From: Pirellula sp.
Lineage (GTDB): Bacteria > Planctomycetota > Planctomycetia > Pirellulales > Pirellulaceae
NCBI GenBank assembly: GCA_021300155.1
Contig: JAJTID010000051.1
Location: 62,001-126,000 of the forward strand
Direction of reading: 5' to 3'
Length of the DNA: 64,000 nucleotides
In this document: one piece after another, positions 1 to 64,000 of the stretch
Layout of the letters: the number at the start of each line of letters is the position of its first letter
Numbering within the stretch: the stretch's first letter is position 1
Made by a program: the position numbers and the translations under genes
Notes under the pieces: model-generated
Told to the model about the DNA's origin: nothing
Database searches by the model: none
Seen by the model: the letters and a program-made list of their open reading frames with translations, nothing else

Positions 1-2
1 AA

Positions 3-560
3 AAGCTCAAGGACTTCTCGTGCGAGCTGGCTTATCGCGATTGCGACGATTTGATTCGACTAGTAACGCGGCCTGGTGTCTTCTCACACCGACAACTCGA
101 CAACGGAGCTCGACAGCTACTGGATGCGGTCGACGTATACCCAGAAGCGCGGCTTATCGATATCGGCTGCGGGAGTGGTTCCGTTGCCCTCGGTCTAGCG
201 AAACGAGATCCCAAGGCCACCATTCACGCAGTCGATGCCAACGCTCGAGCCATCGATTGTTTACATCGCGGAATGGTGCTAAACGAAATCACGAACATTA
301 CCACAGAGGTCAACCCAACAGGCGTCTATGGCCAGCCCGAATCTTACGATATGGCTTTGGCCAATCCGCCCTACTTCGGCGATTTTCGCATTGCTGAAAA
401 ATTTATCGCTGCTGCACAACGATCATTAAGAGCTGGTGGTCGAATTGTACTGGTCCATAAACAACCAAAATGGTACGAAGAAAACCTACAACGTTGGTTT
501 GTTGATTGCGAAGTCTTCCCGTCAAAGAGATACTTTATTGCATCGGGTATCAAAGGCTAG
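3..560 (+). CDS. Class I SAM methyltransferase, RsmC/RlmG-like (5' end outside window)
   Basis: The reading frame is open to the left edge of the window, so the N-terminus is missing; the TTG at 51 is not a convincing start because in-frame coding sequence continues upstream of it. The visible part has a glycine-rich SAM-binding motif (IDIGCGSGSVALGLA) followed by the amino-methyltransferase motif NPPY (ALANPPYFGDF), the signature of enzymes that methylate the exocyclic amine of a base. The arrangement resembles the C-terminal domain of RsmC/RlmG 23S/16S rRNA guanine-N2 methyltransferases. The exact target base cannot be assigned. It is followed after 28 nt by a small gene on the same strand. 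Confidence 0.8.
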   Translation, partial: KLKDFSCELAYRDCDDLIRLVTRPGVFSHRQLDNGARQLLDAVDVYPEARLIDIGCGSGSVALGLAKRDPKATIHAVDANARAIDCLHRGMVLNEITNITTEVNPTGVYGQPESYDMALANPPYFGDFRIAEKFIAAAQRSLRAGGRIVLVHKQPKWYEENLQRWFVDCEVFPSKRYFIASGIKG

Positions 561-588
561 CACTGGCAGCTACTTGGAGTGATTTCCC

Positions 589-807
589 ATGAGTCATTTT
601 GGAATACTTCCCGATAGCGTAGACCGCATGATCTATTCGCCTGAACATCAGGCGAGATTGATGGAACTACGTCGTGAGATCGAAGCTCGTTACGATCTCG
701 AACTCCAATCCGCCGGCTATTTTCAAAGGCTTCGAATCAGACGAATGATCGAATTGGAGTTCAGCATCGCTCGAAAAACGATCGAGCCCTCGGACTTAGC
801 TCTCTAG
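589..807 (+). CDS. Small hypothetical protein, 72 aa
   Basis: An ATG follows a GGAG ribosome-binding site (in cttggagtgatttcccatg) and the frame runs 72 codons. The protein is charged and probably helical, rich in Arg, Glu and Leu, with no signal peptide or membrane segment. No family is recognised. It starts 28 nt after the methyltransferase stop and is probably cotranscribed with it. The good ribosome-binding site and balanced composition favour a real gene; the function is unknown. Confidence 0.6.
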   Translation: MSHFGILPDSVDRMIYSPEHQARLMELRREIEARYDLELQSAGYFQRLRIRRMIELEFSIARKTIEPSDLAL

Positions 808-855
808 TTCGAACATGAGCAAGCGATCTACTCCTTCGTGCATCACCATCTAGCA

Positions 856-1575
856 TCAAGGCTGAATGGTTTGATATTCCCAGTCCTTGATCTCGCACAC
901 CGACTGAAAGACGCAGTATCCTAATGGTCGCGAGGCCATGACCTCGGCACGAACCGAGAAAGATTTTCCTTCGCGATCGACACTCACGACTTCTTGATCA
1001 TCGATCCAAGCTTTGATTTGTTTCTTGTCGACTCGAACTCGAAACGAGTACCATTTGTTGTTTTTGAAATCGCGAAAGCCAGAGGTTTCGTTTTCGGATG
1101 CATCGTTGCCGTTGATGCTACTGATTCCGACCAAACCACCTCCCCAGCCGCCACTGATCAGAGAACAAAACTCTTTGCCGACAGGGAACGTGATACCAAC
1201 AAAAAAATCGGAGCCATCGACACGCCGGGCCTTCCAACGCATCTCGTAGTTCTCTTGTGGGAAGTCCTTTTTCTTCGAATGGATACCTGTCATGGGATCG
1301 CCGCGATCCAGCATCAACACGCCTTCGCGGACTTCGACCGCACCCTCGCCACCAAAGTTAGTGATCTCCCAACCGTCGAGAGAATCGGATTTCAGCAGAG
1401 GTCTCCATTTGGATTCCTTTTTGGGATCGTCTTTTTTGCTTTCGCCATTTGCCTCTTGGGTGATCTCGACGGGAGTCCTTGTCGATTTCTTTTCTTGAGC
1501 TAACACAAACGTTGAACCGTAACAACAAACGGACAACGCAAACAACGCACCAATGATCAGGGAGGGGATTCTCAT
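856..1575 (-). CDS. Secreted DUF1080 (3-keto-disaccharide hydrolase-like) protein
   Basis: The protein has 239 aa from the ATG at 1575; a GTG three codons upstream (1584) is possible but gives no better signal sequence. An N-terminal signal peptide (MRIPSLIIGALFALSVCC...) is followed by a polar linker and a jelly-roll domain of the DUF1080 type. Visible landmarks are the opening DGWEITNFGGEGAVEV, the central DFFVGITFPVG and the closing WYSFRVRVDKKQIKAWIDD. DUF1080 proteins are very abundant in planctomycetes and some act on keto-glycosides, so a periplasmic carbohydrate role is likely. The specific substrate is unknown. It is transcribed alone, divergent from the PHP phosphatase gene. Confidence 0.85.
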   Translation of the reverse strand: MRIPSLIIGALFALSVCCYGSTFVLAQEKKSTRTPVEITQEANGESKKDDPKKESKWRPLLKSDSLDGWEITNFGGEGAVEVREGVLMLDRGDPMTGIHSKKKDFPQENYEMRWKARRVDGSDFFVGITFPVGKEFCSLISGGWGGGLVGISSINGNDASENETSGFRDFKNNKWYSFRVRVDKKQIKAWIDDQEVVSVDREGKSFSVRAEVMASRPLGYCVFQSVCEIKDWEYQTIQP

Positions 1576-1871
1576 GCTATTCACTTCGAGGGACGAGGAC
1601 CAACAAAGACCGATGCCACTTATTCAACTAGATTGCCGCCAGAATAGCAATCGATGCATCGAAGAAAAGCATAGCTAGACTGACGGATGTTTCTGGCACC
1701 AGATCCCTAATCACACTTGAAGAAAGTGGTTTCGATCGCCGTGTATTCAACGATATTGCCTGGTTCCGCCGTTAGAGGCTAGCGATTCAGACTCGCCAAG
1801 CTCCGCTGTTATGTCTAATGTAGTATTTCGTTACAACCGTCTATTTCGGAACCAAATGGAGATTTCCGCAC

Positions 1872-2708
1872 GTGTCTCAGCGAATCCTTTATGAGTCACA
1901 TTCACACACAACTCTTTGTAATCATGCGGTTGGCGAGCCGACCGAGTATGCAGCGGTTGCGTACGATCGTGGACTAAAGGGACTGATCGTTACCTGTCAT
2001 AATCCGATGCCTAACCGTTTTTCGCATCACGTTCGAATGCGCGAAGATCAATTTGATGAGTATGTTGACTTGGTGGCGCGAACGACTGACGAATGGAACG
2101 GACGCGTTGATGTGCGACTCGGGCTCGAAGCGGATTATTTCGAAGGCCATGAGTCCTATTTGGAAAAGCAATTATCGTCGGCAGTTTTTCACTTTGTACT
2201 TGGTTCTGTCCATCCTCAAATTCAAGAGTTCCGCGCGAAGTATTGGCAAGCCGATGAAGTGGAGGTTCAGCGAACATACTTTCGTTTGCTGGCTCAGTCT
2301 GCCGAGACGGGCTTGTTTGATTCATTGGCTCATCCCGACTTGGTCAAGAACCATACGGCCAACGTTTGGCGCCCTGCCGAGATCATGGACGACATTAGAG
2401 CCTCGCTCGATAGAATTGCGGTCACTGGTGTTGCCATGGAGTTAAATACCTCTGGGCTGAACAAAACGATCTCCGAGATGAACCCGTTTCCCCGGATGCT
2501 AACAGAAATGCGTCAACGGAATATTCCTGTGACGCTCGGCGCAGATGCTCATGAGCCGAATCGAGTGAGCGATGGCTATGAACAGGCCCTGCAGATTCTA
2601 ATGGAGTGTGGCTATGATCGAGTGAGTTTCTTTCTAGAACGCAGGCGCAACGATGTCTTGATCTCCGACGCCCTAGAAAGCCTCGTTGCAAGATCCGATG
2701 GGAGCTGA
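1872..2708 (+). CDS. PHP-domain histidinol-phosphatase, HisK type
   Basis: The protein has 278 aa with a GTG start (gtg-tct-cag). It has the PHP metal-binding layout: HSHT near residue 10, the internal GLEADYFEGH and GSVH motifs, LAHPDL in the middle and GADAH near the C-terminus. These histidines and aspartates form the trinuclear metal site that hydrolyses phosphate monoesters. Length and motif order fit HisK-type histidinol-phosphatase (L-histidinol phosphate to L-histidinol). Other PHP phosphoesterases look similar, so the substrate is inferred. No other histidine gene is nearby; rhaA follows after 136 nt. Confidence 0.8.
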   Translation: MSQRILYESHSHTTLCNHAVGEPTEYAAVAYDRGLKGLIVTCHNPMPNRFSHHVRMREDQFDEYVDLVARTTDEWNGRVDVRLGLEADYFEGHESYLEKQLSSAVFHFVLGSVHPQIQEFRAKYWQADEVEVQRTYFRLLAQSAETGLFDSLAHPDLVKNHTANVWRPAEIMDDIRASLDRIAVTGVAMELNTSGLNKTISEMNPFPRMLTEMRQRNIPVTLGADAHEPNRVSDGYEQALQILMECGYDRVSFFLERRRNDVLISDALESLVARSDGS

Positions 2709-2844
2709 CCGTTAGCATCCATCATGCTCAACACGAACTGGACTTTTTTCTCTTATTGGGTAGGGCAACCCATATGCCGGTCGGATTGTTACAATTCTTG
2801 CCAGTTACTCACGAACGGACAATCTATTTGTAAACTCAATTCCT

Positions 2845-4110
2845 ATGCCTCTCACTGCAAAATCGATCAAGAATGCCTATGCCCTCGCGAAGGAGCGATA
2901 TGCTGATTTGGGGCTCAATACGGATACTGCCATTGCAACGCTCGCGAAGATTCCGATTTCGTTGCACTGCTGGCAAGGAGATGATGTCGGCGGTTTTGAA
3001 AATCATGGGACAGGACTAACCGGCGGCATTGCCGTCACGGGAAACTATCCAGGAAAAGCGAGGAATCCTGAAGAGTTACGTGCTGATGTTGAGAAAGCCC
3101 TCGAGTGTATTCCTGGACGTCATCGAATCAATCTGCATGCTTTTTATGGCGAGTTCGGAGGTAAGAAAGTCGATCGCAATGAGATCGAACCCAAACACTT
3201 TCAAAACTGGATCGACTGGGCAAAACAACTCAAGCTCGGCATGGATTTCAATCCGACTTGCTTCTCCCATCCCAAAGCCTCCGATGGCTTTACTCTCAGC
3301 CACACCGATCGCGGAATACGCAATTTTTGGATCGAGCATTGCATCGCGTCGCGCGAGATCGGCGCCGCCATGGGCAAAGCACTCGGCTCCCCGACTGTCA
3401 CCAACGTATGGATCCCCGACGGATACAAAGATACGCCTGTCGATCGAATGTCTCCACGGAAACGCTTGACCGAATCTCTCGACAAGATATTTGCCAAACC
3501 CATTAGCCCCAAAGTGAACTTGGACGCGGTCGAGTGCAAATTGTTTGGTATCGGAAGTGAAAGCTACGTTGTTGGTAGCCATGAGTTCTATCTCGGGTAT
3601 GCGATCAAGAATCAAAAGCTTCTCTGTCTCGACGCAGGGCATTTTCATCCAACGGAAGGTATTGCCGACAAGATAACGTCGACCCTTCTTTACGTTCCCG
3701 AGATATTGCTTCACGTAAGCCGAGGTGTTCGCTGGGATAGCGACCATGTGGTTGTTTTGGATGACGCATTGCAGTCGATAGCTCAGGAATTAGTTAGGAA
3801 CAAACTGTTGAACCGAACTCGCATTGGTTTAGATTTCTTTGATGCCAGTATCAATCGAATCGCAGCGTGGGTGATCGGGACTCGCAATACGATAAAATCG
3901 CTCTTGATCGCGATGTTGGAGCCACCCTCGTTGGCCGAAGCCGAGAGAAATGGTGATTTTTCAGCTCGATTGGCTTGGATGGAAGAAGCCAAGTCTTTAC
4001 CGTGGTCCGCAGTGTGGGATCAATACTGTACGATGTCCGGTGTCCCGGTTGGTGAAGCATGGCTTGCTGAGGTCCAAGGCTATGAAAAAACAGTCTTGTC
4101 AAAACGCTAA
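2845..4110 (+). CDS. rhaA: L-rhamnose isomerase
   Basis: The protein has 421 aa, close to the 419 aa of the Escherichia coli enzyme, and catalyses L-rhamnose to L-rhamnulose, the first step of rhamnose catabolism. Recognisable blocks include [14 protein letters not shown] near the N-terminus, [15 protein letters not shown], the metal-site region [22 protein letters not shown], the helix with [13 protein letters not shown], and [13 protein letters not shown]. Rhamnose kinase and aldolase are not in the window. The next gene downstream, 86 nt away, encodes an NCS1-type permease, which suggests linked uptake and isomerisation. Confidence 0.96.
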
Positions 4111-4196
4111 TCCTGTTTCTCTCCTCATTCGATCATTCTCCTTTTCTTAGCGGTGCAGCAAAACTGCCCGGTGTATTCCTCGGAAGAATCCTCTTT

Positions 4197-5564
4197 ATGT
4201 CAAACGAAACAGAAAACTCTAGTTCCGAGTTTGAGCGCGAACGCGTTCCGGAAAACGCACTTAAGGGCCCCGCTGCGTTTTGGGGAATGTACGCAGGTGA
4301 GCATACGGCGGGAACCGAGTTCATGATTGGTCCGCAGTTTGTGGCATGGGGTGCTACCGCCAACAGTCTTATCTTCGGACTATTGCTTGGAAATTTGCTG
4401 GCTGTGTTGACTTGGCGTTTTTTGACAGCCACGATCGCAACGCAGCAACGATTGACGCTCTATTACAAGATGGAGAAGGTCGCCGGCAAACATCTTGTCA
4501 AGATTTACAACTTGGCCAACGGAATCTTGTTTTGTTTTTTGGCAGGCTCCATGATTACCGTTTCTGCGACGGCGGTGGGCCCGTTCTTTCCCGCGATGAA
4601 GATGCCGACCTTCGACTCGACCATGCCTACTGGGCTGGGATGGATCTTCGCTTGCATCTGCATTGGAATGGCGATGACCATTGTCGCTATGAAGGGATAC
4701 AGTGTGGTGGCCAAGGTTGGGAACTATGCCGCCCCCTGGATGTTGTTGATTTTTGTGGCTTGTGCTTTCGTAACACTTGGACGATTGGAGACGTTTGACC
4801 TTTGGGAATTGCTAACCCCTCCAGCCGGAACAACGGAGAAGATCAGCTTTTGGGGGATCGTGTTCTTCTCGTGGTTCTGCAATGCCGCGATGCATTTAGG
4901 AATGGCCGACCTTTCGGTGCTTCGTTTCGCCAAATCGCCGAATGCGGGGTTCGCTTCGGCCGCCGGGATGTTTCTCGGTCACTACATCGCGTGGATCTGC
5001 GCGGCGCTGTTGCTAGTTTATTGGGTGAGGAACCATGGAGTAGATCCTAGCAGAGGAAAAGATCCAGGCACAATGGTCAATGATGCGGTGGGCTGGGCTG
5101 GATTGATCTGCATCATTATTGCAGGCTGGACGACCGCCAACCCTACGATCTATCGCGCGGGCTTGGCCTTTCAAGGTATCATGCCGACCATGCCTCGCAA
5201 TGTAAGCACTCTCATCGCGGGGATTGTATGCACGGCCGCTGGCATCTTCCCTGCCTTCGCGATGAATCTCCTTAGTTTCGTGGGAATCTATGGGACGATC
5301 TTAGCTCCGATTGGTGCCATCATCATTGTCGATCACTTCCTCGCGAAAGCCGTTGGTATTCCCACCGATCCCGCGGAAAAAACTGGAACTACATTCAATT
5401 TTGTCGTTCTTCTGGCCTGGTTGATTCCAGTTGGAATTGCAATCTACCTTTATCGATATCAAGACGTCTTCGCATCCTATTTGCCTCTACCAACGGCGAT
5501 CGCTTGCGGACTTCTCTACATCCTTTTATCTAAAACGATCGGTCCCAAGCTGAAGCTTTCTTAA
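4197..5564 (+). CDS. NCS1-type (cytosine/purine permease-like) transporter
   Basis: The protein has 455 aa and about twelve hydrophobic membrane segments. The N-terminal block (PENALKGPAAFWGMYAGEH) and the GIYGTILAPIGAIIIVDHF block late in the protein resemble nucleobase:cation symporter-1 carriers, cytoplasmic-membrane symporters usually for cytosine, hydantoin, thiamine or allantoin. Placement directly after rhaA suggests that this member carries a deoxysugar or its product instead; that is inference. A 56-residue membrane protein follows 35 nt downstream. No nucleobase catabolic gene is nearby. Confidence 0.75.
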   Translation: MSNETENSSSEFERERVPENALKGPAAFWGMYAGEHTAGTEFMIGPQFVAWGATANSLIFGLLLGNLLAVLTWRFLTATIATQQRLTLYYKMEKVAGKHLVKIYNLANGILFCFLAGSMITVSATAVGPFFPAMKMPTFDSTMPTGLGWIFACICIGMAMTIVAMKGYSVVAKVGNYAAPWMLLIFVACAFVTLGRLETFDLWELLTPPAGTTEKISFWGIVFFSWFCNAAMHLGMADLSVLRFAKSPNAGFASAAGMFLGHYIAWICAALLLVYWVRNHGVDPSRGKDPGTMVNDAVGWAGLICIIIAGWTTANPTIYRAGLAFQGIMPTMPRNVSTLIAGIVCTAAGIFPAFAMNLLSFVGIYGTILAPIGAIIIVDHFLAKAVGIPTDPAEKTGTTFNFVVLLAWLIPVGIAIYLYRYQDVFASYLPLPTAIACGLLYILLSKTIGPKLKLS

Positions 5565-5599
5565 TCACCGAACCACCTAGCTCTACGATAGGCTTTTTT

Positions 5600-5770
5600 A
5601 TGATCAAATCGATTGCTCGACCGGTTGGCTACTTGTCATTGCTCGCCACCATCGTTCCACCCATGTTGTACATGTTCGGCGTCATTTCGCTTGAGCCAGT
5701 CAAGACGATTTTGCTCGTGGCCTGCGTCGCCTGGTTTGCTGCTGCGCCATTTTGGATGAAAGCTGATTAG
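5600..5770 (+). CDS. Small membrane protein, 56 aa, downstream of the NCS1-type permease
   Basis: An ATG at 5600 opens a 57-codon frame ending in TAG at 5770. The translation (MIKSIARPVGYLSLLATIVP... ending FWMKAD) has a positively charged start and two hydrophobic segments, about residues 9-29 and 35-52, joined by a short acidic-containing turn. It starts 35 nt after the permease stop on the same strand. The spacing and double-helix topology suggest a small accessory subunit or regulator of the permease, but no family is recognised. A weak AGG lies upstream. It is too small for many gene finders. Confidence 0.6.
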   Translation: MIKSIARPVGYLSLLATIVPPMLYMFGVISLEPVKTILLVACVAWFAAAPFWMKAD

Positions 5771-5995
5771 CTCCGTAGGACTGCTATGCAAGAGGGCTGC
5801 CTTGCAAGTCAAGATGCTGGGGAGCCTCTCCGATGGACCTTACGGGAAACGAAAGGCATTTCGTTACATACCGTTCTTCCATTCGTTGTCCCGTTCCTGA
5901 ATTTCTAGTAGAATCACGTATCCAGTAACGGGTGATTCCCCTCCACTTTACCTTCATTGTGCGATTGAATCTCCCCTCTAGTTTCAGGAAACGTG

Positions 5996-8464
5996 ATGCG
6001 AACCAATGCCTGTATCCTAGCATTGCCGGTAATGCTATCGACAATCTTATTGCATGCTCAAGAATCGCCGCACGCCCAAGAAGAGGTGATCTCGTACAAC
6101 AGGGATATTCGACCAATCTTGTCGGACCGATGCTTTGCTTGTCATGGTCCCGATGATGCGACCCGCGAGGCTGAGTTGCGAATCGATATACCAGACAGTG
6201 ATCTCGGTCCGTTTCATGTGCGGGATGGCCGCCAGGCGCTTCGACCTGCCGATCTGAATTCTAGTGAACTTTGGAAACGACTGACAACGGATGACCCGTC
6301 GCTGAAAATGCCTCCTCCCGAATCGGCTCAAAAACCTCTGACCGATGCGCAGCGCGAGTTGGTGCGATTGTGGATTCAGCAAGGGGCAACGTACGAAGAT
6401 TTTTGGTCCTACGAGTCACTTCGGCCTCATCATTTGCCAGAGGTCAAGAACAGGGGTTGGTCAGCGAGTCCGATAGACCAATTTGTCCTTGCTTTTTTGG
6501 AAAAGAAAAAGATTGCACCGCAGCCACTTGCTGATAAAAGGACGCTGATTCGGCGAGTCACTTTAGATTTGACGGGCCTGCCCCCAACCCGAGAAGAGAT
6601 CCATCAATTTGAACAAGATGACGCACCGGACGCGTATGTCAAGTTAGTCGACAGGCTGTTATCCACGCCGCAATATGGCGAGCATATGGCTCGTTATTGG
6701 TTGGACTTGGTGCGATATGCGGATACGAATGGAATGCATCACGACCATTACCGCGAACTATCACAATTTCGAGACTGGGTGATTCGGGCTTTCAATACGA
6801 ACATGCCTTTTGATCAATTCGCAACGGAGCAACTCGCGGGAGATCTATTGGAGAATCCGACGGTCGACCAGCAAATTGCATCGGGCTACAACCGTCTCCA
6901 TATGGTGATGGACCGAGGTACCAATCCGCCACAAGAAAGTTACACTCGTAACGTGGTGGACCAAGTGTCTGCTTTCGGGACTGTGTTTCTCGGCCTGACG
7001 CTTGAGTGTGCTGTTTGTCATGACCATAAATACGACCCTGTGAAGCAAAAAGACTTCTACCAACTCTTTGCGTTCTTCAACAATATCGACGGCGACCCTG
7101 AGACGCCTGGCCGCGACCAGCAACCACCGATCTTGCGATTACCAACTGCGGAGCAGACTCTTCAATTGAATGAGTTCATAGCGCAAATCGCATTAGCCAA
7201 ACAAGAAGTCGAGCATCTCAAGCAGTCGATCAAAGAGACGTCTGCCGAAGCAAAGTCTGAGAAGACCGGGGACGCGGCAGTCGATCCGACGAGCAATCTA
7301 GCCGAGCAACTAAAGCAGAAGGAAGAAGCGCTGCGTAAACTTCAAAAGTCACATGACGAACTCGAAAAATCCGTTTCTATCGCACTGGTGATGAAGGAAC
7401 GCAAGGATTTGCGACCAGCCTACATTCTCAAACGAGGTGCGTACGACCAACCGGGTGAAGAGGTTTCTCGAAACACACCAGAATTTCTCCCTCCGCTGAA
7501 ATCTAGCGACCAGTTAAAAACGCGCCTCGACCTAGCACGATGGGTGACTGATAAGCGACACCCATTGACCGCGCGCGTCACGGTCAATCGATTCTGGCAG
7601 CAGTTTTTCGGCGTAGGCATTGTGAAGACCTCCGAAGATTTCGGCTCGCAAGGTGAGTTTCCGAGTCATCCCGAGTTGTTGGATGACTTGACCAATGCTT
7701 TCATCGATTCTAACTGGGACATCAAATCGCTCGTTCGATCGATTGTGATGTCGCAGACTTACCAGCAAACGTCTCGAGTGTCGCCGACGGAGTACTTAGC
7801 CGACCCGGAAAACCGAATGTTGGCTCGCGGGTCGCGAGTTCGATTGGACTCAGAAGTGATTCGCGATCAAATCCTCGCGATCAGCGGCCGGCTGAACAAT
7901 GCGATGTATGGAAAGAGTGTCAAGCCGCCACAGCCCGCCGACCTCTGGAAAACTGTTTCCATGGTTTCGTCCTCCACCTATTCGTTCAAGGAGGATACAG
8001 GGGATAAAATCTTCCGACGAAGCTTCTACACATTCTGGAAACGTGCGATGCCGCCGCCGCAGATGACTATCTTCGATGCTCCGACTCGCGAAAGCTGCAC
8101 GTCTCGAAGAGAGCGGACTAATACTCCAGTCCAAGCTTTGATGATGATGAATGAGAGCCAGTATTTCGAAGCGGCTCGGCATCTCGCACAGCAAGTGATT
8201 GGACCGCCGAATCACACAGAAGCGGAGAGGCTCCGGATTGTATTTGAGTTGATCACGTCTCGGTTACCGAATGATGATGAACAAGGGGACTTGCGAGCCG
8301 GCCTGGACGGCTTTCGTGCCCTTTATCGAGAGGATATAGACGCTGCGCAAGCGATGACCTCCGATTTGAATCTAACCAGTGATGCGCAACGTATCGAACT
8401 GGCTGCGTTTACCATGGTGGTCAATTCCCTCTTCAATCTTGATGTCACCAAGACACGCGAGTAA
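5996..8464 (+). CDS. PSD1-type planctomycete cytochrome (PSCyt1-DUF1549-DUF1553)
   Basis: The protein is about 822 aa, exported by an N-terminal signal peptide (MRTNACILALPVMLSTILLHAQ). Domains in order: a PSCyt1 haem domain with CFACH near residue 48, a DUF1549 (PSCyt2) domain with a second CxxCH in CAVCHDHKYDP, a charged coiled-coil insert near residues 395-460 (KQEVEHLKQSIKE...), and a C-terminal DUF1553 (PSD1) domain containing NRFWQQFFGVGIV and TNTPVQALMMMNE. AGGA lies 8 nt before the ATG at 5996; the codon before it is GTG. The family pairs with DUF1501 proteins, as here. It is thought to be periplasmic; the reaction is unknown. Confidence 0.9.
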   Translation: MRTNACILALPVMLSTILLHAQESPHAQEEVISYNRDIRPILSDRCFACHGPDDATREAELRIDIPDSDLGPFHVRDGRQALRPADLNSSELWKRLTTDDPSLKMPPPESAQKPLTDAQRELVRLWIQQGATYEDFWSYESLRPHHLPEVKNRGWSASPIDQFVLAFLEKKKIAPQPLADKRTLIRRVTLDLTGLPPTREEIHQFEQDDAPDAYVKLVDRLLSTPQYGEHMARYWLDLVRYADTNGMHHDHYRELSQFRDWVIRAFNTNMPFDQFATEQLAGDLLENPTVDQQIASGYNRLHMVMDRGTNPPQESYTRNVVDQVSAFGTVFLGLTLECAVCHDHKYDPVKQKDFYQLFAFFNNIDGDPETPGRDQQPPILRLPTAEQTLQLNEFIAQIALAKQEVEHLKQSIKETSAEAKSEKTGDAAVDPTSNLAEQLKQKEEALRKLQKSHDELEKSVSIALVMKERKDLRPAYILKRGAYDQPGEEVSRNTPEFLPPLKSSDQLKTRLDLARWVTDKRHPLTARVTVNRFWQQFFGVGIVKTSEDFGSQGEFPSHPELLDDLTNAFIDSNWDIKSLVRSIVMSQTYQQTSRVSPTEYLADPENRMLARGSRVRLDSEVIRDQILAISGRLNNAMYGKSVKPPQPADLWKTVSMVSSSTYSFKEDTGDKIFRRSFYTFWKRAMPPPQMTIFDAPTRESCTSRRERTNTPVQALMMMNESQYFEAARHLAQQVIGPPNHTEAERLRIVFELITSRLPNDDEQGDLRAGLDGFRALYREDIDAAQAMTSDLNLTSDAQRIELAAFTMVVNSLFNLDVTKTRE

Positions 8465-8470
8465 TGAATC

Positions 8471-9949
8471 ATGTCAAACATTCCTTTCGATCAACAACAC
8501 TGGTTGCAATCTCGGCGTCGATTCTTGAATCATTCAAGTATGGGGTTAGGCGCTGCGGTGCTTGGCTCGATAATGGCCAAGCAGACCAATGCCTCGCTTC
8601 CAGAGCTTCCTCATTTTCCACCTCGTGCAAAGCGAGTGATCTTTTTGTTCATGGGTGGTGCACCCAGTCAAATCGAATTGTACGATTATAAACCGGGCCT
8701 CGAGGCAAAAGATAAACAACCGCTACCGGACGACATACGCGATGGACAACGCGTAACCGCTATGACCGAGGGCAAGGAGAAGTTAATCCAGCCATCGATC
8801 TTCAAGTTCTCACAACAGGGGAATTGTGGAAGATATCTAAGTGAGTTGCTTCCACACTTGTCTACGGTGGTCGACGACCTGTGCTTTATCAAGTCGATGC
8901 GAACAGAGGCGATCAATCATGATGAGGGCAAGACCCAGATGTGTACTGGGTCGCAGATCCAGGGCAAACCAAGCTTGGGTGCATGGCTGAGTTACGGACT
9001 GGGGTCGCTCAATAAGAATCTACCGGACTTCATCGTTCTTAATTCGGCCTTTTGGTCTGGCGATCAACAGAATGTTCAAGCGCTCTACAGTCGATTGTGG
9101 GGCACCGGCTTCTTGCCGTCCAAGTATCAGGGAGTCGCTTTCCAATCTGCGGGCGATCCAGTACTTTTTCTTTCGAACCCAACAGGTGTTTCACGCAACA
9201 GTCGAAACAAGATGCTCGATCTGGTGACTCAACTGAATCATAAGCATGCAGCGGCGATTGGCGATCCAGAGATTCAAACGACGATTGCACAGCAAGAGAT
9301 GGCGTTCCGTATGCAGGCATCGGTTCCTGAACTGACGGATCTTCGAGACGAACCAGAGTCGGTCAAAAAGTTGTATGGTCCCGAAGTCGAGAAAACAGGC
9401 TCCTTTGCACGAAACTGTTTGTTGGCGCGACGGATGGCGGAACGGGGCGTACGATTTGTTCAAGTCTTCCATCGCGGTTGGGACCACCACAGTACGCTTC
9501 CTGCGAAAATGCGAGGCCAATGCAAGGATGTTGATCAACCATGGGCAGCTCTCATTCAAGACCTCAAGATGCGAGGCATGCTCGAAGATACGCTTGTCGT
9601 GTGCTCCGGTGAGTTTGGAAGAACGGTGTACAGCCAGGGGAAACAGACTCCAACCGATTATGGACGCGACCATCATCCTCGATGCTTTACCGCTTGGCTG
9701 GCCGGCGGAGGAATCAAGGGTGGTATCGAACACGGCAAGACGGATGAGTACAGTTACAACATCATCGATGCAAATGGCCAACGAACCACCCGGTTCGAGG
9801 ACGATGCGGTCCATATCAATGACCTAAATGCTACCATCCTCAACCAACTCGGAATCGATCATCGCCGTCTCACGTTTCGAGCCCAAGGACTCGATCAGCG
9901 ACTGACAGGCGTTGAGGAAGCACATGTCGTGAAAAAGATTCTCGCCTAG
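8471..9949 (+). CDS. DUF1501 protein, Tat-exported
   Basis: The protein has 492 aa. The N-terminus contains a twin-arginine motif (SRRRFLNHSSMGLGAAVLGS), so export of a folded protein by Tat is predicted. The body is the DUF1501 domain, a member of the alkaline phosphatase/sulfatase fold group, with landmarks FLFMGGAPSQIELYDYKPG, VVCSGEFGRT and GRDHHPRCFTAWLAGGGIKGG. It starts 7 nt after the PSD1 gene, the standard two-gene unit of planctomycetes. Its last four bases (CTAG) also hold the stop codon of the convergent sulfatase gene. Activity of the family is not established. Confidence 0.92.
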   Translation: MSNIPFDQQHWLQSRRRFLNHSSMGLGAAVLGSIMAKQTNASLPELPHFPPRAKRVIFLFMGGAPSQIELYDYKPGLEAKDKQPLPDDIRDGQRVTAMTEGKEKLIQPSIFKFSQQGNCGRYLSELLPHLSTVVDDLCFIKSMRTEAINHDEGKTQMCTGSQIQGKPSLGAWLSYGLGSLNKNLPDFIVLNSAFWSGDQQNVQALYSRLWGTGFLPSKYQGVAFQSAGDPVLFLSNPTGVSRNSRNKMLDLVTQLNHKHAAAIGDPEIQTTIAQQEMAFRMQASVPELTDLRDEPESVKKLYGPEVEKTGSFARNCLLARRMAERGVRFVQVFHRGWDHHSTLPAKMRGQCKDVDQPWAALIQDLKMRGMLEDTLVVCSGEFGRTVYSQGKQTPTDYGRDHHPRCFTAWLAGGGIKGGIEHGKTDEYSYNIIDANGQRTTRFEDDAVHINDLNATILNQLGIDHRRLTFRAQGLDQRLTGVEEAHVVKKILA

Positions 9950-11472
9950 TCGGGAATGACGACTGGGAAGATGCTGTTGTCGGAATTGGCCTCTCGTAGC
10001 AAACCGGCCAATCGCTGAACTATATCGGGACGCAAGGCTGAATCGTCTCGTTCTTCCGATGGGTCGTCCGAAACATGATAGAGCTCCCATGCACTTGGCT
10101 TCTTTGTCGTCAGTCCGACGCGGACAAGTTTCCAATCGGCATCCTGAATCGCGACTTGTCCGCCATACTCGGGGAAAATCCAAATCATTGGACTCTTTCT
10201 TCTCCAGTTGGAATCTTTGTTCGTCAACTTGCTCCAAAAACTCTCGCCATCGGAATCGATCGGTGGGGAGAACTCAACAGCTTCGCAAAGGGTTGGAAAC
10301 CAGTCGGCAAAGTAGGTGGCACAATCTGTAACGGCTCCAGCTTCAATGATGTTCGGTAACTTTGCAATCATCGGAACGCGAATTCCGCCTTCGTAAACGC
10401 TCCCTTTATAGCCGCGTAAGTTACCTGTGCTTTGGAAAAAATCCATATCAGCGCCCCCGATATGAAATGGAGCTTCATGCGCGCCATTATGCGTTGCTCC
10501 ATTATCGCTCGTAAAGATGACCAACGTGTTGTCAGTCAATTTGTAAGTGTCCAATGCTTGAAGTACACGACCGACATAAGTATCGAGATCATGAACCATA
10601 GCCGCGTATGCTGCTCTCGGACGCGGATGAGGCAAATACCCATTACCCCCTCGGTACTCACGTTGATCCCATTCCGAAGGGAACTTCTCGTACGATGCCT
10701 TCGGAGGATGCATTGCAACATGTGGCTCAATGAATGGCAGGTAGAGAAAAAATGGGTTGCTTTTGTTCGCTGCGATAAATTTCTCAGCTTCTTCGATCAT
10801 CCGATAAGGTGCGTATGACTCACCGATCCACTCTTCGGCGGTGATTTTGCCTTCAGGTCTTTTTGCATGGCCTGGTATGGCTTTGGTGTTGAGCGGAAAT
10901 TTGTCATTGTTGTGCCAGAGAAAAGAAGGGTAATAGCTGTGTGCAACAGCTTGGCAGTTATAGCCAAAGAACTCTTGAAACCCTTTTTTGTCCGGTGCTC
11001 CCGTGCTTCCAACGGGGCCCAGTCCCCATTTGCCGAAAGCACCGGTAGCATAGCCAGCCTCTTGAAAACGGTTTGCAATCGTCAATGCAGAGGCGGTAAG
11101 CGGATATTGCCCTTCGGTGAACTCCGGAAACTTCGTTTTCGCTTGCAAGTTTCCGCGAATCTCGGCGTGGCCTAAGTGCTTGCCAGTCATGAGGACGCAT
11201 CGTGATGGGGCGCAGACGGGTGCCCCACTGTAATGGCGAGTGAATCGCATCCCCTCCGAGGCAAGCCGATCTATGTTCGGAGTAGGGATCTTTTGTTGAC
11301 CGTAACATCCTATGTCTTGCCGTCCCAAATCGTCCGCAAGAATGAAGACAACATTGAGCCGTTTTGCATTTGCAGTAGACGTTTGGCAACAGGCAATTTC
11401 CAACGTAAACATGGCGAACGCGACGGTTGCAGCGAGGCACAGAAATTGGATCGTGGCACTTTGTTTTCGCAT
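9946..11472 (-). CDS. Secreted sulfatase (formylglycine type)
   Basis: The protein has 508 aa with a signal peptide (MRKQSATIQFLCLAATVAFAMF...). The sulfatase signature CAPSR is at Cys87, the residue converted to formylglycine by the maturase. The N-terminal metal site is VFILADDLG (Asp47, Asp48). Further family blocks are FFLYLPFIEPHVAMHPP, VIFTSDNGATHNGAH and YKGSVYEGGIRVPMIAKLP. It hydrolyses a sulfate ester, probably from a sulfated polysaccharide in the periplasm; substrate specificity is not readable. No maturase gene is in the window. It converges on the DUF1501 gene with overlapping stops. Confidence 0.93.
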   Translation of the reverse strand: MRKQSATIQFLCLAATVAFAMFTLEIACCQTSTANAKRLNVVFILADDLGRQDIGCYGQQKIPTPNIDRLASEGMRFTRHYSGAPVCAPSRCVLMTGKHLGHAEIRGNLQAKTKFPEFTEGQYPLTASALTIANRFQEAGYATGAFGKWGLGPVGSTGAPDKKGFQEFFGYNCQAVAHSYYPSFLWHNNDKFPLNTKAIPGHAKRPEGKITAEEWIGESYAPYRMIEEAEKFIAANKSNPFFLYLPFIEPHVAMHPPKASYEKFPSEWDQREYRGGNGYLPHPRPRAAYAAMVHDLDTYVGRVLQALDTYKLTDNTLVIFTSDNGATHNGAHEAPFHIGGADMDFFQSTGNLRGYKGSVYEGGIRVPMIAKLPNIIEAGAVTDCATYFADWFPTLCEAVEFSPPIDSDGESFWSKLTNKDSNWRRKSPMIWIFPEYGGQVAIQDADWKLVRVGLTTKKPSAWELYHVSDDPSEERDDSALRPDIVQRLAGLLREANSDNSIFPVVIPD

Positions 11473-11834
11473 TCAACATCCCCTCAAAAGAATACCAACA
11501 GCTTTTCCACCAGCATTGTGAACCGGACTTCGGTGCACGAAAAATTTTGTCCGACCGTTTCGAGCGGAGTTTACCTAATCTTCATCATTCGTCCCGAGCT
11601 TTTTTGGATTCGTTTGCACTTCGGAATTTGACTTGAGAGCTAGCATTCTTACAATCCCCACCTGTATCACACGACGAGGGTGACGCGACAAGCAAGTGCC
11701 GTTAATGGCGTTCGAATTGTCAGCAAGTTAGCGCAACGGAGCGATAAACCCCATTTCTGTGATACTCTGACGGGATGGTTCCCGATCAGATGGAAACTAG
11801 ACCGCATGCACGATGGCAACCGGGATAGACTCGC
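11473..11834. other. Intergenic region upstream of dnaA
   Basis: This 362 bp stretch separates the divergently transcribed sulfatase and dnaA genes. Apart from a candidate promoter at 11628-11655 no coding frame looks real. I searched by eye for TTATCCACA-like DnaA boxes on both strands and saw no cluster, nor an AT-rich unwinding tract, so it is not an obvious replication origin. Confidence 0.5.
11628..11655 (+). promoter_or_regulatory. Candidate sigma70 promoter of dnaA
   Basis: TTGACT (11628-11633) and TACAAT (11650-11655) are separated by 16 nt, a near-consensus housekeeping promoter. It points toward dnaA, whose ATG lies 180 nt downstream, leaving a long leader. Confidence 0.5.
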
Positions 11835-13469
11835 ATGGTTCAGGAATTCGCGATGAAATTGACGCACGACGTGGCAAATAGCGACCAATCTGTCTCGAGA
11901 AGGGTTGTAGCGTCTCTCCGACAAAGATTGGGGGCACATCGTATGGATCTTTGGTTCGGAGCCGATGCGAAGTGGTCTGTTTTAGGCCATAATATGATCG
12001 GAATCGAGGTTTCGAGCCAATTCGTGGCGGACTGCATTTCTCGTATGTTCCGCGCAGAGATTCAGCAAGCGATTGAAGAAGTTGCGGGTTCGCATGTCGG
12101 ATACCGAATTTCAGTTGCTGCAAACGTGTCTGGGCAAACGGAATTGGATTCAAGCTCACGTTCCGCCACCGTTGTTTCCCTTGAGTCAAATACCGCTGCA
12201 TCAACACTTTCTGATACAGCGCTTTCCAATCAGTCAGATACGTTCGTGCCAACGCTTCCACTTCCTAGTGATAGAATTCGAAAGATCCGTGAAGAATACC
12301 GAGCGCCTTCGAGCGCTGCTTCGGTTAAGGCTCTCCGTGGTGTTTCTGCAACGATTTCGGACGAACGCAATGATCACTTGCCGAGCAAGCCCGAGTTGGA
12401 AGCGGGTGTTGAGCGATTGTCGGAACTAAGGCGAGAGAACGAGCGACGTTGGGATCAGTTTATTCCTGGTCAACACAATCGTTTAGCCTATACCGCGGCT
12501 TCGATGGTGCTGGAGCGACCGGGCCAGATTAGTCCGTTGTTCTTGCATGGGCCACATGGATCGGGAAAATCGCACTTGGCAATTGGCCTAGCTCATCGTT
12601 TGCGGACGGTGCATAAACTCCGTCGTGTTCTCACGCTGACGGGCGAGCAATTTACCATCGAATTCACCGAGAGTGCTCGTGGCGGTGGTTTCGCTAATTT
12701 TCGGCGCAAGTATCGGGATGTCGAAGTTCTTGTCATTGACGATTTGCAATTTTGTTTAGGCAAAACCGGAACGTTGGCTGAACTGCGGAACACTATCGAT
12801 ATGCTGCTGAGAGAGCATCGACAGGTGATCTTGGTAGCGGATCGTTCGCTCAATGAGATGAACGGATTGACGGCCGACTTGCATGCTCGGTTGTCCGGCG
12901 GGATGGCTTGTGGATTGGAGCCCTTGGATCCAACGACGCGATCTCGATTGCTAGCGCAATTGTGTAACCACCACGGTGTGCAGCTAGGGGAATCCACCGT
13001 CAAAGAGCTTGCATCGCACGCATCCGGTGATGCGCGAGTACTCCAAGGCGTCGTGCATAGACTGGTTGCACAGCAACGAATGAGCGGTGCTCCTCTCGAG
13101 CACGAACAAGCGATCCGATGTACACTCGATCTACTCAGGATTTGTCAACCAGTCGTTCGCATGGCGGACATTGAACGAGCCGTGTGCGATACCTTTGGAT
13201 TGGAAGAAAAAGTGTTGCGAGAAAAGACCAAGTGCCAGAACGTCAGCCAGCCGCGCATGTTGGCGATGTTTTTGGCTAGAAAGTACACTCGCACCGCTTT
13301 ATCGGAAATTGGTGAGTTCTTTGGCAAGAGGCAACACTCTACCGTGATCTCGGCTCAGAAAAAGGTCGAGAGCTGGCTATCGGACGACGAATTGATTCAC
13401 TGCGGACGAGGCAAGATGTCTGTGAAAGACATCCTCAAAAATCTCGAATCAACACTCCGGGTAAGTTAA
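11835..13469 (+). CDS. dnaA: Chromosomal replication initiator DnaA
   Basis: The protein has 544 aa with the DnaA layout: an N-terminal domain I (about residues 15-95, with LRQRLGAHRMDLWF and VADCISRMFRAEI), a long variable linker (about 96-200), an AAA+ domain with Walker A GPHGSGKSH (239-247) and Walker B VLVIDD (298-303), box VII arginine in ARLSGGM, and the C-terminal DNA-binding domain with IGEFFGKRQHSTV. It binds DnaA boxes and opens the origin. Differences from textbook DnaA are the Walker A (usually GGVGLGKTH) and KRQHSTV in place of GRDHTTV, both plausible for planctomycetes. dnaN, gyrB and rpmH are not adjacent. Confidence 0.9.
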   Translation: MVQEFAMKLTHDVANSDQSVSRRVVASLRQRLGAHRMDLWFGADAKWSVLGHNMIGIEVSSQFVADCISRMFRAEIQQAIEEVAGSHVGYRISVAANVSGQTELDSSSRSATVVSLESNTAASTLSDTALSNQSDTFVPTLPLPSDRIRKIREEYRAPSSAASVKALRGVSATISDERNDHLPSKPELEAGVERLSELRRENERRWDQFIPGQHNRLAYTAASMVLERPGQISPLFLHGPHGSGKSHLAIGLAHRLRTVHKLRRVLTLTGEQFTIEFTESARGGGFANFRRKYRDVEVLVIDDLQFCLGKTGTLAELRNTIDMLLREHRQVILVADRSLNEMNGLTADLHARLSGGMACGLEPLDPTTRSRLLAQLCNHHGVQLGESTVKELASHASGDARVLQGVVHRLVAQQRMSGAPLEHEQAIRCTLDLLRICQPVVRMADIERAVCDTFGLEEKVLREKTKCQNVSQPRMLAMFLARKYTRTALSEIGEFFGKRQHSTVISAQKKVESWLSDDELIHCGRGKMSVKDILKNLESTLRVS

Positions 13470-13527
13470 CCGGATAGCTCATCGGACCAACTGGTTAAGC
13501 CTATCGGGCCACACAACTGTTAGCCCG

Positions 13528-15330
13528 TTAGATCAGCTCATCCAGTTCGTGAACGAGTTTGCTGAATTCACTCAAAGCGATTTCGACTGGTTCAGGTTGG
13601 TTCATGTCGACACCCGCTCCCTTGAGCAAATCGAGCGGGTCTTTTGAACACCCGCCTTTCAAGAACCCCATGTAGTTTTGAAGATCTTGTTCGCCACCGT
13701 TGAGAACTTTTCTCGATAACGCGATGGCTGCGGATAGGCCTGTCGCATATTTGTAGACGTAAAACGCATTGTAAAAATGAGGGATGCGAAAACACTCGAG
13801 TGACAGTTCTTCGTCGATGGAAAAGCCAGGGCCAAAGTACGCTTCGAGCAATTCCCGGTAAACAGACTTCATCGATGCGACCGTGAGTGGCTCGCCCGAC
13901 TCGGCCATTGCATGCGTGATCTTTTCGAACTCCGCAAACATCGTTTGTCGTACGATCGTAGCGCGAATACTGTCTACTTCGTGATTGATCAATGCTGCTC
14001 GCTCTTCTTTGGAGCTGGTGCGATCGATCAAGTACTTGGCTAGCAACTGCTCGTTGAATGTCGAAGCGACTTCGGCAACAAATATAGTGTAGCTGTAGTA
14101 TTGAAAGGGTTGCGATTGGGTCGAGTAGTAGGTGTGCATAGAATGCCCTGCTTCGTGCGTGAGCGTAAAGACATCATTAAGCACCGAGGGTTTGTAGTTC
14201 ATCAAGATATACGGATCGCCGTCATAGGCTCCGCTGCTGAATGCACCACTACGCTTCCCTTGGTTGGGATAACGATCACACCATCGACCTCGCAGGCCAG
14301 ATTCGAGAACACTGCAATAGTCAGTTCCAAGCGGTTGAAGAGAGGCGATCACCACCTCGACAGCTTGGTCCCAAGTGTGATGGGTTTGTCGATCCGCTAA
14401 AATTGGAACGTAAGTATCGTAGTGATGAATGTCCTCCAACTTCATTTTCCGCCGTCGCATGTCAAAGTAGCGATGAACCGCTGGCAAGTGCTTTCGAACT
14501 GCGGCGATCAAATTGTCGTAAACACTGACGGGTACATTGTCAGCGAAAAGCGAACTCTCTCGAGCGCTTGTGTAGTTGCGTGCCCTCGCATAGTAAACGT
14601 CGCCATGGATACTCCCCGCTAGGGTCGAGGCCAATGTGTTCTCATGAGCCGCGAACTGCGAATAGTACTGCTTGAATGCTGTTTTGCGGACAGCGCGATC
14701 CGGTGAGAGGAGGAATGAACTGAAGGAGGCATTGGTGAGCTCTTGCTCGACCCCTTTTTCGTTTGTAACTTTGCCAAACTTCAGATCGGCATCGTTCAAT
14801 TGACGGAACGTCTTGCTTGCCGTCTGTGCCATTTCTCCTTGCATGGCAAGGAGCTTTTCTTCTGGTTGACTCAACGTATGAGCTCGAAAACGATTCACGC
14901 GTTCTACGAGAAGTTTGTACGGTTCCAGTGCCGGAGACTTGAGAAACTCAGTCAGTCGCTCTTGAGGTATGGAGAGGATCTCTGGGCGTATGAAGCTTGC
15001 CGCTTGGCCTGCTTTTGTGGCAATACTGTAGTACTTGGCGACAAATCCTTGATAGTCGCTATTCCCCTGATCCTCGGATGTTTTGAGCGATGCATAGACT
15101 CCAACTCGTTCGGCCAATCTATCGACACGGCAATCATGTGTAAGGCAATCGGCAAGCACTTCGGCAGATTCGCTCAGTCGGCCCACGAAGCCAGCGAAAC
15201 CGTGAATGAGTTCTTCGAATTGCTGAAGCCCCTTCGCCCATTCGTCATCATTGGCGAACAGACTGGAGAGGTTCCAAGTGTCTTCGACTGCGACTTGTGA
15301 ACGGAGTGGATTGTCGGATGTGCCTGTCAT
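13528..15330 (-). CDS. pepF: Oligoendopeptidase F, M3 family
   Basis: The protein has 600 aa, the normal size for PepF. The zinc motif HEAGH lies within FTLTHEAGHSMHTYYS, and the downstream FVAEVASTFNEQLL supplies the third zinc ligand (Glu). The N-terminal helical lid region is intact (VEDTWNLSSLFANDDEW). The enzyme cleaves short peptides in the cytoplasm; no signal peptide is present. The gene is the most downstream of a minus-strand run with rpiB and the YrdC-phosphatase gene, 69 nt after rpiB, so cotranscription is possible. Confidence 0.95.
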   Translation of the reverse strand: MTGTSDNPLRSQVAVEDTWNLSSLFANDDEWAKGLQQFEELIHGFAGFVGRLSESAEVLADCLTHDCRVDRLAERVGVYASLKTSEDQGNSDYQGFVAKYYSIATKAGQAASFIRPEILSIPQERLTEFLKSPALEPYKLLVERVNRFRAHTLSQPEEKLLAMQGEMAQTASKTFRQLNDADLKFGKVTNEKGVEQELTNASFSSFLLSPDRAVRKTAFKQYYSQFAAHENTLASTLAGSIHGDVYYARARNYTSARESSLFADNVPVSVYDNLIAAVRKHLPAVHRYFDMRRRKMKLEDIHHYDTYVPILADRQTHHTWDQAVEVVIASLQPLGTDYCSVLESGLRGRWCDRYPNQGKRSGAFSSGAYDGDPYILMNYKPSVLNDVFTLTHEAGHSMHTYYSTQSQPFQYYSYTIFVAEVASTFNEQLLAKYLIDRTSSKEERAALINHEVDSIRATIVRQTMFAEFEKITHAMAESGEPLTVASMKSVYRELLEAYFGPGFSIDEELSLECFRIPHFYNAFYVYKYATGLSAAIALSRKVLNGGEQDLQNYMGFLKGGCSKDPLDLLKGAGVDMNQPEPVEIALSEFSKLVHELDELI

Positions 15331-15399
15331 AGATCGATTGCTGGAGGAGACGCGGAATGAAGGACTCAGTCCGATGGATAAAGATTCTTAGTTTTGAAT

Positions 15400-15843
15400 T
15401 CAGTTGGCGGCTTCGATGGAATGAATTTTTTCAACACGACGTGTGTGCCTTCCGCCTTCAAATTCTGTAGCGAGCCAGACTCGGACCAAATCGCCAACGG
15501 GTCGGTCGCCGATCAAATCGCCTGGCAGACAAAGAATGTTAACGTCATTGTGCCGGCGGCACATTTCGGCCATTACTTCATCCGCGCACGCTGCTGCTCG
15601 CACTCCGCGAAATTTGTTCGCAACAATAGCCATGCCGAAACCGTTCCCGCAGATCAATATTCCGCGTTCGGCGCTTCCATCGGCAACTTTCTTCGCGACG
15701 GAGACGGCATAGTCTGGGTAATCGACAGGCTGGTCGTTGTGCGTTCCAAAGTCTTCTACCTCGTGACCATCGGCCGTCAGTAAAGTGATTAGTTTGCCTT
15801 TGATTTGAAATCCTCGATGATCACTTCCAACGGCGATTCTCAT
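15400..15843 (-). CDS. rpiB: Ribose 5-phosphate isomerase B
   Basis: The protein has 147 aa. It interconverts ribose 5-phosphate and ribulose 5-phosphate in the pentose phosphate pathway. Visible RpiB motifs are the N-terminal IAVGSDHRGF, the catalytic cysteine in GILICGNGFGMAI and the phosphate-binding RRHNDVNILCLPGD. AGGA lies about 9 nt before the ATG. The start is 13 nt after the stop of the upstream YrdC-phosphatase fusion, so the two form an operon. Confidence 0.95.
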   Translation of the reverse strand: MRIAVGSDHRGFQIKGKLITLLTADGHEVEDFGTHNDQPVDYPDYAVSVAKKVADGSAERGILICGNGFGMAIVANKFRGVRAAACADEVMAEMCRRHNDVNILCLPGDLIGDRPVGDLVRVWLATEFEGGRHTRRVEKIHSIEAAN

Positions 15844-15856
15844 TGCTATTATCCTG

Positions 15857-16990
15857 TTATTTCCAACGAATCAAATCCGAGACGTTGAGTTGGTTGAGCC
15901 AGTAATCTGTATGTTGATCCAACTGCTGAGCGCATCGTTCATAGACATCCGAAGGAGCACCGAACGGATCCGTGATTTCTGCACCTTCGGGTGAAATCAA
16001 ATGGATCTTTGATTCGGCGGAAGGCCATTGAGAAACGATCACGTGTTTATGTCTGCCACCCATGGTCAAAATGATATCCGCATGGTCCACCATTTCTCGC
16101 GTTAGCTGACTGCTCTGATGTGAATCGAGGGACGCTTTGTGTTTCTTGATCGCTTGGGTTGCTCCCGGCGATGCCGGTTCTCCGCCATAGGCAGCAACGC
16201 CGGCCGAGATCGCTCGGATCGGCAATTCGCTGCTCGTATCTTTGCTGCCGAATTTTTCAGCGATCTTTCGATTCATCATCGCTTGGGCCATCGGAGAACG
16301 GCACGTGTTCCCGGTACATACGAATAGTATTGTCCACCTCGAAAGGGACTTCAGGTACTCTAGTGGCAAAAGTCCTTCTCGAGCGATCGACGCTTCGTTG
16401 TCGTCGAACTCTACCAGTGTTGGAAGACCGACCGCATCGGTGTCGCCATCATCAATGGCAATCGTATAGTCGTCCGAAGCAGCTTGGCTAAGGTTTCGGG
16501 CAAGGTTTCCCTTTGCATTGAGAGCGGGCGCTGCGACCAAGGGGCCGGAAAGCAATCGACCCATTTGCTCGAAAACAGAATGCGACGGCTGCGAGATCCG
16601 AATCTTGGTGTTTTGCTGTCGAAGGGCTTGCATTACGGACGCATCGAGGCATCGCAGCAAACTCGATTCATGCGAGTCTTTTAAGTCAAACGTGATCGGA
16701 CCTGGCCATGCCTTGGCTGCCAACCGACGAATCGACGGAGAAATGGACGGAAAATAATCCAGTAACTCCGCGGCAGACCTGAGCATCAGCGTGATGCCAT
16801 GCTGGTTTTTGTCAGACTGTGCGATCTGTGCCAAGCGCGACACAGCATTTTCGTGCAATCCTGAACCGACCAACAAATAGGAGCAGTCACCAGGGACTGC
16901 GACGATGTGACCCTCCGCGACTGCCTGCACTGCAATGTGCACCACATCCCGCGGATCGTCAGCGTTTTTCCAATCGATAACTCTCGTCAT
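15857..16990 (-). CDS. YrdC/Sua5-like domain fused to low-molecular-weight protein tyrosine phosphatase
   Basis: The protein is 377 aa from the ATG at 16990; a GTG 14 codons upstream (17032) is the alternative. Residues ~1-210 resemble a YrdC/Sua5 fold (AVAEGHIVAVPGDCSYLLVG, AAKAWPGPITFDLK, GLPTLVEFDD...REGLLP). Residues ~220-370 are a low-molecular-weight phosphatase with P-loop FVCTGNTCRSPMAQ (CX5R) and the general acid in ITDPFGAP. The YrdC substrate motif, usually P-T-E-T-x-Y-G-L, is degenerate here (PGDCSYLL), so threonylcarbamoyl-AMP synthesis is doubtful. The phosphatase half looks intact. It is upstream of rpiB by 13 nt. Confidence 0.88.
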   Translation of the reverse strand: MTRVIDWKNADDPRDVVHIAVQAVAEGHIVAVPGDCSYLLVGSGLHENAVSRLAQIAQSDKNQHGITLMLRSAAELLDYFPSISPSIRRLAAKAWPGPITFDLKDSHESSLLRCLDASVMQALRQQNTKIRISQPSHSVFEQMGRLLSGPLVAAPALNAKGNLARNLSQAASDDYTIAIDDGDTDAVGLPTLVEFDDNEASIAREGLLPLEYLKSLSRWTILFVCTGNTCRSPMAQAMMNRKIAEKFGSKDTSSELPIRAISAGVAAYGGEPASPGATQAIKKHKASLDSHQSSQLTREMVDHADIILTMGGRHKHVIVSQWPSAESKIHLISPEGAEITDPFGAPSDVYERCAQQLDQHTDYWLNQLNVSDLIRWK

Positions 16991-17251
16991 ACGTGTCGTC
17001 GGTTCAAACCAATAATTCTGTGTTCCTACCACTTTTCGTAATGGTATCAGAATTGCACTTTTCTAGCGAACCCCCCTTCGTCTGGATGCAGGCCATAGAA
17101 ATCAAGGTGAAAACGTCGTAGCGGTGTCAAAACTATTTGACGAAAATTCTTGACGGATGGGGTCGAAATTTGCGACACTAATGCGTGATGAGCTTTTTGG
17201 TCGTGCAACAATGAGTCGGTGTCCTTCCTTTATTTGATGAGGCAGTTGGCA

Positions 17252-17689
17252 ATGAACGACAATGTAACTGAGCTTCGGATGAGCCTTGATCACAGTCAAT
17301 CTGGGATTGCAGAAGGACTCCAAGAACTGAATCTTGATTTCAAGAACTGGCTCGAACATCCCCATCAACGGGCCTCTTGGGGGAAACTGACGGAGCATCT
17401 AGTTAGTTTCCGATGGATTCTTGATCAACATTTCACGCGCGTCGCGGGTGAAGGCTATTTAGAGAATGTAGCCTGCCAGCATCCTGGCATGTATTCCGAA
17501 CTTCGGGAAATTGAGTGTTGGCAATGCAGATTGATCGACCATCTAGATGCCATCATCCACGACGTTCAAACGTATGACCCCCAGCGCGATGAAGTTGCCG
17601 ATATTGGTGATGATTTTGAACGATTGCATCGAGAGATTTTGGAAGAGGAGTCGCAGGAACGATCGCTTGTCGAGCGGGGTTTGGCCTAA
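17252..17689 (+). CDS. Helical protein, possibly hemerythrin-like
   Basis: The protein has 145 aa from the ATG at 17252, preceded by GAGG; a longer GTG form begins at 17219. It is predicted to be mainly helical. The spacing of His and acidic residues (TEHL, LDQHFTRVAGEGYLE, DHLDAIIHD, RLHREILEEE) recalls the HHE four-helix bundle that binds a di-iron centre, but ligand spacing is not textbook and the call is tentative. It directly precedes cutA (15 nt gap to the preferred cutA ATG), so both are probably translated from one mRNA; a shared link to metals is possible. Confidence 0.5.
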   Translation: MNDNVTELRMSLDHSQSGIAEGLQELNLDFKNWLEHPHQRASWGKLTEHLVSFRWILDQHFTRVAGEGYLENVACQHPGMYSELREIECWQCRLIDHLDAIIHDVQTYDPQRDEVADIGDDFERLHREILEEESQERSLVERGLA

Positions 17690-17704
17690 TTGAGGACGGA
17701 GCCA

Positions 17705-18010
17705 ATGTCGATACTTGAAATTGCCACAACCGTCTCGAATGAAACAGAGGCTCGCGCACTAGCGGTGAGCAGCGTGGAGTCCGGTCTCGTCGCTTGTAGT
17801 CAAATCGACGGTCCAATCACGAGCATCTATCGCTGGGAAGGCGCCATCCAAACGGCCAGCGAGTTTCGCGTCACCATGAAAGTTTCTGTCCAGAACAAGA
17901 AACCGTGTCTCGAGTGGCTCGCGTTGCACCATCCATACCAAACTCCAGAAGTCATTATCCGCGTTGTTGAGTCTACTGAGAAATATGCTGATTGGGTCGG
18001 TGGACGATAG
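17705..18010 (+). CDS. cutA: Divalent-cation tolerance protein CutA
   Basis: The protein has 101 aa from the ATG at 17705, chosen because GGAG sits 5 nt upstream; a TTG at 17690 is an alternative. CutA family features are TTVSNETEARALAVSSVESGLVACSQ split over the first strand and helix, SIYRWEGAIQTASEF, and the closing PYQTPEVIIRVVE. The protein forms a small ferredoxin-like trimer implicated in copper tolerance, though its biochemical role is unsettled. It lies downstream of the hemerythrin-like gene and upstream of a weak hairpin followed by a T-rich run. Confidence 0.93.
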   Translation: MSILEIATTVSNETEARALAVSSVESGLVACSQIDGPITSIYRWEGAIQTASEFRVTMKVSVQNKKPCLEWLALHHPYQTPEVIIRVVESTEKYADWVGGR

Positions 18011-18079
18011 GTTATGCAGTGTTTGCTGCTCCGTCTTTTCGCGGACCTTTTCCTAGTCCGTAGACTTTTGCTGACGCGC

Positions 18080-18101
18080 CACCACGAGTGGTGTTTTCTT
18101 T
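18080..18101 (+). terminator. Weak terminator-like palindrome after cutA
   Basis: CACCACGAGTGGTG (18080-18093) is a perfect palindrome followed directly by TTTTCTTT. The stem is only about 5 bp once a loop is allowed, so it may equally be an operator for the promoter just downstream. Confidence 0.35.
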
Positions 18102-18109
18102 GCTACAAT
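18101..18109 (+). promoter_or_regulatory. Extended -10 promoter element before the DUF4190 gene
   Basis: TGCTACAAT is a TGn extended -10 element; no good -35 hexamer is visible. The 12-mer TTTGCTACAATC around it recurs exactly in the promoter of the FCCGNC protein at 35629-35640. Confidence 0.4.
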
Positions 18110-18177
18110 CGAGGAATTGGTTGAGAATATGAACCTTTTTCTTGTATCTTTTTCTGCTAAACACGCCAGAGGATTTC

Positions 18178-18546
18178 ATGAACAGCCCAAATCCGAACGA
18201 CCCGAATCCTTACTCTGCATCGACACAGTCCAACCCCTTGCCGAACGCATCGAATATTAATGACAGAGATGCAACTGGCGGAATCATACCTTACAAGAAT
18301 CCAAAGGCGCTTATTGCTTATTACCTGGGCATATTGAGTGGGTTGCCAATTATTGGACTTCCCATCGGAGTCGCCGCGTTTGTTCTGGGGATCAAAGGAC
18401 TGAAAGACCGCAAGAAAAATCCTGTCATCAAAGGAAGCGCTCATGCCTGGATCGGAATTGGATGCGGTGGCTTTTTCGCATTGCTCTGGGGCTTTCTGTT
18501 GGTCGTACTCATCGCAGGCTTGGTGATAAGCAGTCAGAGTACATAA
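18178..18546 (+). CDS. DUF4190-type small membrane protein
   Basis: The protein has 122 aa from the ATG at 18178, which follows AGAGGA; an in-frame TTG 12 codons upstream lacks such a site. A proline- and asparagine-rich N-terminus (about 45 residues) precedes two hydrophobic segments (YYLGILSGLPIIGLPIGVAAF and GIGCGGFFALLWGFLLVVLIAG) that flank a basic loop (LKDRKKNPVIKGSAHAW). This GLxxRKKNP...GxAHAWIGI arrangement fits DUF4190, a family of unknown function common in planctomycetes and actinobacteria. It is probably monocistronic. Confidence 0.75.
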   Translation: MNSPNPNDPNPYSASTQSNPLPNASNINDRDATGGIIPYKNPKALIAYYLGILSGLPIIGLPIGVAAFVLGIKGLKDRKKNPVIKGSAHAWIGIGCGGFFALLWGFLLVVLIAGLVISSQST

Positions 18547-18574
18547 CTTATTCGAATCAAACGACTATCACAGG

Positions 18575-18621
18575 CGCTGCTCAGTCAATCAAGGACAGTC
18601 GCTGCTCAGTCAATCAAGGAC
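18575..18621. repeat. Tandem 22-nt direct repeat
   Basis: CGCTGCTCAGTCAATCAAGG plus AC occurs at 18575-18596 and again at 18600-18621, identical over 22 nt with a 25-nt period. It lies in the gap between the DUF4190 gene and the iron alcohol dehydrogenase gene. Confidence 0.9.
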
Positions 18622-18731
18622 GGCATTTATTGTTGTAGTCGCGCTTGACGGAGAGACTGAACGAAAGCATAGCTCGCTCCAAATCCTCGAGCATCAATTG
18701 GCATCGGCCGAACAATAACGAATGGAAAACT

Positions 18732-19952
18732 ATGAATCACTTTTGGCAATTCGCAACATCAAGCTCGATTCGCTTCGGCCGTGGAAGCGTGGATAGCCTA
18801 GCAAGCGAAGTCGCCAACCGGAGATTGCAAAGTCCTGTTTTCGTAATGGATTCGACGATCGAATCGCTGCCGCAGGTACAAAAAGCCATATCGAGTGTTC
18901 GCAGTGTAGCAAAGGGATGCTCTGTTTTCACTGGCGGAGAGCCAGAACCCTCGCTGGAAGTAGCTGAAGCTGCAATCGAAATCGCACGCGCGAGCCATGC
19001 TGACTCCGTCATTGGTATCGGTGGTGGAAGCAACTTGGATATCGCAAAGGTGGTTGCCGTCGTTTTGAAGCACGGCGGGCGAGCACGCGATTACTTCGGA
19101 TTTGGCAAAGTTCCAGGTCCGACATTGCCCCTCATCGCCATTCCAACCACTGCTGGAACCGGAAGCGAAGTATCCCATTCCGCCGTGCTAACGGACACCA
19201 TTGCACAAGTCAAAGTTAGCACACTTAGTCCATACCTTCGGCCTGCATTAGCTTTGATAGACTCGAGCCTTTCCGAGTCTTGTCCTGCCAAAGTCACCGC
19301 GCACAGTGGTATCGATGCACTCGTGCATGCCATCGAAGCCTTGACCAATCGACCGAATGCGCAGATGAACATTGCAGCCGACAACGAAAACGAACCTGCC
19401 GTTTACGAACCGCGAGCTTACGAAGGAAGCTATTCCTTTACATCGATGCTTGCGTTAGAAGCGATCCGAAATATCCAACGTTGCTTAGTACGTGCGGTAG
19501 AGTCACCAAACGATCGCGATGCGAGAGACGGCATGGCATACGCGGCCATGTTAGCAGGTATGGCTTTCTCCAATAGCGGCGTTGGACTTGTTCATGCGTT
19601 GGAGTATCCGATCGGTGCGCTAACTCACTGTAGTCACGGCGAAGGGAATGGACTTTTACTGCCGTACGTTATGGAGTTCAATAAACCTATGTGCCATAGT
19701 TCGATGATCCAAATAGCCAGCATCCTCACGGGACAGCCGGAAGATGGCTGCAGTTGCGAAGAAGCGATCGTGGCCATTCAAAATTTACAAATCCGAATTG
19801 GTATTCGACCTAGATTGCGGGATTTAGGACTGAGGCGCGAGCAAATCGACCAGGTTGCAGAGAAAGCCATTCAGATTGAACGACTCATGCTGGTCACCGC
19901 GCGTCGACCTAATTTGGATGATTTGAAACAAATTCTTTCGAACGCTTGGTAA
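18732..19952 (+). CDS. Iron-containing alcohol dehydrogenase
   Basis: The protein has 406 aa from the ATG at 18732 (GGA a few nt upstream); an upstream in-frame extension to 18645 reads like non-coding sequence. It has the group III ADH layout: NAD(P)-binding GIGGGSNLDIAK and TTAGTGSEVSHSAVL, then the iron ligands in SGIDALVHAIEA (Asp, His) and VHALEYPIGALTHCSHGEGN (two His). It oxidises an alcohol or reduces an aldehyde; substrate unknown. In planctomycetes such enzymes accompany fucose/rhamnose breakdown to propanediol, but no such genes are adjacent. It converges on the PabA-like gene. Confidence 0.92.
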   Translation: MNHFWQFATSSSIRFGRGSVDSLASEVANRRLQSPVFVMDSTIESLPQVQKAISSVRSVAKGCSVFTGGEPEPSLEVAEAAIEIARASHADSVIGIGGGSNLDIAKVVAVVLKHGGRARDYFGFGKVPGPTLPLIAIPTTAGTGSEVSHSAVLTDTIAQVKVSTLSPYLRPALALIDSSLSESCPAKVTAHSGIDALVHAIEALTNRPNAQMNIAADNENEPAVYEPRAYEGSYSFTSMLALEAIRNIQRCLVRAVESPNDRDARDGMAYAAMLAGMAFSNSGVGLVHALEYPIGALTHCSHGEGNGLLLPYVMEFNKPMCHSSMIQIASILTGQPEDGCSCEEAIVAIQNLQIRIGIRPRLRDLGLRREQIDQVAEKAIQIERLMLVTARRPNLDDLKQILSNAW

Positions 19953-19993
19953 TTGGTAAGTGTTGAGCCTTTGTTCAATGTGCTGTTCAACTT

Positions 19994-20611
19994 TCACCCA
20001 TGAAGAGTATGTAAGTCGTCTAACGGAAGGGGACCGTGCGGTATCCGATGCATGGACAAAAAGTTTGCTAACAACTGATAGCCATACTCGGTCAAAATAG
20101 ACTCAGGATGAAATTGAACACCAATCACCGGGTGCTCGACATGTGCCAATGCCATGATGATCCCTTCCGGTGTCCATGCAGTGGGATACAGACAATCTGG
20201 AATACTAGGACGATCCACGATCAACGAGTGATATCGACCCACTACGAAAGGATTGGGAATTCCCTCAAAGAGTCCAGTTCCATCATGTTCTATGCTGGAC
20301 GCTTTCCCGTGAATCGGTTGAGTAGCGCGAACGATCTTTCCACCATACGCTTGGCCAATCGACTGATGGCCAAGGCACACTCCTAATATAGGTGTTGAGC
20401 TACCGAGGCGACGAATCACTTCCATCGAACAGCCCGCATCGTCCGGCGATTTAGGGCCAGGGGAGATGACAATCGCTTGTGCACCTAAGCGTGAGATCGC
20501 ATCGACTGTCATGGCGTCGCTGCGCACAACGATCGTTTGCAGTCCTAGCCTTTGTAGATAGCGATCGAGGTTGTAAACAAAACTATCGTAGTTGTCGATC
20601 AGCAGTATCAT
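19994..20611 (-). CDS. Glutamine amidotransferase, PabA/TrpG type
   Basis: The protein has 205 aa from the ATG at 20611 (MILLIDNYDSFVYNL), the typical start of this family; sequence upstream in frame lies inside the dehydratase gene. Catalytic Cys79 is in GVCLGHQSIGQ and the His-Glu pair is in FHPES. It supplies ammonia from glutamine to anthranilate synthase or aminodeoxychorismate synthase. The synthase subunit is absent from the window, so trpG and pabA cannot be separated. It follows the dehydratase gene by 25 nt and is probably cotranscribed with it. Confidence 0.93.
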   Translation of the reverse strand: MILLIDNYDSFVYNLDRYLQRLGLQTIVVRSDAMTVDAISRLGAQAIVISPGPKSPDDAGCSMEVIRRLGSSTPILGVCLGHQSIGQAYGGKIVRATQPIHGKASSIEHDGTGLFEGIPNPFVVGRYHSLIVDRPSIPDCLYPTAWTPEGIIMALAHVEHPVIGVQFHPESILTEYGYQLLANFLSMHRIPHGPLPLDDLHTLHG

Positions 20612-20636
20612 GTTGGTAACGTGCAGTTTCTGAAGA

Positions 20637-22622
20637 TCATGTGGATTCTCGAAGCGACTTTTCGCCCGCTTCCAGAAGCTCAATGATACGCTCTGTATCG
20701 TAAACGCAGCCTCCCCACGTTCCGCCGCTTGCTCGTTGCAAGGCGGCCCACAACCGAGTGTCGGTTGGCAATCGAGGATCCGGCCGAAGACCAGGATGAG
20801 GCTCTCGAAGCTCCAAAATTTTCGCTCCTTCGTCCGGTGAAAAAGTTCGACCGTCGCATCCGACAAAGTTGACACTCGCCTCTAATGTTTGCCTATCGAT
20901 CTCAAACTGAATCGTATCGCCATCCCGCAGTTTGCTGATTGGGCCACCTGCCAATGCCTCGGGGCCGGCATGACCGATACATGCTCCCGTACTAACACCG
21001 GAGAACCGCGCGTCGGTAATCACAGCGACATGCTTGCCATACTCTAGATGCTTGAGCGCGCTCGTCAGCTGGTACGTTTCTTCCATGCCGGTTCCCATCG
21101 GTCCGCATCCCATCAGGACTGCGATGTCACCCGCCTTCAAAGGCTTTTCATGTTTTCCTTTAGCTGCTGCCACTGCTTCTTTTTCGCTGGTAAAGACACG
21201 TGCTGGACCTGTTTTGCGATAAACGCCGTCTTCGTCGATCACTGTCGGGTCGATGGCTGTCGATTTGATGACCGAGCCATCTGGACAAATATTGCCTATG
21301 GGGAAACAAACAGTACTCGTCAAACCCATCCCCTTGGCTTTGCTCGGAGGCAAGATTACGTCGTCTGGATCGACGCCATCTTGTCGTGCTAACGCTTCGC
21401 GGACGGCGGCACGACGATCGGATCCATGCCACTGATCCAATATCTCATGCCATGTCTGGCCGGTCACGGTATTGGCATCACACTTCGCAATCCCAAGTTC
21501 ACGCAAATGCCACATCACTTCAGGCACACCACCCGCCATGAACAGTCGAACCGTCGGATGGTACTTGGGGCCGTTGGGCAATACATCAACAAAGCGAGTC
21601 ACTTTGCGATTGATCTCTTTCCAAAGTTCAATGCTAGGTCTCGGCAGTCCAGCCGCAAAAGCAACGGCAGGAACGTGCAATAGCAGATTGGTGGAACCTC
21701 CACATGCAGCATGAACGGCGATGGCGTTATAGAACGAATCTTCGGTCAAGATATCTTTCAAACAAGCCTTGCGTTCTTGTTGATCCCACAAAGCAGCGGC
21801 CGAGTGTTTTGCAATCTCGTACCATATCGGCTGACCGCTCGGTGCCAAAGCGGCGTGAGGAATCGTCATCCCCAATGCTTCGGCTACTACTTGGCTCGTA
21901 GCTGCTGTTCCTAGAAATTGACAGCCACCTCCTGGGGATCCGCAAGCTCGACATCCGGCTGTGGCCGCTTCTTCAAGAGACATCACGCCATGACTGTAAC
22001 GCGCACCGATCGTTTGAACTTTACCAAGATCTTCTGCATCTCTCGCGGGCAACGTCACTCCACCAGGAACAATGACACTCGGCAATTGAGAAGCGCCTGC
22101 CAATGCGAGCATCATCGCGGGCAGTCCTTTGTCGCATGTCGCAACACCCATGACACCACGACGCGTCGGAAGCGATCGAATGAGACGACGAAAAACAATA
22201 GCGGCATCATTTCTATACGGCAGGGAATCAAACATCCCCACTGTTCCTTGTGTTCTACCATCGCAGGGGTCGCTGACAAAACCTGCGAATGGGACTCCCC
22301 CTTTCGCACTGATCCACTCGGCAGCGGCTCGCATTAGCAATCCAACTTCCCAATGACCCGTGTGATATCCCAAAGCGATGGGGCTTCCGTCCTCTGCCCG
22401 AATTCCACCTTGCGTGCTCAAGATGAGGAACTGCGGACCCAACATCTTTTGAATGTCCCAGCCCATTCCAGCGTTTTGAGTCCAACCAAACAAATCGCCG
22501 CTGGACCATTCGGTCAGCATTTCATGTGTTAGTGGTAGAGATCCATTGGGGCCTTCGCCTTGTGTTTGAGTCGTGGATGAACTGATGCCAAACCAATTGG
22601 ATAACGAAAAGGCGGATGCCAT
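20637..22622 (-). CDS. YjhG/YagF-type sugar-acid dehydratase (IlvD/Edd family)
   Basis: The protein has 661 aa, the length of the YjhG/YagF branch rather than IlvD. IlvD/Edd family residues are visible: [12 protein letters not shown] (Cys120), [34 protein letters not shown] and [13 protein letters not shown], which place the iron-sulfur cysteines, and [15 protein letters not shown] near the C-terminus. E. coli YjhG and YagF dehydrate D-xylonate to 2-keto-3-deoxyxylonate, so a related aldonate is the likely substrate. It precedes a PabA/TrpG-like gene, an unexplained pairing. Confidence 0.92.
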
Positions 22623-22647
22623 GTTTCAAACTCGTGATGGTAAATAG

Positions 22648-22682
22648 AAAAAACGAAGGCAGCTTGTAAGGCTGCCTTCGTT
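22648..22682 (-). terminator. Rho-independent terminator after the BBP7 gene
   Basis: A perfect 12-bp stem (AACGAAGGCAGC with its complement) around a 7-nt loop, followed on the minus strand by a run of six or so T. It ends the transcript of the beta-barrel gene just before the dehydratase start. Confidence 0.9.
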
Positions 22683-22731
22683 CGATGACTTTTCGATTCT
22701 AGTCTCGACTCAGCGACGGATCTACACTTGT

Positions 22732-23832
22732 TTAGCGGTTGAGTGTCAAGCCGAAGGTGAATCCCGGCATGATCAAGTGCTGATCGTTTGAGAATTGGTT
22801 GCCTCCACCAAGGTTCGTTGCACCTCGCCATACCCCTCGTCCGAAGTAGAGCATTTCAAACCCGGCTCGCAAATCGACGTACTTGGTTGCTTTGTATGCA
22901 CCCTCGACCCGAATGTCGAATCCGACCGTGTTCTCGTTGTTCTTTCGACCAAAGTAGGTGGCGTCCGTTCTCGTCTGCAAGATTGCCCCACCCGCAACGA
23001 TTGGTGACCCGTAAAAGGTATTGATGTTTTGGAGCGAGTTGTTCTGGTTCTGATAAACGTGACCTGCAAACACTTTGGCATCGTTAGAAAAGGTCCAGCG
23101 TCGCACAAATTTGGTGTAACGGAAGCCGAATTGACCGAGCAACATGTGATTGTTCGTTAGAGCCACATCGCGAGTAATGCGCTCTAGAGCGACCGTGGCT
23201 GCAATTTCAGGAAACCCAGCCGATGTACTCAGTTGATACCGATCATTCTGCGCTGCGTCTTCAAATCGAACATAACGCATTCCAATCATCGGTTCTAGAA
23301 TCCCGCCATAACGATAGGGTTCGAGACGCCATGTTTTATTTGCATCGAAACTAAAGAACGATCCGACGTTCACGCTATCACGGATGGTAGCCAATCGTTC
23401 ATCGACTCCAGGTCCGGGTACAATGGGAACGATTGGGGCGTTCGCTAATCTCTGTTCGTACTGGTTGTAATGGTTGGGGCCGGACATATGCATGGTCGAA
23501 AACGTCCAGCCTTTGTCGTTGTCTTTCATCCAACCCGCGTCGAATCGATTGCCCCAGGTAAAGTCCATAGCGTTCGATGCTGTCTCGGTGTCAGGTCTAG
23601 TGACTCCCAGATACATGCGATCGTAGGTTAAGAAGAAACCTTTGTTGGCTCGTTGACGAGCTGTCAGGTCCTCCATATCTTGCAATTGCACTGGAGCAAA
23701 GAACTGCCAATCTGGATCGAAATGCACAGGCTCGGCATTCGGATGGTAACCATTCTGTGAGAATGCGACCGGACCTGCGACTGCCATCGCAGCCAACACA
23801 AACATGCGTATCGTTCGTTGTAAAACGGACAT
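22732..23832 (-). CDS. BBP7-type outer-membrane beta-barrel protein
   Basis: The protein has 366 aa from the ATG at 23832 (GGGA upstream); ten more codons to 23862 are possible. A signal peptide (RTIRMFVLAAMAVAGPVAFSQ) is followed by alternating polar/hydrophobic strands with many Tyr, Trp and Asn, ending in a strand (MPGFTFGLTLNR). Turn regions such as GMRYVRFEDAAQNDRYQLS and VEGAYKATKYVDLRAGFEMLYFGRGVWR fit the planctomycete BBP7 outer-membrane barrels. It probably sits in the outer membrane; cargo or role is unknown. A strong terminator follows. Confidence 0.8.
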   Translation of the reverse strand: MSVLQRTIRMFVLAAMAVAGPVAFSQNGYHPNAEPVHFDPDWQFFAPVQLQDMEDLTARQRANKGFFLTYDRMYLGVTRPDTETASNAMDFTWGNRFDAGWMKDNDKGWTFSTMHMSGPNHYNQYEQRLANAPIVPIVPGPGVDERLATIRDSVNVGSFFSFDANKTWRLEPYRYGGILEPMIGMRYVRFEDAAQNDRYQLSTSAGFPEIAATVALERITRDVALTNNHMLLGQFGFRYTKFVRRWTFSNDAKVFAGHVYQNQNNSLQNINTFYGSPIVAGGAILQTRTDATYFGRKNNENTVGFDIRVEGAYKATKYVDLRAGFEMLYFGRGVWRGATNLGGGNQFSNDQHLIMPGFTFGLTLNR

Positions 23833-24145
23833 AATAACGTTCCCACCGTTCCTAAGCCCCAACGCAAAACTCTCAGTCTGTCCGAGAGATTGCAGAAAAT
23901 CGGATTGTGCTGCTAGTATCGGAATTGCAGGCGCTTGAAATTGAATCGGTTTAGGTAAACCCTATCGAAAATTCTGGTTGCAACTTTGATAGCGTTTGTT
24001 GCAAATAAGACAATGCGCCCGCTTTTGCACTCTTTTTCCCTATAATTTCGAAGGACTTTAAGAGAAAGGGCAGACGAGTTTGCAGGACGGTCCGGAGAAG
24101 AAAAATCCTAAGTATCGACCCGAAAATTATAGTTCTCGTATTGCA
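23833..24145. other. Intergenic region, BBP7 promoter side
   Basis: This 313 bp gap holds a small inverted repeat GGTTTAggTAAACC (23948-23961), a possible operator for the BBP7 gene, and a plus-strand TATAAT at 24041-24046 with no good -35 and no credible plus-strand gene. Nothing else is recognised. Confidence 0.4.
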
Positions 24146-25138
24146 TCAAGCCCGCCACAAACAACCAGCCCACGACCAACCTACTCCGAAACCCACTAGA
24201 ACGTTTGTCGAGCCCGCCGCGAGCCGGCCTTCTTTTCGAAGATCATCAATGAGAATCGGCAAGGTGCAGGACACGGTGTTCCCTCGATTCTCCAAGCGAA
24301 TAGGCAGGTGATGCTCGTCGGTACCGAAGGCGGTTTGAAGATGTTCCAACATTTTGCGAGTCGCTTGATGCATGAGAAAACAATCGACATCCGCTGGCGA
24401 AAGTCCCTCTCGAGCTAGCATCTCTCTTACCATTTGTGGAATGGCACCCACGGTAAAGCTCATCAAGCTCGGACCGTCCATATAGAGTCTACTATTCCAG
24501 CGCTTTCGATTCCGAGGCTTGATCGCACAGGAAGTTGTTCGCGCCCCTCCATCTGCCACGATCAAAGTGTCTGCCCCGCTGCCATCTGTTCCAAATTGAA
24601 ATCCGCGAAGAGCCGAGCCTTCTTGAGACTCGATGAGCGTTGCTGCACCTGCATCACTAAAGATAGGGCGAATGGATCGGTCGTTGTCGAGTATATATTT
24701 CGAGTAGGTTTCGCCCGTAACTAGCAAAATGCGTTTGCATTGGCCGCTTGCGATCAGCCCTTCGGCCATGGAAAGGCCGTAGACATATCCTGAGCAACCC
24801 AGGTTAAAATCGAGTGCGCCGCAGGTTGTCCGCAAATCGAGTCGATGTTGGATTAGACAGGCGGTTGTTGGAAGGGGATAGTCCGGAGTCTGCGTGCAAA
24901 AAAGCACATAGTCAATCGACTTCGGATCAACATTGTTTTCTTCGAAAAGCTTGAGGCAGGCTTTGACGGCCAAATCGGAAGCCGTTTCTTCTGGCGCAGC
25001 GATGGTTCTGCTGTAAATCCCAGTCTTTGCGGCGATGAGTGGCAAATCCCAGTCAGGGTTGAGCAACTGGAGTTCGTCGTTGGTTTCGATTCGTTCAGGA
25101 AAATGAACGGCGATAGGACCGATCTGCGAATGAAGCAC
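24146..25138 (-). CDS. 3-oxoacyl-ACP synthase III (KAS III/FabH-like)
   Basis: The protein has 330 aa with a GTG start. The KAS III catalytic triad is complete: Cys115 in LGCSGYVYGL, His257 in FLMHQATRKMLEHL and Asn287 in ENRGNTVSCTLPI. It condenses an acyl-CoA starter with malonyl-ACP or a related unit. It is isolated from fatty-acid genes (no fabD, fabG, acpP or plsX nearby) and the text around the active site differs from housekeeping FabH, so it could be a specialised paralogue. The gene is transcribed alone on the minus strand. Confidence 0.88.
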   Translation of the reverse strand: MLHSQIGPIAVHFPERIETNDELQLLNPDWDLPLIAAKTGIYSRTIAAPEETASDLAVKACLKLFEENNVDPKSIDYVLFCTQTPDYPLPTTACLIQHRLDLRTTCGALDFNLGCSGYVYGLSMAEGLIASGQCKRILLVTGETYSKYILDNDRSIRPIFSDAGAATLIESQEGSALRGFQFGTDGSGADTLIVADGGARTTSCAIKPRNRKRWNSRLYMDGPSLMSFTVGAIPQMVREMLAREGLSPADVDCFLMHQATRKMLEHLQTAFGTDEHHLPIRLENRGNTVSCTLPILIDDLRKEGRLAAGSTNVLVGFGVGWSWAGCLWRA

Positions 25139-25425
25139 TTTGATGGATACAGAAAAGGGGATGCCGGCTAGACTCGAAGCAACATCATAACGACGGTTAA
25201 GGCAGCACGGTAGCTAAGGCTTGCACTCGAATAATCAATTTTCGTCCGTAGTTTATTCTATGCTTCTACTGCTCATGATGACATGGCCGACAAAAGTCAC
25301 GGTTTGACCGTAGCTTGGGACCATCGTCCCGAGCCGATGGATTCTGCAAGAAGTTACTGACGGACGGACCGGTCCATGGTCACGTCCTACGATAGTTTTT
25401 CAGCCGCTGGCCGCCTTACGGACAT

Positions 25426-25911
25426 TCACGGACCCAATGGAACAATAGGCAAATTGTTCACCGCCGGTGGAGGCGGAGGTACCGCTACCCCTTGTCCCGC
25501 TTGAAGCCGCAGTTGTTCGCCACTCGCAATGAGAGCATCGTTCGACACCGAAGGAGTCGGGGTCAGTTGGACGTCGATGATCCGTTCGTCTCGTTTTTCA
25601 AACGGCCAAAGGGACTCGCTGACAAAATCCAACGGTGGAATCGCATACCAGGGCGGGTTGAATCGCCTCAAGAATCGTTCGGTTCGATAGCCATCCCGAA
25701 CGATTTCAAAGTTTCTAGTTCCATAGTAGACATAGTTGGTCGACGCGGGACTCAGTCCGATGGGTTTCCTATCGACGTATACCATCGCCCCGGGAGGATT
25801 GGTTCGAACCGTCATCCGCTTCCTCACGCAACCTATTGTCGAACAAGACGTCAACCATGCCAGTGCTAGCATGGCAATTCGTGAACGTTGTTTTGGAAGT
25901 ACATCGAACAT
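25426..25911 (-). CDS. PEGA-domain lipoprotein
   Basis: The protein has about 161 aa if it starts at the ATG 25911; an upstream in-frame ATG (25950) is also possible. A basic start and hydrophobic stretch (RSRIAMLALAWLTSCSTIGC) lead to a lipobox-like cysteine. Then comes a PEGA domain: VRTNPPGAMVYVDRKPIG and the partner strand YGTRNFEIVRDGY. The C-terminus is proline-rich (VAVPPPPPAVNN). PEGA domains are small beta folds of surface proteins; attachment to the outer membrane is expected. Function unknown. Confidence 0.75.
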   Translation of the reverse strand: MFDVLPKQRSRIAMLALAWLTSCSTIGCVRKRMTVRTNPPGAMVYVDRKPIGLSPASTNYVYYGTRNFEIVRDGYRTERFLRRFNPPWYAIPPLDFVSESLWPFEKRDERIIDVQLTPTPSVSNDALIASGEQLRLQAGQGVAVPPPPPAVNNLPIVPLGP

Positions 25912-26467
25912 CGTATGTCGGCAACGGAGTATTCTTTTTCGGTTCTTCATAAGACAATACAAGCTTCCGCTTTTTGACCGCAAGTGCACCGTGGCAAGCT
26001 GCGTGTTTTGGGTCGATCCAGAAAACTAGAGCGGAAGATGGGCATGGTTACATTGCTGGCATAGACTCACCACTGACGAGTGACACCTGTCGTTCTACGA
26101 CAATGACCGCCGGCCGATGTGTCATTCGCTGGCAGGCTATCCAACTCCAAACAGGTTGGAACAGGCGATAATTCATATACTGCTGCCCAAATAGTACCCA
26201 CAGCCGCGTCTCAAGCGCTAACACTACCTCGATCACATTGAGGAGCAGAACGGGCAAGTCCATCGCGCGGCAAAAGCCCATCGGCCTCCCCACAGCGTCC
26301 CTTGAAATCTTTTGATACGGGAAATAACGGACGTTGACTCCAAACAGGAGAGCCGCACAGATGACTGACACGGGCTTAGGATTCAGGATACAATAGTGAT
26401 TCGTGTAGTCGCATAGCGACCGTAACCCGTTCGACTTCCACCTTTTTCTCTCCCACTGGAGTAATTA
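25912..26467. other. Gap with one doubtful minus-strand ORF (26048-26371)
   Basis: The stretch between the PEGA lipoprotein and the second DUF1080 gene has a 107-codon minus-strand frame at 26048-26371 with two mildly hydrophobic segments (ICAALLFGVNVRYF, LPVLLLNVIEVVLAL). It has no recognisable family and no clear ribosome-binding site, so I do not call it a gene. No promoter, repeat or RNA gene stands out. Confidence 0.35.
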
Positions 26468-27205
26468 ATGACCCGCCAATTTTTTCTTATTGCCGTTTGC
26501 TTATTTCCGTCGGTTCTACTCGCACAAGACGCCAGCACCGCTCCGAAAGAATCTAGAGATCTAAAGAGCATTTTCAATGGAAAAGATTTAAGTGGCTGGG
26601 ATGGTGATCCTACCATGTGGTCCGTCAAAGATGGTGTCATCCATGGCGAAACGACTGCAGAGAATCCTGCAAAAGGCAACACGTTTTTGATTTGGAAAGG
26701 TGGATCGACCAAGGACTTTGAGCTACGTCTTTCGTTCCGATGCAATGCCACGAACAACTCTGGCATTCAGTATCGCTCGAAACATTTCACCGACGATTCA
26801 GCGAAAAACAAATGGGTTGTCAAGGGTTACCAGCATGAACTACGCAACGAAGCAAAGTTTCCCAATATCTCTGGCTTTATCTATGACGAAGGTGGAAAGC
26901 GTGGACGCATTTGTCTCGTAGGTGAAAAAGCGAGCTGGGAGAAAGATGGAAAACAAGTTCACGGAACATTGATCGACCAAGCCGGCTTTGAAAAGCTCTT
27001 CAAACTCGACGACTGGAACGATGTCGTCATCATCGGTAAGGGGAACCAGGTCAAACACTACCTCAACAATCGATTGATTCTGGACTTTACGGACAATGAT
27101 CCTAGCCTCGCTTTGCTCGATGGAGTTCTTGCATTGCAGCTTCATGCGGGCAAGCCGATGTGGGCCGAGTTCAAGAACATTCGTATTCGAGAATTGAAAG
27201 AGTAG
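26468..27205 (+). CDS. Secreted DUF1080 protein
   Basis: The protein has 245 aa with signal peptide MTRQFFLIAVCLFPSVLLAQ. The rest is one DUF1080 jelly-roll: FNGKDLSGWDGDPTMWSVKD, the strand FLIWKGGSTKDFELRLSFR, NNSGIQYRSKHF and the C-terminal AGKPMWAEFKNIRIRELK. It is a more typical family member than the protein at 856-1575, with the central WSVKDGVIHGE motif intact. A periplasmic role in glycoside processing is inferred. A perfect hairpin follows in the 113-nt gap before pgi. Confidence 0.9.
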   Translation: MTRQFFLIAVCLFPSVLLAQDASTAPKESRDLKSIFNGKDLSGWDGDPTMWSVKDGVIHGETTAENPAKGNTFLIWKGGSTKDFELRLSFRCNATNNSGIQYRSKHFTDDSAKNKWVVKGYQHELRNEAKFPNISGFIYDEGGKRGRICLVGEKASWEKDGKQVHGTLIDQAGFEKLFKLDDWNDVVIIGKGNQVKHYLNNRLILDFTDNDPSLALLDGVLALQLHAGKPMWAEFKNIRIRELKE

Positions 27206-27235
27206 TTTTTCGACGACCCTCGGATTCAAAATAAA

Positions 27236-27263
27236 CGAATCACTCGATTTATAGAGTGATTCG
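27236..27263. repeat. Perfect 10-bp inverted repeat between the DUF1080 gene and pgi
   Basis: CGAATCACTC at 27236-27245 pairs with GAGTGATTCG at 27254-27263 around an 8-nt AT-rich loop. There is no T-run after it on the plus strand; it could end the DUF1080 transcript, stabilise an mRNA end or bind a regulator ahead of pgi. Confidence 0.7.
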
Positions 27264-27318
27264 GCGATGGTCCGACATTGTTGCGCATCGCGCCGAGACG
27301 CTATCAAAGCCAATTTAG

Positions 27319-28971
27319 ATGGAACAGAAAATGACGAGGACGACATTTGCGCTTACAAAACTCAGGTCCTGGATTGCTCTTGAGAAGCATGCCGAGGCAA
27401 TTCGAAGTGTTCATCTGCGCACGCTCTTTTCGCAAGATCCGAAACGAGGTGAGCGATTCTGTGCAGAAGTCGCAGATCTGTTCCTGGACTATTCGAAGAA
27501 TCGAATCACAGACGAAACGATTCAGCTTTTGGTTCGACTAGCAGAGGAGTGCGGGCTTCGAGAACGAATCGAATCGATGTTCTCCGGTGAGAAAATCAAC
27601 ATCACGGAGAATCGTGCCGTATTGCACATTGCATTGCGTGCTCCGGTGAACTCGAACGTTTCTACCGATGGAAAGAATGTCGTTCCCGAAGTACATGCCG
27701 TCCTCCAAAAAATGTCGGGCTTCGTCAATCGCGTTCGCAGTGGCGAATGGAAGGGATACACCGGATCGCGAATCAAGAATGTTGTCAACATCGGTATCGG
27801 AGGTTCCGATCTTGGCCCCGTGATGGCGTACGAAGCGCTGCGCCATTACAGCGATCGATCGATTACTTTTCGTTTCGTTTCGAATGTGGATGGAATCGAT
27901 TTTGTCGAAGCAACACGAGACCTGGATCCAGCGGAAACTCTGTTTATCGTTTCCTCCAAGACCTTCACCACGATGGAGACGATGACCAACGCCGAAAGCG
28001 CTAGGGATTGGTTGTTACGTAAACTTGGATCGTGTGAAGCTGTCGCCAAGCACTTTGTCGCTGTTTCGACGAATGCAGAAAAAGTCGCTGCTTTCGGTAT
28101 CGATACTGAGAACATGTTTGGGTTCTGGGATTGGGTTGGCGGTCGTTACTCGATGGATTCAGCAATCGGGTTATCCACCATGCTTGCTGTCGGCCCCGAA
28201 CATTTCTTCGCGATGCTGGAAGGATTTCATGAGATGGACGAGCATTATCGAACAGCTCCCTTCGAGCGGAACGTTCCCGCGTTGATGGGATTGCTCAGCG
28301 TTTGGTATACCAACTTTTTTGATGCGCACACCATTGCAGTCCTGCCATACGAAAACTACTTGAAGCGTTTTCCAGCCTACCTGCAACAACTGACGATGGA
28401 AAGCAATGGGAAGAGCGTTACGCTCGATGGTACCAACGTGACTTACGATACTAGCCCGATTTATTGGGGCGAGCCGGGGACGAATGGCCAACATTCTTTC
28501 TATCAATTGATCCATCAAGGGACGCGGCTTATTCCATGCGACTTTATCGCATTTGTTCACGCCCTCACTCCGGTAGGGCGTCATCATGACATTTTGTTGG
28601 CAAACGTTTTGGCTCAATCAGAAGCGTTAGCCTTCGGCAAAACACACGAACAAGTGAAATCAGAAGGGACCGCCGATTGGCTCGTACCTCATCGAGTTTT
28701 TGACGGGAACCGTCCTTCCAATACGATTATGGCGGATCGTCTCACGCCGAAAGTTCTCGGCAGCTTGATCGCTTTATACGAACATATCGTCTTCACTCAA
28801 GGTGCGATATGGAATGTCAATCCATTTGACCAATGGGGCGTGGAGCTGGGTAAAGCTCTTGCTCAAGCGATCATTCCGGAACTCGAAGGCACAGAGTCTC
28901 CGGAACTAAAGCACGATAGCTCGACGAATAACTTGATCTTGAGATATCGTCAGATGAAGGAAATGAAGTAG
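27319..28971 (+). CDS. pgi: Glucose-6-phosphate isomerase
   Basis: The protein has 550 aa; a second in-frame ATG four codons in has a better-placed GGA and may be the real start. It interconverts glucose 6-phosphate and fructose 6-phosphate. Signatures are [33 protein letters not shown], the second PGI signature region [26 protein letters not shown] with the catalytic Glu, and [13 protein letters not shown] with the catalytic Lys. Length matches bacterial Pgi of the E. coli type. It converges with the PQQ propeller gene 18 nt away. Confidence 0.97.
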
Positions 28972-28989
28972 TAGGGTACGAGCAAACGA

Positions 28990-30342
28990 TTATTGCTTGC
29001 GAATGCAGTATAGACCATCGATTCCACGAAGGTAGATCGAATCGTTGGCGACTGCGGGTGTTGCCCAAAAAGTGTCTTCGATCTTGCCTTGACCAACGAC
29101 GGGAAACTCGGAGCTCGCTTCGAGTAAAACGGAGTTTCCTTCTTCATCGAGAATGAGAACCTTGTCATCCACGATCAACGGACTTGCCGCGACCATCTTT
29201 AGCATCCCCAAACGTCTCTCTTGAACCTTTTTCCCAGTGCCCGCTTCGTAGGCTCGCAATATATTGTTATCCGTGACCACGACAAACTTGCCAGAGGAAA
29301 CAGGCGAAGCCATCCCTGGTCCTGCTTTGTTTTCAAGCCAGTCGCAGTTGCGAAACGATTGGTTCTTCTTTTCAGGTGTTAGGTCCCCTGAGGCACCAGA
29401 GTGCATCGCGAATAACGGACCCTTGGACATCGGATCAGAACCACCAAAGTAGATTCGATCGGAATCGCTGGCAATCGAACAAGCTGTTGGTGCTTTGACT
29501 TTGTCGATCGTCCATAGTTTGCTTCCATTCGCTGGATCGTAGCTGGTCAGTCGTTCTCCCCCCGAGGAAATCAGTTCCGTTCGAACTCCATTTTCCCACA
29601 CGATCGGCGAACTCCACGAGCTTCCGAATTTATCTCGATTGTCTGACCAAACCACATCGCCTGATCGGGCGTTGAAGCACGTAAGCGATGCGCTTTTTTC
29701 GGTGAAGTGCTGTGCAAATACTTTTCCGTTATGGATTGCCAGCGAGCTTCCGGTGCCAAAACCGTTGTTGGTCGGAAAGGCACCTAGTTCCCTTTTCCAC
29801 AAGGGAGATCCATCATGAGATAACCCCGAAATCGTGCCTGTGGCTCCGAAGAACACATAGACTCCCTTCTCATCGACGACAGGTGATTCTGTAGCATACG
29901 TATTGGACGGATGGATGGGATGCTCTGGACGTCCTTCCACGACAGTCTGTTTCCAAATCAACCGACCGTCCGTGGTGTTGTAGCAATGCACCTGCCACTG
30001 GATTTCAACCTTGGGAGCTGCCGACATTCCGCCCAAACCCATGCTTTGCGGCATTCTTACCCCGCCAGCAAAATCTTTGGGGCGCATCTCTTTGTCCGCA
30101 ACCGCCGTCGTTACGAAAAGCAGTTGTTTCCAAATGACGGGTTGGGACCAACCTGCACCGGGAACGGCTACCTTCCATGCCAGGTTTTTTTCTGCAGACC
30201 ATTCCGTTGGAATGTCTTGATTGCGAACGACTCCACTACCTCCAACTCCCCGAAACTGCGAAAAATCTGCGATTGCCGACGGAATAGTGATACCGGCGAA
30301 CATACTAACCAACGTGATTTTCTGGAAATACTTGCGAGACAT
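28990..30342 (-). CDS. Exported PQQ-like beta-propeller protein
   Basis: The protein has 450 aa from the ATG at 30342; the GTG three codons upstream is less likely. A signal sequence (MSRKYFQKITLVSMFAGITIPSAIA) is followed by repeated PQQ-propeller blades, recognisable as WKVAVPGAGWSQPVIW, YVFFGATGTISGLS-DGSPLWKREL, RSGDVVWSD and YDPANGSKLWTIDKV. Cofactor-binding residues of true quinoprotein dehydrogenases are not evident, so this is likely a structural or protein-binding propeller. Such proteins are numerous in planctomycetes; no partner gene is adjacent. Confidence 0.88.
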   Translation of the reverse strand: MSRKYFQKITLVSMFAGITIPSAIADFSQFRGVGGSGVVRNQDIPTEWSAEKNLAWKVAVPGAGWSQPVIWKQLLFVTTAVADKEMRPKDFAGGVRMPQSMGLGGMSAAPKVEIQWQVHCYNTTDGRLIWKQTVVEGRPEHPIHPSNTYATESPVVDEKGVYVFFGATGTISGLSHDGSPLWKRELGAFPTNNGFGTGSSLAIHNGKVFAQHFTEKSASLTCFNARSGDVVWSDNRDKFGSSWSSPIVWENGVRTELISSGGERLTSYDPANGSKLWTIDKVKAPTACSIASDSDRIYFGGSDPMSKGPLFAMHSGASGDLTPEKKNQSFRNCDWLENKAGPGMASPVSSGKFVVVTDNNILRAYEAGTGKKVQERRLGMLKMVAASPLIVDDKVLILDEEGNSVLLEASSEFPVVGQGKIEDTFWATPAVANDSIYLRGIDGLYCIRKQ

Positions 30343-30469
30343 ACGGATCACTTAAACGTCAAAGGGTTGTAGAGCTGTAGGTTCTGCCGATCAGGCCAGA
30401 CGCGCATCCTAGTATTGCAAGCTGTCAATCTCGCGGACTTTCTTCCGTTACTCAGTAGATTGCCATCCA

Positions 30470-31339
30470 TCAGTTGCTAGTCCATCGTTGGATGGCGTCG
30501 AGTAAAGCTTCTTCGATAGAACGAACCGGAATTCCTGTCGCACGAAGCTTTGCATTGTCGAGTACGCAATTCGATCGGGGTGCGATGGCTGCTAGTCTCA
30601 GAAACTCTTCTTCGCTTTCGAAGTACTCGAATCGCTTGCCAATCGCTATATGCGTCTGGAGCATGCTCACTATCTGCGTCGTGGTCACACAACCCGTATT
30701 GACCACATTGTAGATTCCATATTCGCAGCGACGCCTCCAGCACTCCAAACAGATTTTTGCAAATTCATCGAGCTGGCTCAAGCTATTTGTTGCGTTAAGC
30801 AGCCTTTCGTAAGTCATCAACTTAGAGAGATAGTTTCTCGGAGAATCGATCTCGTTGAACGGCATCCGAGGTCTCCATATGAAGCATGAAGAGCAGTCGG
30901 CAAGGACTTCTTCCCCAAGTGCTTTTGTCCCGGAATAGAAACTGCAATGATTGGATCGAAAACAAAAGTTGGGAATGTCTGACTCAACAAAGCCTGAGCC
31001 ATCAGGTCTCGATCCTTCAAAAATACAACCGCTGGAAACATGCCCAAAGGGTATTCCCGCACGAACGCATGCTTCACGAATTCGGCCAGGGAGAACAGCG
31101 TTCGCAAAAAGGCACTCGGCTTTCGCATGTTCGCATGCGTCGACGTTTGGCTTGCCAGTAAAGCCAGCGCAATTGATGACAAACGATGCTGAGTAATCGC
31201 GTAAAAATCGTGAGAGAGAATCAACACATGCAATGTCGACGTCGTGGCGTGTTGGGGCCACATATACCTCGTTCGATCGTTCAAGTTCCCGAAGGAACGC
31301 TTGGCCGACGTAGCCGCGTGAACCAAGTATGACATTCAT
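30470..31339 (-). CDS. RmlD-like NAD(P)-dependent sugar nucleotide reductase
   Basis: The protein has 289 aa with AAGGA 6 nt before the ATG. It is an extended short-chain dehydrogenase: the glycine motif GSRGYVGQAF at the N-terminus and the catalytic YSGTKALGE (YxxxK). The overall shape and the VINCAGFTGKPNVDACEHAKAE region resemble dTDP-4-dehydrorhamnose reductases. The substrate is unproven. It is divergent from the GT39 operon, which supports a role in making an activated sugar for a surface glycan. Confidence 0.8.
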   Translation of the reverse strand: MNVILGSRGYVGQAFLRELERSNEVYVAPTRHDVDIACVDSLSRFLRDYSASFVINCAGFTGKPNVDACEHAKAECLFANAVLPGRIREACVRAGIPFGHVSSGCIFEGSRPDGSGFVESDIPNFCFRSNHCSFYSGTKALGEEVLADCSSCFIWRPRMPFNEIDSPRNYLSKLMTYERLLNATNSLSQLDEFAKICLECWRRRCEYGIYNVVNTGCVTTTQIVSMLQTHIAIGKRFEYFESEEEFLRLAAIAPRSNCVLDNAKLRATGIPVRSIEEALLDAIQRWTSN

Positions 31340-31533
31340 GGTAATCCTTGCGCGATCCTATTGCCGAAGCATCAATGTGAGCGCGGGTTTTCTAGGGAAA
31401 CGAATAAAAAGGTCTGACCTTCGACAATTGCACATTCTCGCGATTTCATCGGAATTGTGGTAGGATCTTGCGGGAAATGTCTTCCACCCTTGAATCTTCC
31501 TTCAGGGAGTAATTGTTCGCTTTCCCATTTAGC

Positions 31534-33057
31534 ATGAGCTTGTCCCCCAAATCTCTCTTTGTTTGCCTTGTTGCTCTTTTCTTGCTATTGAGGCTTCCGG
31601 TAGCCTACCGACAACCCGGAGGACAGGACGAAGATTGCTACGCGGTCCCAGGGGTGACCATTCTTGAGAACGGCATTCCGCGTTTGCCTCATGCACCTGC
31701 AAGAAACGCAGAGTCGGTGTTTTTCTATGCCGACAAAGGACTCTACTGCGAGCCGCCGCTCTATTTCTATTATCAAGCAATTTTTTACTCGGTGCTTCCC
31801 GTCTGCTACGGGACGGCCAGATTGTCGTCCATGTTCGCGGGATTGCTCTCTGTGTTGCTCGCTTACTATCTGCAACGGAAAGCTGGTGGTTCCGATTGGG
31901 CGGCACTCTGGGGAGCGGGTTTGTTTCTGTTTTCGCGTTGGTTCTACTTTCCAGCGATGAGTGCTCGCCCTGATCTTTTGTGTACTATGTTTGGCCTCTT
32001 ATCCATCGTCTGCATGTTTCGCTGGAGCGAATCGGGCCAAATGAGATGGCTTTGGTTTGCTAGTATAGCGATTGGTGCAGGCGGGATGACACATCCATTC
32101 GCCCTCGTCTACGCGATTCAATTAGCCATGTGGGCGATGTGGAAGTCAGAAGGGAAGTGGCGTGTTTTGAATCCGTTGATTCTGGCTACGGGTGCGTTGT
32201 TGGTTTCCTCTCTTTGGATTCCCCTGATTGCCATACAGCCCGAGGCATTCTCCGTTCAGTTCAGGAATCAGTTTCTCGGCAGCGGTGACGAGGGGCTGTT
32301 GGCCCGGATGTTATGGCCATGGAGATCGTTGTGGTACCATTCCTTTCATGAGTTTGGAATGTGCCGCCACCTCGGAGTTTGGCAATACAGTTTTCCGATT
32401 GTGGTGACTGCGGGATGCATCATGATTCCGAAATTTCGACAAAGTCCGATTTTTACAATCGCAGTATTAGGGATCAGTTCTATCTATCTGATGAGCGTAC
32501 TGGTTGGGCCACACCACCCAGTCAGCGGTTACTGGTCCTATTCTGCTTCGCTCATGTTCATCTGTATAGGCACCATGCTCCAACTCCTAGTTGATAAAGT
32601 AGCAGCACAGTGGTGCGCACGAAAAGCAGATGCCCTAAGATTGGGTGTTGCCGTGCTGGCTTTGGTTTCATTGATTCCGGGCGCTGGGCTCTCTACATTC
32701 AAGGTGCATCTTCAAAATTGGAATGACGAGAACTATAACTCGCCATCCTTCGCGAAGGAATTAATGAACAATCTACCAGCGGATGCTATCGTCGCGGTAG
32801 ATACACAGTTCTTGTTGGATTTTCTTGCTGCCGATCGAAAGGTACTGTTAGCACAAACGCTTCCGGTTTATTTTCGGTTGGATCAAGTTTCATTCGACTA
32901 CCTGGTCGTGAGCCGAACTGGCAAGTTCACGAACATCGTTGAGTCGCTGCCGGTTGAGCTCATATCGACTCATGGGATTGAGGCTGATAAGTTCGCGTGT
33001 TATGCGGAGATTTATCGTCGAATCGATGTCGAGAATGATCGTCGGAGCATTGAGTAA
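31534..33057 (+). CDS. GT39-type membrane glycosyltransferase (ArnT/PMT-like)
   Basis: The protein is about 507 aa, starting at ATG 31534 or at the in-frame TTG 31513, which has GGGAG close upstream. It has many membrane helices and a first loop with the acidic pair QDEDCYAVPG, as in GT-C enzymes that use a polyprenyl-phosphate sugar donor. It transfers a sugar on the periplasmic face to lipid, protein or glycan; acceptor unknown. Its TAA overlaps the next ATG (TAATG at 33055-33059), so the two genes are translationally coupled. Confidence 0.8.
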   Translation: MSLSPKSLFVCLVALFLLLRLPVAYRQPGGQDEDCYAVPGVTILENGIPRLPHAPARNAESVFFYADKGLYCEPPLYFYYQAIFYSVLPVCYGTARLSSMFAGLLSVLLAYYLQRKAGGSDWAALWGAGLFLFSRWFYFPAMSARPDLLCTMFGLLSIVCMFRWSESGQMRWLWFASIAIGAGGMTHPFALVYAIQLAMWAMWKSEGKWRVLNPLILATGALLVSSLWIPLIAIQPEAFSVQFRNQFLGSGDEGLLARMLWPWRSLWYHSFHEFGMCRHLGVWQYSFPIVVTAGCIMIPKFRQSPIFTIAVLGISSIYLMSVLVGPHHPVSGYWSYSASLMFICIGTMLQLLVDKVAAQWCARKADALRLGVAVLALVSLIPGAGLSTFKVHLQNWNDENYNSPSFAKELMNNLPADAIVAVDTQFLLDFLAADRKVLLAQTLPVYFRLDQVSFDYLVVSRTGKFTNIVESLPVELISTHGIEADKFACYAEIYRRIDVENDRRSIE

Positions 33058-33980
33058 TGGAAACTCCTTGCCCGGCATGCCAAGGTAATATGCAATTGCT
33101 ATGGAGAGACGTTGTGGATGCGGAAGGGCTAGCTACCTTTTTCATTTACAAGTGTAGCGCATGCGGTTTAGGAGCGACTTCGCCAGCCCCTGAGAATCTG
33201 GGAGATTACTATCATGCACAATACTACGGTGGCAGGCATGGTTTCACGTCCAAGCTATGCGACCGACGTCGAATTCGATTTGTTGAAAAGCACTGTCGCG
33301 GGCAGAGCCGAGGAAAGCTGCTCGACATTGGCTGCGGAGATGGCTCGTTTCTGCAAAACGCGAAGGAGCTAGGTTGGGATGTTTGGGGTGTGGAAACCCA
33401 GCCTGCTCGGGCGCGTAAGAAAGGACTGCTTGTAATGGAGACCATGGAAGAAGCATCACAGCTCGCTCCGTATGATTGTATTACACTTTGGCATGTACTA
33501 GAACATTTTCGTTCACCCATCGCGGAAATCGAACGAGTATCGAAGTTGCTTTCACCAGGAGGAAAGCTGTTTATTGCAGTCCCAGATTGGGGAAGCTTGC
33601 AGGCTAGGCTGTTCGGCCCACGATGGCTTGCGCTCGACCTACCGCGACATCTTTTTCACTTTACGGAGCGATCGCTGGTTCACGTATTGTCAGCGAACAA
33701 ATTTCGTCGCCTCGAAACTCGCTACAGCGAATTGGAATATGATCTTATGGGCTGGGTTCAAAGTACGTTGAATATTTGCTCGCCACGGAACAATCTTTTT
33801 TTCAAAATAGTTACAGGTAAGAATTGCAACGCGTCTCTGGCGCAACGGATTGTTCATGTAGTTGCAGGCACGGCACTAAGTAGCATGGGGCTAGGCCCGA
33901 TGCTGTTAGCCCGTGAAAGAGGGACTGGCGGCACGTTGATGATCGCGTCGGAGCGTTTCGAGAATGAAGGATGCAGTTGA
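33057..33980 (+). CDS. SAM methyltransferase with N-terminal zinc ribbon
   Basis: The protein has 307 aa. Two cysteine pairs, CPACQGN and CSACGLG, form a likely zinc ribbon at residues 5-40. The class I methyltransferase core has LLDIGCGDGSFLQNAKELG as SAM motif I, and WHVLEHFRSP after it. This pattern is found in methyltransferases that modify sugars during surface-glycan or lipid-linked glycan synthesis. It overlaps the GT39 gene by one base and precedes the GT2 gene by 3 nt, so all three probably serve one glycan. Confidence 0.88.
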   Translation: METPCPACQGNMQLLWRDVVDAEGLATFFIYKCSACGLGATSPAPENLGDYYHAQYYGGRHGFTSKLCDRRRIRFVEKHCRGQSRGKLLDIGCGDGSFLQNAKELGWDVWGVETQPARARKKGLLVMETMEEASQLAPYDCITLWHVLEHFRSPIAEIERVSKLLSPGGKLFIAVPDWGSLQARLFGPRWLALDLPRHLFHFTERSLVHVLSANKFRRLETRYSELEYDLMGWVQSTLNICSPRNNLFFKIVTGKNCNASLAQRIVHVVAGTALSSMGLGPMLLARERGTGGTLMIASERFENEGCS

Positions 33981-33983
33981 CGA

Positions 33984-34772
33984 ATGTATCGAGACAAGCG
34001 GATTGTGGTGGTCATGCCTGCTTACAATGCAGCGAAGACACTGGAACGAACGTGCGAAGAGATTGATCGAACGCTAGTCGATGAAATCGTACTTGTGGAT
34101 GATGCGAGCCGCGACAACACGGTTGCTGTCGCAAAGAATCTGGGACTACACGTCGTAATCCATCCGAAGAATCGAGGCTATGGTGGTAACCAAAAAACAT
34201 GCTACACAACGGCGCTATCACTGGGTGCCGATATCGTTGTCATGGTGCATCCCGACTATCAATACACGCCGTTGCTTGTCCCCGCGATCGTTCCGATGAT
34301 CGGAAATGGCATATACGATTGTGTGATTGCTAGCCGGATTCTCGGTGGTCGTGCAATGCAGAGCGGAATGCCTGTCTACAAGTACGTCGCAAACCGATTC
34401 TTGACGCTTGCTCAGAACATTTTGATGCAATCGAAGCTATCGGAATTTCACACAGGATACCGTGCTTTCTCCAGGGAGTTGCTATTGCAGTTGCCTTTGG
34501 AAGAGAACTCGGACGATTTTGTGTTCGATAATCAGATGCTGTCGCAGGTGATCTACTTTGGCTTTGAAATTGGCGAAATCTCGTGCCCAACCAAGTATTT
34601 CGCGGAAGCTTCGTCCATCAACTTTGCACGTTCTTGCAAGTATGGTCTGGGGTGTCTCCAGACGGCTTCCGCGTTTCGATTGGCGAAATGGGGCGTGAGT
34701 AGTTCGAGGGTCTTCGACCCGTCCGGCGCCAGATTATCGATTAGCGGCCGGCGGCCCATCGAATTCCGTTAA
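33984..34772 (+). CDS. Family 2 glycosyltransferase
   Basis: The protein has 262 aa. GT2 motifs are VVVMPAYNAAKTLERT, the nucleotide-binding DEIVLVDDASRDNT, GYGGNQKTCYTTALSLGAD and MVHPDYQYTP, the last corresponding to the DxD-like metal site. The enzyme would transfer a sugar from a nucleotide donor, perhaps to polyprenyl phosphate for the GT39 partner upstream; that is inference. It ends in a 32-nt overlap with the convergent ThuA gene. Confidence 0.9.
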   Translation: MYRDKRIVVVMPAYNAAKTLERTCEEIDRTLVDEIVLVDDASRDNTVAVAKNLGLHVVIHPKNRGYGGNQKTCYTTALSLGADIVVMVHPDYQYTPLLVPAIVPMIGNGIYDCVIASRILGGRAMQSGMPVYKYVANRFLTLAQNILMQSKLSEFHTGYRAFSRELLLQLPLEENSDDFVFDNQMLSQVIYFGFEIGEISCPTKYFAEASSINFARSCKYGLGCLQTASAFRLAKWGVSSSRVFDPSGARLSISGRRPIEFR

Positions 34773-35529
34773 CAACCGTCTCCAAGAAGACTTCGTCGGA
34801 AAACGTCTCCTTCGAATGTCCATAGGTGGTTCCGAAGACGCGAGCCTTGCCATAATGGTTTGTCCAATAGACAGCATGCTCTTCGCCATCTTTCTCACTT
34901 TTCGAAGTCGCCAAGACAGTCGTGTTTGGCCAGACTTTTTCAATGATGTAGAGCTCATCTTTGGCTGACTTGTAGCCCGACTTTGGAAAGTTCTTCATAA
35001 TGGGGTGGTCCGCCTTTGCAACGGAGACAGGATAGTTGCTTTGATGATCATGTCTCCGGCTGGTGACACCCAAGAATTCTCGCCAGTCATCGACTTTTGC
35101 GGAACGATAGGTATGCATCGCGCAGTGAATAACGACTGCATTCACACCGTCGAAGTGAGGCTTGGTGATGCAGCGGATGTAGTCCGGGTCGTCGGTGTCG
35201 GCAAAACATTCGTTATGGATGACCACCTCGAATCCTTCGGCCCATTTTGGATTTTTGTACCACGAGATCATGGCTTTCGTCCCTTTGCCCCCTTCGTTGA
35301 CGACCGTCCATTGGATGGAGAGCCCCCGTTCTTTTGCGGCGAGTTGCAGAGTTTTCGTCTGAAAATCGTAGTCGTGGCAGCATCCACCGGTAACCAGGAG
35401 CACCGAAATCGGCTTGGAATCGGCCGAAGGAGCTGTATTTGCAGGGGTCTGAGCACACGCAGAGCTGGTAATTACAAGGAATAACGCGGCAGGGGTAGCG
35501 AACAAAAATCGTCGTATCTCGGTGATCAT
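34741..35529 (-). CDS. Exported ThuA-domain protein
   Basis: The protein has 262 aa from the ATG at 35529, whose signal peptide (MITEIRRFLFATPAALFLVITSSACAQ) is good; in-frame sequence upstream to 35643 looks non-coding. The ThuA fold, a class I glutamine-amidotransferase-like domain, shows ISVLLVTGGCCHDYDFQTKTL, EVVIHNECFADTDDPDY and VVIHCAMHTYR. ThuA domains occur near sugar-degradation genes and are frequent in planctomycetes; the activity is unknown. Its 3' end lies inside the GT2 gene on the other strand. Confidence 0.88.
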   Translation of the reverse strand: MITEIRRFLFATPAALFLVITSSACAQTPANTAPSADSKPISVLLVTGGCCHDYDFQTKTLQLAAKERGLSIQWTVVNEGGKGTKAMISWYKNPKWAEGFEVVIHNECFADTDDPDYIRCITKPHFDGVNAVVIHCAMHTYRSAKVDDWREFLGVTSRRHDHQSNYPVSVAKADHPIMKNFPKSGYKSAKDELYIIEKVWPNTTVLATSKSEKDGEEHAVYWTNHYGKARVFGTTYGHSKETFSDEVFLETVVNGIRWAAGR

Positions 35530-35609
35530 GGCAAGGGTCCAAAAGTATGGGAAGCGACAGCGGTCCCCATTATACCGTGAACTTTTCGACAAGGGAAAAC
35601 GGCGCAACG

Positions 35610-35639
35610 TTGACAATCGGGTTGACTTTTTGCTACAAT
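35610..35639 (+). promoter_or_regulatory. Strong sigma70-type promoter before the FCCGNC protein
   Basis: TTGACA (35610-35615) and TACAAT (35634-35639) are separated by 18 nt, and TG precedes the -10 (TGCTACAAT). The ATG is 56 nt downstream. This is the best housekeeping promoter seen in the window. Confidence 0.7.
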
Positions 35640-35694
35640 CCAAACCGAATTCTCGTCTAAACCGTTTCCGTTCGTTAAGTGAGGGAGAGATAGT

Positions 35695-36147
35695 ATGAAG
35701 AGCACAATGTTGGCATTGGCAGCGTTTGTATTTACGTTTGTAGGCGTTGCGTACGCGATTGAGAAGGTGGACCTGAAGGACATCAAGTGCATGATGAACC
35801 TTAAGTCACCAGCAAAAGAAGACAAGTCAAGCGACTGGAAAGAGGGCAAGGTTTATTTCTGCTGTGGAAATTGCCTAGCTAGTTTCGAAAAGGACAAGAA
35901 GGCAAAGGCTGCACAAGCCAACCATCAGTTGATTGCAACAAAGCAAGTGGAGCAACAAGCTTGCCCATTCTCGGGTGGAAAGCTAAATGCAGAACAAAAA
36001 GTCGAGTTCAAGGGAGCAACGATTTCCTTCTGCTGCGGCAATTGCAAGGCAAAGGCTGAGAAGATGTCAGACGAAGACAAGGTTGCGAAGCTCTTCGGCG
36101 AAGAAGCTTACGACAAGTCCAAGTTCAAGAAGGTCGCCGCCAAGTAG
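35695..36147 (+). CDS. Secreted protein with two YHS/TRASH-like FCCGNC modules
   Basis: The protein has 150 aa: signal peptide (TMLALAAFVFTFVGVAYA), then two similar modules. The first has Cys32 in IKCMMN and the hairpin VYFCCGNC at 53-60; the second has Cys90 in ACPFSGG and ISFCCGNC at 110-117. A lone Cys then FCCxxC, after a beta strand, is the pattern of YHS/TRASH-type metal-binding folds. The rest is lysine-rich. Expected to bind a transition metal, possibly copper or iron, in the periplasm. It has its own strong promoter and terminator, so it is a monocistronic and likely abundant protein. Not assignable to a named family. Confidence 0.8.
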   Translation: MKSTMLALAAFVFTFVGVAYAIEKVDLKDIKCMMNLKSPAKEDKSSDWKEGKVYFCCGNCLASFEKDKKAKAAQANHQLIATKQVEQQACPFSGGKLNAEQKVEFKGATISFCCGNCKAKAEKMSDEDKVAKLFGEEAYDKSKFKKVAAK

Positions 36148-36209
36148 ATCTGGCAGGTCCGGATTCTGGCAGTGTCGGATTCATGGGCTGGACCGATTAA
36201 TTCGAATAC

Positions 36210-36240
36210 AAAGGCTTCGGAGTACCGATGCCTTTTTTTA
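36210..36240 (+). terminator. Rho-independent terminator after the FCCGNC protein
   Basis: AAAGGCTTCGG (36210-36220) pairs with CCGATGCCTTT (36225-36235) with one mismatch around a 4-nt loop, followed by seven T. Confidence 0.88.
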
Positions 36241-36255
36241 TTACTGGAATGGGAT

Positions 36256-36284
36256 TTGTGGGGGCTGTCTAAAAAAGGTACAAT
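36256..36284 (+). promoter_or_regulatory. Possible promoter of hpf
   Basis: TTGTGG (36256-36261) and TACAAT (36279-36284) are 17 nt apart, 84 nt before the hpf GTG. The -35 matches consensus only in part. Confidence 0.35.
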
Positions 36285-36368
36285 TCGCGAAACGATCGAG
36301 GGGTAAGAAGTGAATCTGCGACCTCGATCGACCCTAATTCCTAGCTGCCCAATCCTTTGGAGCTTCCC

Positions 36369-36701
36369 GTGCAAGTCAATGTGTCCGCTCGTCATGGTCA
36401 TCTTAAACCAGAAGATCAAGCAATCATCGTTGAAAAAGTAGAGAAGGTACGACGCCTTTTTGACCGGATCAACGCGATCGAAGTAACCGTCGATCTAGAA
36501 CACCTTGATAAACCCACGGTTGAAATTAACGTTTCAGCCGAACATGCACCTGATTTTGTCGCATCTGCGCAATCTCCGTCGATCCTAGCTGCTTTGGACT
36601 TGACGATTGGCAAGGTGGAACAGCAAATTCGCAAACACAAAGAGAAGGTCACGGATCACAAAGGTCCGGGACTGAAGCATTCGGGCGGGGAAACCGTTTA
36701 G
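36369..36701 (+). CDS. hpf: Short ribosome hibernation promoting factor (HPF/RaiA)
   Basis: The protein has 110 aa with a GTG start at 36369, chosen because GGAG stands 7 nt upstream and the protein then begins at the canonical beta strand (VQVNVSARHGHL). The fold shows EKVEKVRRLFDRINAIEVTVDLE and VEINVSAEHAPDFVASAQS, ending in a helix with TIGKVEQQIRKHKEK. It binds the 30S decoding centre and silences ribosomes at slow growth. It is a short form lacking the long-HPF dimerisation domain. It precedes ptsN, as in the proteobacterial rpoN region, though rpoN is absent here. Confidence 0.9.
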   Translation: MQVNVSARHGHLKPEDQAIIVEKVEKVRRLFDRINAIEVTVDLEHLDKPTVEINVSAEHAPDFVASAQSPSILAALDLTIGKVEQQIRKHKEKVTDHKGPGLKHSGGETV

Positions 36702-36881
36702 AATTCGTTGTCTTTGCACACGGGTCCAGCGAATAAGTGCTGGCCCTGAATCGACGTCATACATAGTTTACCACGATACACCTCATTCTTCTTCGTCGTC
36801 AGCGCACGGGTGTCCAGGCGCGGAGCAACGATTCGAGGGAACGAGTTAGTCCGTTAGATTGTTTGAAGGATTGTTTAGTCC

Positions 36882-37358
36882 ATGAAGTTTTCTGTATTTA
36901 TATCGCCGAAGGCAATTCGTTCGAAATTGGCAGCTTCCACCAAGGAGGGGGTCATTTCCGAGATGGTTGATGCGCTCGTTGAAGCGGGCGAAGTGAAAGA
37001 GGCGGATCGCGGTGACATAATCAAAGCGATTATGAAACGTGAGGAGCTAGGTAGTACCGGGATTGGTCGTGGGGTTGCGGTGCCTCACACAAAGCATGCA
37101 AGCGTAGAAAAGCTTGTTGGCACGGTAGGAATTAGCGAGTCGGGATTGGACTTTGATTCCCTCGATGGCCAAGACGCATCGTTGTTCTTTCTATTGGTAT
37201 CGCCGCCAGATCGACCAGGAGATCATTTGCGAGCATTAGAAAACATTTCACGTCAGTTGCGAGATGACAGTTTTTGTCGCCTGCTTCGTCAATCCAAGAC
37301 TTCAGATGACATTCTGCAGTTGTTGGATGAAGCAGACAGCAGTCAATTCGGTTCTTAG
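36882..37358 (+). CDS. ptsN: PTS EIIA component, nitrogen/fructose type
   Basis: The protein has 158 aa. The phosphorylated His69 is in GRGVAVPHTKH, with the PTS EIIA-2 fold around it (AIMKREELGSTGIG; FFLLVSPPDRPGDHLRALE). It accepts phosphate from HPr. No EIIB or EIIC domain is attached or nearby, so sugar transport is unlikely and regulation of other proteins is inferred, as for EIIA-Ntr. It lies 180 nt after hpf and 13 nt before ptsH. GAAGGA is upstream of the ATG. Confidence 0.92.
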   Translation: MKFSVFISPKAIRSKLAASTKEGVISEMVDALVEAGEVKEADRGDIIKAIMKREELGSTGIGRGVAVPHTKHASVEKLVGTVGISESGLDFDSLDGQDASLFFLLVSPPDRPGDHLRALENISRQLRDDSFCRLLRQSKTSDDILQLLDEADSSQFGS

Positions 37359-37371
37359 CATTGATTCGCGT

Positions 37372-37659
37372 ATGAGTTCCGCAATTCAGCACAGTTTGGT
37401 TGTCGTCAAGAACGCAGAGGGGCTGCACATGCGCCCCGCGGATAAACTGGTGCGTGCTGCGTCGACATTTCAATGCCAGATTGAATTGGAACGTGCGGGA
37501 CAAGTCGCCGATTGCAGAAGCATTCTCAGTCTTTTGACATTGGGAGCGACAGAAGGAAGCGAGCTTATTCTTCGGGCCCAAGGGCCCGACGCAGAATTGG
37601 CAATTCGTACGATCTGCCATTTGTTCGAGAATCAATTTGAGGAAACGACCGCATCGTAA
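37372..37659 (+). CDS. ptsH: HPr phosphocarrier protein
   Basis: The protein has 95 aa from the ATG at 37372; in-frame sequence upstream overlaps ptsN. The active-site His19 lies in GLHMRPADKLV (canonical GLHARPA) and a serine in the regulatory position in CRSILSLLTLGA (Ser50). It relays phosphate from enzyme I to EIIA. Presence of the serine leaves room for HPr kinase control, but no hprK is in the window. The Ala-to-Met change after His is also seen in regulatory HPr proteins. Gap to ptsI is 129 nt. Confidence 0.92.
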   Translation: MSSAIQHSLVVVKNAEGLHMRPADKLVRAASTFQCQIELERAGQVADCRSILSLLTLGATEGSELILRAQGPDAELAIRTICHLFENQFEETTAS

Positions 37660-37788
37660 AATTTCGTGCAACCGATCCAACCCTCCGCCATCGATGTAGA
37701 TTTTATCTCACCCTTTTTTGCGAGCACGTAGTCCTCACAACGCTTATGGATCAGATTTCGGTATCCCATTCAGATCGAGCGGCGCACA

Positions 37789-39537
37789 ATGCTTGAGTTG
37801 CAAGGGATCGCTGTATCGCCTGGAGTTGCCATCGGTCGAGCATTGGTTTTCGACCGCGAGGGATATCGAATCACTCGATGTTTGGTGAAACCAGAAGAAA
37901 GTGAGATTGAGCTCAATCGTTTGGTCGAGGCGGTTGGGTATGCGAGGGAGAAGCTTGAAAGTACGCAGCTATCGACCAGGGCCTCGTTGGGCGATCACTT
38001 AGGCAGCATTTTTTCGGCTCAACAACAGATACTCGTTGACCCAAATCTCCAGTCGGAGTTGGAGAGTTTGATTCGAAAGAAGTCTTACTCCGCAGAGTAT
38101 GCAGTCAGTGAAGTTTTCACCCGATACGCGGCCATCTTTCGCAAATCGCCGAGTACGTTTTTGGCAGAGCGAGCAAACGATGTTCGCGATGTCGAGCGTT
38201 TGCTTCTCGAGCAATTGACTGGCCAGCCGATGGCTACATTGACTCAATTGCCGCACGAGGCGATTGTCGTCAGTCATGATTTAACACCCGGCGAGACGGC
38301 GGCTTTTGATCGCGAAAAAGTTTTGGGGATCTGTACCGAAGCGGGCGGTCCTGGAGGTCACACTGCGATTGTCGCGAGAGGGATGGAAATCCCTGCCGTC
38401 GTCGGCGTTGGAAACTTTCTCCACAACATCCGCAGCGGTGATGAAGTCATCGTGGACGGGCATCTGGGACGCATCATTGTCTCGCCTGATCCGGAGACCA
38501 AAGATCGTTACTTGCAACGGAGATTGTTTCGGCAGTCTATCGCGACTCAATTAGAAGAGATCCGCGATTTGCCAGCAACGACGAGCGATGGCGTTCGTAT
38601 CGAGTTGATGGCGAATGTCGAGTTCCCACACGAAGCGGCTGCTTGCTTGGCACGCGGAGCGGATGGAGTGGGACTATATCGAACAGAGTTCCTTTACCTT
38701 GGCCATACTTTGGAACCGAGCGAAGAGGAGCACTATGAGGCATACGCGCAAGTCGTGCGCGATATGCAAAATCGCCCCGTGGTGATACGCACCCTCGACC
38801 TGGGTGCAGACAAGATGGGGATGACGCGCCCAGCAGAGCCCGAGAACAATCCGTTCCTCGGCCTGCGAAGCATTCGTTTGAGTTTGCGAAACCCAGCTCT
38901 ATTTCGAATCCAGTTAAGAGCCATTTTAAGAGCTGCTTGCCTGGGTGATGTTCGTGTTATGTTTCCCATGATCACGACACTCGATGAGCTGCGCAATGCT
39001 CGATTTCTGCTTAGGTCGGTTTCCGAAGACCTTCTAACAGAAAGTAAGTTTATTCCGTGTGCCGTTCAAGTCGGGATGATGGTCGAAGTCCCAGCGGCAG
39101 TTTTGATGCTTGACCGATTTATCGAAGAGATTGATTTCGTCAGCATCGGAACCAATGACTTGACCCAGTATACGCTTGCGGTAGACAGAAGCAACGATTC
39201 CGTTGTGGACCTATACCAAGCGTGCGATCCTGCTGTTCTCCGACTTATCGAAAAGACCCAGCAGGTGGCTTCCAAGCACAATAAGTCGACCAGCGTTTGC
39301 GGCGAAATGAGCAATAACCCTGCTTATGCGTTGCTGTTGGTCGGAATGGGAATTCGTACGCTGAGCATTGCTCCGGCTGCGATTCCGATTCTTAAGAAAG
39401 CGATCCGTTCCGTTACGATCGGTCAATGCGAGGCAATGGCTTGGCGAGCCTTGCGACTCGATACCGCGCGTGAAGTCGATGCGTTCTTAATGAATCAATT
39501 AGCCGGGCTCGTGCCCGAAATCGTACTGCAAGCATGA
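37789..39537 (+). CDS. ptsI: PEP-protein phosphotransferase (PTS enzyme I)
   Basis: The protein has 582 aa, a full-length enzyme I. It starts phosphate transfer from PEP to HPr. The N-terminal domain begins LQGIAVSPGVAIGRALV; the phospho-His191 is in AGGPGGHTAIVARGMEIP, where the usual Thr-Ser before His is Gly-Gly. The C-terminal PEP-binding barrel is intact: GVGLYRTEFLYL, PVVIRTLDLGADK, NPFLGLRSIRLSL, FVSIGTNDLTQYTLAVDR and SVCGEMSNNP with the catalytic Cys. It closes the hpf-ptsN-ptsH-ptsI group. Confidence 0.95.
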   Translation: MLELQGIAVSPGVAIGRALVFDREGYRITRCLVKPEESEIELNRLVEAVGYAREKLESTQLSTRASLGDHLGSIFSAQQQILVDPNLQSELESLIRKKSYSAEYAVSEVFTRYAAIFRKSPSTFLAERANDVRDVERLLLEQLTGQPMATLTQLPHEAIVVSHDLTPGETAAFDREKVLGICTEAGGPGGHTAIVARGMEIPAVVGVGNFLHNIRSGDEVIVDGHLGRIIVSPDPETKDRYLQRRLFRQSIATQLEEIRDLPATTSDGVRIELMANVEFPHEAAACLARGADGVGLYRTEFLYLGHTLEPSEEEHYEAYAQVVRDMQNRPVVIRTLDLGADKMGMTRPAEPENNPFLGLRSIRLSLRNPALFRIQLRAILRAACLGDVRVMFPMITTLDELRNARFLLRSVSEDLLTESKFIPCAVQVGMMVEVPAAVLMLDRFIEEIDFVSIGTNDLTQYTLAVDRSNDSVVDLYQACDPAVLRLIEKTQQVASKHNKSTSVCGEMSNNPAYALLLVGMGIRTLSIAPAAIPILKKAIRSVTIGQCEAMAWRALRLDTAREVDAFLMNQLAGLVPEIVLQA

Positions 39538-39712
39538 AGTGGAATCGAAGAACGATCGTGAGCTGTTCACGTTCGTCGTTCTGATCTGCAAGCAGTCGAT
39601 CCACCCAAAAAACGAATAACATAAATCAAAGCCTCCAGCGAGAATCGCCAACATGAGAAGCAATGCACGCTAGCTTCTCGCTCGTTCAGGAGCTCGAAAG
39701 GATGAAGCAAAA

Positions 39713-41368
39713 ATGAAAAAGGAAATGCTGATCAACGTCTCCCAAGCCGAGGAGTGCCGGATTGCCTTGCTAGAAGACGGAGTTCTCGAGGAACTGTATA
39801 CTGAACGTACGAGTCAGAACAATTGGGTAGGAAATATTTACAAGGGCAGGATCGTCAACATCGAACCGAGTATCCAAGCGGCATTCGTCGATTTTGGAGT
39901 CGGGCGAAATGGTTTCTTGCACATCAGCGATATCGAACCGCAGTACTTTCGACAAGCCGGATACAACCCGGATGAGATCATGGATGGTCATTATCCTGGC
40001 GTCGATGATGACGATGACGAAAAAGAAGATAGCGAACCATCAGACAAACGAGGTGGTGGTCGCGACGGTCGACAAAAAGGAGGAAAGCTCCGAAGCGGTC
40101 GTCCTCGTTTCAAGCCACCCATTCAAGAGATCTTCCGACGAGGTGACGAAGTCCTCGTGCAAGTGATCAAGGAAGGGATCGGAACCAAAGGTCCGACATT
40201 GTCGACGTACATCAGTATTCCTGGTCGATATCTCGTATTGATGCCAGCCCTGGGGCGAGTCGGTGTTAGCCGCAAAATCGAGGACGAAGACGAACGACGT
40301 AAACTGCGGAGCATGATGCTTGAACTCCAGTTGCCAAAGGGAGTTGGGTTCATTGTTCGAACTGCAGGCCAAGAGCGAACCCGCAAAGAGCTTTCGCGCG
40401 ACGTTGCTTATCTTCTGCGACTTTGGAAAGTTATCGTTAAAAAGATCAAGACGACTGCTGCGCCATGCGATGTCTACGAGGAAAGTGACATCATGATTCG
40501 TACCATTCGAGACACCTTTACGGACGACATCGATTCGATTTGGGTGGACGAAGAGGGTGCTTACAAACGCGCACAAGAGTTTCTCGATTTGACGATGCCA
40601 CGTTTCGCAGACCGGCTTCAAAAGTATGATCGCAAAGAGCCTCTCTTCCATCATTATCGTCTCGAACAAGAGATCGCAAGAATTCACCAGCGCGTCGTCC
40701 CGCTCAAGGGTGGAGGCTCTATCGTGATCGATCAAACCGAAGCTTTGGTTGCGATCGATGTGAACAGTGGTAATTTTCGCGGCGGAGATGAGAATGCGGA
40801 AGAGAATGCTTTCCATTTGAACTGTGCCGCTGCAAAGGAAATCGCGAGACAACTGCGACTGCGAGACCTTGGTGGAGTCGTAGTTAACGACTTTATCGAC
40901 ATGCGAAAAGAAGGGCATCGTAGAAAAGTCGAGAAGACATTGCGAGATGCGATGCGTCGCGATCGAGCTCGGACCAAGATCCTTCGAACGAGTCCATTCG
41001 GGTTAATCGAAATGACGAGGCAGCGTATTCGTCCTAGCTTCAAACGAAGTGTGTACGAAGACTGCCCATGTTGCCGCGGTCGGAGTTTAGTGAAAACGGC
41101 GGAGAGTATGTCGATTGAAGTGACTCGATTGATCATGATGGCGTGCCAAATGCCGAATGCTTCTCGAGTCGTTGTGAAAGTCAATGAAAACGTTGCAGCT
41201 TATTTGAATAATCGAAAGAGACGCGACCTGATCGAATTGGAAGAAGCGACAAAAGTGAGCGTGTTGATCCTCGGTGGGGAATCGTTCTTTCCAGAGCATC
41301 TCGACATAGAGTGTCGTGACAAAGATGGAAACTTGATTTCACTTCCATTCATGAATGAACGATCCTAG
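39713..41368 (+). CDS. Rne/Rng family endoribonuclease
   Basis: The protein has 551 aa and processes or degrades RNA. The N-terminal S1 domain ([24 protein letters not shown]) is interrupted at about residues 80-136 by an acidic stretch (98-108) then a Gly/Arg/Lys-rich stretch. The catalytic core has [11 protein letters not shown] and NDFIDM with the metal-binding aspartates, and the zinc-link CPCC motif (residues near 455). No long C-terminal scaffold domain of RNase E is present, so it is closer in size to RNase G. Its stop lies 14 nt inside kdsA, indicating translational coupling. Confidence 0.93.
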
Positions 41369-42197
41369 TGCGATGACACCGGTTGCCATTGGACCGCATA
41401 CGATTCCATCCGACCGCATGCTTCTCATCGCCGGCCCATGCGTGATTCAATCCCCGGAGCTTTGCTTGGAGATAGCAGAGTCTGTGGCCAATTCATGTGA
41501 ACGTCTTGGCATTCGGTTCGTCTTCAAAGCTTCCTTTGACAAGGCCAATCGCACTTCGTCGGGGAGCTTTCGCGGCCCAGGAATCGACGAGGGGTTGGCC
41601 GTATTGGCGAAGGTGAAAGCAACAATCGGTTGCCCGGTGACTACGGACGTGCATTTGCCTGAACAGGCGATTCCGGTCAGCCAAGTTTGCGATCTGTTGC
41701 AGATACCCGCATTTCTAGCGAGGCAAACCGATTTGATCGTTGCGTGTGCTGAGACGGGCAAACCGCTAAACGTCAAGAAGGGGCAGTTTATGGCACCTTC
41801 GGACATGAAGTATGTGGTCGACAAAGTGAGAGCGAGCGGCAATGGCGGGATTTGCCTTTGCGAACGCGGGACTTTTTTTGGCTATGGTCGCCTGGTGAAC
41901 GACATGACGGGTCTCCCGCAAATGCGTCAGTTAGGGGTGCCCGTTATTTTTGATGCGACGCATTCGGTACAGCATCCGGGCGGGCTGGGAGGGGCGACGG
42001 GGGGCAATCGAGCCATGGTAGAGCCATTGGCCAGAGCAGCAGCGGCCGTGGGTGTTGACGGATTGTTCTTCGAAACGCATCCTAATCCGGAAAACAGCCC
42101 AAGCGACGGGCCGAATATGGTTCCTTTGCATCAATTCGATGCGGTATTGGATCGGGTTCATACCGTCTGGCGAACCGTGCGGGCTTGGACCGCGTAG
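41355..42197 (+). CDS. kdsA: 3-deoxy-8-phosphooctulonate synthase
   Basis: The protein has 280 aa. It condenses PEP with arabinose 5-phosphate to KDO 8-phosphate for lipopolysaccharide. Motifs are [50 protein letters not shown] and FDATHSVQ. Cys29 in AGPCVIQS marks the metal-dependent class (Aquifex type), since metal-independent enzymes have Asn there. An in-frame ATG at 41373 is a possible shorter start. It overlaps the RNase gene by 14 nt. The gene implies an LPS-bearing outer membrane. Confidence 0.95.
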
Positions 42198-42237
42198 CCT
42201 CCATAGACCGGATTTCTTTAACCAGCATAGTGTTCGA

Positions 42238-43992
42238 ATGAGCCCACAATTTTCCATGCAAACCATCAAAAGCATCGGGCTTCTACTTTGTGGTATCGTG
42301 TTTGCCGTGGGGTGTTCGAACAAAGCGCAGGAAGACATCTCGAGAATCACGGCGAGGCAAACCATCGTCAGAGAACGAAGGGACGCGGTACGAGAAGCGT
42401 TCCGTTATTTGCCGCAGCTCATCCGCCTGGATCGAACGACTGCCCTCAAGGAGATTCGATACCAGCTCATGACGTGGTCGAGCAGTGTCAAGCCATCCGA
42501 GAACTGGAAATCCCCTGCGGTGCTTGAGTCGGTCACTCCCTCGCTGAGGGCCACAGATTTTTCGAAGCGAATGAAGTCGTTAGATTTTGGCGAATCGGAA
42601 TGCGAGTATTTACTACAATGTCAGATGCTTTCCGAAGTGGCAAAATGGGTGCTCGAGTTACCTTACCGAGACACGCTATTCCGGGAGTGGATGGAGCAAA
42701 AGAAGAGAGACCTGTCGGCAGATGAATCGCTTCGCCTAGAAAGTACTTTGAAGTTATTTGATTGGTCCATCATGAATGTAGGCTTGGTCGGTAATCCGAA
42801 AGAAGTCGAGGGACTATCGACCAATCCAGACCTTCCTCTTTCGGATAATGGCGGCATTTATCGACAACTGCCTTGGCAGACCATGATGTTTGCGCAGGGA
42901 GATCGTTGGCAACGCTCTCGGTTGTTCACTCAGTTGCTCTTCACGCAGGGGATCGATTCTATTGTGCTAGCGCTCCCGAGCCAAACAGGTGCTGTGGAGA
43001 ACGCATCGATTCGTCCGTGGTGTGTCGCGGTTCCTATCGGCGAAGAGCTCTATCTGTTCGAGCCGACCTGGGGATTCCCAATTCCGAGCCAGAAGGACGG
43101 TGGTATTGCAACATTGCGTGAAGCGAAAGCGGACCCGAGTGTTTTGCGGCGAGCCAAATTGCCTGGTCAGTTTGAGTACCCTGTCGAGCACAAGGACTTA
43201 GACACGCTCGTTGCATTGATAGATTGTGATCCGTTCGCCGTCGGATTGGCCATGCACACGCTTCAAGAAGCGCTGACTGGAGGCAATAGAATACGGATTA
43301 CGATGGACGCAGATCAGTTTGAAGGGCGACTGCTGAAGATCGATGAAAAACTGTCCGTTCGGTTATGGAATGTGCCTTGGTTATGTTATCTATACAACGA
43401 GTCGATTCGCGATCGATTGACAGAGCAGTCTCCCTTTTCCATGCAGTACATGGAGCAATTCGGTAGCTACATTATGGAGACTCCTTTGAGCCGTGCGCGG
43501 TCATTGCACTTCAAAGGGAAATTTCAAAGTAGTATCGAGGAGGCCGGGGCTTTAAGTTCCTATATGACGGTTCGTGTCGATGAACAAACATTGAAAGAGT
43601 TAGTCGACGATAAAGACCTTCAAAAGGAGTTCGGTATCGTACGCGGTTCGTTCGAAACGAAGGAGACGTTTGACGTCAGACTGCAGCTTGCACAAAGGTA
43701 TTTTCGACGATCCAAATTTGACGTCAATATGTTTCTGGCTTTGTGCAATATTGATATCAATAAACCAGAGACAGCGATTGATTGGCTTCAGAAACGGATA
43801 TTAGGATCGAGCGGTTCGGAGAAATGGCATAGCCATTCACACTATTTGCTCGGGAGGATGTACGAACAAACAGGACAATGGCAAAAAGCGGCCGAAGAGT
43901 ACAAATTTGAAGAAACAGCGCAGGCAGCCGGGAATCGCATTCGCCTCCGCAAGCTGAGGCAATTGCATCCGGATGAGTTGGGAACGCTTTGA
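42238..43992 (+). CDS. Lipoprotein with transglutaminase-like region and C-terminal TPR-like repeat
   Basis: The protein has 584 aa from the ATG at 42238; the next ATG (42256) gives a tighter signal peptide. The signal sequence IKSIGLLLCGIVFAVGC ends in a lipobox cysteine. A middle stretch (about residues 210-300: GDRWQRSRLFTQLLFTQGIDS ... CVAVPIGEELYLFEPTWGFP) resembles a transglutaminase-like fold, though the catalytic Cys-His-Asp are not clear. Near the C-terminus HYLLGRMYEQTGQWQKAAEEY looks like one TPR unit. Function unknown; it begins 41 nt after kdsA. Confidence 0.75.
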   Translation: MSPQFSMQTIKSIGLLLCGIVFAVGCSNKAQEDISRITARQTIVRERRDAVREAFRYLPQLIRLDRTTALKEIRYQLMTWSSSVKPSENWKSPAVLESVTPSLRATDFSKRMKSLDFGESECEYLLQCQMLSEVAKWVLELPYRDTLFREWMEQKKRDLSADESLRLESTLKLFDWSIMNVGLVGNPKEVEGLSTNPDLPLSDNGGIYRQLPWQTMMFAQGDRWQRSRLFTQLLFTQGIDSIVLALPSQTGAVENASIRPWCVAVPIGEELYLFEPTWGFPIPSQKDGGIATLREAKADPSVLRRAKLPGQFEYPVEHKDLDTLVALIDCDPFAVGLAMHTLQEALTGGNRIRITMDADQFEGRLLKIDEKLSVRLWNVPWLCYLYNESIRDRLTEQSPFSMQYMEQFGSYIMETPLSRARSLHFKGKFQSSIEEAGALSSYMTVRVDEQTLKELVDDKDLQKEFGIVRGSFETKETFDVRLQLAQRYFRRSKFDVNMFLALCNIDINKPETAIDWLQKRILGSSGSEKWHSHSHYLLGRMYEQTGQWQKAAEEYKFEETAQAAGNRIRLRKLRQLHPDELGTL

Positions 43993-44120
43993 TCGCCAGC
44001 TATCGACTCGAGGCACTTGCAAGCTGGAACGCCTCACGAAATGTGGAATAGTCGGAATCCGTGGAGTTTGGTTCGCTGTCGAACCCCCTCTGGCGTTTCG
44101 AATCTTGCAATTTTAGCTAT

Positions 44121-44141
44121 AACATTTGTTTTCCAAATGTT
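44121..44141. repeat. 8-bp inverted repeat upstream of the Gfo/Idh/MocA gene
   Basis: AACATTTG (44121-44128) pairs with CAAATGTT (44134-44141) around TTTTC. It is 48 nt before the oxidoreductase ATG and could be an operator; no T-run follows. Confidence 0.55.
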
Positions 44142-44188
44142 CTGGCATTGCACACAACCACGATTCATCAGTCAGAGGACCTCCCCCC

Positions 44189-45307
44189 ATGTCGGAAAAA
44201 AAATTTCGAGTCGCGATGATTGGGCTCGGTTTTGGTGCTGAGTTTATTCCCATTTACCAGCGTCATCCGAACGCCGAAGTTGTTGCGATTTGTCGCCGGA
44301 ACGAAACCGAGTTAAATGCAACAGGCGATCGGTTTGGAATTACGAAGCGATATCGCGACTTTGAAAAAGTGCTTGCTGATCCTGAGGTCGACTTTGTCCA
44401 CATCAACTCACCAATTCCCGACCACGCGTGGATGAGCGTCCAAGCGTTGCGAGCTGGAAAGCATGTTATGTGCACGGTACCGATGGCAACGACGATCGAG
44501 GAATGCGATCAAGTATGCCAGGCGGTAGCTGATACGGGCCGCAAATACATGATGGCTGAAACGGTTGTATATAGCCGCGAGTTTTTGTTCATCAAGGAAA
44601 TGTATGAGCGAGGCGAACTCGGAGACATTCAGTACATGGCAGCGAGCCACCCTCAAGACATGGATGGATGGCCGGAGTATTGGGAACGCATGATCCCAAT
44701 GCATTATGCGACTCACGTTGTTTCTCCCGTATTGGGACTGGTAAAGGGTCTTGCTGAGTATGTCTCTTGCTTCGGGTCTGGCAGGATACGCGAGGATCTG
44801 GCGAAGAAATCTGGCAACCGATTCGCAGTCGAATCATGTCATATCAAGATCCAGAATAGCGACGTAGCTGCCCATATCTGGCGATTCCTCTTCGATACGG
44901 CACGTCAGTATCGTGAAAGCTTTGATGTTTACGGTACTAAAAAGAGTTTCGAATGGGCACTGGTCGAAGGTGAGCCTCACGTGATGCATACCGCCAAGGT
45001 TCCTGAGCATGAGATTCCCTACTTAGTTGAGGTGCCTGATTACGCTCATTTGCTCCCTGAGCCCATTCGCATGTTCACAAAGTCAATTCAAGACGCGGAA
45101 CATTTATCGTTTATTCAAGGTGGCGGGCACGGTGGATCACATCCTCATTTGGTTCACGAGTTTGTGAGCGCGTTGGTCGAAGATCGCGATCCATGGCCAA
45201 ACGCGATCACCAGTGCGAACTGGACATGCGTTGGAATCTGTGCTCATCAAAGTGCAGAACAGGGCGGAAAAATCGTTCAACTACCTGAGTTTACACTTCG
45301 AAGTTAG
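44189..45307 (+). CDS. Gfo/Idh/MocA family oxidoreductase
   Basis: The protein has 372 aa from the ATG at 44189 (AGAGGAC upstream). The N-terminal Rossmann fold starts RVAMIGLGFGAEFIPIY, with the Idh-type strand HVMCTVPMATTIEECDQ, where EKP of classical members is changed to TVP. The C-terminal domain has HPHLVHEFVSALVEDRDPWP. NAD(P)-dependent oxidation or reduction of a sugar or inositol is the family role; substrate unknown. No signal peptide. The start of the M16 pair lies 11 nt downstream. Confidence 0.9.
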   Translation: MSEKKFRVAMIGLGFGAEFIPIYQRHPNAEVVAICRRNETELNATGDRFGITKRYRDFEKVLADPEVDFVHINSPIPDHAWMSVQALRAGKHVMCTVPMATTIEECDQVCQAVADTGRKYMMAETVVYSREFLFIKEMYERGELGDIQYMAASHPQDMDGWPEYWERMIPMHYATHVVSPVLGLVKGLAEYVSCFGSGRIREDLAKKSGNRFAVESCHIKIQNSDVAAHIWRFLFDTARQYRESFDVYGTKKSFEWALVEGEPHVMHTAKVPEHEIPYLVEVPDYAHLLPEPIRMFTKSIQDAEHLSFIQGGGHGGSHPHLVHEFVSALVEDRDPWPNAITSANWTCVGICAHQSAEQGGKIVQLPEFTLRS

Positions 45308-45318
45308 GTTTGCAGCGC

Positions 45319-46563
45319 ATGGCGCAATCAGTTTTTCAGCATCAGTTTGCCAACGGGCTTGTTCTCCTCGGCGAACCCATGCCTTGGCTGGAGTCTGTCG
45401 CGTTCACGTTATTGACACCGGTCGGAACGGCACACGAACCGTCGGACCGTGAGGGGCTCGCGGGCATGACCCTCGAGATGATGCAGCGAGGGGCGGGTGA
45501 TTTCGATAGTCGTGCGATCGTCGAAGAACTCGATTTCCTCGGCGTCGAACGATCAAGTGGGGTTACAACATTCCACACAACGATCAGCATGGCGGCGATG
45601 GCAAGTGTTCTCGAACCGACACTTCGTATCGCGGTATCGATGATACGGGATCCACATTTTCCAGACGAGGAACTTGAGGAAGCCCGCCAATCCAGTCTTT
45701 TGGAGTTGGCCTCGCTCGATGATGATCCAGCGCAAAAGTGCTTCAAGGAGTTGAAGAAAGTTCGCTTTGGCGACATTTACGGTCGCTCGTCCTTAGGAAC
45801 TGAGTCGGGGCTTACTGCTACCACCATGGAGGACTGTAAAGCATTCTGGAAGGATCGTTTTACATCCAATGGATCGATCCTGAGTGTCGCAGGAAATTTT
45901 GAATGGGAGAAACTGGTGAAGTTAGTGGAGTCGCTTTTGGCCTCGTGGCCTGAAGCGGGATCCGTCCCTAAGCCGAATGTGAAAACGTTACCGGCAATTT
46001 CACATTTGATGCACGACAGCCAGCAAACACACATCGCGTTAGCCTACGATTCGGTACCGTACCAACACCCGGAGTATTATCAAGGGCGAGGATTGGTTGG
46101 CATTTTGAGCGATGGCATGAGTTCACGATTGTTTTCCGAAGTGCGAGAAAAACGCGGCTTGGTCTATGCTGTTTCCGCTTCGGCTCATTCTTTAGATGTT
46201 TGTGGAAGCGTTCTATGTTACGCGGGCACCACAGCACCTCGCGCGAAAGAAACGTTGGAGGTGACGTTGGAGACGATTCAATCCATCGGCAAAGGTATCG
46301 ATATCGATGAGTTGTCACGATTGAAGTCGCGCGTACGAACATCTCTTGTGATGGAGCAAGAGAGCAGTAGTTCGCGGAGTTCGCAGATGGCCTATGATTG
46401 GGTTTATCTCGGTCGCGTCCCACCACGACAAGAAGTACTCCAAAAGGTCGAACAACTGACCTGCGAAAGCTTGCTAGAGCACTTTCGAAAACATCCCCCT
46501 AGGAATTGGACGATGGTTACTATTGGCCCCGAACCGCTGGAGTTTCCAAATGCAGTTTCGTAA
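45319..46563 (+). CDS. M16 peptidase-like subunit without the zinc motif
   Basis: The protein has 414 aa from the ATG at 45319; a TTG three codons upstream is the alternative. It is a full M16 fold, but where HxxEH should be the text reads GLAGMTLEMMQRGA, so zinc cannot bind. The C-terminal R-Y motif, which grips substrate in the partner, is present (REKRGLVYAVSA). By analogy with heterodimeric M16B peptidases and mitochondrial processing peptidase, it is the non-catalytic subunit. It overlaps the next gene, the active subunit, by 14 nt. Confidence 0.9.
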   Translation: MAQSVFQHQFANGLVLLGEPMPWLESVAFTLLTPVGTAHEPSDREGLAGMTLEMMQRGAGDFDSRAIVEELDFLGVERSSGVTTFHTTISMAAMASVLEPTLRIAVSMIRDPHFPDEELEEARQSSLLELASLDDDPAQKCFKELKKVRFGDIYGRSSLGTESGLTATTMEDCKAFWKDRFTSNGSILSVAGNFEWEKLVKLVESLLASWPEAGSVPKPNVKTLPAISHLMHDSQQTHIALAYDSVPYQHPEYYQGRGLVGILSDGMSSRLFSEVREKRGLVYAVSASAHSLDVCGSVLCYAGTTAPRAKETLEVTLETIQSIGKGIDIDELSRLKSRVRTSLVMEQESSSSRSSQMAYDWVYLGRVPPRQEVLQKVEQLTCESLLEHFRKHPPRNWTMVTIGPEPLEFPNAVS

Positions 46564-47767
46564 CGAGACATTGGACAACGGTTTGGAGATCATCGCGGAG
46601 ATCAATCCCGCTGCATTTAGCACTTCGTTGGGATACTTTGTGAAAACGGGTTCCCGAGACGAAACACCAGCCATGGCGGGTGTAAGTCATTTTCTAGAAC
46701 ACATGATGTTCAAGGGAACGGCGAAACGAACCGCTGCCGATGTGAATCGCGAGCTTGACGATCTAGGCTCACAATCCAACGCGTACACGAGTGAGGAGCA
46801 GACCGTTTACTACATGAGCGTTCTTCCCGAGCATCGGACACATGCTTTGGATTTGTTGAGCGATATGATGCGACCTGCACTGCGCGACGAAGATTTCCAA
46901 ATGGAGCGACAGGTGATCTTGGAAGAGATCGCGATGTACGACGACCAACCCCCGTATGGCGCGATGGAGAAAGCGATGGAAGCGTACTTCGGTGAGCATC
47001 CGTTGTCGCGTCGAGTGCTTGGAACACCGGATACTGTCAGTGCTCTTGAGCCGGATGCGATGCGTGGGTACCACGAATCTCGCTATGCATCAAACAATTT
47101 AACGTTGGTTGCCACCGGAGCGATCGATTTTGATGCGCTCGTGGCGGACGCTAGGAAATTCACTTCGAATTGGAAGCCATCCGACGCGAGTCGAACGTTG
47201 CTGAAACCACTTGGCCAGGAAACCAATGTGCGGTTGGTGCACCCGCCTGCGACACAGCGTTATACACTTCAGTATTCTCCAGGTGCGGGGTACAACGATC
47301 CGAATCGGTACGTACTCAGGATATTGGGAACAATCCTCGGTGACGATTCAGGTAGTCGTCTTTATTGGGAACTGGTCGATAACGGCCTAGCCGAATCCGC
47401 TGTTGTTTTCACTCAAGAATTCGAGGACTGCGGGCTCTTTTGCACTTATCTCGCGTGTGCACCCGAACAACAGGAGTCGAATTGGGAGGTGCTTCAAGGT
47501 ATTTTGGCGGATGGTTCTCGATCACCGATTACAGATCGTGAGATCGAATTAGCCAAGAACAAGATCTGTTCTGGAATGATTCTAGGGTCGGAGCGACCGA
47601 GCAATCGACTGTTCACGATCGGTAACTCTTGGCTGAGCCGCGAAACGTACGAAGCGATACGAGATGCGACTGAACATTACAAACGTGTCACACGCGACGA
47701 GCTACAATCCGCATTCGAATCGTTAGCGAAACGAATTAACGTCACCGTAAGCGTAGGCTCTGAATAA
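46550..47767 (+). CDS. M16 zinc peptidase, catalytic subunit
   Basis: The protein has 405 aa from the ATG at 46550, with GGAG 8 nt upstream and 14 nt inside the previous gene. The inverted zinc motif is SHFLEHMMFKGT with the third ligand in EEIAMYDD. The companion non-catalytic gene lies just upstream, so the product is probably a heterodimeric cytoplasmic peptidase or a processing enzyme. No signal peptide is seen. The R-Y motif common in the C-terminal half is not evident here, consistent with a split of roles between subunits. Confidence 0.93.
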   Translation: MQFRNETLDNGLEIIAEINPAAFSTSLGYFVKTGSRDETPAMAGVSHFLEHMMFKGTAKRTAADVNRELDDLGSQSNAYTSEEQTVYYMSVLPEHRTHALDLLSDMMRPALRDEDFQMERQVILEEIAMYDDQPPYGAMEKAMEAYFGEHPLSRRVLGTPDTVSALEPDAMRGYHESRYASNNLTLVATGAIDFDALVADARKFTSNWKPSDASRTLLKPLGQETNVRLVHPPATQRYTLQYSPGAGYNDPNRYVLRILGTILGDDSGSRLYWELVDNGLAESAVVFTQEFEDCGLFCTYLACAPEQQESNWEVLQGILADGSRSPITDREIELAKNKICSGMILGSERPSNRLFTIGNSWLSRETYEAIRDATEHYKRVTRDELQSAFESLAKRINVTVSVGSE

Positions 47768-48076
47768 ATGGTGTTGACCGCTCTGTCGTTCATTTTTCCT
47801 GTCGATATACTCATCGGTAATACCTTCTGAGCTCGGTGCGAACGTTTCTGCGTATAGCATTCACCCGCCGCAGCCGTACTCTCCATCCTAAATTCGAATG
47901 AGCCTGCGGCTAACAGTTAATCGTGGGCTGAAAGTTCAGTACAAACGGCACACACAACGGTTTGGAAAATTCCAAAAACGATTAGTTACTCCACAGCTTT
48001 ATCGTTTATTCTAAAGCGCATGCCATGTGGCGGTTCCTCTCGCAACCTTGCCCCATTCCCTTGCAGTTTAAAGCCG
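47768..48076. other. Intergenic region upstream of the esterase
   Basis: This 309 bp gap has no convincing gene. The in-frame extension of the esterase ORF back to 48020 lacks a signal-peptide-like start and is taken as non-coding. No promoter, hairpin or repeat is clear. Confidence 0.4.
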
Positions 48077-49663
48077 ATGAACCTATCTATTCGTTTGTAC
48101 CGTCCCATTTGTGTTTTTGTGATCGCCTGCTATTTGTTATCTATCTTCCATACATGCGTCCAGGCATCGGAGGTCCAATTTCGCGTTTCGGTCGATAAGC
48201 AACAACCGGCACAACCTGGGCAGGGCAGGCTGATAGTCTTTCTCATCAATGAGGAGTCGAGAGCACTGAAGAATCAAAGCCCTATCGGCGGCCCGTTTTG
48301 GAACGACTCACAGCCTCTTTTTGCGATCGATGCTGATTTCAAGAATACACAATCCGTCGTGGTCGATGATCGCGCTGATTACTTTCCCGTCCCTCCTAGT
48401 AAACTGGCTCCCGGTAGCTATCGCGTTCAAGCTAGATTCGATAGTGCGCGCCTCAACAGCAATTGGCGTAGAGAACCAGGCAACCTTTGGTCGGATGTTG
48501 CCAGCTTTACCGTAGCGACGATTGATCCAAACGCAGCCAGCAAACAGCCGCAGGTTATCGAGCTTGTACTCAAGAACAGAACCGTGGTAGAAGCCAAGAA
48601 ACCTGTGGAAGGAATGGAATGGTTCGAGGTCAAATCCCATCTGTTATCCAAGTTTCGTGGTAGAGAAGTCATGCTCCGTGCGGGAGTGGTTCTTCCAACG
48701 AACTATGACTCGACTCGCAAGTATCCTGTTCTTTACGAAGTCCCAGGCTTCGGTGGAGACCATTCCTCGGCAGCCAGTTCGCGACGAAGACCTGTCGAAG
48801 GGGCAAGAGCCGAGTTGGCGAGTAGCGTATTCCGAATTGTACTTGACCCAGAAGGCCCCAATGGGCACGCGCTGTTTGCCGACTCGGCGAACAATGGACC
48901 ATGTGGTCAAGCGTTGGTCAACGAGTTGTTGCCCGCCTTGGAGGCTAAGTACCCTTTGATTTCGAATGCATCAGCGCGGCTGCTCCAAGGGCATTCTTCC
49001 GGGGGGTGGTCCACACTATGGCTGGCACTACAGTATCCTGAGACTTTCGGAGCGTCTTGGCCGAGTGCTCCGGATCCCGTTGATTTTCGACGATTCCAGA
49101 AGGTTGACATCTATTCGCAATCGAACTTCTATGCAGACGATCAAGGAAACGACATGCCCAGTCTTCGACGGGGAGACAAGGTTACGATGTCGATTCGTCA
49201 AGAGGCTCGCGGAGAAGATATCCTCGGTCCTGACAACACTTCGGCTCAGCAATGGGATTCCTGGTTCGCAGTCTTTGGGCCTCGAAACACGGCTGGCAAC
49301 CCTACTGCGCTATTTGATCCAGTCTCAGGTGCAATGGATCGTTCCGTTGCAGAGCAATATCGCAAATATGATATTGGGAATTTGTTGCGAACCGACCCGA
49401 AACGCTATCTCCCTATTTTTCGGAATAACATTCGACTGATATGCGGTACCGAGGATAGTTTTTACTTGAATGAAGCGGTGCAGTTACTGAAAGCGGAGCT
49501 TACAAAGCTCGGTGTGGAATCGAACGATGTAGGATACGTTAAACTAGTCCCAGGCGATCATGGATCCGTCATGGCCCATGAGGCCGCACGAGCCGCTCCG
49601 GCCGAAATGTTGGAGCATTTGAAAAGGTCAGGCCACTATTCGCCAACCATCGCCAAGCCTTAG
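48077..49663 (+). CDS. Exported alpha/beta-hydrolase (esterase)
   Basis: The protein has 528 aa from the ATG at 48077, which begins a signal anchor/peptide (RLYRPICVFVIACYLLSIF...). A beta-rich N-terminal region of about 150 residues precedes an esterase domain with nucleophile elbow GHSSGGW; the closing His lies in PGDHGSVM. YPVLYEVPGFGG is the oxyanion strand. The layout fits feruloyl/esterase D-like enzymes acting on carbohydrate esters; substrate unknown. It ends in a 4-nt overlap with the convergent mutM. Confidence 0.88.
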   Translation: MNLSIRLYRPICVFVIACYLLSIFHTCVQASEVQFRVSVDKQQPAQPGQGRLIVFLINEESRALKNQSPIGGPFWNDSQPLFAIDADFKNTQSVVVDDRADYFPVPPSKLAPGSYRVQARFDSARLNSNWRREPGNLWSDVASFTVATIDPNAASKQPQVIELVLKNRTVVEAKKPVEGMEWFEVKSHLLSKFRGREVMLRAGVVLPTNYDSTRKYPVLYEVPGFGGDHSSAASSRRRPVEGARAELASSVFRIVLDPEGPNGHALFADSANNGPCGQALVNELLPALEAKYPLISNASARLLQGHSSGGWSTLWLALQYPETFGASWPSAPDPVDFRRFQKVDIYSQSNFYADDQGNDMPSLRRGDKVTMSIRQEARGEDILGPDNTSAQQWDSWFAVFGPRNTAGNPTALFDPVSGAMDRSVAEQYRKYDIGNLLRTDPKRYLPIFRNNIRLICGTEDSFYLNEAVQLLKAELTKLGVESNDVGYVKLVPGDHGSVMAHEAARAAPAEMLEHLKRSGHYSPTIAKP

Positions 49664-50502
49664 CTCGGCTTCTGGCATTTTGGACAGAAGAATGTGCTCC
49701 GTTGAGCTTGCACAATTCGAGTGATTTTGACATTCGAGCATCGTTTGCAAGGCTGGCCTTCTCGGTCGTAGACTTGATGCAGGTTCTGGTAACTACCTTC
49801 ACCATTGATGGCATTGCGATACGTTCCATCGCTGAGCGTCGATCCTTCTTTCTCGATCGCTTCCTGAAGAATTCGAATCGTCTCGGCATGAACCCTTTTC
49901 CACTTCGCGGTTGAGACGTCTCCACATCGGGCTTGCGGATGAACTTTGGCTGCGAAGAGAATCTCTGCCGCATACAGGTTTCCAATGCCAGCGACGATCG
50001 ATTGATCCAACATCGCGACCTTGATTTCTTTCTTCGATTCGCGAAATCGAGCTACGAAGACAGACTCTTCGACAATCGATGCATCAGGACCCAACACGTC
50101 GGGCCCGAGTTTGGCTAGTACCTGTTCAGGTGTCCACAGCGATACGGTTCCGAGCCCGCGTCGATCCCAATACAAAAACTGAGGAATGTTTTTGTTCCCG
50201 CGCAGTTGAAAGACAACTCGAGTATGCTGCTGGCTTGGGGGATCGGACAACATCGCGATCCCGGCCATCTTCGGTTGCATCACGATCGAATCACGGTTGC
50301 CGAGTCGAATCAGAACTCGCTTGGCGATACGATCGACGGATTGGATCGATTGCCCCTGACAGCGCCGCACCAAGTCTTCTCGACTTGGTTCGATCACGAT
50401 AGGGCGATAAGGGATGTCGGGATATTCTACTTTTGAGATCACGCATCCAACGATTGGAAGCAGACCACGGCGCATCGTTTCTACTTCCGGGAGTTCAGGC
50501 AT
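49660..50502 (-). CDS. mutM: Formamidopyrimidine-DNA glycosylase
   Basis: The protein has 280 aa, standard for Fpg. It removes oxidised purines such as 8-oxoguanine and nicks the site. The catalytic Pro-Glu at the N-terminus (MPELPEVETMRRGL) is intact, the Lys/Arg region reads IAKRVLIRL, and the zinc finger at the C-terminus has CKRCSNVKI and FFCPKCQ. SDGTYRNAINGEGSYQN is the conserved loop that holds the lesion. The start codon directly follows the pyrE stop (TAA then ATG), so the two genes are an operon. Confidence 0.95.
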   Translation of the reverse strand: MPELPEVETMRRGLLPIVGCVISKVEYPDIPYRPIVIEPSREDLVRRCQGQSIQSVDRIAKRVLIRLGNRDSIVMQPKMAGIAMLSDPPSQQHTRVVFQLRGNKNIPQFLYWDRRGLGTVSLWTPEQVLAKLGPDVLGPDASIVEESVFVARFRESKKEIKVAMLDQSIVAGIGNLYAAEILFAAKVHPQARCGDVSTAKWKRVHAETIRILQEAIEKEGSTLSDGTYRNAINGEGSYQNLHQVYDREGQPCKRCSNVKITRIVQAQRSTFFCPKCQKPS

Positions 50503-51075
50503 TTAGCGTTGGTTGGCTGGAATAAAGTCATCGATCGTCAACAACGTTACCAACGGAATACCGGCGGCATCGAAATTGGCTCTTCCACCCTCGAGCCTAT
50601 CGATGACTCCAACAGCGCCGATGACTTCGAGTCCATAATCTTTGGCCGCGGCAGCGGCTTTCAGTGCACTCCCACCGCTGGTGATAACATCTTCGACGAT
50701 GACGACCTTCATGCCAGGGGTGACTGGTCCCTCGACGAGTTTGCCAGTACCGTGTTGCTTGGCTTCTTTGCGAACCATGAATCCGAGCAATGACAAGTCT
50801 CGCATCCCAGCATGAACAACCACAGATGCAGTGATCGGGTCCGCACCGATCGCAAGTCCACCGACCGCGTCAGGCATGACCCCAAATACATTCGACGCGA
50901 TCACATCCAGCATTCCGGCTGCGATTTGGTTTGCGCCTTGTGGATGCAATGTCACCATGCGACAGTCAAGATAAAAGGAAGCCTGCTTTCCACTAGCGAG
51001 GGTAAACTGCCCGAATTTGAGCGCATGCTCTCGAATGATAGAGATCAATGTATCTTTTTGATAAGTAACGGCCAT
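50503..51075 (-). CDS. pyrE: Orotate phosphoribosyltransferase
   Basis: The protein has 190 aa. It makes orotidine 5'-phosphate from orotate and PRPP in pyrimidine synthesis. The PRPP-binding motif is VVIVEDVITSGGSALKAA, the N-terminal block is FTLASGKQASFYLDCR, and VGGLAIGADPITASV supports the family. It precedes mutM with no gap. pyrF is not in the window. Confidence 0.95.
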   Translation of the reverse strand: MAVTYQKDTLISIIREHALKFGQFTLASGKQASFYLDCRMVTLHPQGANQIAAGMLDVIASNVFGVMPDAVGGLAIGADPITASVVVHAGMRDLSLLGFMVRKEAKQHGTGKLVEGPVTPGMKVVIVEDVITSGGSALKAAAAAKDYGLEVIGAVGVIDRLEGGRANFDAAGIPLVTLLTIDDFIPANQR

Positions 51076-51172
51076 TGTGGAAGGTCATGGTTGTTAGCGA
51101 GACGGATCGGTATACGACGCAGAGGTTCGGATTGTCCCGAAATTTCCGCTCTTTGCCAAGAACTAATTGATT

Positions 51173-51688
51173 TCAAACTGTCTCCTCATCGGTGTCTTCG
51201 AGTTTGTAACCGGGCTCGTCTTTGCCAAGCATTTGCTCAGGATTTAAAACGATTTCCCGCTCGTGCTCTTTGAGTTGTGGACGAGAACTCAACTGGATCA
51301 AATCGTCGGAGGTATACGTATTGGGAAGCGGCATTTCTCGATGAATCAGTTGGTATAGGATACGACTGGTCACTCGATCGAATGTCATTTCTGCAATCGT
51401 TGCGATGCAGGGTTCGCGATCCATCAGCAATCCACGTACCTCAACTTGATCTCCGACCCAAAAACCTTCGTCGGCAACCTTGAGCCATAGCGTTGGTTTG
51501 ACTCGCAAAACGTCGACGCCATATTGCAATCGATAGTAGACTCCATCGTAACTATGACGGCGAAAGACGCGCGTGCTTGGTATCCAACCTTGAACGATCG
51601 ATAGATCGTCCGGATGAATCCAATCCGTTCCCTCTTCGGGCCAGAACAAGTAAACGCCGCAATCTGGTAATTCTGGCCAGTTGATCAT
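51173..51688 (-). CDS. Hypothetical protein, 171 aa
   Basis: The likely start is the ATG at 51688 (MINWPELPDCGVYLFWPEEG), since upstream in-frame sequence to 51790 has no credible start site. The sequence is soluble and aromatic-rich, with WPEEGTDWIHPDDLSIV and VLRVKPTLWLKVADEGFWVGDQVEV standing out. No domain is recognised. The gene sits 97 nt upstream of pyrE on the same strand. It reads as a conserved planctomycete protein of unknown function, but that is impression, not a search result. Confidence 0.7.
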   Translation of the reverse strand: MINWPELPDCGVYLFWPEEGTDWIHPDDLSIVQGWIPSTRVFRRHSYDGVYYRLQYGVDVLRVKPTLWLKVADEGFWVGDQVEVRGLLMDREPCIATIAEMTFDRVTSRILYQLIHREMPLPNTYTSDDLIQLSSRPQLKEHEREIVLNPEQMLGKDEPGYKLEDTDEETV

Positions 51689-51851
51689 GGATGCACTCGT
51701 GATCCTACTCCTCGCTACAAACCGAACTCTCCACGCATACCGAATATCGTAACAAGAATCTGACGAATTTTCCGACGAGTCTGCCAGCACAGTCCAGTTC
51801 CTCGTGCAATCTTAAGCATCTTCGTCGGCTCAAGTTAGGATTCTGTTGGTA

Positions 51852-52871
51852 ATGAATTGCCCTAAACCCCACTTCCTATTGTTCTGTGATGGCAACTATC
51901 CATCCAATGAGCAATCGACTGCAGCAGCAGTCGGGGGCAAGAGTGCCATTGCATTGAATAGTCGTTGGCGATTCGTGCTCGAAGATATTCACTCCGGAAC
52001 AAAATTCGAAGCACAGGATCGTGAAGTCGGAGCAGCGCCCGATCGTACTGCACTCGTCGCGGTACTGCGAGGATTGGAAGCCCTCGAGCAGCCCAGTCGC
52101 GTTACGTTGGTCACCACGAGCCGCTATGTTTTCCGGGGTTTGCAATACGGATTGACCGAATGGCGAGAAAACGATTACTCGTGGGAACACTTCGGATCGG
52201 TCCAACCCATTCGAAATGCGGACTTATGGAAAAGGATCGACCGAACCCTCGCTTTCCATCAAGTGCAATGTCGGCTAATGTCCAACGACGAGGACGAAAA
52301 GCCAACGACCGCTATCGATTTAGTTCCAACGTCGCTGGATCAAGCGGAACCAATAACCGCTGAATCGAAGCTCGTCGAATCGCAATTGCAACCTGTTTGC
52401 GTGGTCTCGCGTCCAAATGCCGTCAGTATTCCCTCGACGAAAAGCACGAAACATCGAATCGATAGTGGATCGACTAACAATGGCGTCGCTCACGCATCAG
52501 CGCCAGCTAGTCGAACCCCGACCGCCATTTTCAAAGACACTTGCAGTTCGATGCACGTCGCCAGCGTCGTCGCGAGTCTTCCCCCTCATCTTGGCGACCA
52601 TAGCAAAACTTGTCGCTTACCAAGGACTACACAACCAGATTCAAAATGGAATTTGCCCAAGGTTCATGGATTTTCCTCAGATTCGTCAGAATCCGCTCCT
52701 AATACAAAAAACGCAGGATGGCGGATCTTTGGGCCAATTCGTTGGACAATTAGCCTCGCAAAGTCCGGCATTTGCTGGGCTTGGAATGTGCTCTTAAGAA
52801 TGGACGAGTGGATCGAATCCTACCTTCGCTGCTTTTTCCTTATGGATCCCACGAATCGCCGCCGTCGCTAG
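51852..52871 (+). CDS. RNase H-fold protein with altered catalytic residues
   Basis: The protein has 339 aa from the ATG at 51852; a TTG two codons upstream is possible. The N-terminal ~150 residues match an RNase HI fold: FCDGNY (Asp13), then DRTALVAVLRGLEAL where the catalytic Glu is Ala67, and TTSRYVFRGLQYGLTEW where the Asp of TDSxYV is Thr89. At least two of the four catalytic acids are therefore lost. A low-complexity region and a hydrophobic, basic C-terminus (GICWAWNVLL, ending RRRR) follow. It could bind RNA/DNA hybrids without cutting. glgB starts 65 nt downstream. Confidence 0.8.
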   Translation: MNCPKPHFLLFCDGNYPSNEQSTAAAVGGKSAIALNSRWRFVLEDIHSGTKFEAQDREVGAAPDRTALVAVLRGLEALEQPSRVTLVTTSRYVFRGLQYGLTEWRENDYSWEHFGSVQPIRNADLWKRIDRTLAFHQVQCRLMSNDEDEKPTTAIDLVPTSLDQAEPITAESKLVESQLQPVCVVSRPNAVSIPSTKSTKHRIDSGSTNNGVAHASAPASRTPTAIFKDTCSSMHVASVVASLPPHLGDHSKTCRLPRTTQPDSKWNLPKVHGFSSDSSESAPNTKNAGWRIFGPIRWTISLAKSGICWAWNVLLRMDEWIESYLRCFFLMDPTNRRRR

Positions 52872-52936
52872 TTCTTTTACCGACCTTTTACATACTCCAC
52901 ATTTAACACTCTTTCGATATAACATTCGGAGACACC

Positions 52937-55144
52937 GTGCAGACCCTACTACCTTTGAATTCCCTTTCAGGCATCATCGATGGAAATTTGTCGGACCCCC
53001 GAGGCTTTCTCGGTCCCCACAAAGTCCGGATGGAAGGGAAGGACGCAATCGCAGTTCGAGGTTACTTTCCTAGTTCGGACCAAGCGTGGATCGTGGACAA
53101 TGTGCATTCGGCAGTCCGCCCCATGCGAAAGATCCACCCTTCCGGAATTTACGAAGGCTTAATGCCACACGAAGACACTGATTCATCGAGCTACCGCATT
53201 CGACTCGCTAATGGCAATGGGAACACAATTGAAATGACAGATCCATACGCAGTCCCATTCCATTTAACGGACTTTGATCGCTATCTCTTCGGCAGCGGTC
53301 AACACTGGAAGATCTACGAAAAGCTCGGTGCGCACATTCGCGAAGTAAACGGCCAGGTTGGCGTAAACTTCGCTGTTTGGGCACCCAATGCACAAAGCGT
53401 CCAAGTCGTCGGCGACTTTAATCATTGGGACGGCCGATCGCATGCGATGCAAAAGCAAATCCCGAGCGGCATCTGGGAACTATTTGTGCCGAACATCGGT
53501 GAAGGCCAAAAGTACAAACTGCGAGTTCGACTCGCGAGCGGAGAAGTGATCGACAAGACGGACCCGTACGGCGTCGCGGCAGAGCTGCCACCGAGAACCG
53601 CGTCGATCGTCTGCTCATTGGATAAACATCAATGGAACGACGGCGAATGGATGAATCGCCGCCGCGAAGAAAACCAACTTGACAAACCGATGACGGTTTA
53701 TGAAGTCCATTTGGGCTCGTGGCGCAAGTGCGAGCATGGCGTCCACGGCTGGATGAATTACCGTGAAATTGCGCATCAATTGGTGCAATACTGTCAGGAG
53801 ATGAACTTCACACACGTCGAACTGATGCCGATCTCCGAGCATCCGTTCACAGGCTCGTGGGGTTATCAGACGGTTGGCTACTTTGCTGCAACCAGCCGAT
53901 ACGGAACTCCAGAAGATTTCATGTACTTTGTCGATCATTGCCATCGACATGGTATCGGGGTGATCATCGATTGGGTTCCTGCACACTTCCCGAAAGATGC
54001 ACACGGACTGCGTCAATTCGATGGATCGGCGTTGTATGAGCACTCCGATCCTCGTCAAGGTGAGCACCCAGACTGGGGCACAATGATCTTCAATTTTGGC
54101 CGCAACGAAGTCAAGAACTTCCTGATTGCCAACGCATTGTTCTGGCTCGACAAATACCACATCGATGGATTGCGAGTGGATGCTGTCGCTTCGATGTTGT
54201 ATCTCGACTACTCGCGTAAACAAGGGGAATGGGTTCCGAATCAATACGGCGGACGTGAGAATATCGATGCCATTCATTTGCTCCGAGAATTCAATATCCA
54301 ATCACACTCGCAATATCCTGGAGTGTTGACGATTGCTGAGGAATCGACTGCTTGGCCTGGCGTGAGCCGCCCCACCGAAACGGGCGGGCTAGGATTCTCG
54401 CTCAAGTGGAACATGGGTTGGATGAACGACACGCTGCGTTACATGCGCGAAGATCCAATCCATCGTAAATATCACCACAATGAGCTGACATTCAGCTTGA
54501 TCTATGCGTTCACCGAGAACTTCAATTTGCCTCTGTCGCACGACGAAGTTGTTCACGGCAAGGGAGCGCTCATTGCACAGATGTCAGGCGATCTCTGGCA
54601 GAAGTTCGCTAACCTGCGATTGCTCTACAGCTATATGTGGACTCATCCAGGCAAGAAGCTTTTGTTCATGGGCAGCGAGATCGCGCAATGGCACGAATGG
54701 AACTATGACAGCACCATCCAATGGGATCTACTGCAATGGGATACGCATCGAGGCATGCAACGATTGGTTGGTGATCTCAATCAACTCGTTCGACGCGAAC
54801 CAGCTCTGCATGAACTTGACTTCAGTGGAGAGGGCTTCGAGTGGGTAGACTGCATGAATGGTGACGATAGCGTTCTAGGGTATGTTCGCAAGGCAAAGGA
54901 TCCAAACGATTTTGTTTTGATCGCCTGCAACTTTACACCTGTAGTTCGTACATATCGAATGGGTGTTCCCAAGGCTGGATATTACCAAGAAATATTCAAC
55001 AGCGATTCGGCGCATTATGCGGGAACGAATGTCGGCAACTATCCTGGAATCACGGCAGATGCCCAGTTTCCACACCATGGTCGCCCCGCTTCGATCGAAC
55101 TAACGATTCCTCCGTTGGGACTCGTTGTGTTCAAACCGCAATAA
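52937..55144 (+). CDS. glgB: 1,4-alpha-glucan branching enzyme
   Basis: The protein has 735 aa with a GTG start. It makes alpha-1,6 branches in glycogen. A carbohydrate-binding N1 domain (AWIVDNVHSAVRPM) and CBM48 (GQVGVNFAVWAPNAQSVQVVGDFN) precede the GH13 catalytic barrel: FTHVELMPISEHPFTGSWGYQ, GLRVDAVASMLYLDYSR (nucleophile Asp), IAEESTAWP (acid Glu) and LPLSHDEVVHGKG. The full domain set marks the long E. coli type. No glgA/C/P is adjacent. The inverted-repeat cluster begins 22 nt after its stop. Confidence 0.96.
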   Translation: MQTLLPLNSLSGIIDGNLSDPRGFLGPHKVRMEGKDAIAVRGYFPSSDQAWIVDNVHSAVRPMRKIHPSGIYEGLMPHEDTDSSSYRIRLANGNGNTIEMTDPYAVPFHLTDFDRYLFGSGQHWKIYEKLGAHIREVNGQVGVNFAVWAPNAQSVQVVGDFNHWDGRSHAMQKQIPSGIWELFVPNIGEGQKYKLRVRLASGEVIDKTDPYGVAAELPPRTASIVCSLDKHQWNDGEWMNRRREENQLDKPMTVYEVHLGSWRKCEHGVHGWMNYREIAHQLVQYCQEMNFTHVELMPISEHPFTGSWGYQTVGYFAATSRYGTPEDFMYFVDHCHRHGIGVIIDWVPAHFPKDAHGLRQFDGSALYEHSDPRQGEHPDWGTMIFNFGRNEVKNFLIANALFWLDKYHIDGLRVDAVASMLYLDYSRKQGEWVPNQYGGRENIDAIHLLREFNIQSHSQYPGVLTIAEESTAWPGVSRPTETGGLGFSLKWNMGWMNDTLRYMREDPIHRKYHHNELTFSLIYAFTENFNLPLSHDEVVHGKGALIAQMSGDLWQKFANLRLLYSYMWTHPGKKLLFMGSEIAQWHEWNYDSTIQWDLLQWDTHRGMQRLVGDLNQLVRREPALHELDFSGEGFEWVDCMNGDDSVLGYVRKAKDPNDFVLIACNFTPVVRTYRMGVPKAGYYQEIFNSDSAHYAGTNVGNYPGITADAQFPHHGRPASIELTIPPLGLVVFKPQ

Positions 55145-55165
55145 GGCGCGAGATAAGACGGTAAC

Positions 55166-55355
55166 ATCCCAACCCGCTGCGTGAGCGCTTGCTAATTTGA
55201 TTTGCCGCAGGCAAAGGAAACATCACAACCTGAAGCGTGAGCGAGGGACGTACAATGCCACAGCATCCCTCGCTTACGCGTCGGGTTGGGATAAAGCAAC
55301 ACGCCGGTGAGCGGGGGACGGACGGTCTGCCCCTCGCTCACGCTTCGGGTTGGGG
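55166..55355. repeat. Cluster of inverted repeats with core CCCAACCCGAAGCGTGAGCG
   Basis: Two plus copies (55166-55187 imperfect; 55221-55248) and two minus copies (55266-55292; 55330-55355) of about 26 bp, plus a partial copy near 55306-55320. Copies 2 and 3 can pair into a ~27-bp stem with a 17-nt loop. The unit resembles dispersed palindromic repeats common in planctomycete genomes. It lies between glgB and the WecG gene. Confidence 0.85.
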
Positions 55356-55427
55356 TAAATTCTTTGCCTAGAATTTTTCAACTGCAGTTCATCTAAGTCG
55401 ATTCCACCTGAGTCGTTGGTTTGTCTT

Positions 55428-56234
55428 ATGATCAATCTCGGAAAAAAGAACCTTCTAGGGATCGGCATTGACGCGGTTGATTACGAGTCTGCGGTGGAGC
55501 GATTCATGCGCGCTGCTCACGACGGAGTGCGATACACAACGACGGCGCTCGCTGTTCACGGTGTGATGACAGGAGCGCTCGACAAGGAGCATCGCTTTCG
55601 ATTGAATGCGCTCGACATGATCGTACCGGATGGAATGCCGGTGCGATGGGGACTCAATCTGATTCACAAGGCTGGGCTTCCCGATCGAGTATATGGCCCA
55701 AACCTCATGCTGAAAATTTGTGAGGCAGCAGCCCAGCAGCAATTGCCGATTTTTCTTTTCGGAACGAGTCAGGAGACACTCGATCTATTGGCGAAGAATT
55801 TGAAAGCAAAGTTTCCATCACTTCAGATCGCTGGTGCAGAGCCGTCGAAATTTCGCACGTTGACCGACGAAGAGACGGAGGATCTCGTAGAAAGGATTCG
55901 TTCCAGCGGTGCCAAGATCACGTTCGCGGGCTTGGGATGTCCGCGTCAAGAGATTTGGGCCTACGAAATGGGGGATCGATTGCGAATGCCACTATTCGCG
56001 GTGGGTGCGGCCTTCCCTTTTCATGCAGGTACACTACCCCAAGCCCCTTCGTGGATGCAGCGTTGGGGGTTAGAATGGTGGTTTCGATTGACGAGCGAGC
56101 CGAAACGCCTTTGGCGAAGGTACTTGTATCTCAATCCTGCCTATTTGTATCTGCTGGGGCTACAGTGGTTGCGCCTCAAGACGTTTGACTCCACCGAAGA
56201 CCCAGCACCCTCCACTCGTATGAACTACGGATAG
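55428..56234 (+). CDS. WecG/TagA/CpsF family glycosyltransferase
   Basis: The protein has 268 aa from the ATG at 55428; an in-frame TTG lies four codons upstream. Family motifs are LDMIVPDGMPVRWGL (acidic catalytic residue), YGPNLMLKICE, AGLGCPRQEIWAYE, FAVGAAFPFHAGTLPQAP and the C-terminal WGLEWWFRLTSEPKRLWRRY. It transfers an N-acetylmannosaminuronic-like sugar in surface polymer synthesis; the donor here is unknown. queA follows by 1 nt, which suggests cotranscription without functional link. Confidence 0.92.
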   Translation: MINLGKKNLLGIGIDAVDYESAVERFMRAAHDGVRYTTTALAVHGVMTGALDKEHRFRLNALDMIVPDGMPVRWGLNLIHKAGLPDRVYGPNLMLKICEAAAQQQLPIFLFGTSQETLDLLAKNLKAKFPSLQIAGAEPSKFRTLTDEETEDLVERIRSSGAKITFAGLGCPRQEIWAYEMGDRLRMPLFAVGAAFPFHAGTLPQAPSWMQRWGLEWWFRLTSEPKRLWRRYLYLNPAYLYLLGLQWLRLKTFDSTEDPAPSTRMNYG

Positions 56235-56235
56235 C

Positions 56236-57342
56236 TTGGTGAATAGCTCAGATTTCGATAGCGGCGTGAATGCCAAGGATGAGAACACACCCGCGAACGA
56301 GTTGGATGCTTACGATTTCGAACTACCGCGCGACCTCATCGCCCAAGAGCCTTCGACCCACAGGACAGATTCGCGAATGATGGTCATCGATCGTTCTTCA
56401 GGACGCATCGAACACGCCTCCGTCCGAGATTTGCCATCGCTATTGCGAGCAGGCGATGCAGTGGTGGTCAATGATTCGAAAGTTATTGCAGCGAGGCTTG
56501 TCGGTTATCGCGCCAACACGCGCGGACGTTGGGAAGGATTATATCTTCGCGAAGAGAATGGCATTGGCGAACTTTTGTCGAGTACACGAGGCTTCTTGCA
56601 ACCTGGTGAATCGGTCGTCATTCGCGATCCTGAGGGGAGAGAGAACCAACAGCTCACGTTGGTCGCGCGAACACCGGAAGGGAATTTCTTGTTCAAACCG
56701 ACACCAGAACGACCTTGGTTAGAGCTATTGGAAGAATGCGGTCGAGTCCCGTTGCCACCTTACATTCGAGATGGGCAAATGACGACGGCAGATCGTGAAC
56801 GATACCAAACGGTTTACGCTCGCAATCCAGGATCTGTTGCGGCTCCGACGGCTGGGTTGCATATCACCGAAGACTTGATCAAGAAGCTCCGTGCGTCGGG
56901 CGTCGCGTTGGTTGCGTTAACGTTGCATGTCGGGCTTGGAACGTTTCGACCGATCCAAACCAAGCAACTGGCGGATCATCAGATGCACAGCGAGTTCGCG
57001 CAGATTTCAGAGCCAGTCGTCAAACGATTGACAAGTTGTCGCTCCGAAGGTGGACGCATCATCGCGGTAGGAACGACTTCAGTTCGAACTTTGGAAACAA
57101 GTGCGATGCATGGAAACGGTTCTATCATTCCGTGGAGTGGAGAGACCAACATCTTCATCCGCCCCGGCCACCGCTTCCACGCAGTCGATGGAATGCTCAC
57201 GAACTTTCATCTCCCCAAGAGCAGTCTGCTCGTTCTCGTAAGCGCCTTCGCAGGTCGTGAACTGATCTTAGAAGCCTATGCGAAAGCGATTGAAGAACGC
57301 TATCGATTCTACAGCTACGGCGATTGTATGCTATTGCTTTGA
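56236..57342 (+). CDS. queA: S-adenosylmethionine:tRNA ribosyltransferase-isomerase
   Basis: The protein has 368 aa. It adds the epoxyqueuosine precursor ring from SAM to tRNA position 34 in queuosine synthesis. Conserved blocks are AYDFELPRDLIAQEP, AGDAVVVNDSKVIAARL, GRVPLPPYI, AAPTAGLHITEDL, VGLGTFRPIQ and GTTSVRTLE. The start is uncertain: TTG 56236, GTG 56239 or GTG 56266 are all in frame, and no ATG precedes the domain. tgt is not in the window. Confidence 0.93.
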   Translation: MVNSSDFDSGVNAKDENTPANELDAYDFELPRDLIAQEPSTHRTDSRMMVIDRSSGRIEHASVRDLPSLLRAGDAVVVNDSKVIAARLVGYRANTRGRWEGLYLREENGIGELLSSTRGFLQPGESVVIRDPEGRENQQLTLVARTPEGNFLFKPTPERPWLELLEECGRVPLPPYIRDGQMTTADRERYQTVYARNPGSVAAPTAGLHITEDLIKKLRASGVALVALTLHVGLGTFRPIQTKQLADHQMHSEFAQISEPVVKRLTSCRSEGGRIIAVGTTSVRTLETSAMHGNGSIIPWSGETNIFIRPGHRFHAVDGMLTNFHLPKSSLLVLVSAFAGRELILEAYAKAIEERYRFYSYGDCMLLL

Positions 57343-57400
57343 TTATTATCGCGCGGGTCTTGCCATTCCGATGCGGGTTACCTAATGTGCCAACAGCTTT

Positions 57401-57727
57401 TCACCGGCTTTGCAGAGCAATTTGGTCTAACTCTTGCCCACCGCGAATAACTCGCACTATATCGATCGTCTCACTCCTTACATAATAGAGAATCATGTAA
57501 TTGCCAAAGCTAGCTACCAGCTTGACACGAAGCCCTTGAGCCTCCGGACTCGTAGTCGGGGCTATTCCCCCTGCCTCAGGGAACTGACACAAAAACTCGA
57601 CAGTCGACTCGACCGCATCCAAAAAACGCAATGCAGCCCCAAGGTTTGATTCCGCTATATTCTCTGAGTGTCCGGCAATGTCTTCAATTGCAAGCGGCCT
57701 ACGATGCGGTTCTTTACGACTCAGCAT
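57401..57727 (-). CDS. ParE/RelE-type toxin
   Basis: The protein has 108 aa. The ParE-like core shows AALRFLDAVESTVEFLCQFPEAGG and the C-terminal strand ETIDIVRVIRGGQEL, typical of the RelE/ParE toxin superfamily. Whether it poisons gyrase (ParE) or cuts mRNA (RelE) is not readable. It follows the antitoxin gene with stop and start codons adjacent (TAA-ATG), the usual layout of type II modules. The region is next to queA on the other strand. Confidence 0.85.
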   Translation of the reverse strand: MLSRKEPHRRPLAIEDIAGHSENIAESNLGAALRFLDAVESTVEFLCQFPEAGGIAPTTSPEAQGLRVKLVASFGNYMILYYVRSETIDIVRVIRGGQELDQIALQSR

Positions 57728-57970
57728 TTAGCTACCATGGATTGACTTCAATTTTGCGCGAAGTGCATCAATTTCCTTCACGTTCCAAGGTATGCTTGGA
57801 CCGCTTTGGAGCCCCTCGATTGCGAGTTCCTCTACTTCAGCTTGACGCTCAGCTATGCGCAGGATGTACTGCGATATAAACTCATTTACATTCGCATATC
57901 CACTGTTTTTCGCTCGCTCAGCAATTGCAGACATTATCGGTTCGGGCACACTTACGCTTACGGTTGACAT
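57728..57970 (-). CDS. ParD-like ribbon-helix-helix antitoxin
   Basis: The protein has 80 aa with GGAG 6 nt before the ATG. The N-terminal strand-helix-helix (TVSVSVPEPIMSAIAERAKNSGYANVNEFISQYI) is a ribbon-helix-helix DNA-binding fold, followed by an acidic helical tail that would wrap the toxin. It probably represses its own promoter together with the toxin encoded directly downstream. Confidence 0.85.
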   Translation of the reverse strand: MSTVSVSVPEPIMSAIAERAKNSGYANVNEFISQYILRIAERQAEVEELAIEGLQSGPSIPWNVKEIDALRAKLKSIHGS

Positions 57971-58101
57971 CTTTGGCTCCTGCGAGATCTGTTTTCAGCA
58001 ATTCTATACTAATGACGGGTCTGGGACACGCTATAACGCTTCGCATTTCAGATCGGCGAATCGTTCTGGGTCGCATCAATTCAAAGTTTAGGATTACGCA
58101 C

Positions 58102-58611
58102 CTACAGTTGCGGCAATTGCCCGTTGTCCCTTGAAGCGGTCGCGATGGCAGCTTTTTGCGAGGCTTTGATGGCTTTGGTGAGGGTGCGGTCTAGGGCTGA
58201 GGCGAACGCAGCTTTGTCTTTTGAGGAATAAGGTGGCGGACCAGACAGCTCGAAGCCTGCGCCGCGAGCGGCATCCGCAAGATCCCTCGCTCCCAATCGG
58301 CTTGCGACATTGCGGTCGTCGTACTCGATTCCGCGAGGGTCGATCACGAAGACTTTTTTGGCAACTAAATCCGCGGCCAAAGGAACGTCTGCGGTAATGG
58401 CAACATCACCCGCATGCGCATGCTCTACCAAATACTTATCTGCCATATTTGCGCCGTCGCGAACGGTTATCGAGGTGATAAGCGAGTTCTTCGGTGCCCA
58501 GATGGATTGGTTGGCAACCAGAGTCACTTCGACCTTGAGACGTGCCGACGCACGAAAAACCATGTCCTTTACTTCGCGCGGAGCTGCATCCGCATCAATC
58601 CAAATCTTCAT
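58102..58611 (-). CDS. UPF0178 (YaiI/YqxD) family protein
   Basis: The protein has 169 aa. UPF0178 signature text is MKIWIDADAAPREVKDMVFRAS, VTLVANQSI, VRDGANMADKYLVEHAHAGDVAITADVPLAADLV and RGIEYDDRNV. The Asp-rich PIN-like core suggests a nuclease-type fold, but no function is established for the family. It is divergent from the phosphopantetheinyl transferase gene. Confidence 0.92.
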   Translation of the reverse strand: MKIWIDADAAPREVKDMVFRASARLKVEVTLVANQSIWAPKNSLITSITVRDGANMADKYLVEHAHAGDVAITADVPLAADLVAKKVFVIDPRGIEYDDRNVASRLGARDLADAARGAGFELSGPPPYSSKDKAAFASALDRTLTKAIKASQKAAIATASRDNGQLPQL

Positions 58612-58679
58612 CTCGGGATTATAACCAGTTACGGTTACAATCTTCTAAAATTTTTATCTTCCCTGGGAAACACTTTTTG

Positions 58680-59456
58680 ATGTCGATACGAGAACTCGAG
58701 TCCGGAAAGATCGAACTTTGGACATCGTTTTTGCACGAGATTGTCGAAGACCGACTCTTGGATCAATACAAAGATCTACTCGCTCCCGAGGAACGCGTTC
58801 AACAAGTACGTTTCCATTTCGAACGTGATCAACATCGATACTTGGTAACCCGTGCACTCGTGCGTGTTGTATTGTCCAAATACTGCGAGATTGAGCCTAA
58901 AGACTGGGTGTTCAACAAAGGAAGCCACGGAAAGCCTGTTATCGGGAACGACCATGCCAGCGCGACGGGGCTCTTCTTCAACATTTCCCACACCAACGGA
59001 ATCGTGATTGTCGGAGTCGCAAGAGAGCCATCGCTCGGCGTCGATGTCGAAAATATCGATCGACGAAAGCCATCATTGGGTATCGCGGAAACCTTCTTCG
59101 CGAGTGCCGAAGTCGAAGTATTGCGAGAACTCTCCGATCTCGAACAGCAGCGAAGATTCTATGAGTATTGGACCCTCAAGGAATCGTACATCAAGGCAGT
59201 CGGACTGGGCCTATCCATTCCGCTCGACAAATTCAGTTTCTCTTTCCCAACAGCATCCACCATTCAATTGACGCTCGCCGATAATCCCGAACACGCGGAT
59301 CGTTGGCACTTTTGGCAATTTCAACCGGCAAGTGGCTACATGGCAGCCGTTTGCATCAATCAAAACGGGCTTGTTAAGCCAATCCTTACAAATACTCGAA
59401 TTGTGCCAATGTTGAGCGAATCGCCACTCGAACTGTCCCTTCTTCGAACGTCGTAA
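58680..59456 (+). CDS. 4'-phosphopantetheinyl transferase, Sfp type
   Basis: The protein has 258 aa from the ATG at 58680; earlier in-frame sequence overlaps the divergent UPF0178 gene. It loads the phosphopantetheine arm of CoA onto carrier proteins. The magnesium/CoA motif GVDVE (Asp122, Glu124) and the second motif WTLKESYIKA (residues 164-173) are both intact. GSHGKPVI and NISHTNG are the conserved Sfp surface blocks. No carrier-protein synthase genes are adjacent, so its clients are unknown. Confidence 0.92.
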   Translation: MSIRELESGKIELWTSFLHEIVEDRLLDQYKDLLAPEERVQQVRFHFERDQHRYLVTRALVRVVLSKYCEIEPKDWVFNKGSHGKPVIGNDHASATGLFFNISHTNGIVIVGVAREPSLGVDVENIDRRKPSLGIAETFFASAEVEVLRELSDLEQQRRFYEYWTLKESYIKAVGLGLSIPLDKFSFSFPTASTIQLTLADNPEHADRWHFWQFQPASGYMAAVCINQNGLVKPILTNTRIVPMLSESPLELSLLRTS

Positions 59457-59481
59457 TGACATCCCTCTCGTCCTCACATAC

Positions 59482-60741
59482 CTAGGCTGCGTAGCGGTCA
59501 GGTGATAGTCGCTCGACAGATACAGTTGTTCTTTCGCCAGCCACGATTTGGGTCGTCAACTGACCGGTGATTGGCCCGAGACTAAGGCCCATCATTGCAT
59601 GCCCAGCGGCGACCGTCAGATTCTTCCAGTTATTGGTTCGGCCAATGTAGGGTAGACCGTCAGGCGTTACCGGTCGCAAGCCTACCCAAGGTTGAATTCC
59701 ATCAAAATGTTGAGCTTTAAATCGCGGCAAGTACGAAGCGGCACTCTTCGTGATTCCACGAATCTTCTCCGGTGCAATGACTTGATCCGGCTTGCCTATT
59801 GTCATTGTTCCACCAAATCGGAGTTTGTCCCCCATCGGTGTCACGGCAACTCTCGCTTCACACAGGATCGAACAAACCGATGGCAACTCAATTGGTGTTG
59901 GCAGGGTTAGCGAATAGCCTTTGCCCGCTAGCATGGGAATCGAAAGTCTTAACGGTTTGACGAGATCGTCCGACCACACACCACCACAAAGAACAAACTC
60001 GTCTGCCGTCACTTCTCCATGCGATGTTTCGAGAGCGACGATCGAAGAGCCTAACTTTTTCCAACCGGTGACATGGTGGTTCCACAAGACCTTACCACCT
60101 TTGGCTTCAATACTCGCGAGAAGAGATGAAATCAACCGCGATGGATCGAGATGACAGTCCTTTGGATAATAGACGCTACCCGCAATACTCATGGTAACGT
60201 TTGGATCCAGCGCCGCAGTCTCTTTGGCATCCAACACTTGAGCAGGTATCCCCAAATCCCGGGCTTCCTGTGCCAGTTCTTTTTCCTCGTGCAACATCGT
60301 ATCGGTCTTGCAAAGCATCAGTAGACCTTTTTTCGCAAGGCCGCTATCGATACCGGCTTCACTCCATCGAATGTAGAGATCGCGTGAAGCCAGATTGAGA
60401 TCGCGCAGAATCGGTGCCGCTTGGTCCACTTGGGCACGCGTCGAAGCAAGATAAAATCGCAAGCCCCATTTCAACATGTCCAGGCTCAACGATGGCTTGA
60501 GTGAAAAAGGAGACTCAGGGTCGCGCATCCAACGAATCGCCTGCCCCATGATGCCAGGCGCAGCAAGCGGGACAAAGTGGCTGGGCACGATCATTCCCGA
60601 GTTCCCTTGGGAGCAGTTGTCTCCGTGAGGTGCATTTCGCTCGACGACCGTAACGTTCCAGCCTTTTTCCAGTGCAAAATATGCAGTCGACAGACCGATG
60701 ATGCCACCGCCCACGATGACCAAATCTTTTTTCGTACCCAA
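59482..60741 (-). CDS. FAD-dependent D-amino-acid dehydrogenase (DadA-like)
   Basis: The protein has about 419 aa. I choose the TTG at 60741 because AGGA stands 7 nt before it and the Rossmann motif then follows at once (KKDLVIVGGGIIGLSTA); a second TTG at 60762 is possible, and there is no ATG. The DAO-type fold shows GWNVTVVERN, the C-terminal GLRPVTPDGLPYIGRT and AAGHAMMGLSLGP. It oxidises D-amino acids, passing electrons to the quinone pool. It follows pckG by about 30 nt. Confidence 0.9.
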   Translation of the reverse strand: MGTKKDLVIVGGGIIGLSTAYFALEKGWNVTVVERNAPHGDNCSQGNSGMIVPSHFVPLAAPGIMGQAIRWMRDPESPFSLKPSLSLDMLKWGLRFYLASTRAQVDQAAPILRDLNLASRDLYIRWSEAGIDSGLAKKGLLMLCKTDTMLHEEKELAQEARDLGIPAQVLDAKETAALDPNVTMSIAGSVYYPKDCHLDPSRLISSLLASIEAKGGKVLWNHHVTGWKKLGSSIVALETSHGEVTADEFVLCGGVWSDDLVKPLRLSIPMLAGKGYSLTLPTPIELPSVCSILCEARVAVTPMGDKLRFGGTMTIGKPDQVIAPEKIRGITKSAASYLPRFKAQHFDGIQPWVGLRPVTPDGLPYIGRTNNWKNLTVAAGHAMMGLSLGPITGQLTTQIVAGERTTVSVERLSPDRYAA

Positions 60742-60771
60742 TGCAGTATCCTGTCGATTCAAAGAGAAAAA

Positions 60772-62604
60772 TTACACAAGTCTCGCCATCAACAACTCGC
60801 GTTGGCACATCAATTCTTTAGGCATCGTGTGATACAGCTTCAAGAAAAGATCTGTCTGGCTGGTCAATTCCGCGAGCCAATCTTCCTGGCGGAAAAGCAT
60901 GATGGCATCAAATCGTTCCCGTGTGAAGCCTTCTAGCCCTTCGGTGTTGAACCCTTTCCAGTCCGGAGTCCAGCCAATCGGGGTTTCATACCCCGCGACA
61001 CGCCCCTGACAACGCTTCACGATCCAATCCAGAACTCGCAAATTCTCGCGGAATCCAGGCCAAAGGAATTTTCCTTCGGTGTCCTTTCGGAACCAATTCA
61101 CGTGGAAAATTCGAGGCAGTCGTCGAATCTGTTTACGCATATCGAGCCAATGGCCAAAGTAGTCCCCCATGTTGTACCCACAGAAAGGAAGCATCGCCAT
61201 CGGATCGCGACGAACCGTGCCGACCGTACCTGTCGCGGCAGCGGTCGTTTCAGACCCTTGAGTTGCCCCGAGAAACACGCCGTGCGTCCAGTCAAAGGAC
61301 TGGTAGATGAGCGGCATCGTGGACGGTCGTCGTCCACCGAAAACGATCGCATCGATCGGTACACCTTCGGGATCTTGCCAATTAGGATCTATGTTTGGGC
61401 ATTGTCCGGCAGGTGCCGTAAATCTCGAGTTCGGGTGCGCTGCCAGCCGACCGCAACCTGGCGTCCAATCTTTACCTTTCCAATCGATCAAATGGGCTGG
61501 AGGATCGGATAGCCCCTCCCACCACACACAGCCGTCGTCAGTCAAGCCGACGTTCGTGAAGATCGTGTTAGCCGACATAGCTTCCATGGCACCAGAGTTG
61601 GATTGCCACGAAGTCCCAGGTGCAACGCCGAAGAATCCAGTCTCTGGATTAATCGCATGCAGCCTGCCGGACTTACCAGGCCACAGCCATGCAATATCAT
61701 CGCCGACAAGTGTTGTCTTCCATCCCTGTTCGCGATACTGATCGGGTGGGACGATCATCGCCAAATTCGTCTTGCCGCAAGCGCTCGGGAAAGCAGCCGT
61801 CAAATAGGTCTTTGTCCCATCCGGGGACTCGAGCCCCATGATCAACATGTGTTCCGCTAGCCAACCTTCGTCACGTGCAATCGAACTCGCGATGCGCAGC
61901 GCGACACACTTCTTCCCAAGCAATGCATTGCCACCGTATCCACTGCCGTACGACCAAACTTCGCGTGCTTCTGGAAAGTGGACGATATACTTTTCATCGT
62001 TGCATGGCCAAGCGACATCGGCTTGCCCAGGCTTTAGGGGTGCTCCCAAGCTGTGCAGGCACGGTATGTAGGAACGATCCGCAGTAAGCCTCTGCAAAAC
62101 CTTCTCGCCCATGTGGCACATGATCTTCATGCTGACCACGACATAGGGTGAATCGGTCAACTGAACCCCGATCAAAGCCAGTGGACTATCGAGCGGTCCC
62201 ATGCAGAACGGTACGACGTACAGCGTTCGCCCCTGCATGCTGCCACGGAACTTCTCGGTCATCATATCGCGCATGTCGGAAGGATTGCGCCAATTATTCG
62301 TCGGGCCAGCATCGACTTCTCGAAGCGAACAGATAAAGGTCCTATCCTCAACCCGAGCTGTATCCGATTCGTGACTTCGTGCCAAAAACGAGTTGGGGTG
62401 TTTCTCGGGATTCAAGCGTATGAAAGTACCCCGTTCGACCAGAAGACTCGTCAGTGAGTTCCATTCGGCATCCGAACCTGTGCACCAAACAACTTCAGCA
62501 GCACCGGTGAGAGCAGCAGTTTGATCGACCCATGCTTTCAATTGTGGATGCTGCAACGTCATTGAATTAGACGTGTGATTTATTGGGGACGCCAATGAAG
62601 TCAT
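60772..62604 (-). CDS. pckG: Phosphoenolpyruvate carboxykinase, GTP type
   Basis: The protein has 610 aa. It converts oxaloacetate and GTP to PEP and CO2, the entry to gluconeogenesis. The GTP-class signature [13 protein letters not shown] is the P-loop, with [33 protein letters not shown] beside it and [23 protein letters not shown] lies 10 nt before the ATG. It leads an operon with the DadA-like gene. PEP made here could feed ptsI and kdsA. Confidence 0.96.
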
Positions 62605-62929
62605 TTCTATGTCCTACTTAGATCAAATTATTTGTCGACAGAACCGTATTTGATAGAGCCTCGCTCGCTCTGTCGAGTATAGATTTTCGTTTCTCCCATC
62701 CCCTAAAACCTATGTTTTAGAACGCTCCGTTCCCCAGCGATAACGGTCGTCTCAGGGGCGCAATTCGCAACAGGTTTTTCGTCAGGACACGGAAAAGACC
62801 GACCGACGAGTCTTGATTTTCCGCATTTCTTCGAAACAGAGCGGTCCCTATAATCTGAGCCAATCATTGCTCGTTTTGGCCAAATGAACATACCCCCGAT
62901 CCCCTAAACTTCCCAAAGAACCATTTCTT
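62605..62929. other. Intergenic region between pckG and the ABC operon
   Basis: This 325 bp divergent spacer holds two inverted repeats: CGACAGA (62636-62642) with TCTGTCG (62669-62675), and CTAAAAC-ctat-GTTTTAG (62703-62720). A TATAAT (62849-62854) with a poor -35 could start the ABC operon. A 62-codon minus-strand frame at 62703-62891 has no family or ribosome-binding site and is not called. Confidence 0.5.
62849..62854 (+). promoter_or_regulatory. Possible -10 element of the ABC operon
   Basis: A perfect TATAAT stands 76 nt before the GTG of the ABC ATPase gene. The hexamer at -35 distance (TTTCTT) matches poorly. Confidence 0.35.
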
Positions 62930-63892
62930 GTGATCCCAACTCTTGCAACCTCCGTAAAAACTGAGACTGAGGTAGAAACTCAAGAGGCTCTCCGGGTCGA
63001 AAATGTTTGGAAAAAGTACGGCTCCAACCAAGCGCTTCGCGGGACTTCGTTTTCAGTCAAGGCTGGAGAGCGACTGGCGCTCTTGGGACCTAACGGGGCC
63101 GGTAAGACCACATTGATCCGGACCATGTGCGGTCGAATCCGGCCTGACTCTGGACGTGTGCTCTTGTTTGATCGGCCCATTCAAGAGCCGAGTGTCCTTC
63201 AACTGTTAGGCGTAATCCCACAAGATTTGGCCATTTACCCCGACCTGACGGCACGCGAAAACTTGGAGTGCTTTGGGCGGCTTCACGGGTTGCGGTCGAC
63301 GCGTTTGAAAGACCGCGTCGATTGGGCTCTTGATTGGATCGGGCTCACCGATCGAGCTCATGACCTCACGAGCAAGTTTTCAGGCGGCATGAAACGCCGT
63401 GTCAACATCGCCTGCGGTGTACTGCACAAACCCAGAGTGCTGTTGCTTGATGAACCGACGGTCGGAGTCGATCCCCAAAGTCGGCAACGCATCTTTGACA
63501 TGCTCGATGAACTGCATTTGCAGGGAACAAGTATCGTTCTGACCACCCACCACCTCGACGAAGCCGAACAGCGTAGCGATCGTATTGTTATCGTCGATCA
63601 TGGCCAAGTGATTGCCGAAGGTGAGTTGTCCGAGCTTATCGCGAACACGACAGGTACCGAACGATTAGTTACCATGGATATCTCTGGACTGATGGTTGCT
63701 GCGCCAGTAGGTGTCCGGTGGGACCAAGAACGGAACCGATATCTCGCTTCCGTCGACAATGTTGCAGAAGAATTGCCTAGGATTTTGGACCGAATTCGAT
63801 CCGTTGGGGGACTCGTCAAGGATTTGGAAGTACATCAGCCGAACCTGCACGATGTTTTCTTGTACCTTACGGGCAAGGAGTTGCGAGAATGA
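62930..63892 (+). CDS. ABC transporter ATP-binding protein (ABC-2 export type)
   Basis: The protein has 320 aa with a GTG start. The ATPase shows Walker [10 protein letters not shown], the Q-loop in [19 protein letters not shown], signature FSGGMKRR, Walker [11 protein letters not shown] and the H-loop in TTHHLDEAE. The C-terminal extra ~80 residues ([25 protein letters not shown]) fit the DrrA/NodI type that serves ABC-2 exporters. The stop overlaps the next gene's ATG (ATGA at 63889-63892), so both subunits are translationally coupled. Confidence 0.94.
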
Positions 63893-64000
63893 TCTGGACC
63901 GTTGTACAAACCAGTTGGCGACGACTAAAGAACAACCGCTCCGAATTGGTGCTGACATTCATTGTCCCCATTCTTTTCTTTAGCATCTTCGCCGTTATCT
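63889..64000 (+). CDS. ABC-2 type permease (3' end outside window)
   Basis: Only the first 37 codons are visible: a basic cytoplasmic N-terminus ([16 protein letters not shown]) and the first membrane helix (LVLTFIVPILFFSIFAVI). This is the usual start of ABC-2 permeases. It overlaps the ATPase gene by 4 nt and is its membrane partner; the substrate is unknown. Confidence 0.85.
   Translation, partial: MIWTVVQTSWRRLKNNRSELVLTFIVPILFFSIFAVI

Follow-up and report, generated by a model that had tools for sequence, protein, structure and literature searches.

Bacterial ribonuclease HI (encoded by rnhA; NF001236, PF00075) is the enzyme with which the protein described here is best compared. The two share a fold, a topology and core residues such as W39, W104, W126 and H136, with structural Z scores of up to 17.5. 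They differ in that the catalytic triad is found in 0 of 78 orthologues of the new protein, the stretch holding H124 and D134 is lost, the handle is recharged, and a tail has been added. According to PMC1950709, the handle of E. coli RNase HI is involved in substrate binding, and Bacillus 'Group A' homologues of RNase HI occur beside functional RNases H, cannot compensate for them in B. subtilis, and have an altered handle. As described there, the basic handle is absent from the Group A proteins, whereas the glgB-linked family treated here has a conserved handle of new composition together with its tie to glgB.

Inactive RNase H-like domains resemble the present case in that the fold outlives its metal-binding residues. 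The connection domain of reverse transcriptase and Prp8 are further examples of such domains. RNase H-like proteins without metal-binding residues are also known among derivatives of CENP-B-type transposases, as PMC3985635 reports. Such domains are parts of nucleic-acid proteins, whereas the present protein stands alone, and its genetic link is with an enzyme of polysaccharide metabolism. On the polysaccharide side, the N1 domain of GlgB and CBM48 are presented in PMC6339891 as accessory parts tied to branching and chain length. This is the kind of role proposed below for the glgB-linked protein; unlike it, the two domains belong to unrelated Pfam families and lie in cis on GlgB, and the GlgB encoded next to our gene has a GlgB_N and a CBM_48 domain of its own. 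Among the matches listed from the open-licence literature, none concerned a glgB-linked or planctomycete inactive RNase HI. Dead relatives of RNase H are known; the association with glgB is moderately surprising.

An RNase HI fold encoded upstream of glgB

The window, by which we mean the whole 64,000-nucleotide stretch of Pirellula sp. DNA that was analyzed, contains the gene immediately before glgB (Table 1). Its product matches Pfam RNase_H (PF00075) with 34.8 bits (cut-off 25.8) over residues 9-140 and can be counted in that family, but it scores 55.9 bits against the NCBIfam ribonuclease HI equivalog NF001236, whose cut-off is 160, and falls outside it. In phmmer comparisons with solved RNases HI the best E-value was 4.2e-11, and window residues 64-142 were paired with residues 45-120 of E. 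coli RNase HI.

In an AlphaFold model of the window protein, for which 62 orthologues were used, most of the core exceeds a pLDDT of 90, with lower values around residues 11-40, and strands and helices follow one another as in RNase H as far as strand 5. Its top solved match is Chlorobium tepidum RNase H1 (3h08_B; Z 17.5, 2.1 Å, 124 residues), and Z reaches 16.8 against E. coli RNase HI, where the alignments run no further than chain residues 124-127 and stop short of D134. The core and its hairpin (94-97/100-103) recur in a second model, made for the distant orthologue L039 (Z 17.0); this model is without a confident final helix, and a low-confidence helix at 148-161 lies partly inside some of the alignments. 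The PDB matches listed for both models are RNase H entries only, and they bear on the core and not on the tail. The first-pass annotation had called an RNase H fold from the sequence alone, and the Pfam match above cut-off and the model's Z of 17.5 to RNase HI bear it out.

Table 1. Coordinates of the RNase HI-derived gene, its parts and the adjacent glgB in the window.
Feature	Coordinates	Strand	Details
Pseudo-RNase HI gene	51852..52871	+	339 aa; ATG start, stop codon included
RNase H-like core, residues 1-146	51852..52289	+	Predicted model and structure comparison
Core elements, first half			b1 7-13, b2 37-45, b3 51-58, aA 63-76, b4 83-88
Core elements, second half			aB 91-106, hairpin 110-113/116-119, aD 123-133, b5 137-142; without final helix
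Asp13, equivalent to catalytic D10, retained	51888..51890	+	Alignment
Ala67 at catalytic E48 position	52050..52052	+	phmmer and alignment
Thr89 at catalytic D70 position	52116..52118	+	phmmer and alignment
Remodelled handle, residues 104-119 (W104 R105 ... W111 E112 x F114 G115)	52161..52208	+	Predicted beta-hairpin in two models
Linker, residues 147-294	52290..52733	+	Predicted disordered (low pLDDT), fast-evolving
C-terminal helix, residues 296-328, with Trp, then basic end	52737..52835	+	Block-mean pLDDT 54-87
glgB, 1,4-alpha-glucan branching enzyme	52937..55144	+	65 nt downstream; Pfam GlgB_N, CBM_48, Alpha-amylase, Alpha-amylase_C

Loss of the catalytic residues

The active site was followed in an alignment of 78 orthologues with 21 canonical RNases HI, the latter comprising the rnhA product of the window genome and 20 proteins from elsewhere in the class. 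The sets of 62 and 78 sequences leave out a truncated copy (L030) and the duplicates L034, L035, L036, L048, L050, L061, L068 and L069. All of D10, E48, D70, H124 and D134 are kept in 21/21 canonical enzymes, as are the NPGPGG loop and the TTNN motif, both of which are lost in the glgB-linked family. The alignment places Ala67 and Thr89 of the window protein on E48 and D70, confirming the two substitutions first proposed for it. The stretch corresponding to H124 and D134 is absent, and the domain stops after strand 5.

No orthologue has the D-E-D triad, even when D and E are treated alike (0/78). The D10 column holds D in 20, E in 38 and another residue in 20 of the 78, the E48 column E in 30 and A in 26 (D or E in 32), and the D70 column T in 29, P in 12, S in 11 and D in only 2. 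His is found at the H124 column in 0/78, and D or E at the D134 column in 16/78, within a poorly alignable tail. We also considered, and rejected, a shifted yet intact active site: an acid stands within two columns of D70 in just 3 orthologues and is missing there in the remaining 75, as expected of acids that were lost and not displaced. Retention of the acids by orthologues, named at the outset as a refutation, is seen at single positions in some members (Glu at E48 in 30/78) and never for the whole triad, which is gone in 78/78. Judged by its residues, the glgB-linked protein should not be an RNase H. A separate canonical rnhA (152 bits), whose existence the first-pass annotation had left to be checked, is present in the window genome.

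A remodelled handle and an added tail

The columns that are special to the dead family fall largely in the handle. W111 is present in 78/78 orthologues at a site occupied by R in 20/21 canonical enzymes, E or D at position 112 in 77/78 (R or K in 18/21 canonical), F or Y at 114 in 76/78, G115 likewise in 76/78, and R105 in 70/78 (K in 21/21 canonical). Outside the handle, D56 is found in 72/78 orthologues where canonical enzymes have G in 21/21, and T85 in 72/78. The mean net charge of the handle (residues 98-122) is +0.05 in the 78 dead proteins vs +5.48 in the 21 canonical ones, and that of the core (residues 38-144) is -0.76 vs +5.29; the basic substrate-binding handle of RNase HI is missing from the family. 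Since the composition of the handle has changed and its invariant positions are kept, the surface that once gripped nucleic acid has been rebuilt, not dropped. The aromatic residues of the handle may alternatively do no more than pack the core.

Beyond the core, the model gives low confidence from about residue 150 to 294, followed by a predicted helix at 296-328 and a basic end, in keeping with the low-complexity tail and hydrophobic, basic terminus described originally. Orthologue tails span 33 to 243 residues and are net positive in 61/78. The last 45 tail residues are enriched in Trp (4.5% vs 0.5% earlier in the tail) and Arg (14.0% vs 8.0%), and a Trp lies within the last 45 residues of 63/78 tails. 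No universal tail motif emerged from the 78 tails; W-[hydrophobic]-x-G occurs in 17 of them, against a mean of 2.3 and a maximum of 9 in shuffled sequences. In the model, the C-terminal helix might instead occupy the site of the lost final helix of the fold.

Selection and descent

Comparison with the near relative L033 gives a dN/dS of 0.051 over residues 1-146 and of 0.030 over residues 37-146 (dS 0.40), rising to 0.347 in the linker and 0.206 in residues 295-339. For the same pair of genomes, glgB has a dN/dS of 0.025. Constraint on the dead core matches that on a metabolic enzyme, and purifying selection on it is strong. All 78 orthologue ORFs, of 163-380 aa, are without internal stops. 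A tree was built from 42 of the 78 dead sequences together with the full canonical set of 21, and in it a single branch with support of 100/100 separates the two groups. The original proposal of a protein derived from RNase HI that lost its acids and gained a tail is supported by domain score, structure match, tree and residue counts.

Conserved linkage to glgB

Gene neighborhoods were read in 42 loci of the window's family, comprising the window, one named MAG contig and 40 same-family regions; they span 38 genera and were picked by the length of their contigs before glgB was known to matter. In 41 of the 42 the next gene downstream, in the same orientation, is the one for the branching enzyme, the exception being locus L046 of genome G019. 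The pair is also present in 16/16 loci from 11 other families of the order, although these were fetched after coordinates had shown the adjacency and were not read blind; they are the gene-bearing members of 20 regions fetched outside the family, the other 4 coming from family f9. An earlier fetch had covered 30 loci out of 192 genomes with matches. Over all loci read, the adjacency is conserved in 57 of 58.

Coordinates extend this picture: the two genes are adjacent in 118/122 genomes of the family, a count drawn from 135 gene entries among the matches listed, 13 of which had no glgB entry, and in 34/34 genomes with a glgB entry in the rest of the order, a 35th (G355) having none. Among the four misses in the family, the glgB of G073 follows the gene immediately but is cut, and in G115 the gene stands at a contig start, leaving G019 and G017 (genera g19 and g17) as true exceptions in which the gene lies away from glgB. 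The median gap between the genes is 72 nt. No other cluster of neighbors occurs in more than 8 of the 42 loci, apart from ORFs that overlap the two genes, as judged by position.

Several smaller observations concern the same region. Upstream of the window gene lies a divergent gene (51173-51790, minus strand) with a marginal match to DUF6960 (28.6 bits vs a cut-off of 27), whose cluster is found in 4/42 loci. Locus L138 is the G017 region in which the gene is away from glgB, and its ORF at 4274-4840 (minus strand) is presumably related to dCTP deaminase, which it resembles. A fusion to GlgB was entertained for L042 and L060, where long overlapping glgB ORFs begin upstream of the expected start, and was rejected in favor of probable over-called starts, as read from the gap data. 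No Rfam element reached the gathering score in 51000-56000, and a scan for promoters and terminators returned 0 of each, below the shuffled mean and so an uninformative outcome. No GlgB alignment columns tracked the presence of the gene in a comparison of 57 genomes with it and 11 without, and no interface was detected in this way.

Distribution and co-occurrence

Distribution was followed in a sample of 297 genomes of the class. A family-model score of at least 137 bits was reached in 36/36 genomes of the window's family and 35/46 genomes in the rest of the order, and in 0/215 genomes outside the order; absence was judged from a small number of scored candidates in each genome, 10 or 14 in the case of the family model. 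Among the outsiders the highest score, 123 bits in G203, belongs to a canonical rnhA; genomes with weak matches only were taken to hold canonical rnhA by score, with the sequence checked in 20 cases. Elsewhere in the order, the 11 genomes that fell short are 9/9 genomes of family f9 together with G398 and G416. GlgB exceeds its cut-off in 278/297 genomes of the class, and its presence alongside the gene is to that extent expected.

A closer count was made in 199 genomes of the family, 174 of which carry the gene (E < 1e-35, with family-model scores above the canonical range). Of these, 170 have a GlgB over its cut-off. Another three have, right behind the gene, a glgB that is cut by a contig end, and in the last one, G079 (80% complete), about 1.4 kb of contig follow the gene and contain no glgB. 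GlgB thus accompanies the gene in 173 of 174 genomes, and the gene is in effect present only with GlgB. Of the 25 genomes in which the gene is absent, 16 are also without GlgB over cut-off. These include G183 (99% complete and from the window's genus), 9/9 genomes of genus g3 and 2/2 of g6, as well as G034, G065, G128 and G173, which at only 68-86% completeness offer little proof. G183 and the genera g3 and g6 are natural absences of the pair, with G183 and G002 at 99% completeness.

GlgB without the gene occurs in nine genomes of the family (g22, g33, g48, g57 and G084) and in 9/9 genomes of family f9. A search for a divergent copy near glgB gave no HMM match in seven of these nine family genomes (L114-L120, all but G022 and G084) and four f9 genomes (L110-L113); L114 offers just about 0.8 kb before glgB. 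Fisher's test of co-occurrence gives p = 5e-14 overall and 1e-7 at completeness of at least 90%, values uncorrected for kinship that are inflated by it and by the joint loss of neighbors through incomplete assembly or a single deletion. The dependence runs one way: no well-assembled genome of the family was seen with the gene and without GlgB, and the converse occurs.

RNase H repertoire of the order

A canonical rnhB, the other enzyme that the first-pass annotation had suggested looking for, did not turn up. The RNase HII/HIII profile (PF01351) has no match in the window genome (G000, 99.99% complete), where 14/14 control profiles were matched, and it exceeds its cut-off in 1 of 30 relatives. 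RNase HI may be the only RNase H of the order, in keeping with Table 2 of PMC1950709, where the single planctomycete is placed in Group E, which would stand for organisms with RNase HI only. Sub-threshold matches to the start of the RNase HII profile (21-26 positions, in ORFs of 335-419 aa) were observed in 7 of the 30 genomes (G472:C155:7089, G469:C50:9103, G177:C65:33547, G313:C24:7234, G384:C22:2688, G123:C33:11940 and G328:C72:1673), and are perhaps one recurrent protein family or chance.

Possible functions of the glgB-linked protein

The best explanation, to which we would give an even chance, is that a pseudo-RNase HI was recruited to assist in glycogen branching. On this view an RNase HI paralogue would have lost its nuclease activity early in the order Pirellulales and been retained as a non-nuclease accessory, probably made together with GlgB. 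Its globular core would act as a binding scaffold. The handle, which once served nucleic acid and is now a hairpin of neutral, aromatic character, would be the likeliest new contact surface, with either GlgB or an alpha-glucan chain as its partner. The tail, disordered and ending in a Trp/Arg-rich segment, may serve as a tether or docking peptide. Co-expression with GlgB, contact with GlgB or glucan, and an effect on branching would all be expected of such a protein. Counting against it, GlgB works without the gene, as the nine genomes of the family and nine of f9 that have GlgB and not the gene indicate; the gene is not beside glgB in G019 and G017; and Pfam recognized no glucan-binding domain in the window protein. 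A bolder form of the proposal, which we put forward only tentatively, is that the RNase H fold was turned into a carbohydrate-storage protein whose aromatic hairpin binds alpha-glucan or GlgB, and whose Trp/Arg tail end might fasten GlgB, or else the nascent glycogen particle, to the membrane or a partner and thereby determine the place and manner of glycogen branching in most of the order.

It is also conceivable, if unlikely, that the protein has an unrelated role and that its gene merely rides before glgB by inherited gene order. The tie to glycogen is indirect, and the gene does stand apart from glgB in the two exceptional genera, as this reading would allow; yet the other neighbors have been reshuffled across the same loci while this pair was kept, and GlgB accompanies the gene in all but one of the 174 genomes of the family.

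Rather unlikely, too, is a nucleic-acid-binding regulator, in which the dead fold and basic tail would bind RNA or an RNA/DNA hybrid without cutting it and tune glgB expression or act on R-loops. Descent from RNase HI, tails that are mostly net positive and a site directly upstream of glgB, well suited to a cis-acting role, all speak for it. However, the handle has gone from a mean charge of +5.48 to +0.05 and the core from +5.29 to -0.76, the NPGPGG loop and TTNN motif are lost, and the Rfam search of 51000-56000 gave no element at gathering score for such a regulator to act upon, although an undescribed one could exist. The initial suggestion of hybrid or RNA binding is accordingly weakened, as far as residues can tell, by the neutral handle and the lost motifs, though the mildly basic tails (positive in 61/78) leave it some plausibility. 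Nucleic-acid binding by the tail is possible.

A still-active nuclease, with a rearranged active site formed by Asp13 and other acids, is very improbable: an acid is kept at the D10 column in 58/78 orthologues and at E48 in 32/78, but Asp stands at D70 in 2/78 only, the H124/D134 stretch is gone, and the three acids occur together in none. Loss of catalytic residues would suit a decaying pseudogene, an explanation that the core dN/dS of 0.03 and the intact ORFs of 78 orthologues reduce to almost nothing.

Implications

A Pfam RNase_H match beside glgB invites the name 'ribonuclease H' and carries a risk of mis-annotation. The genome has its canonical rnhA elsewhere and showed no RNase HII, so its inventory of RNases H would be distorted if this copy were counted as active. 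The two genes offer a concrete, testable pair in a glycogen pathway on which little planctomycete work was found in the literature. If the proposed recruitment is true, an RNase H scaffold would have left nucleic-acid work for polysaccharide metabolism.
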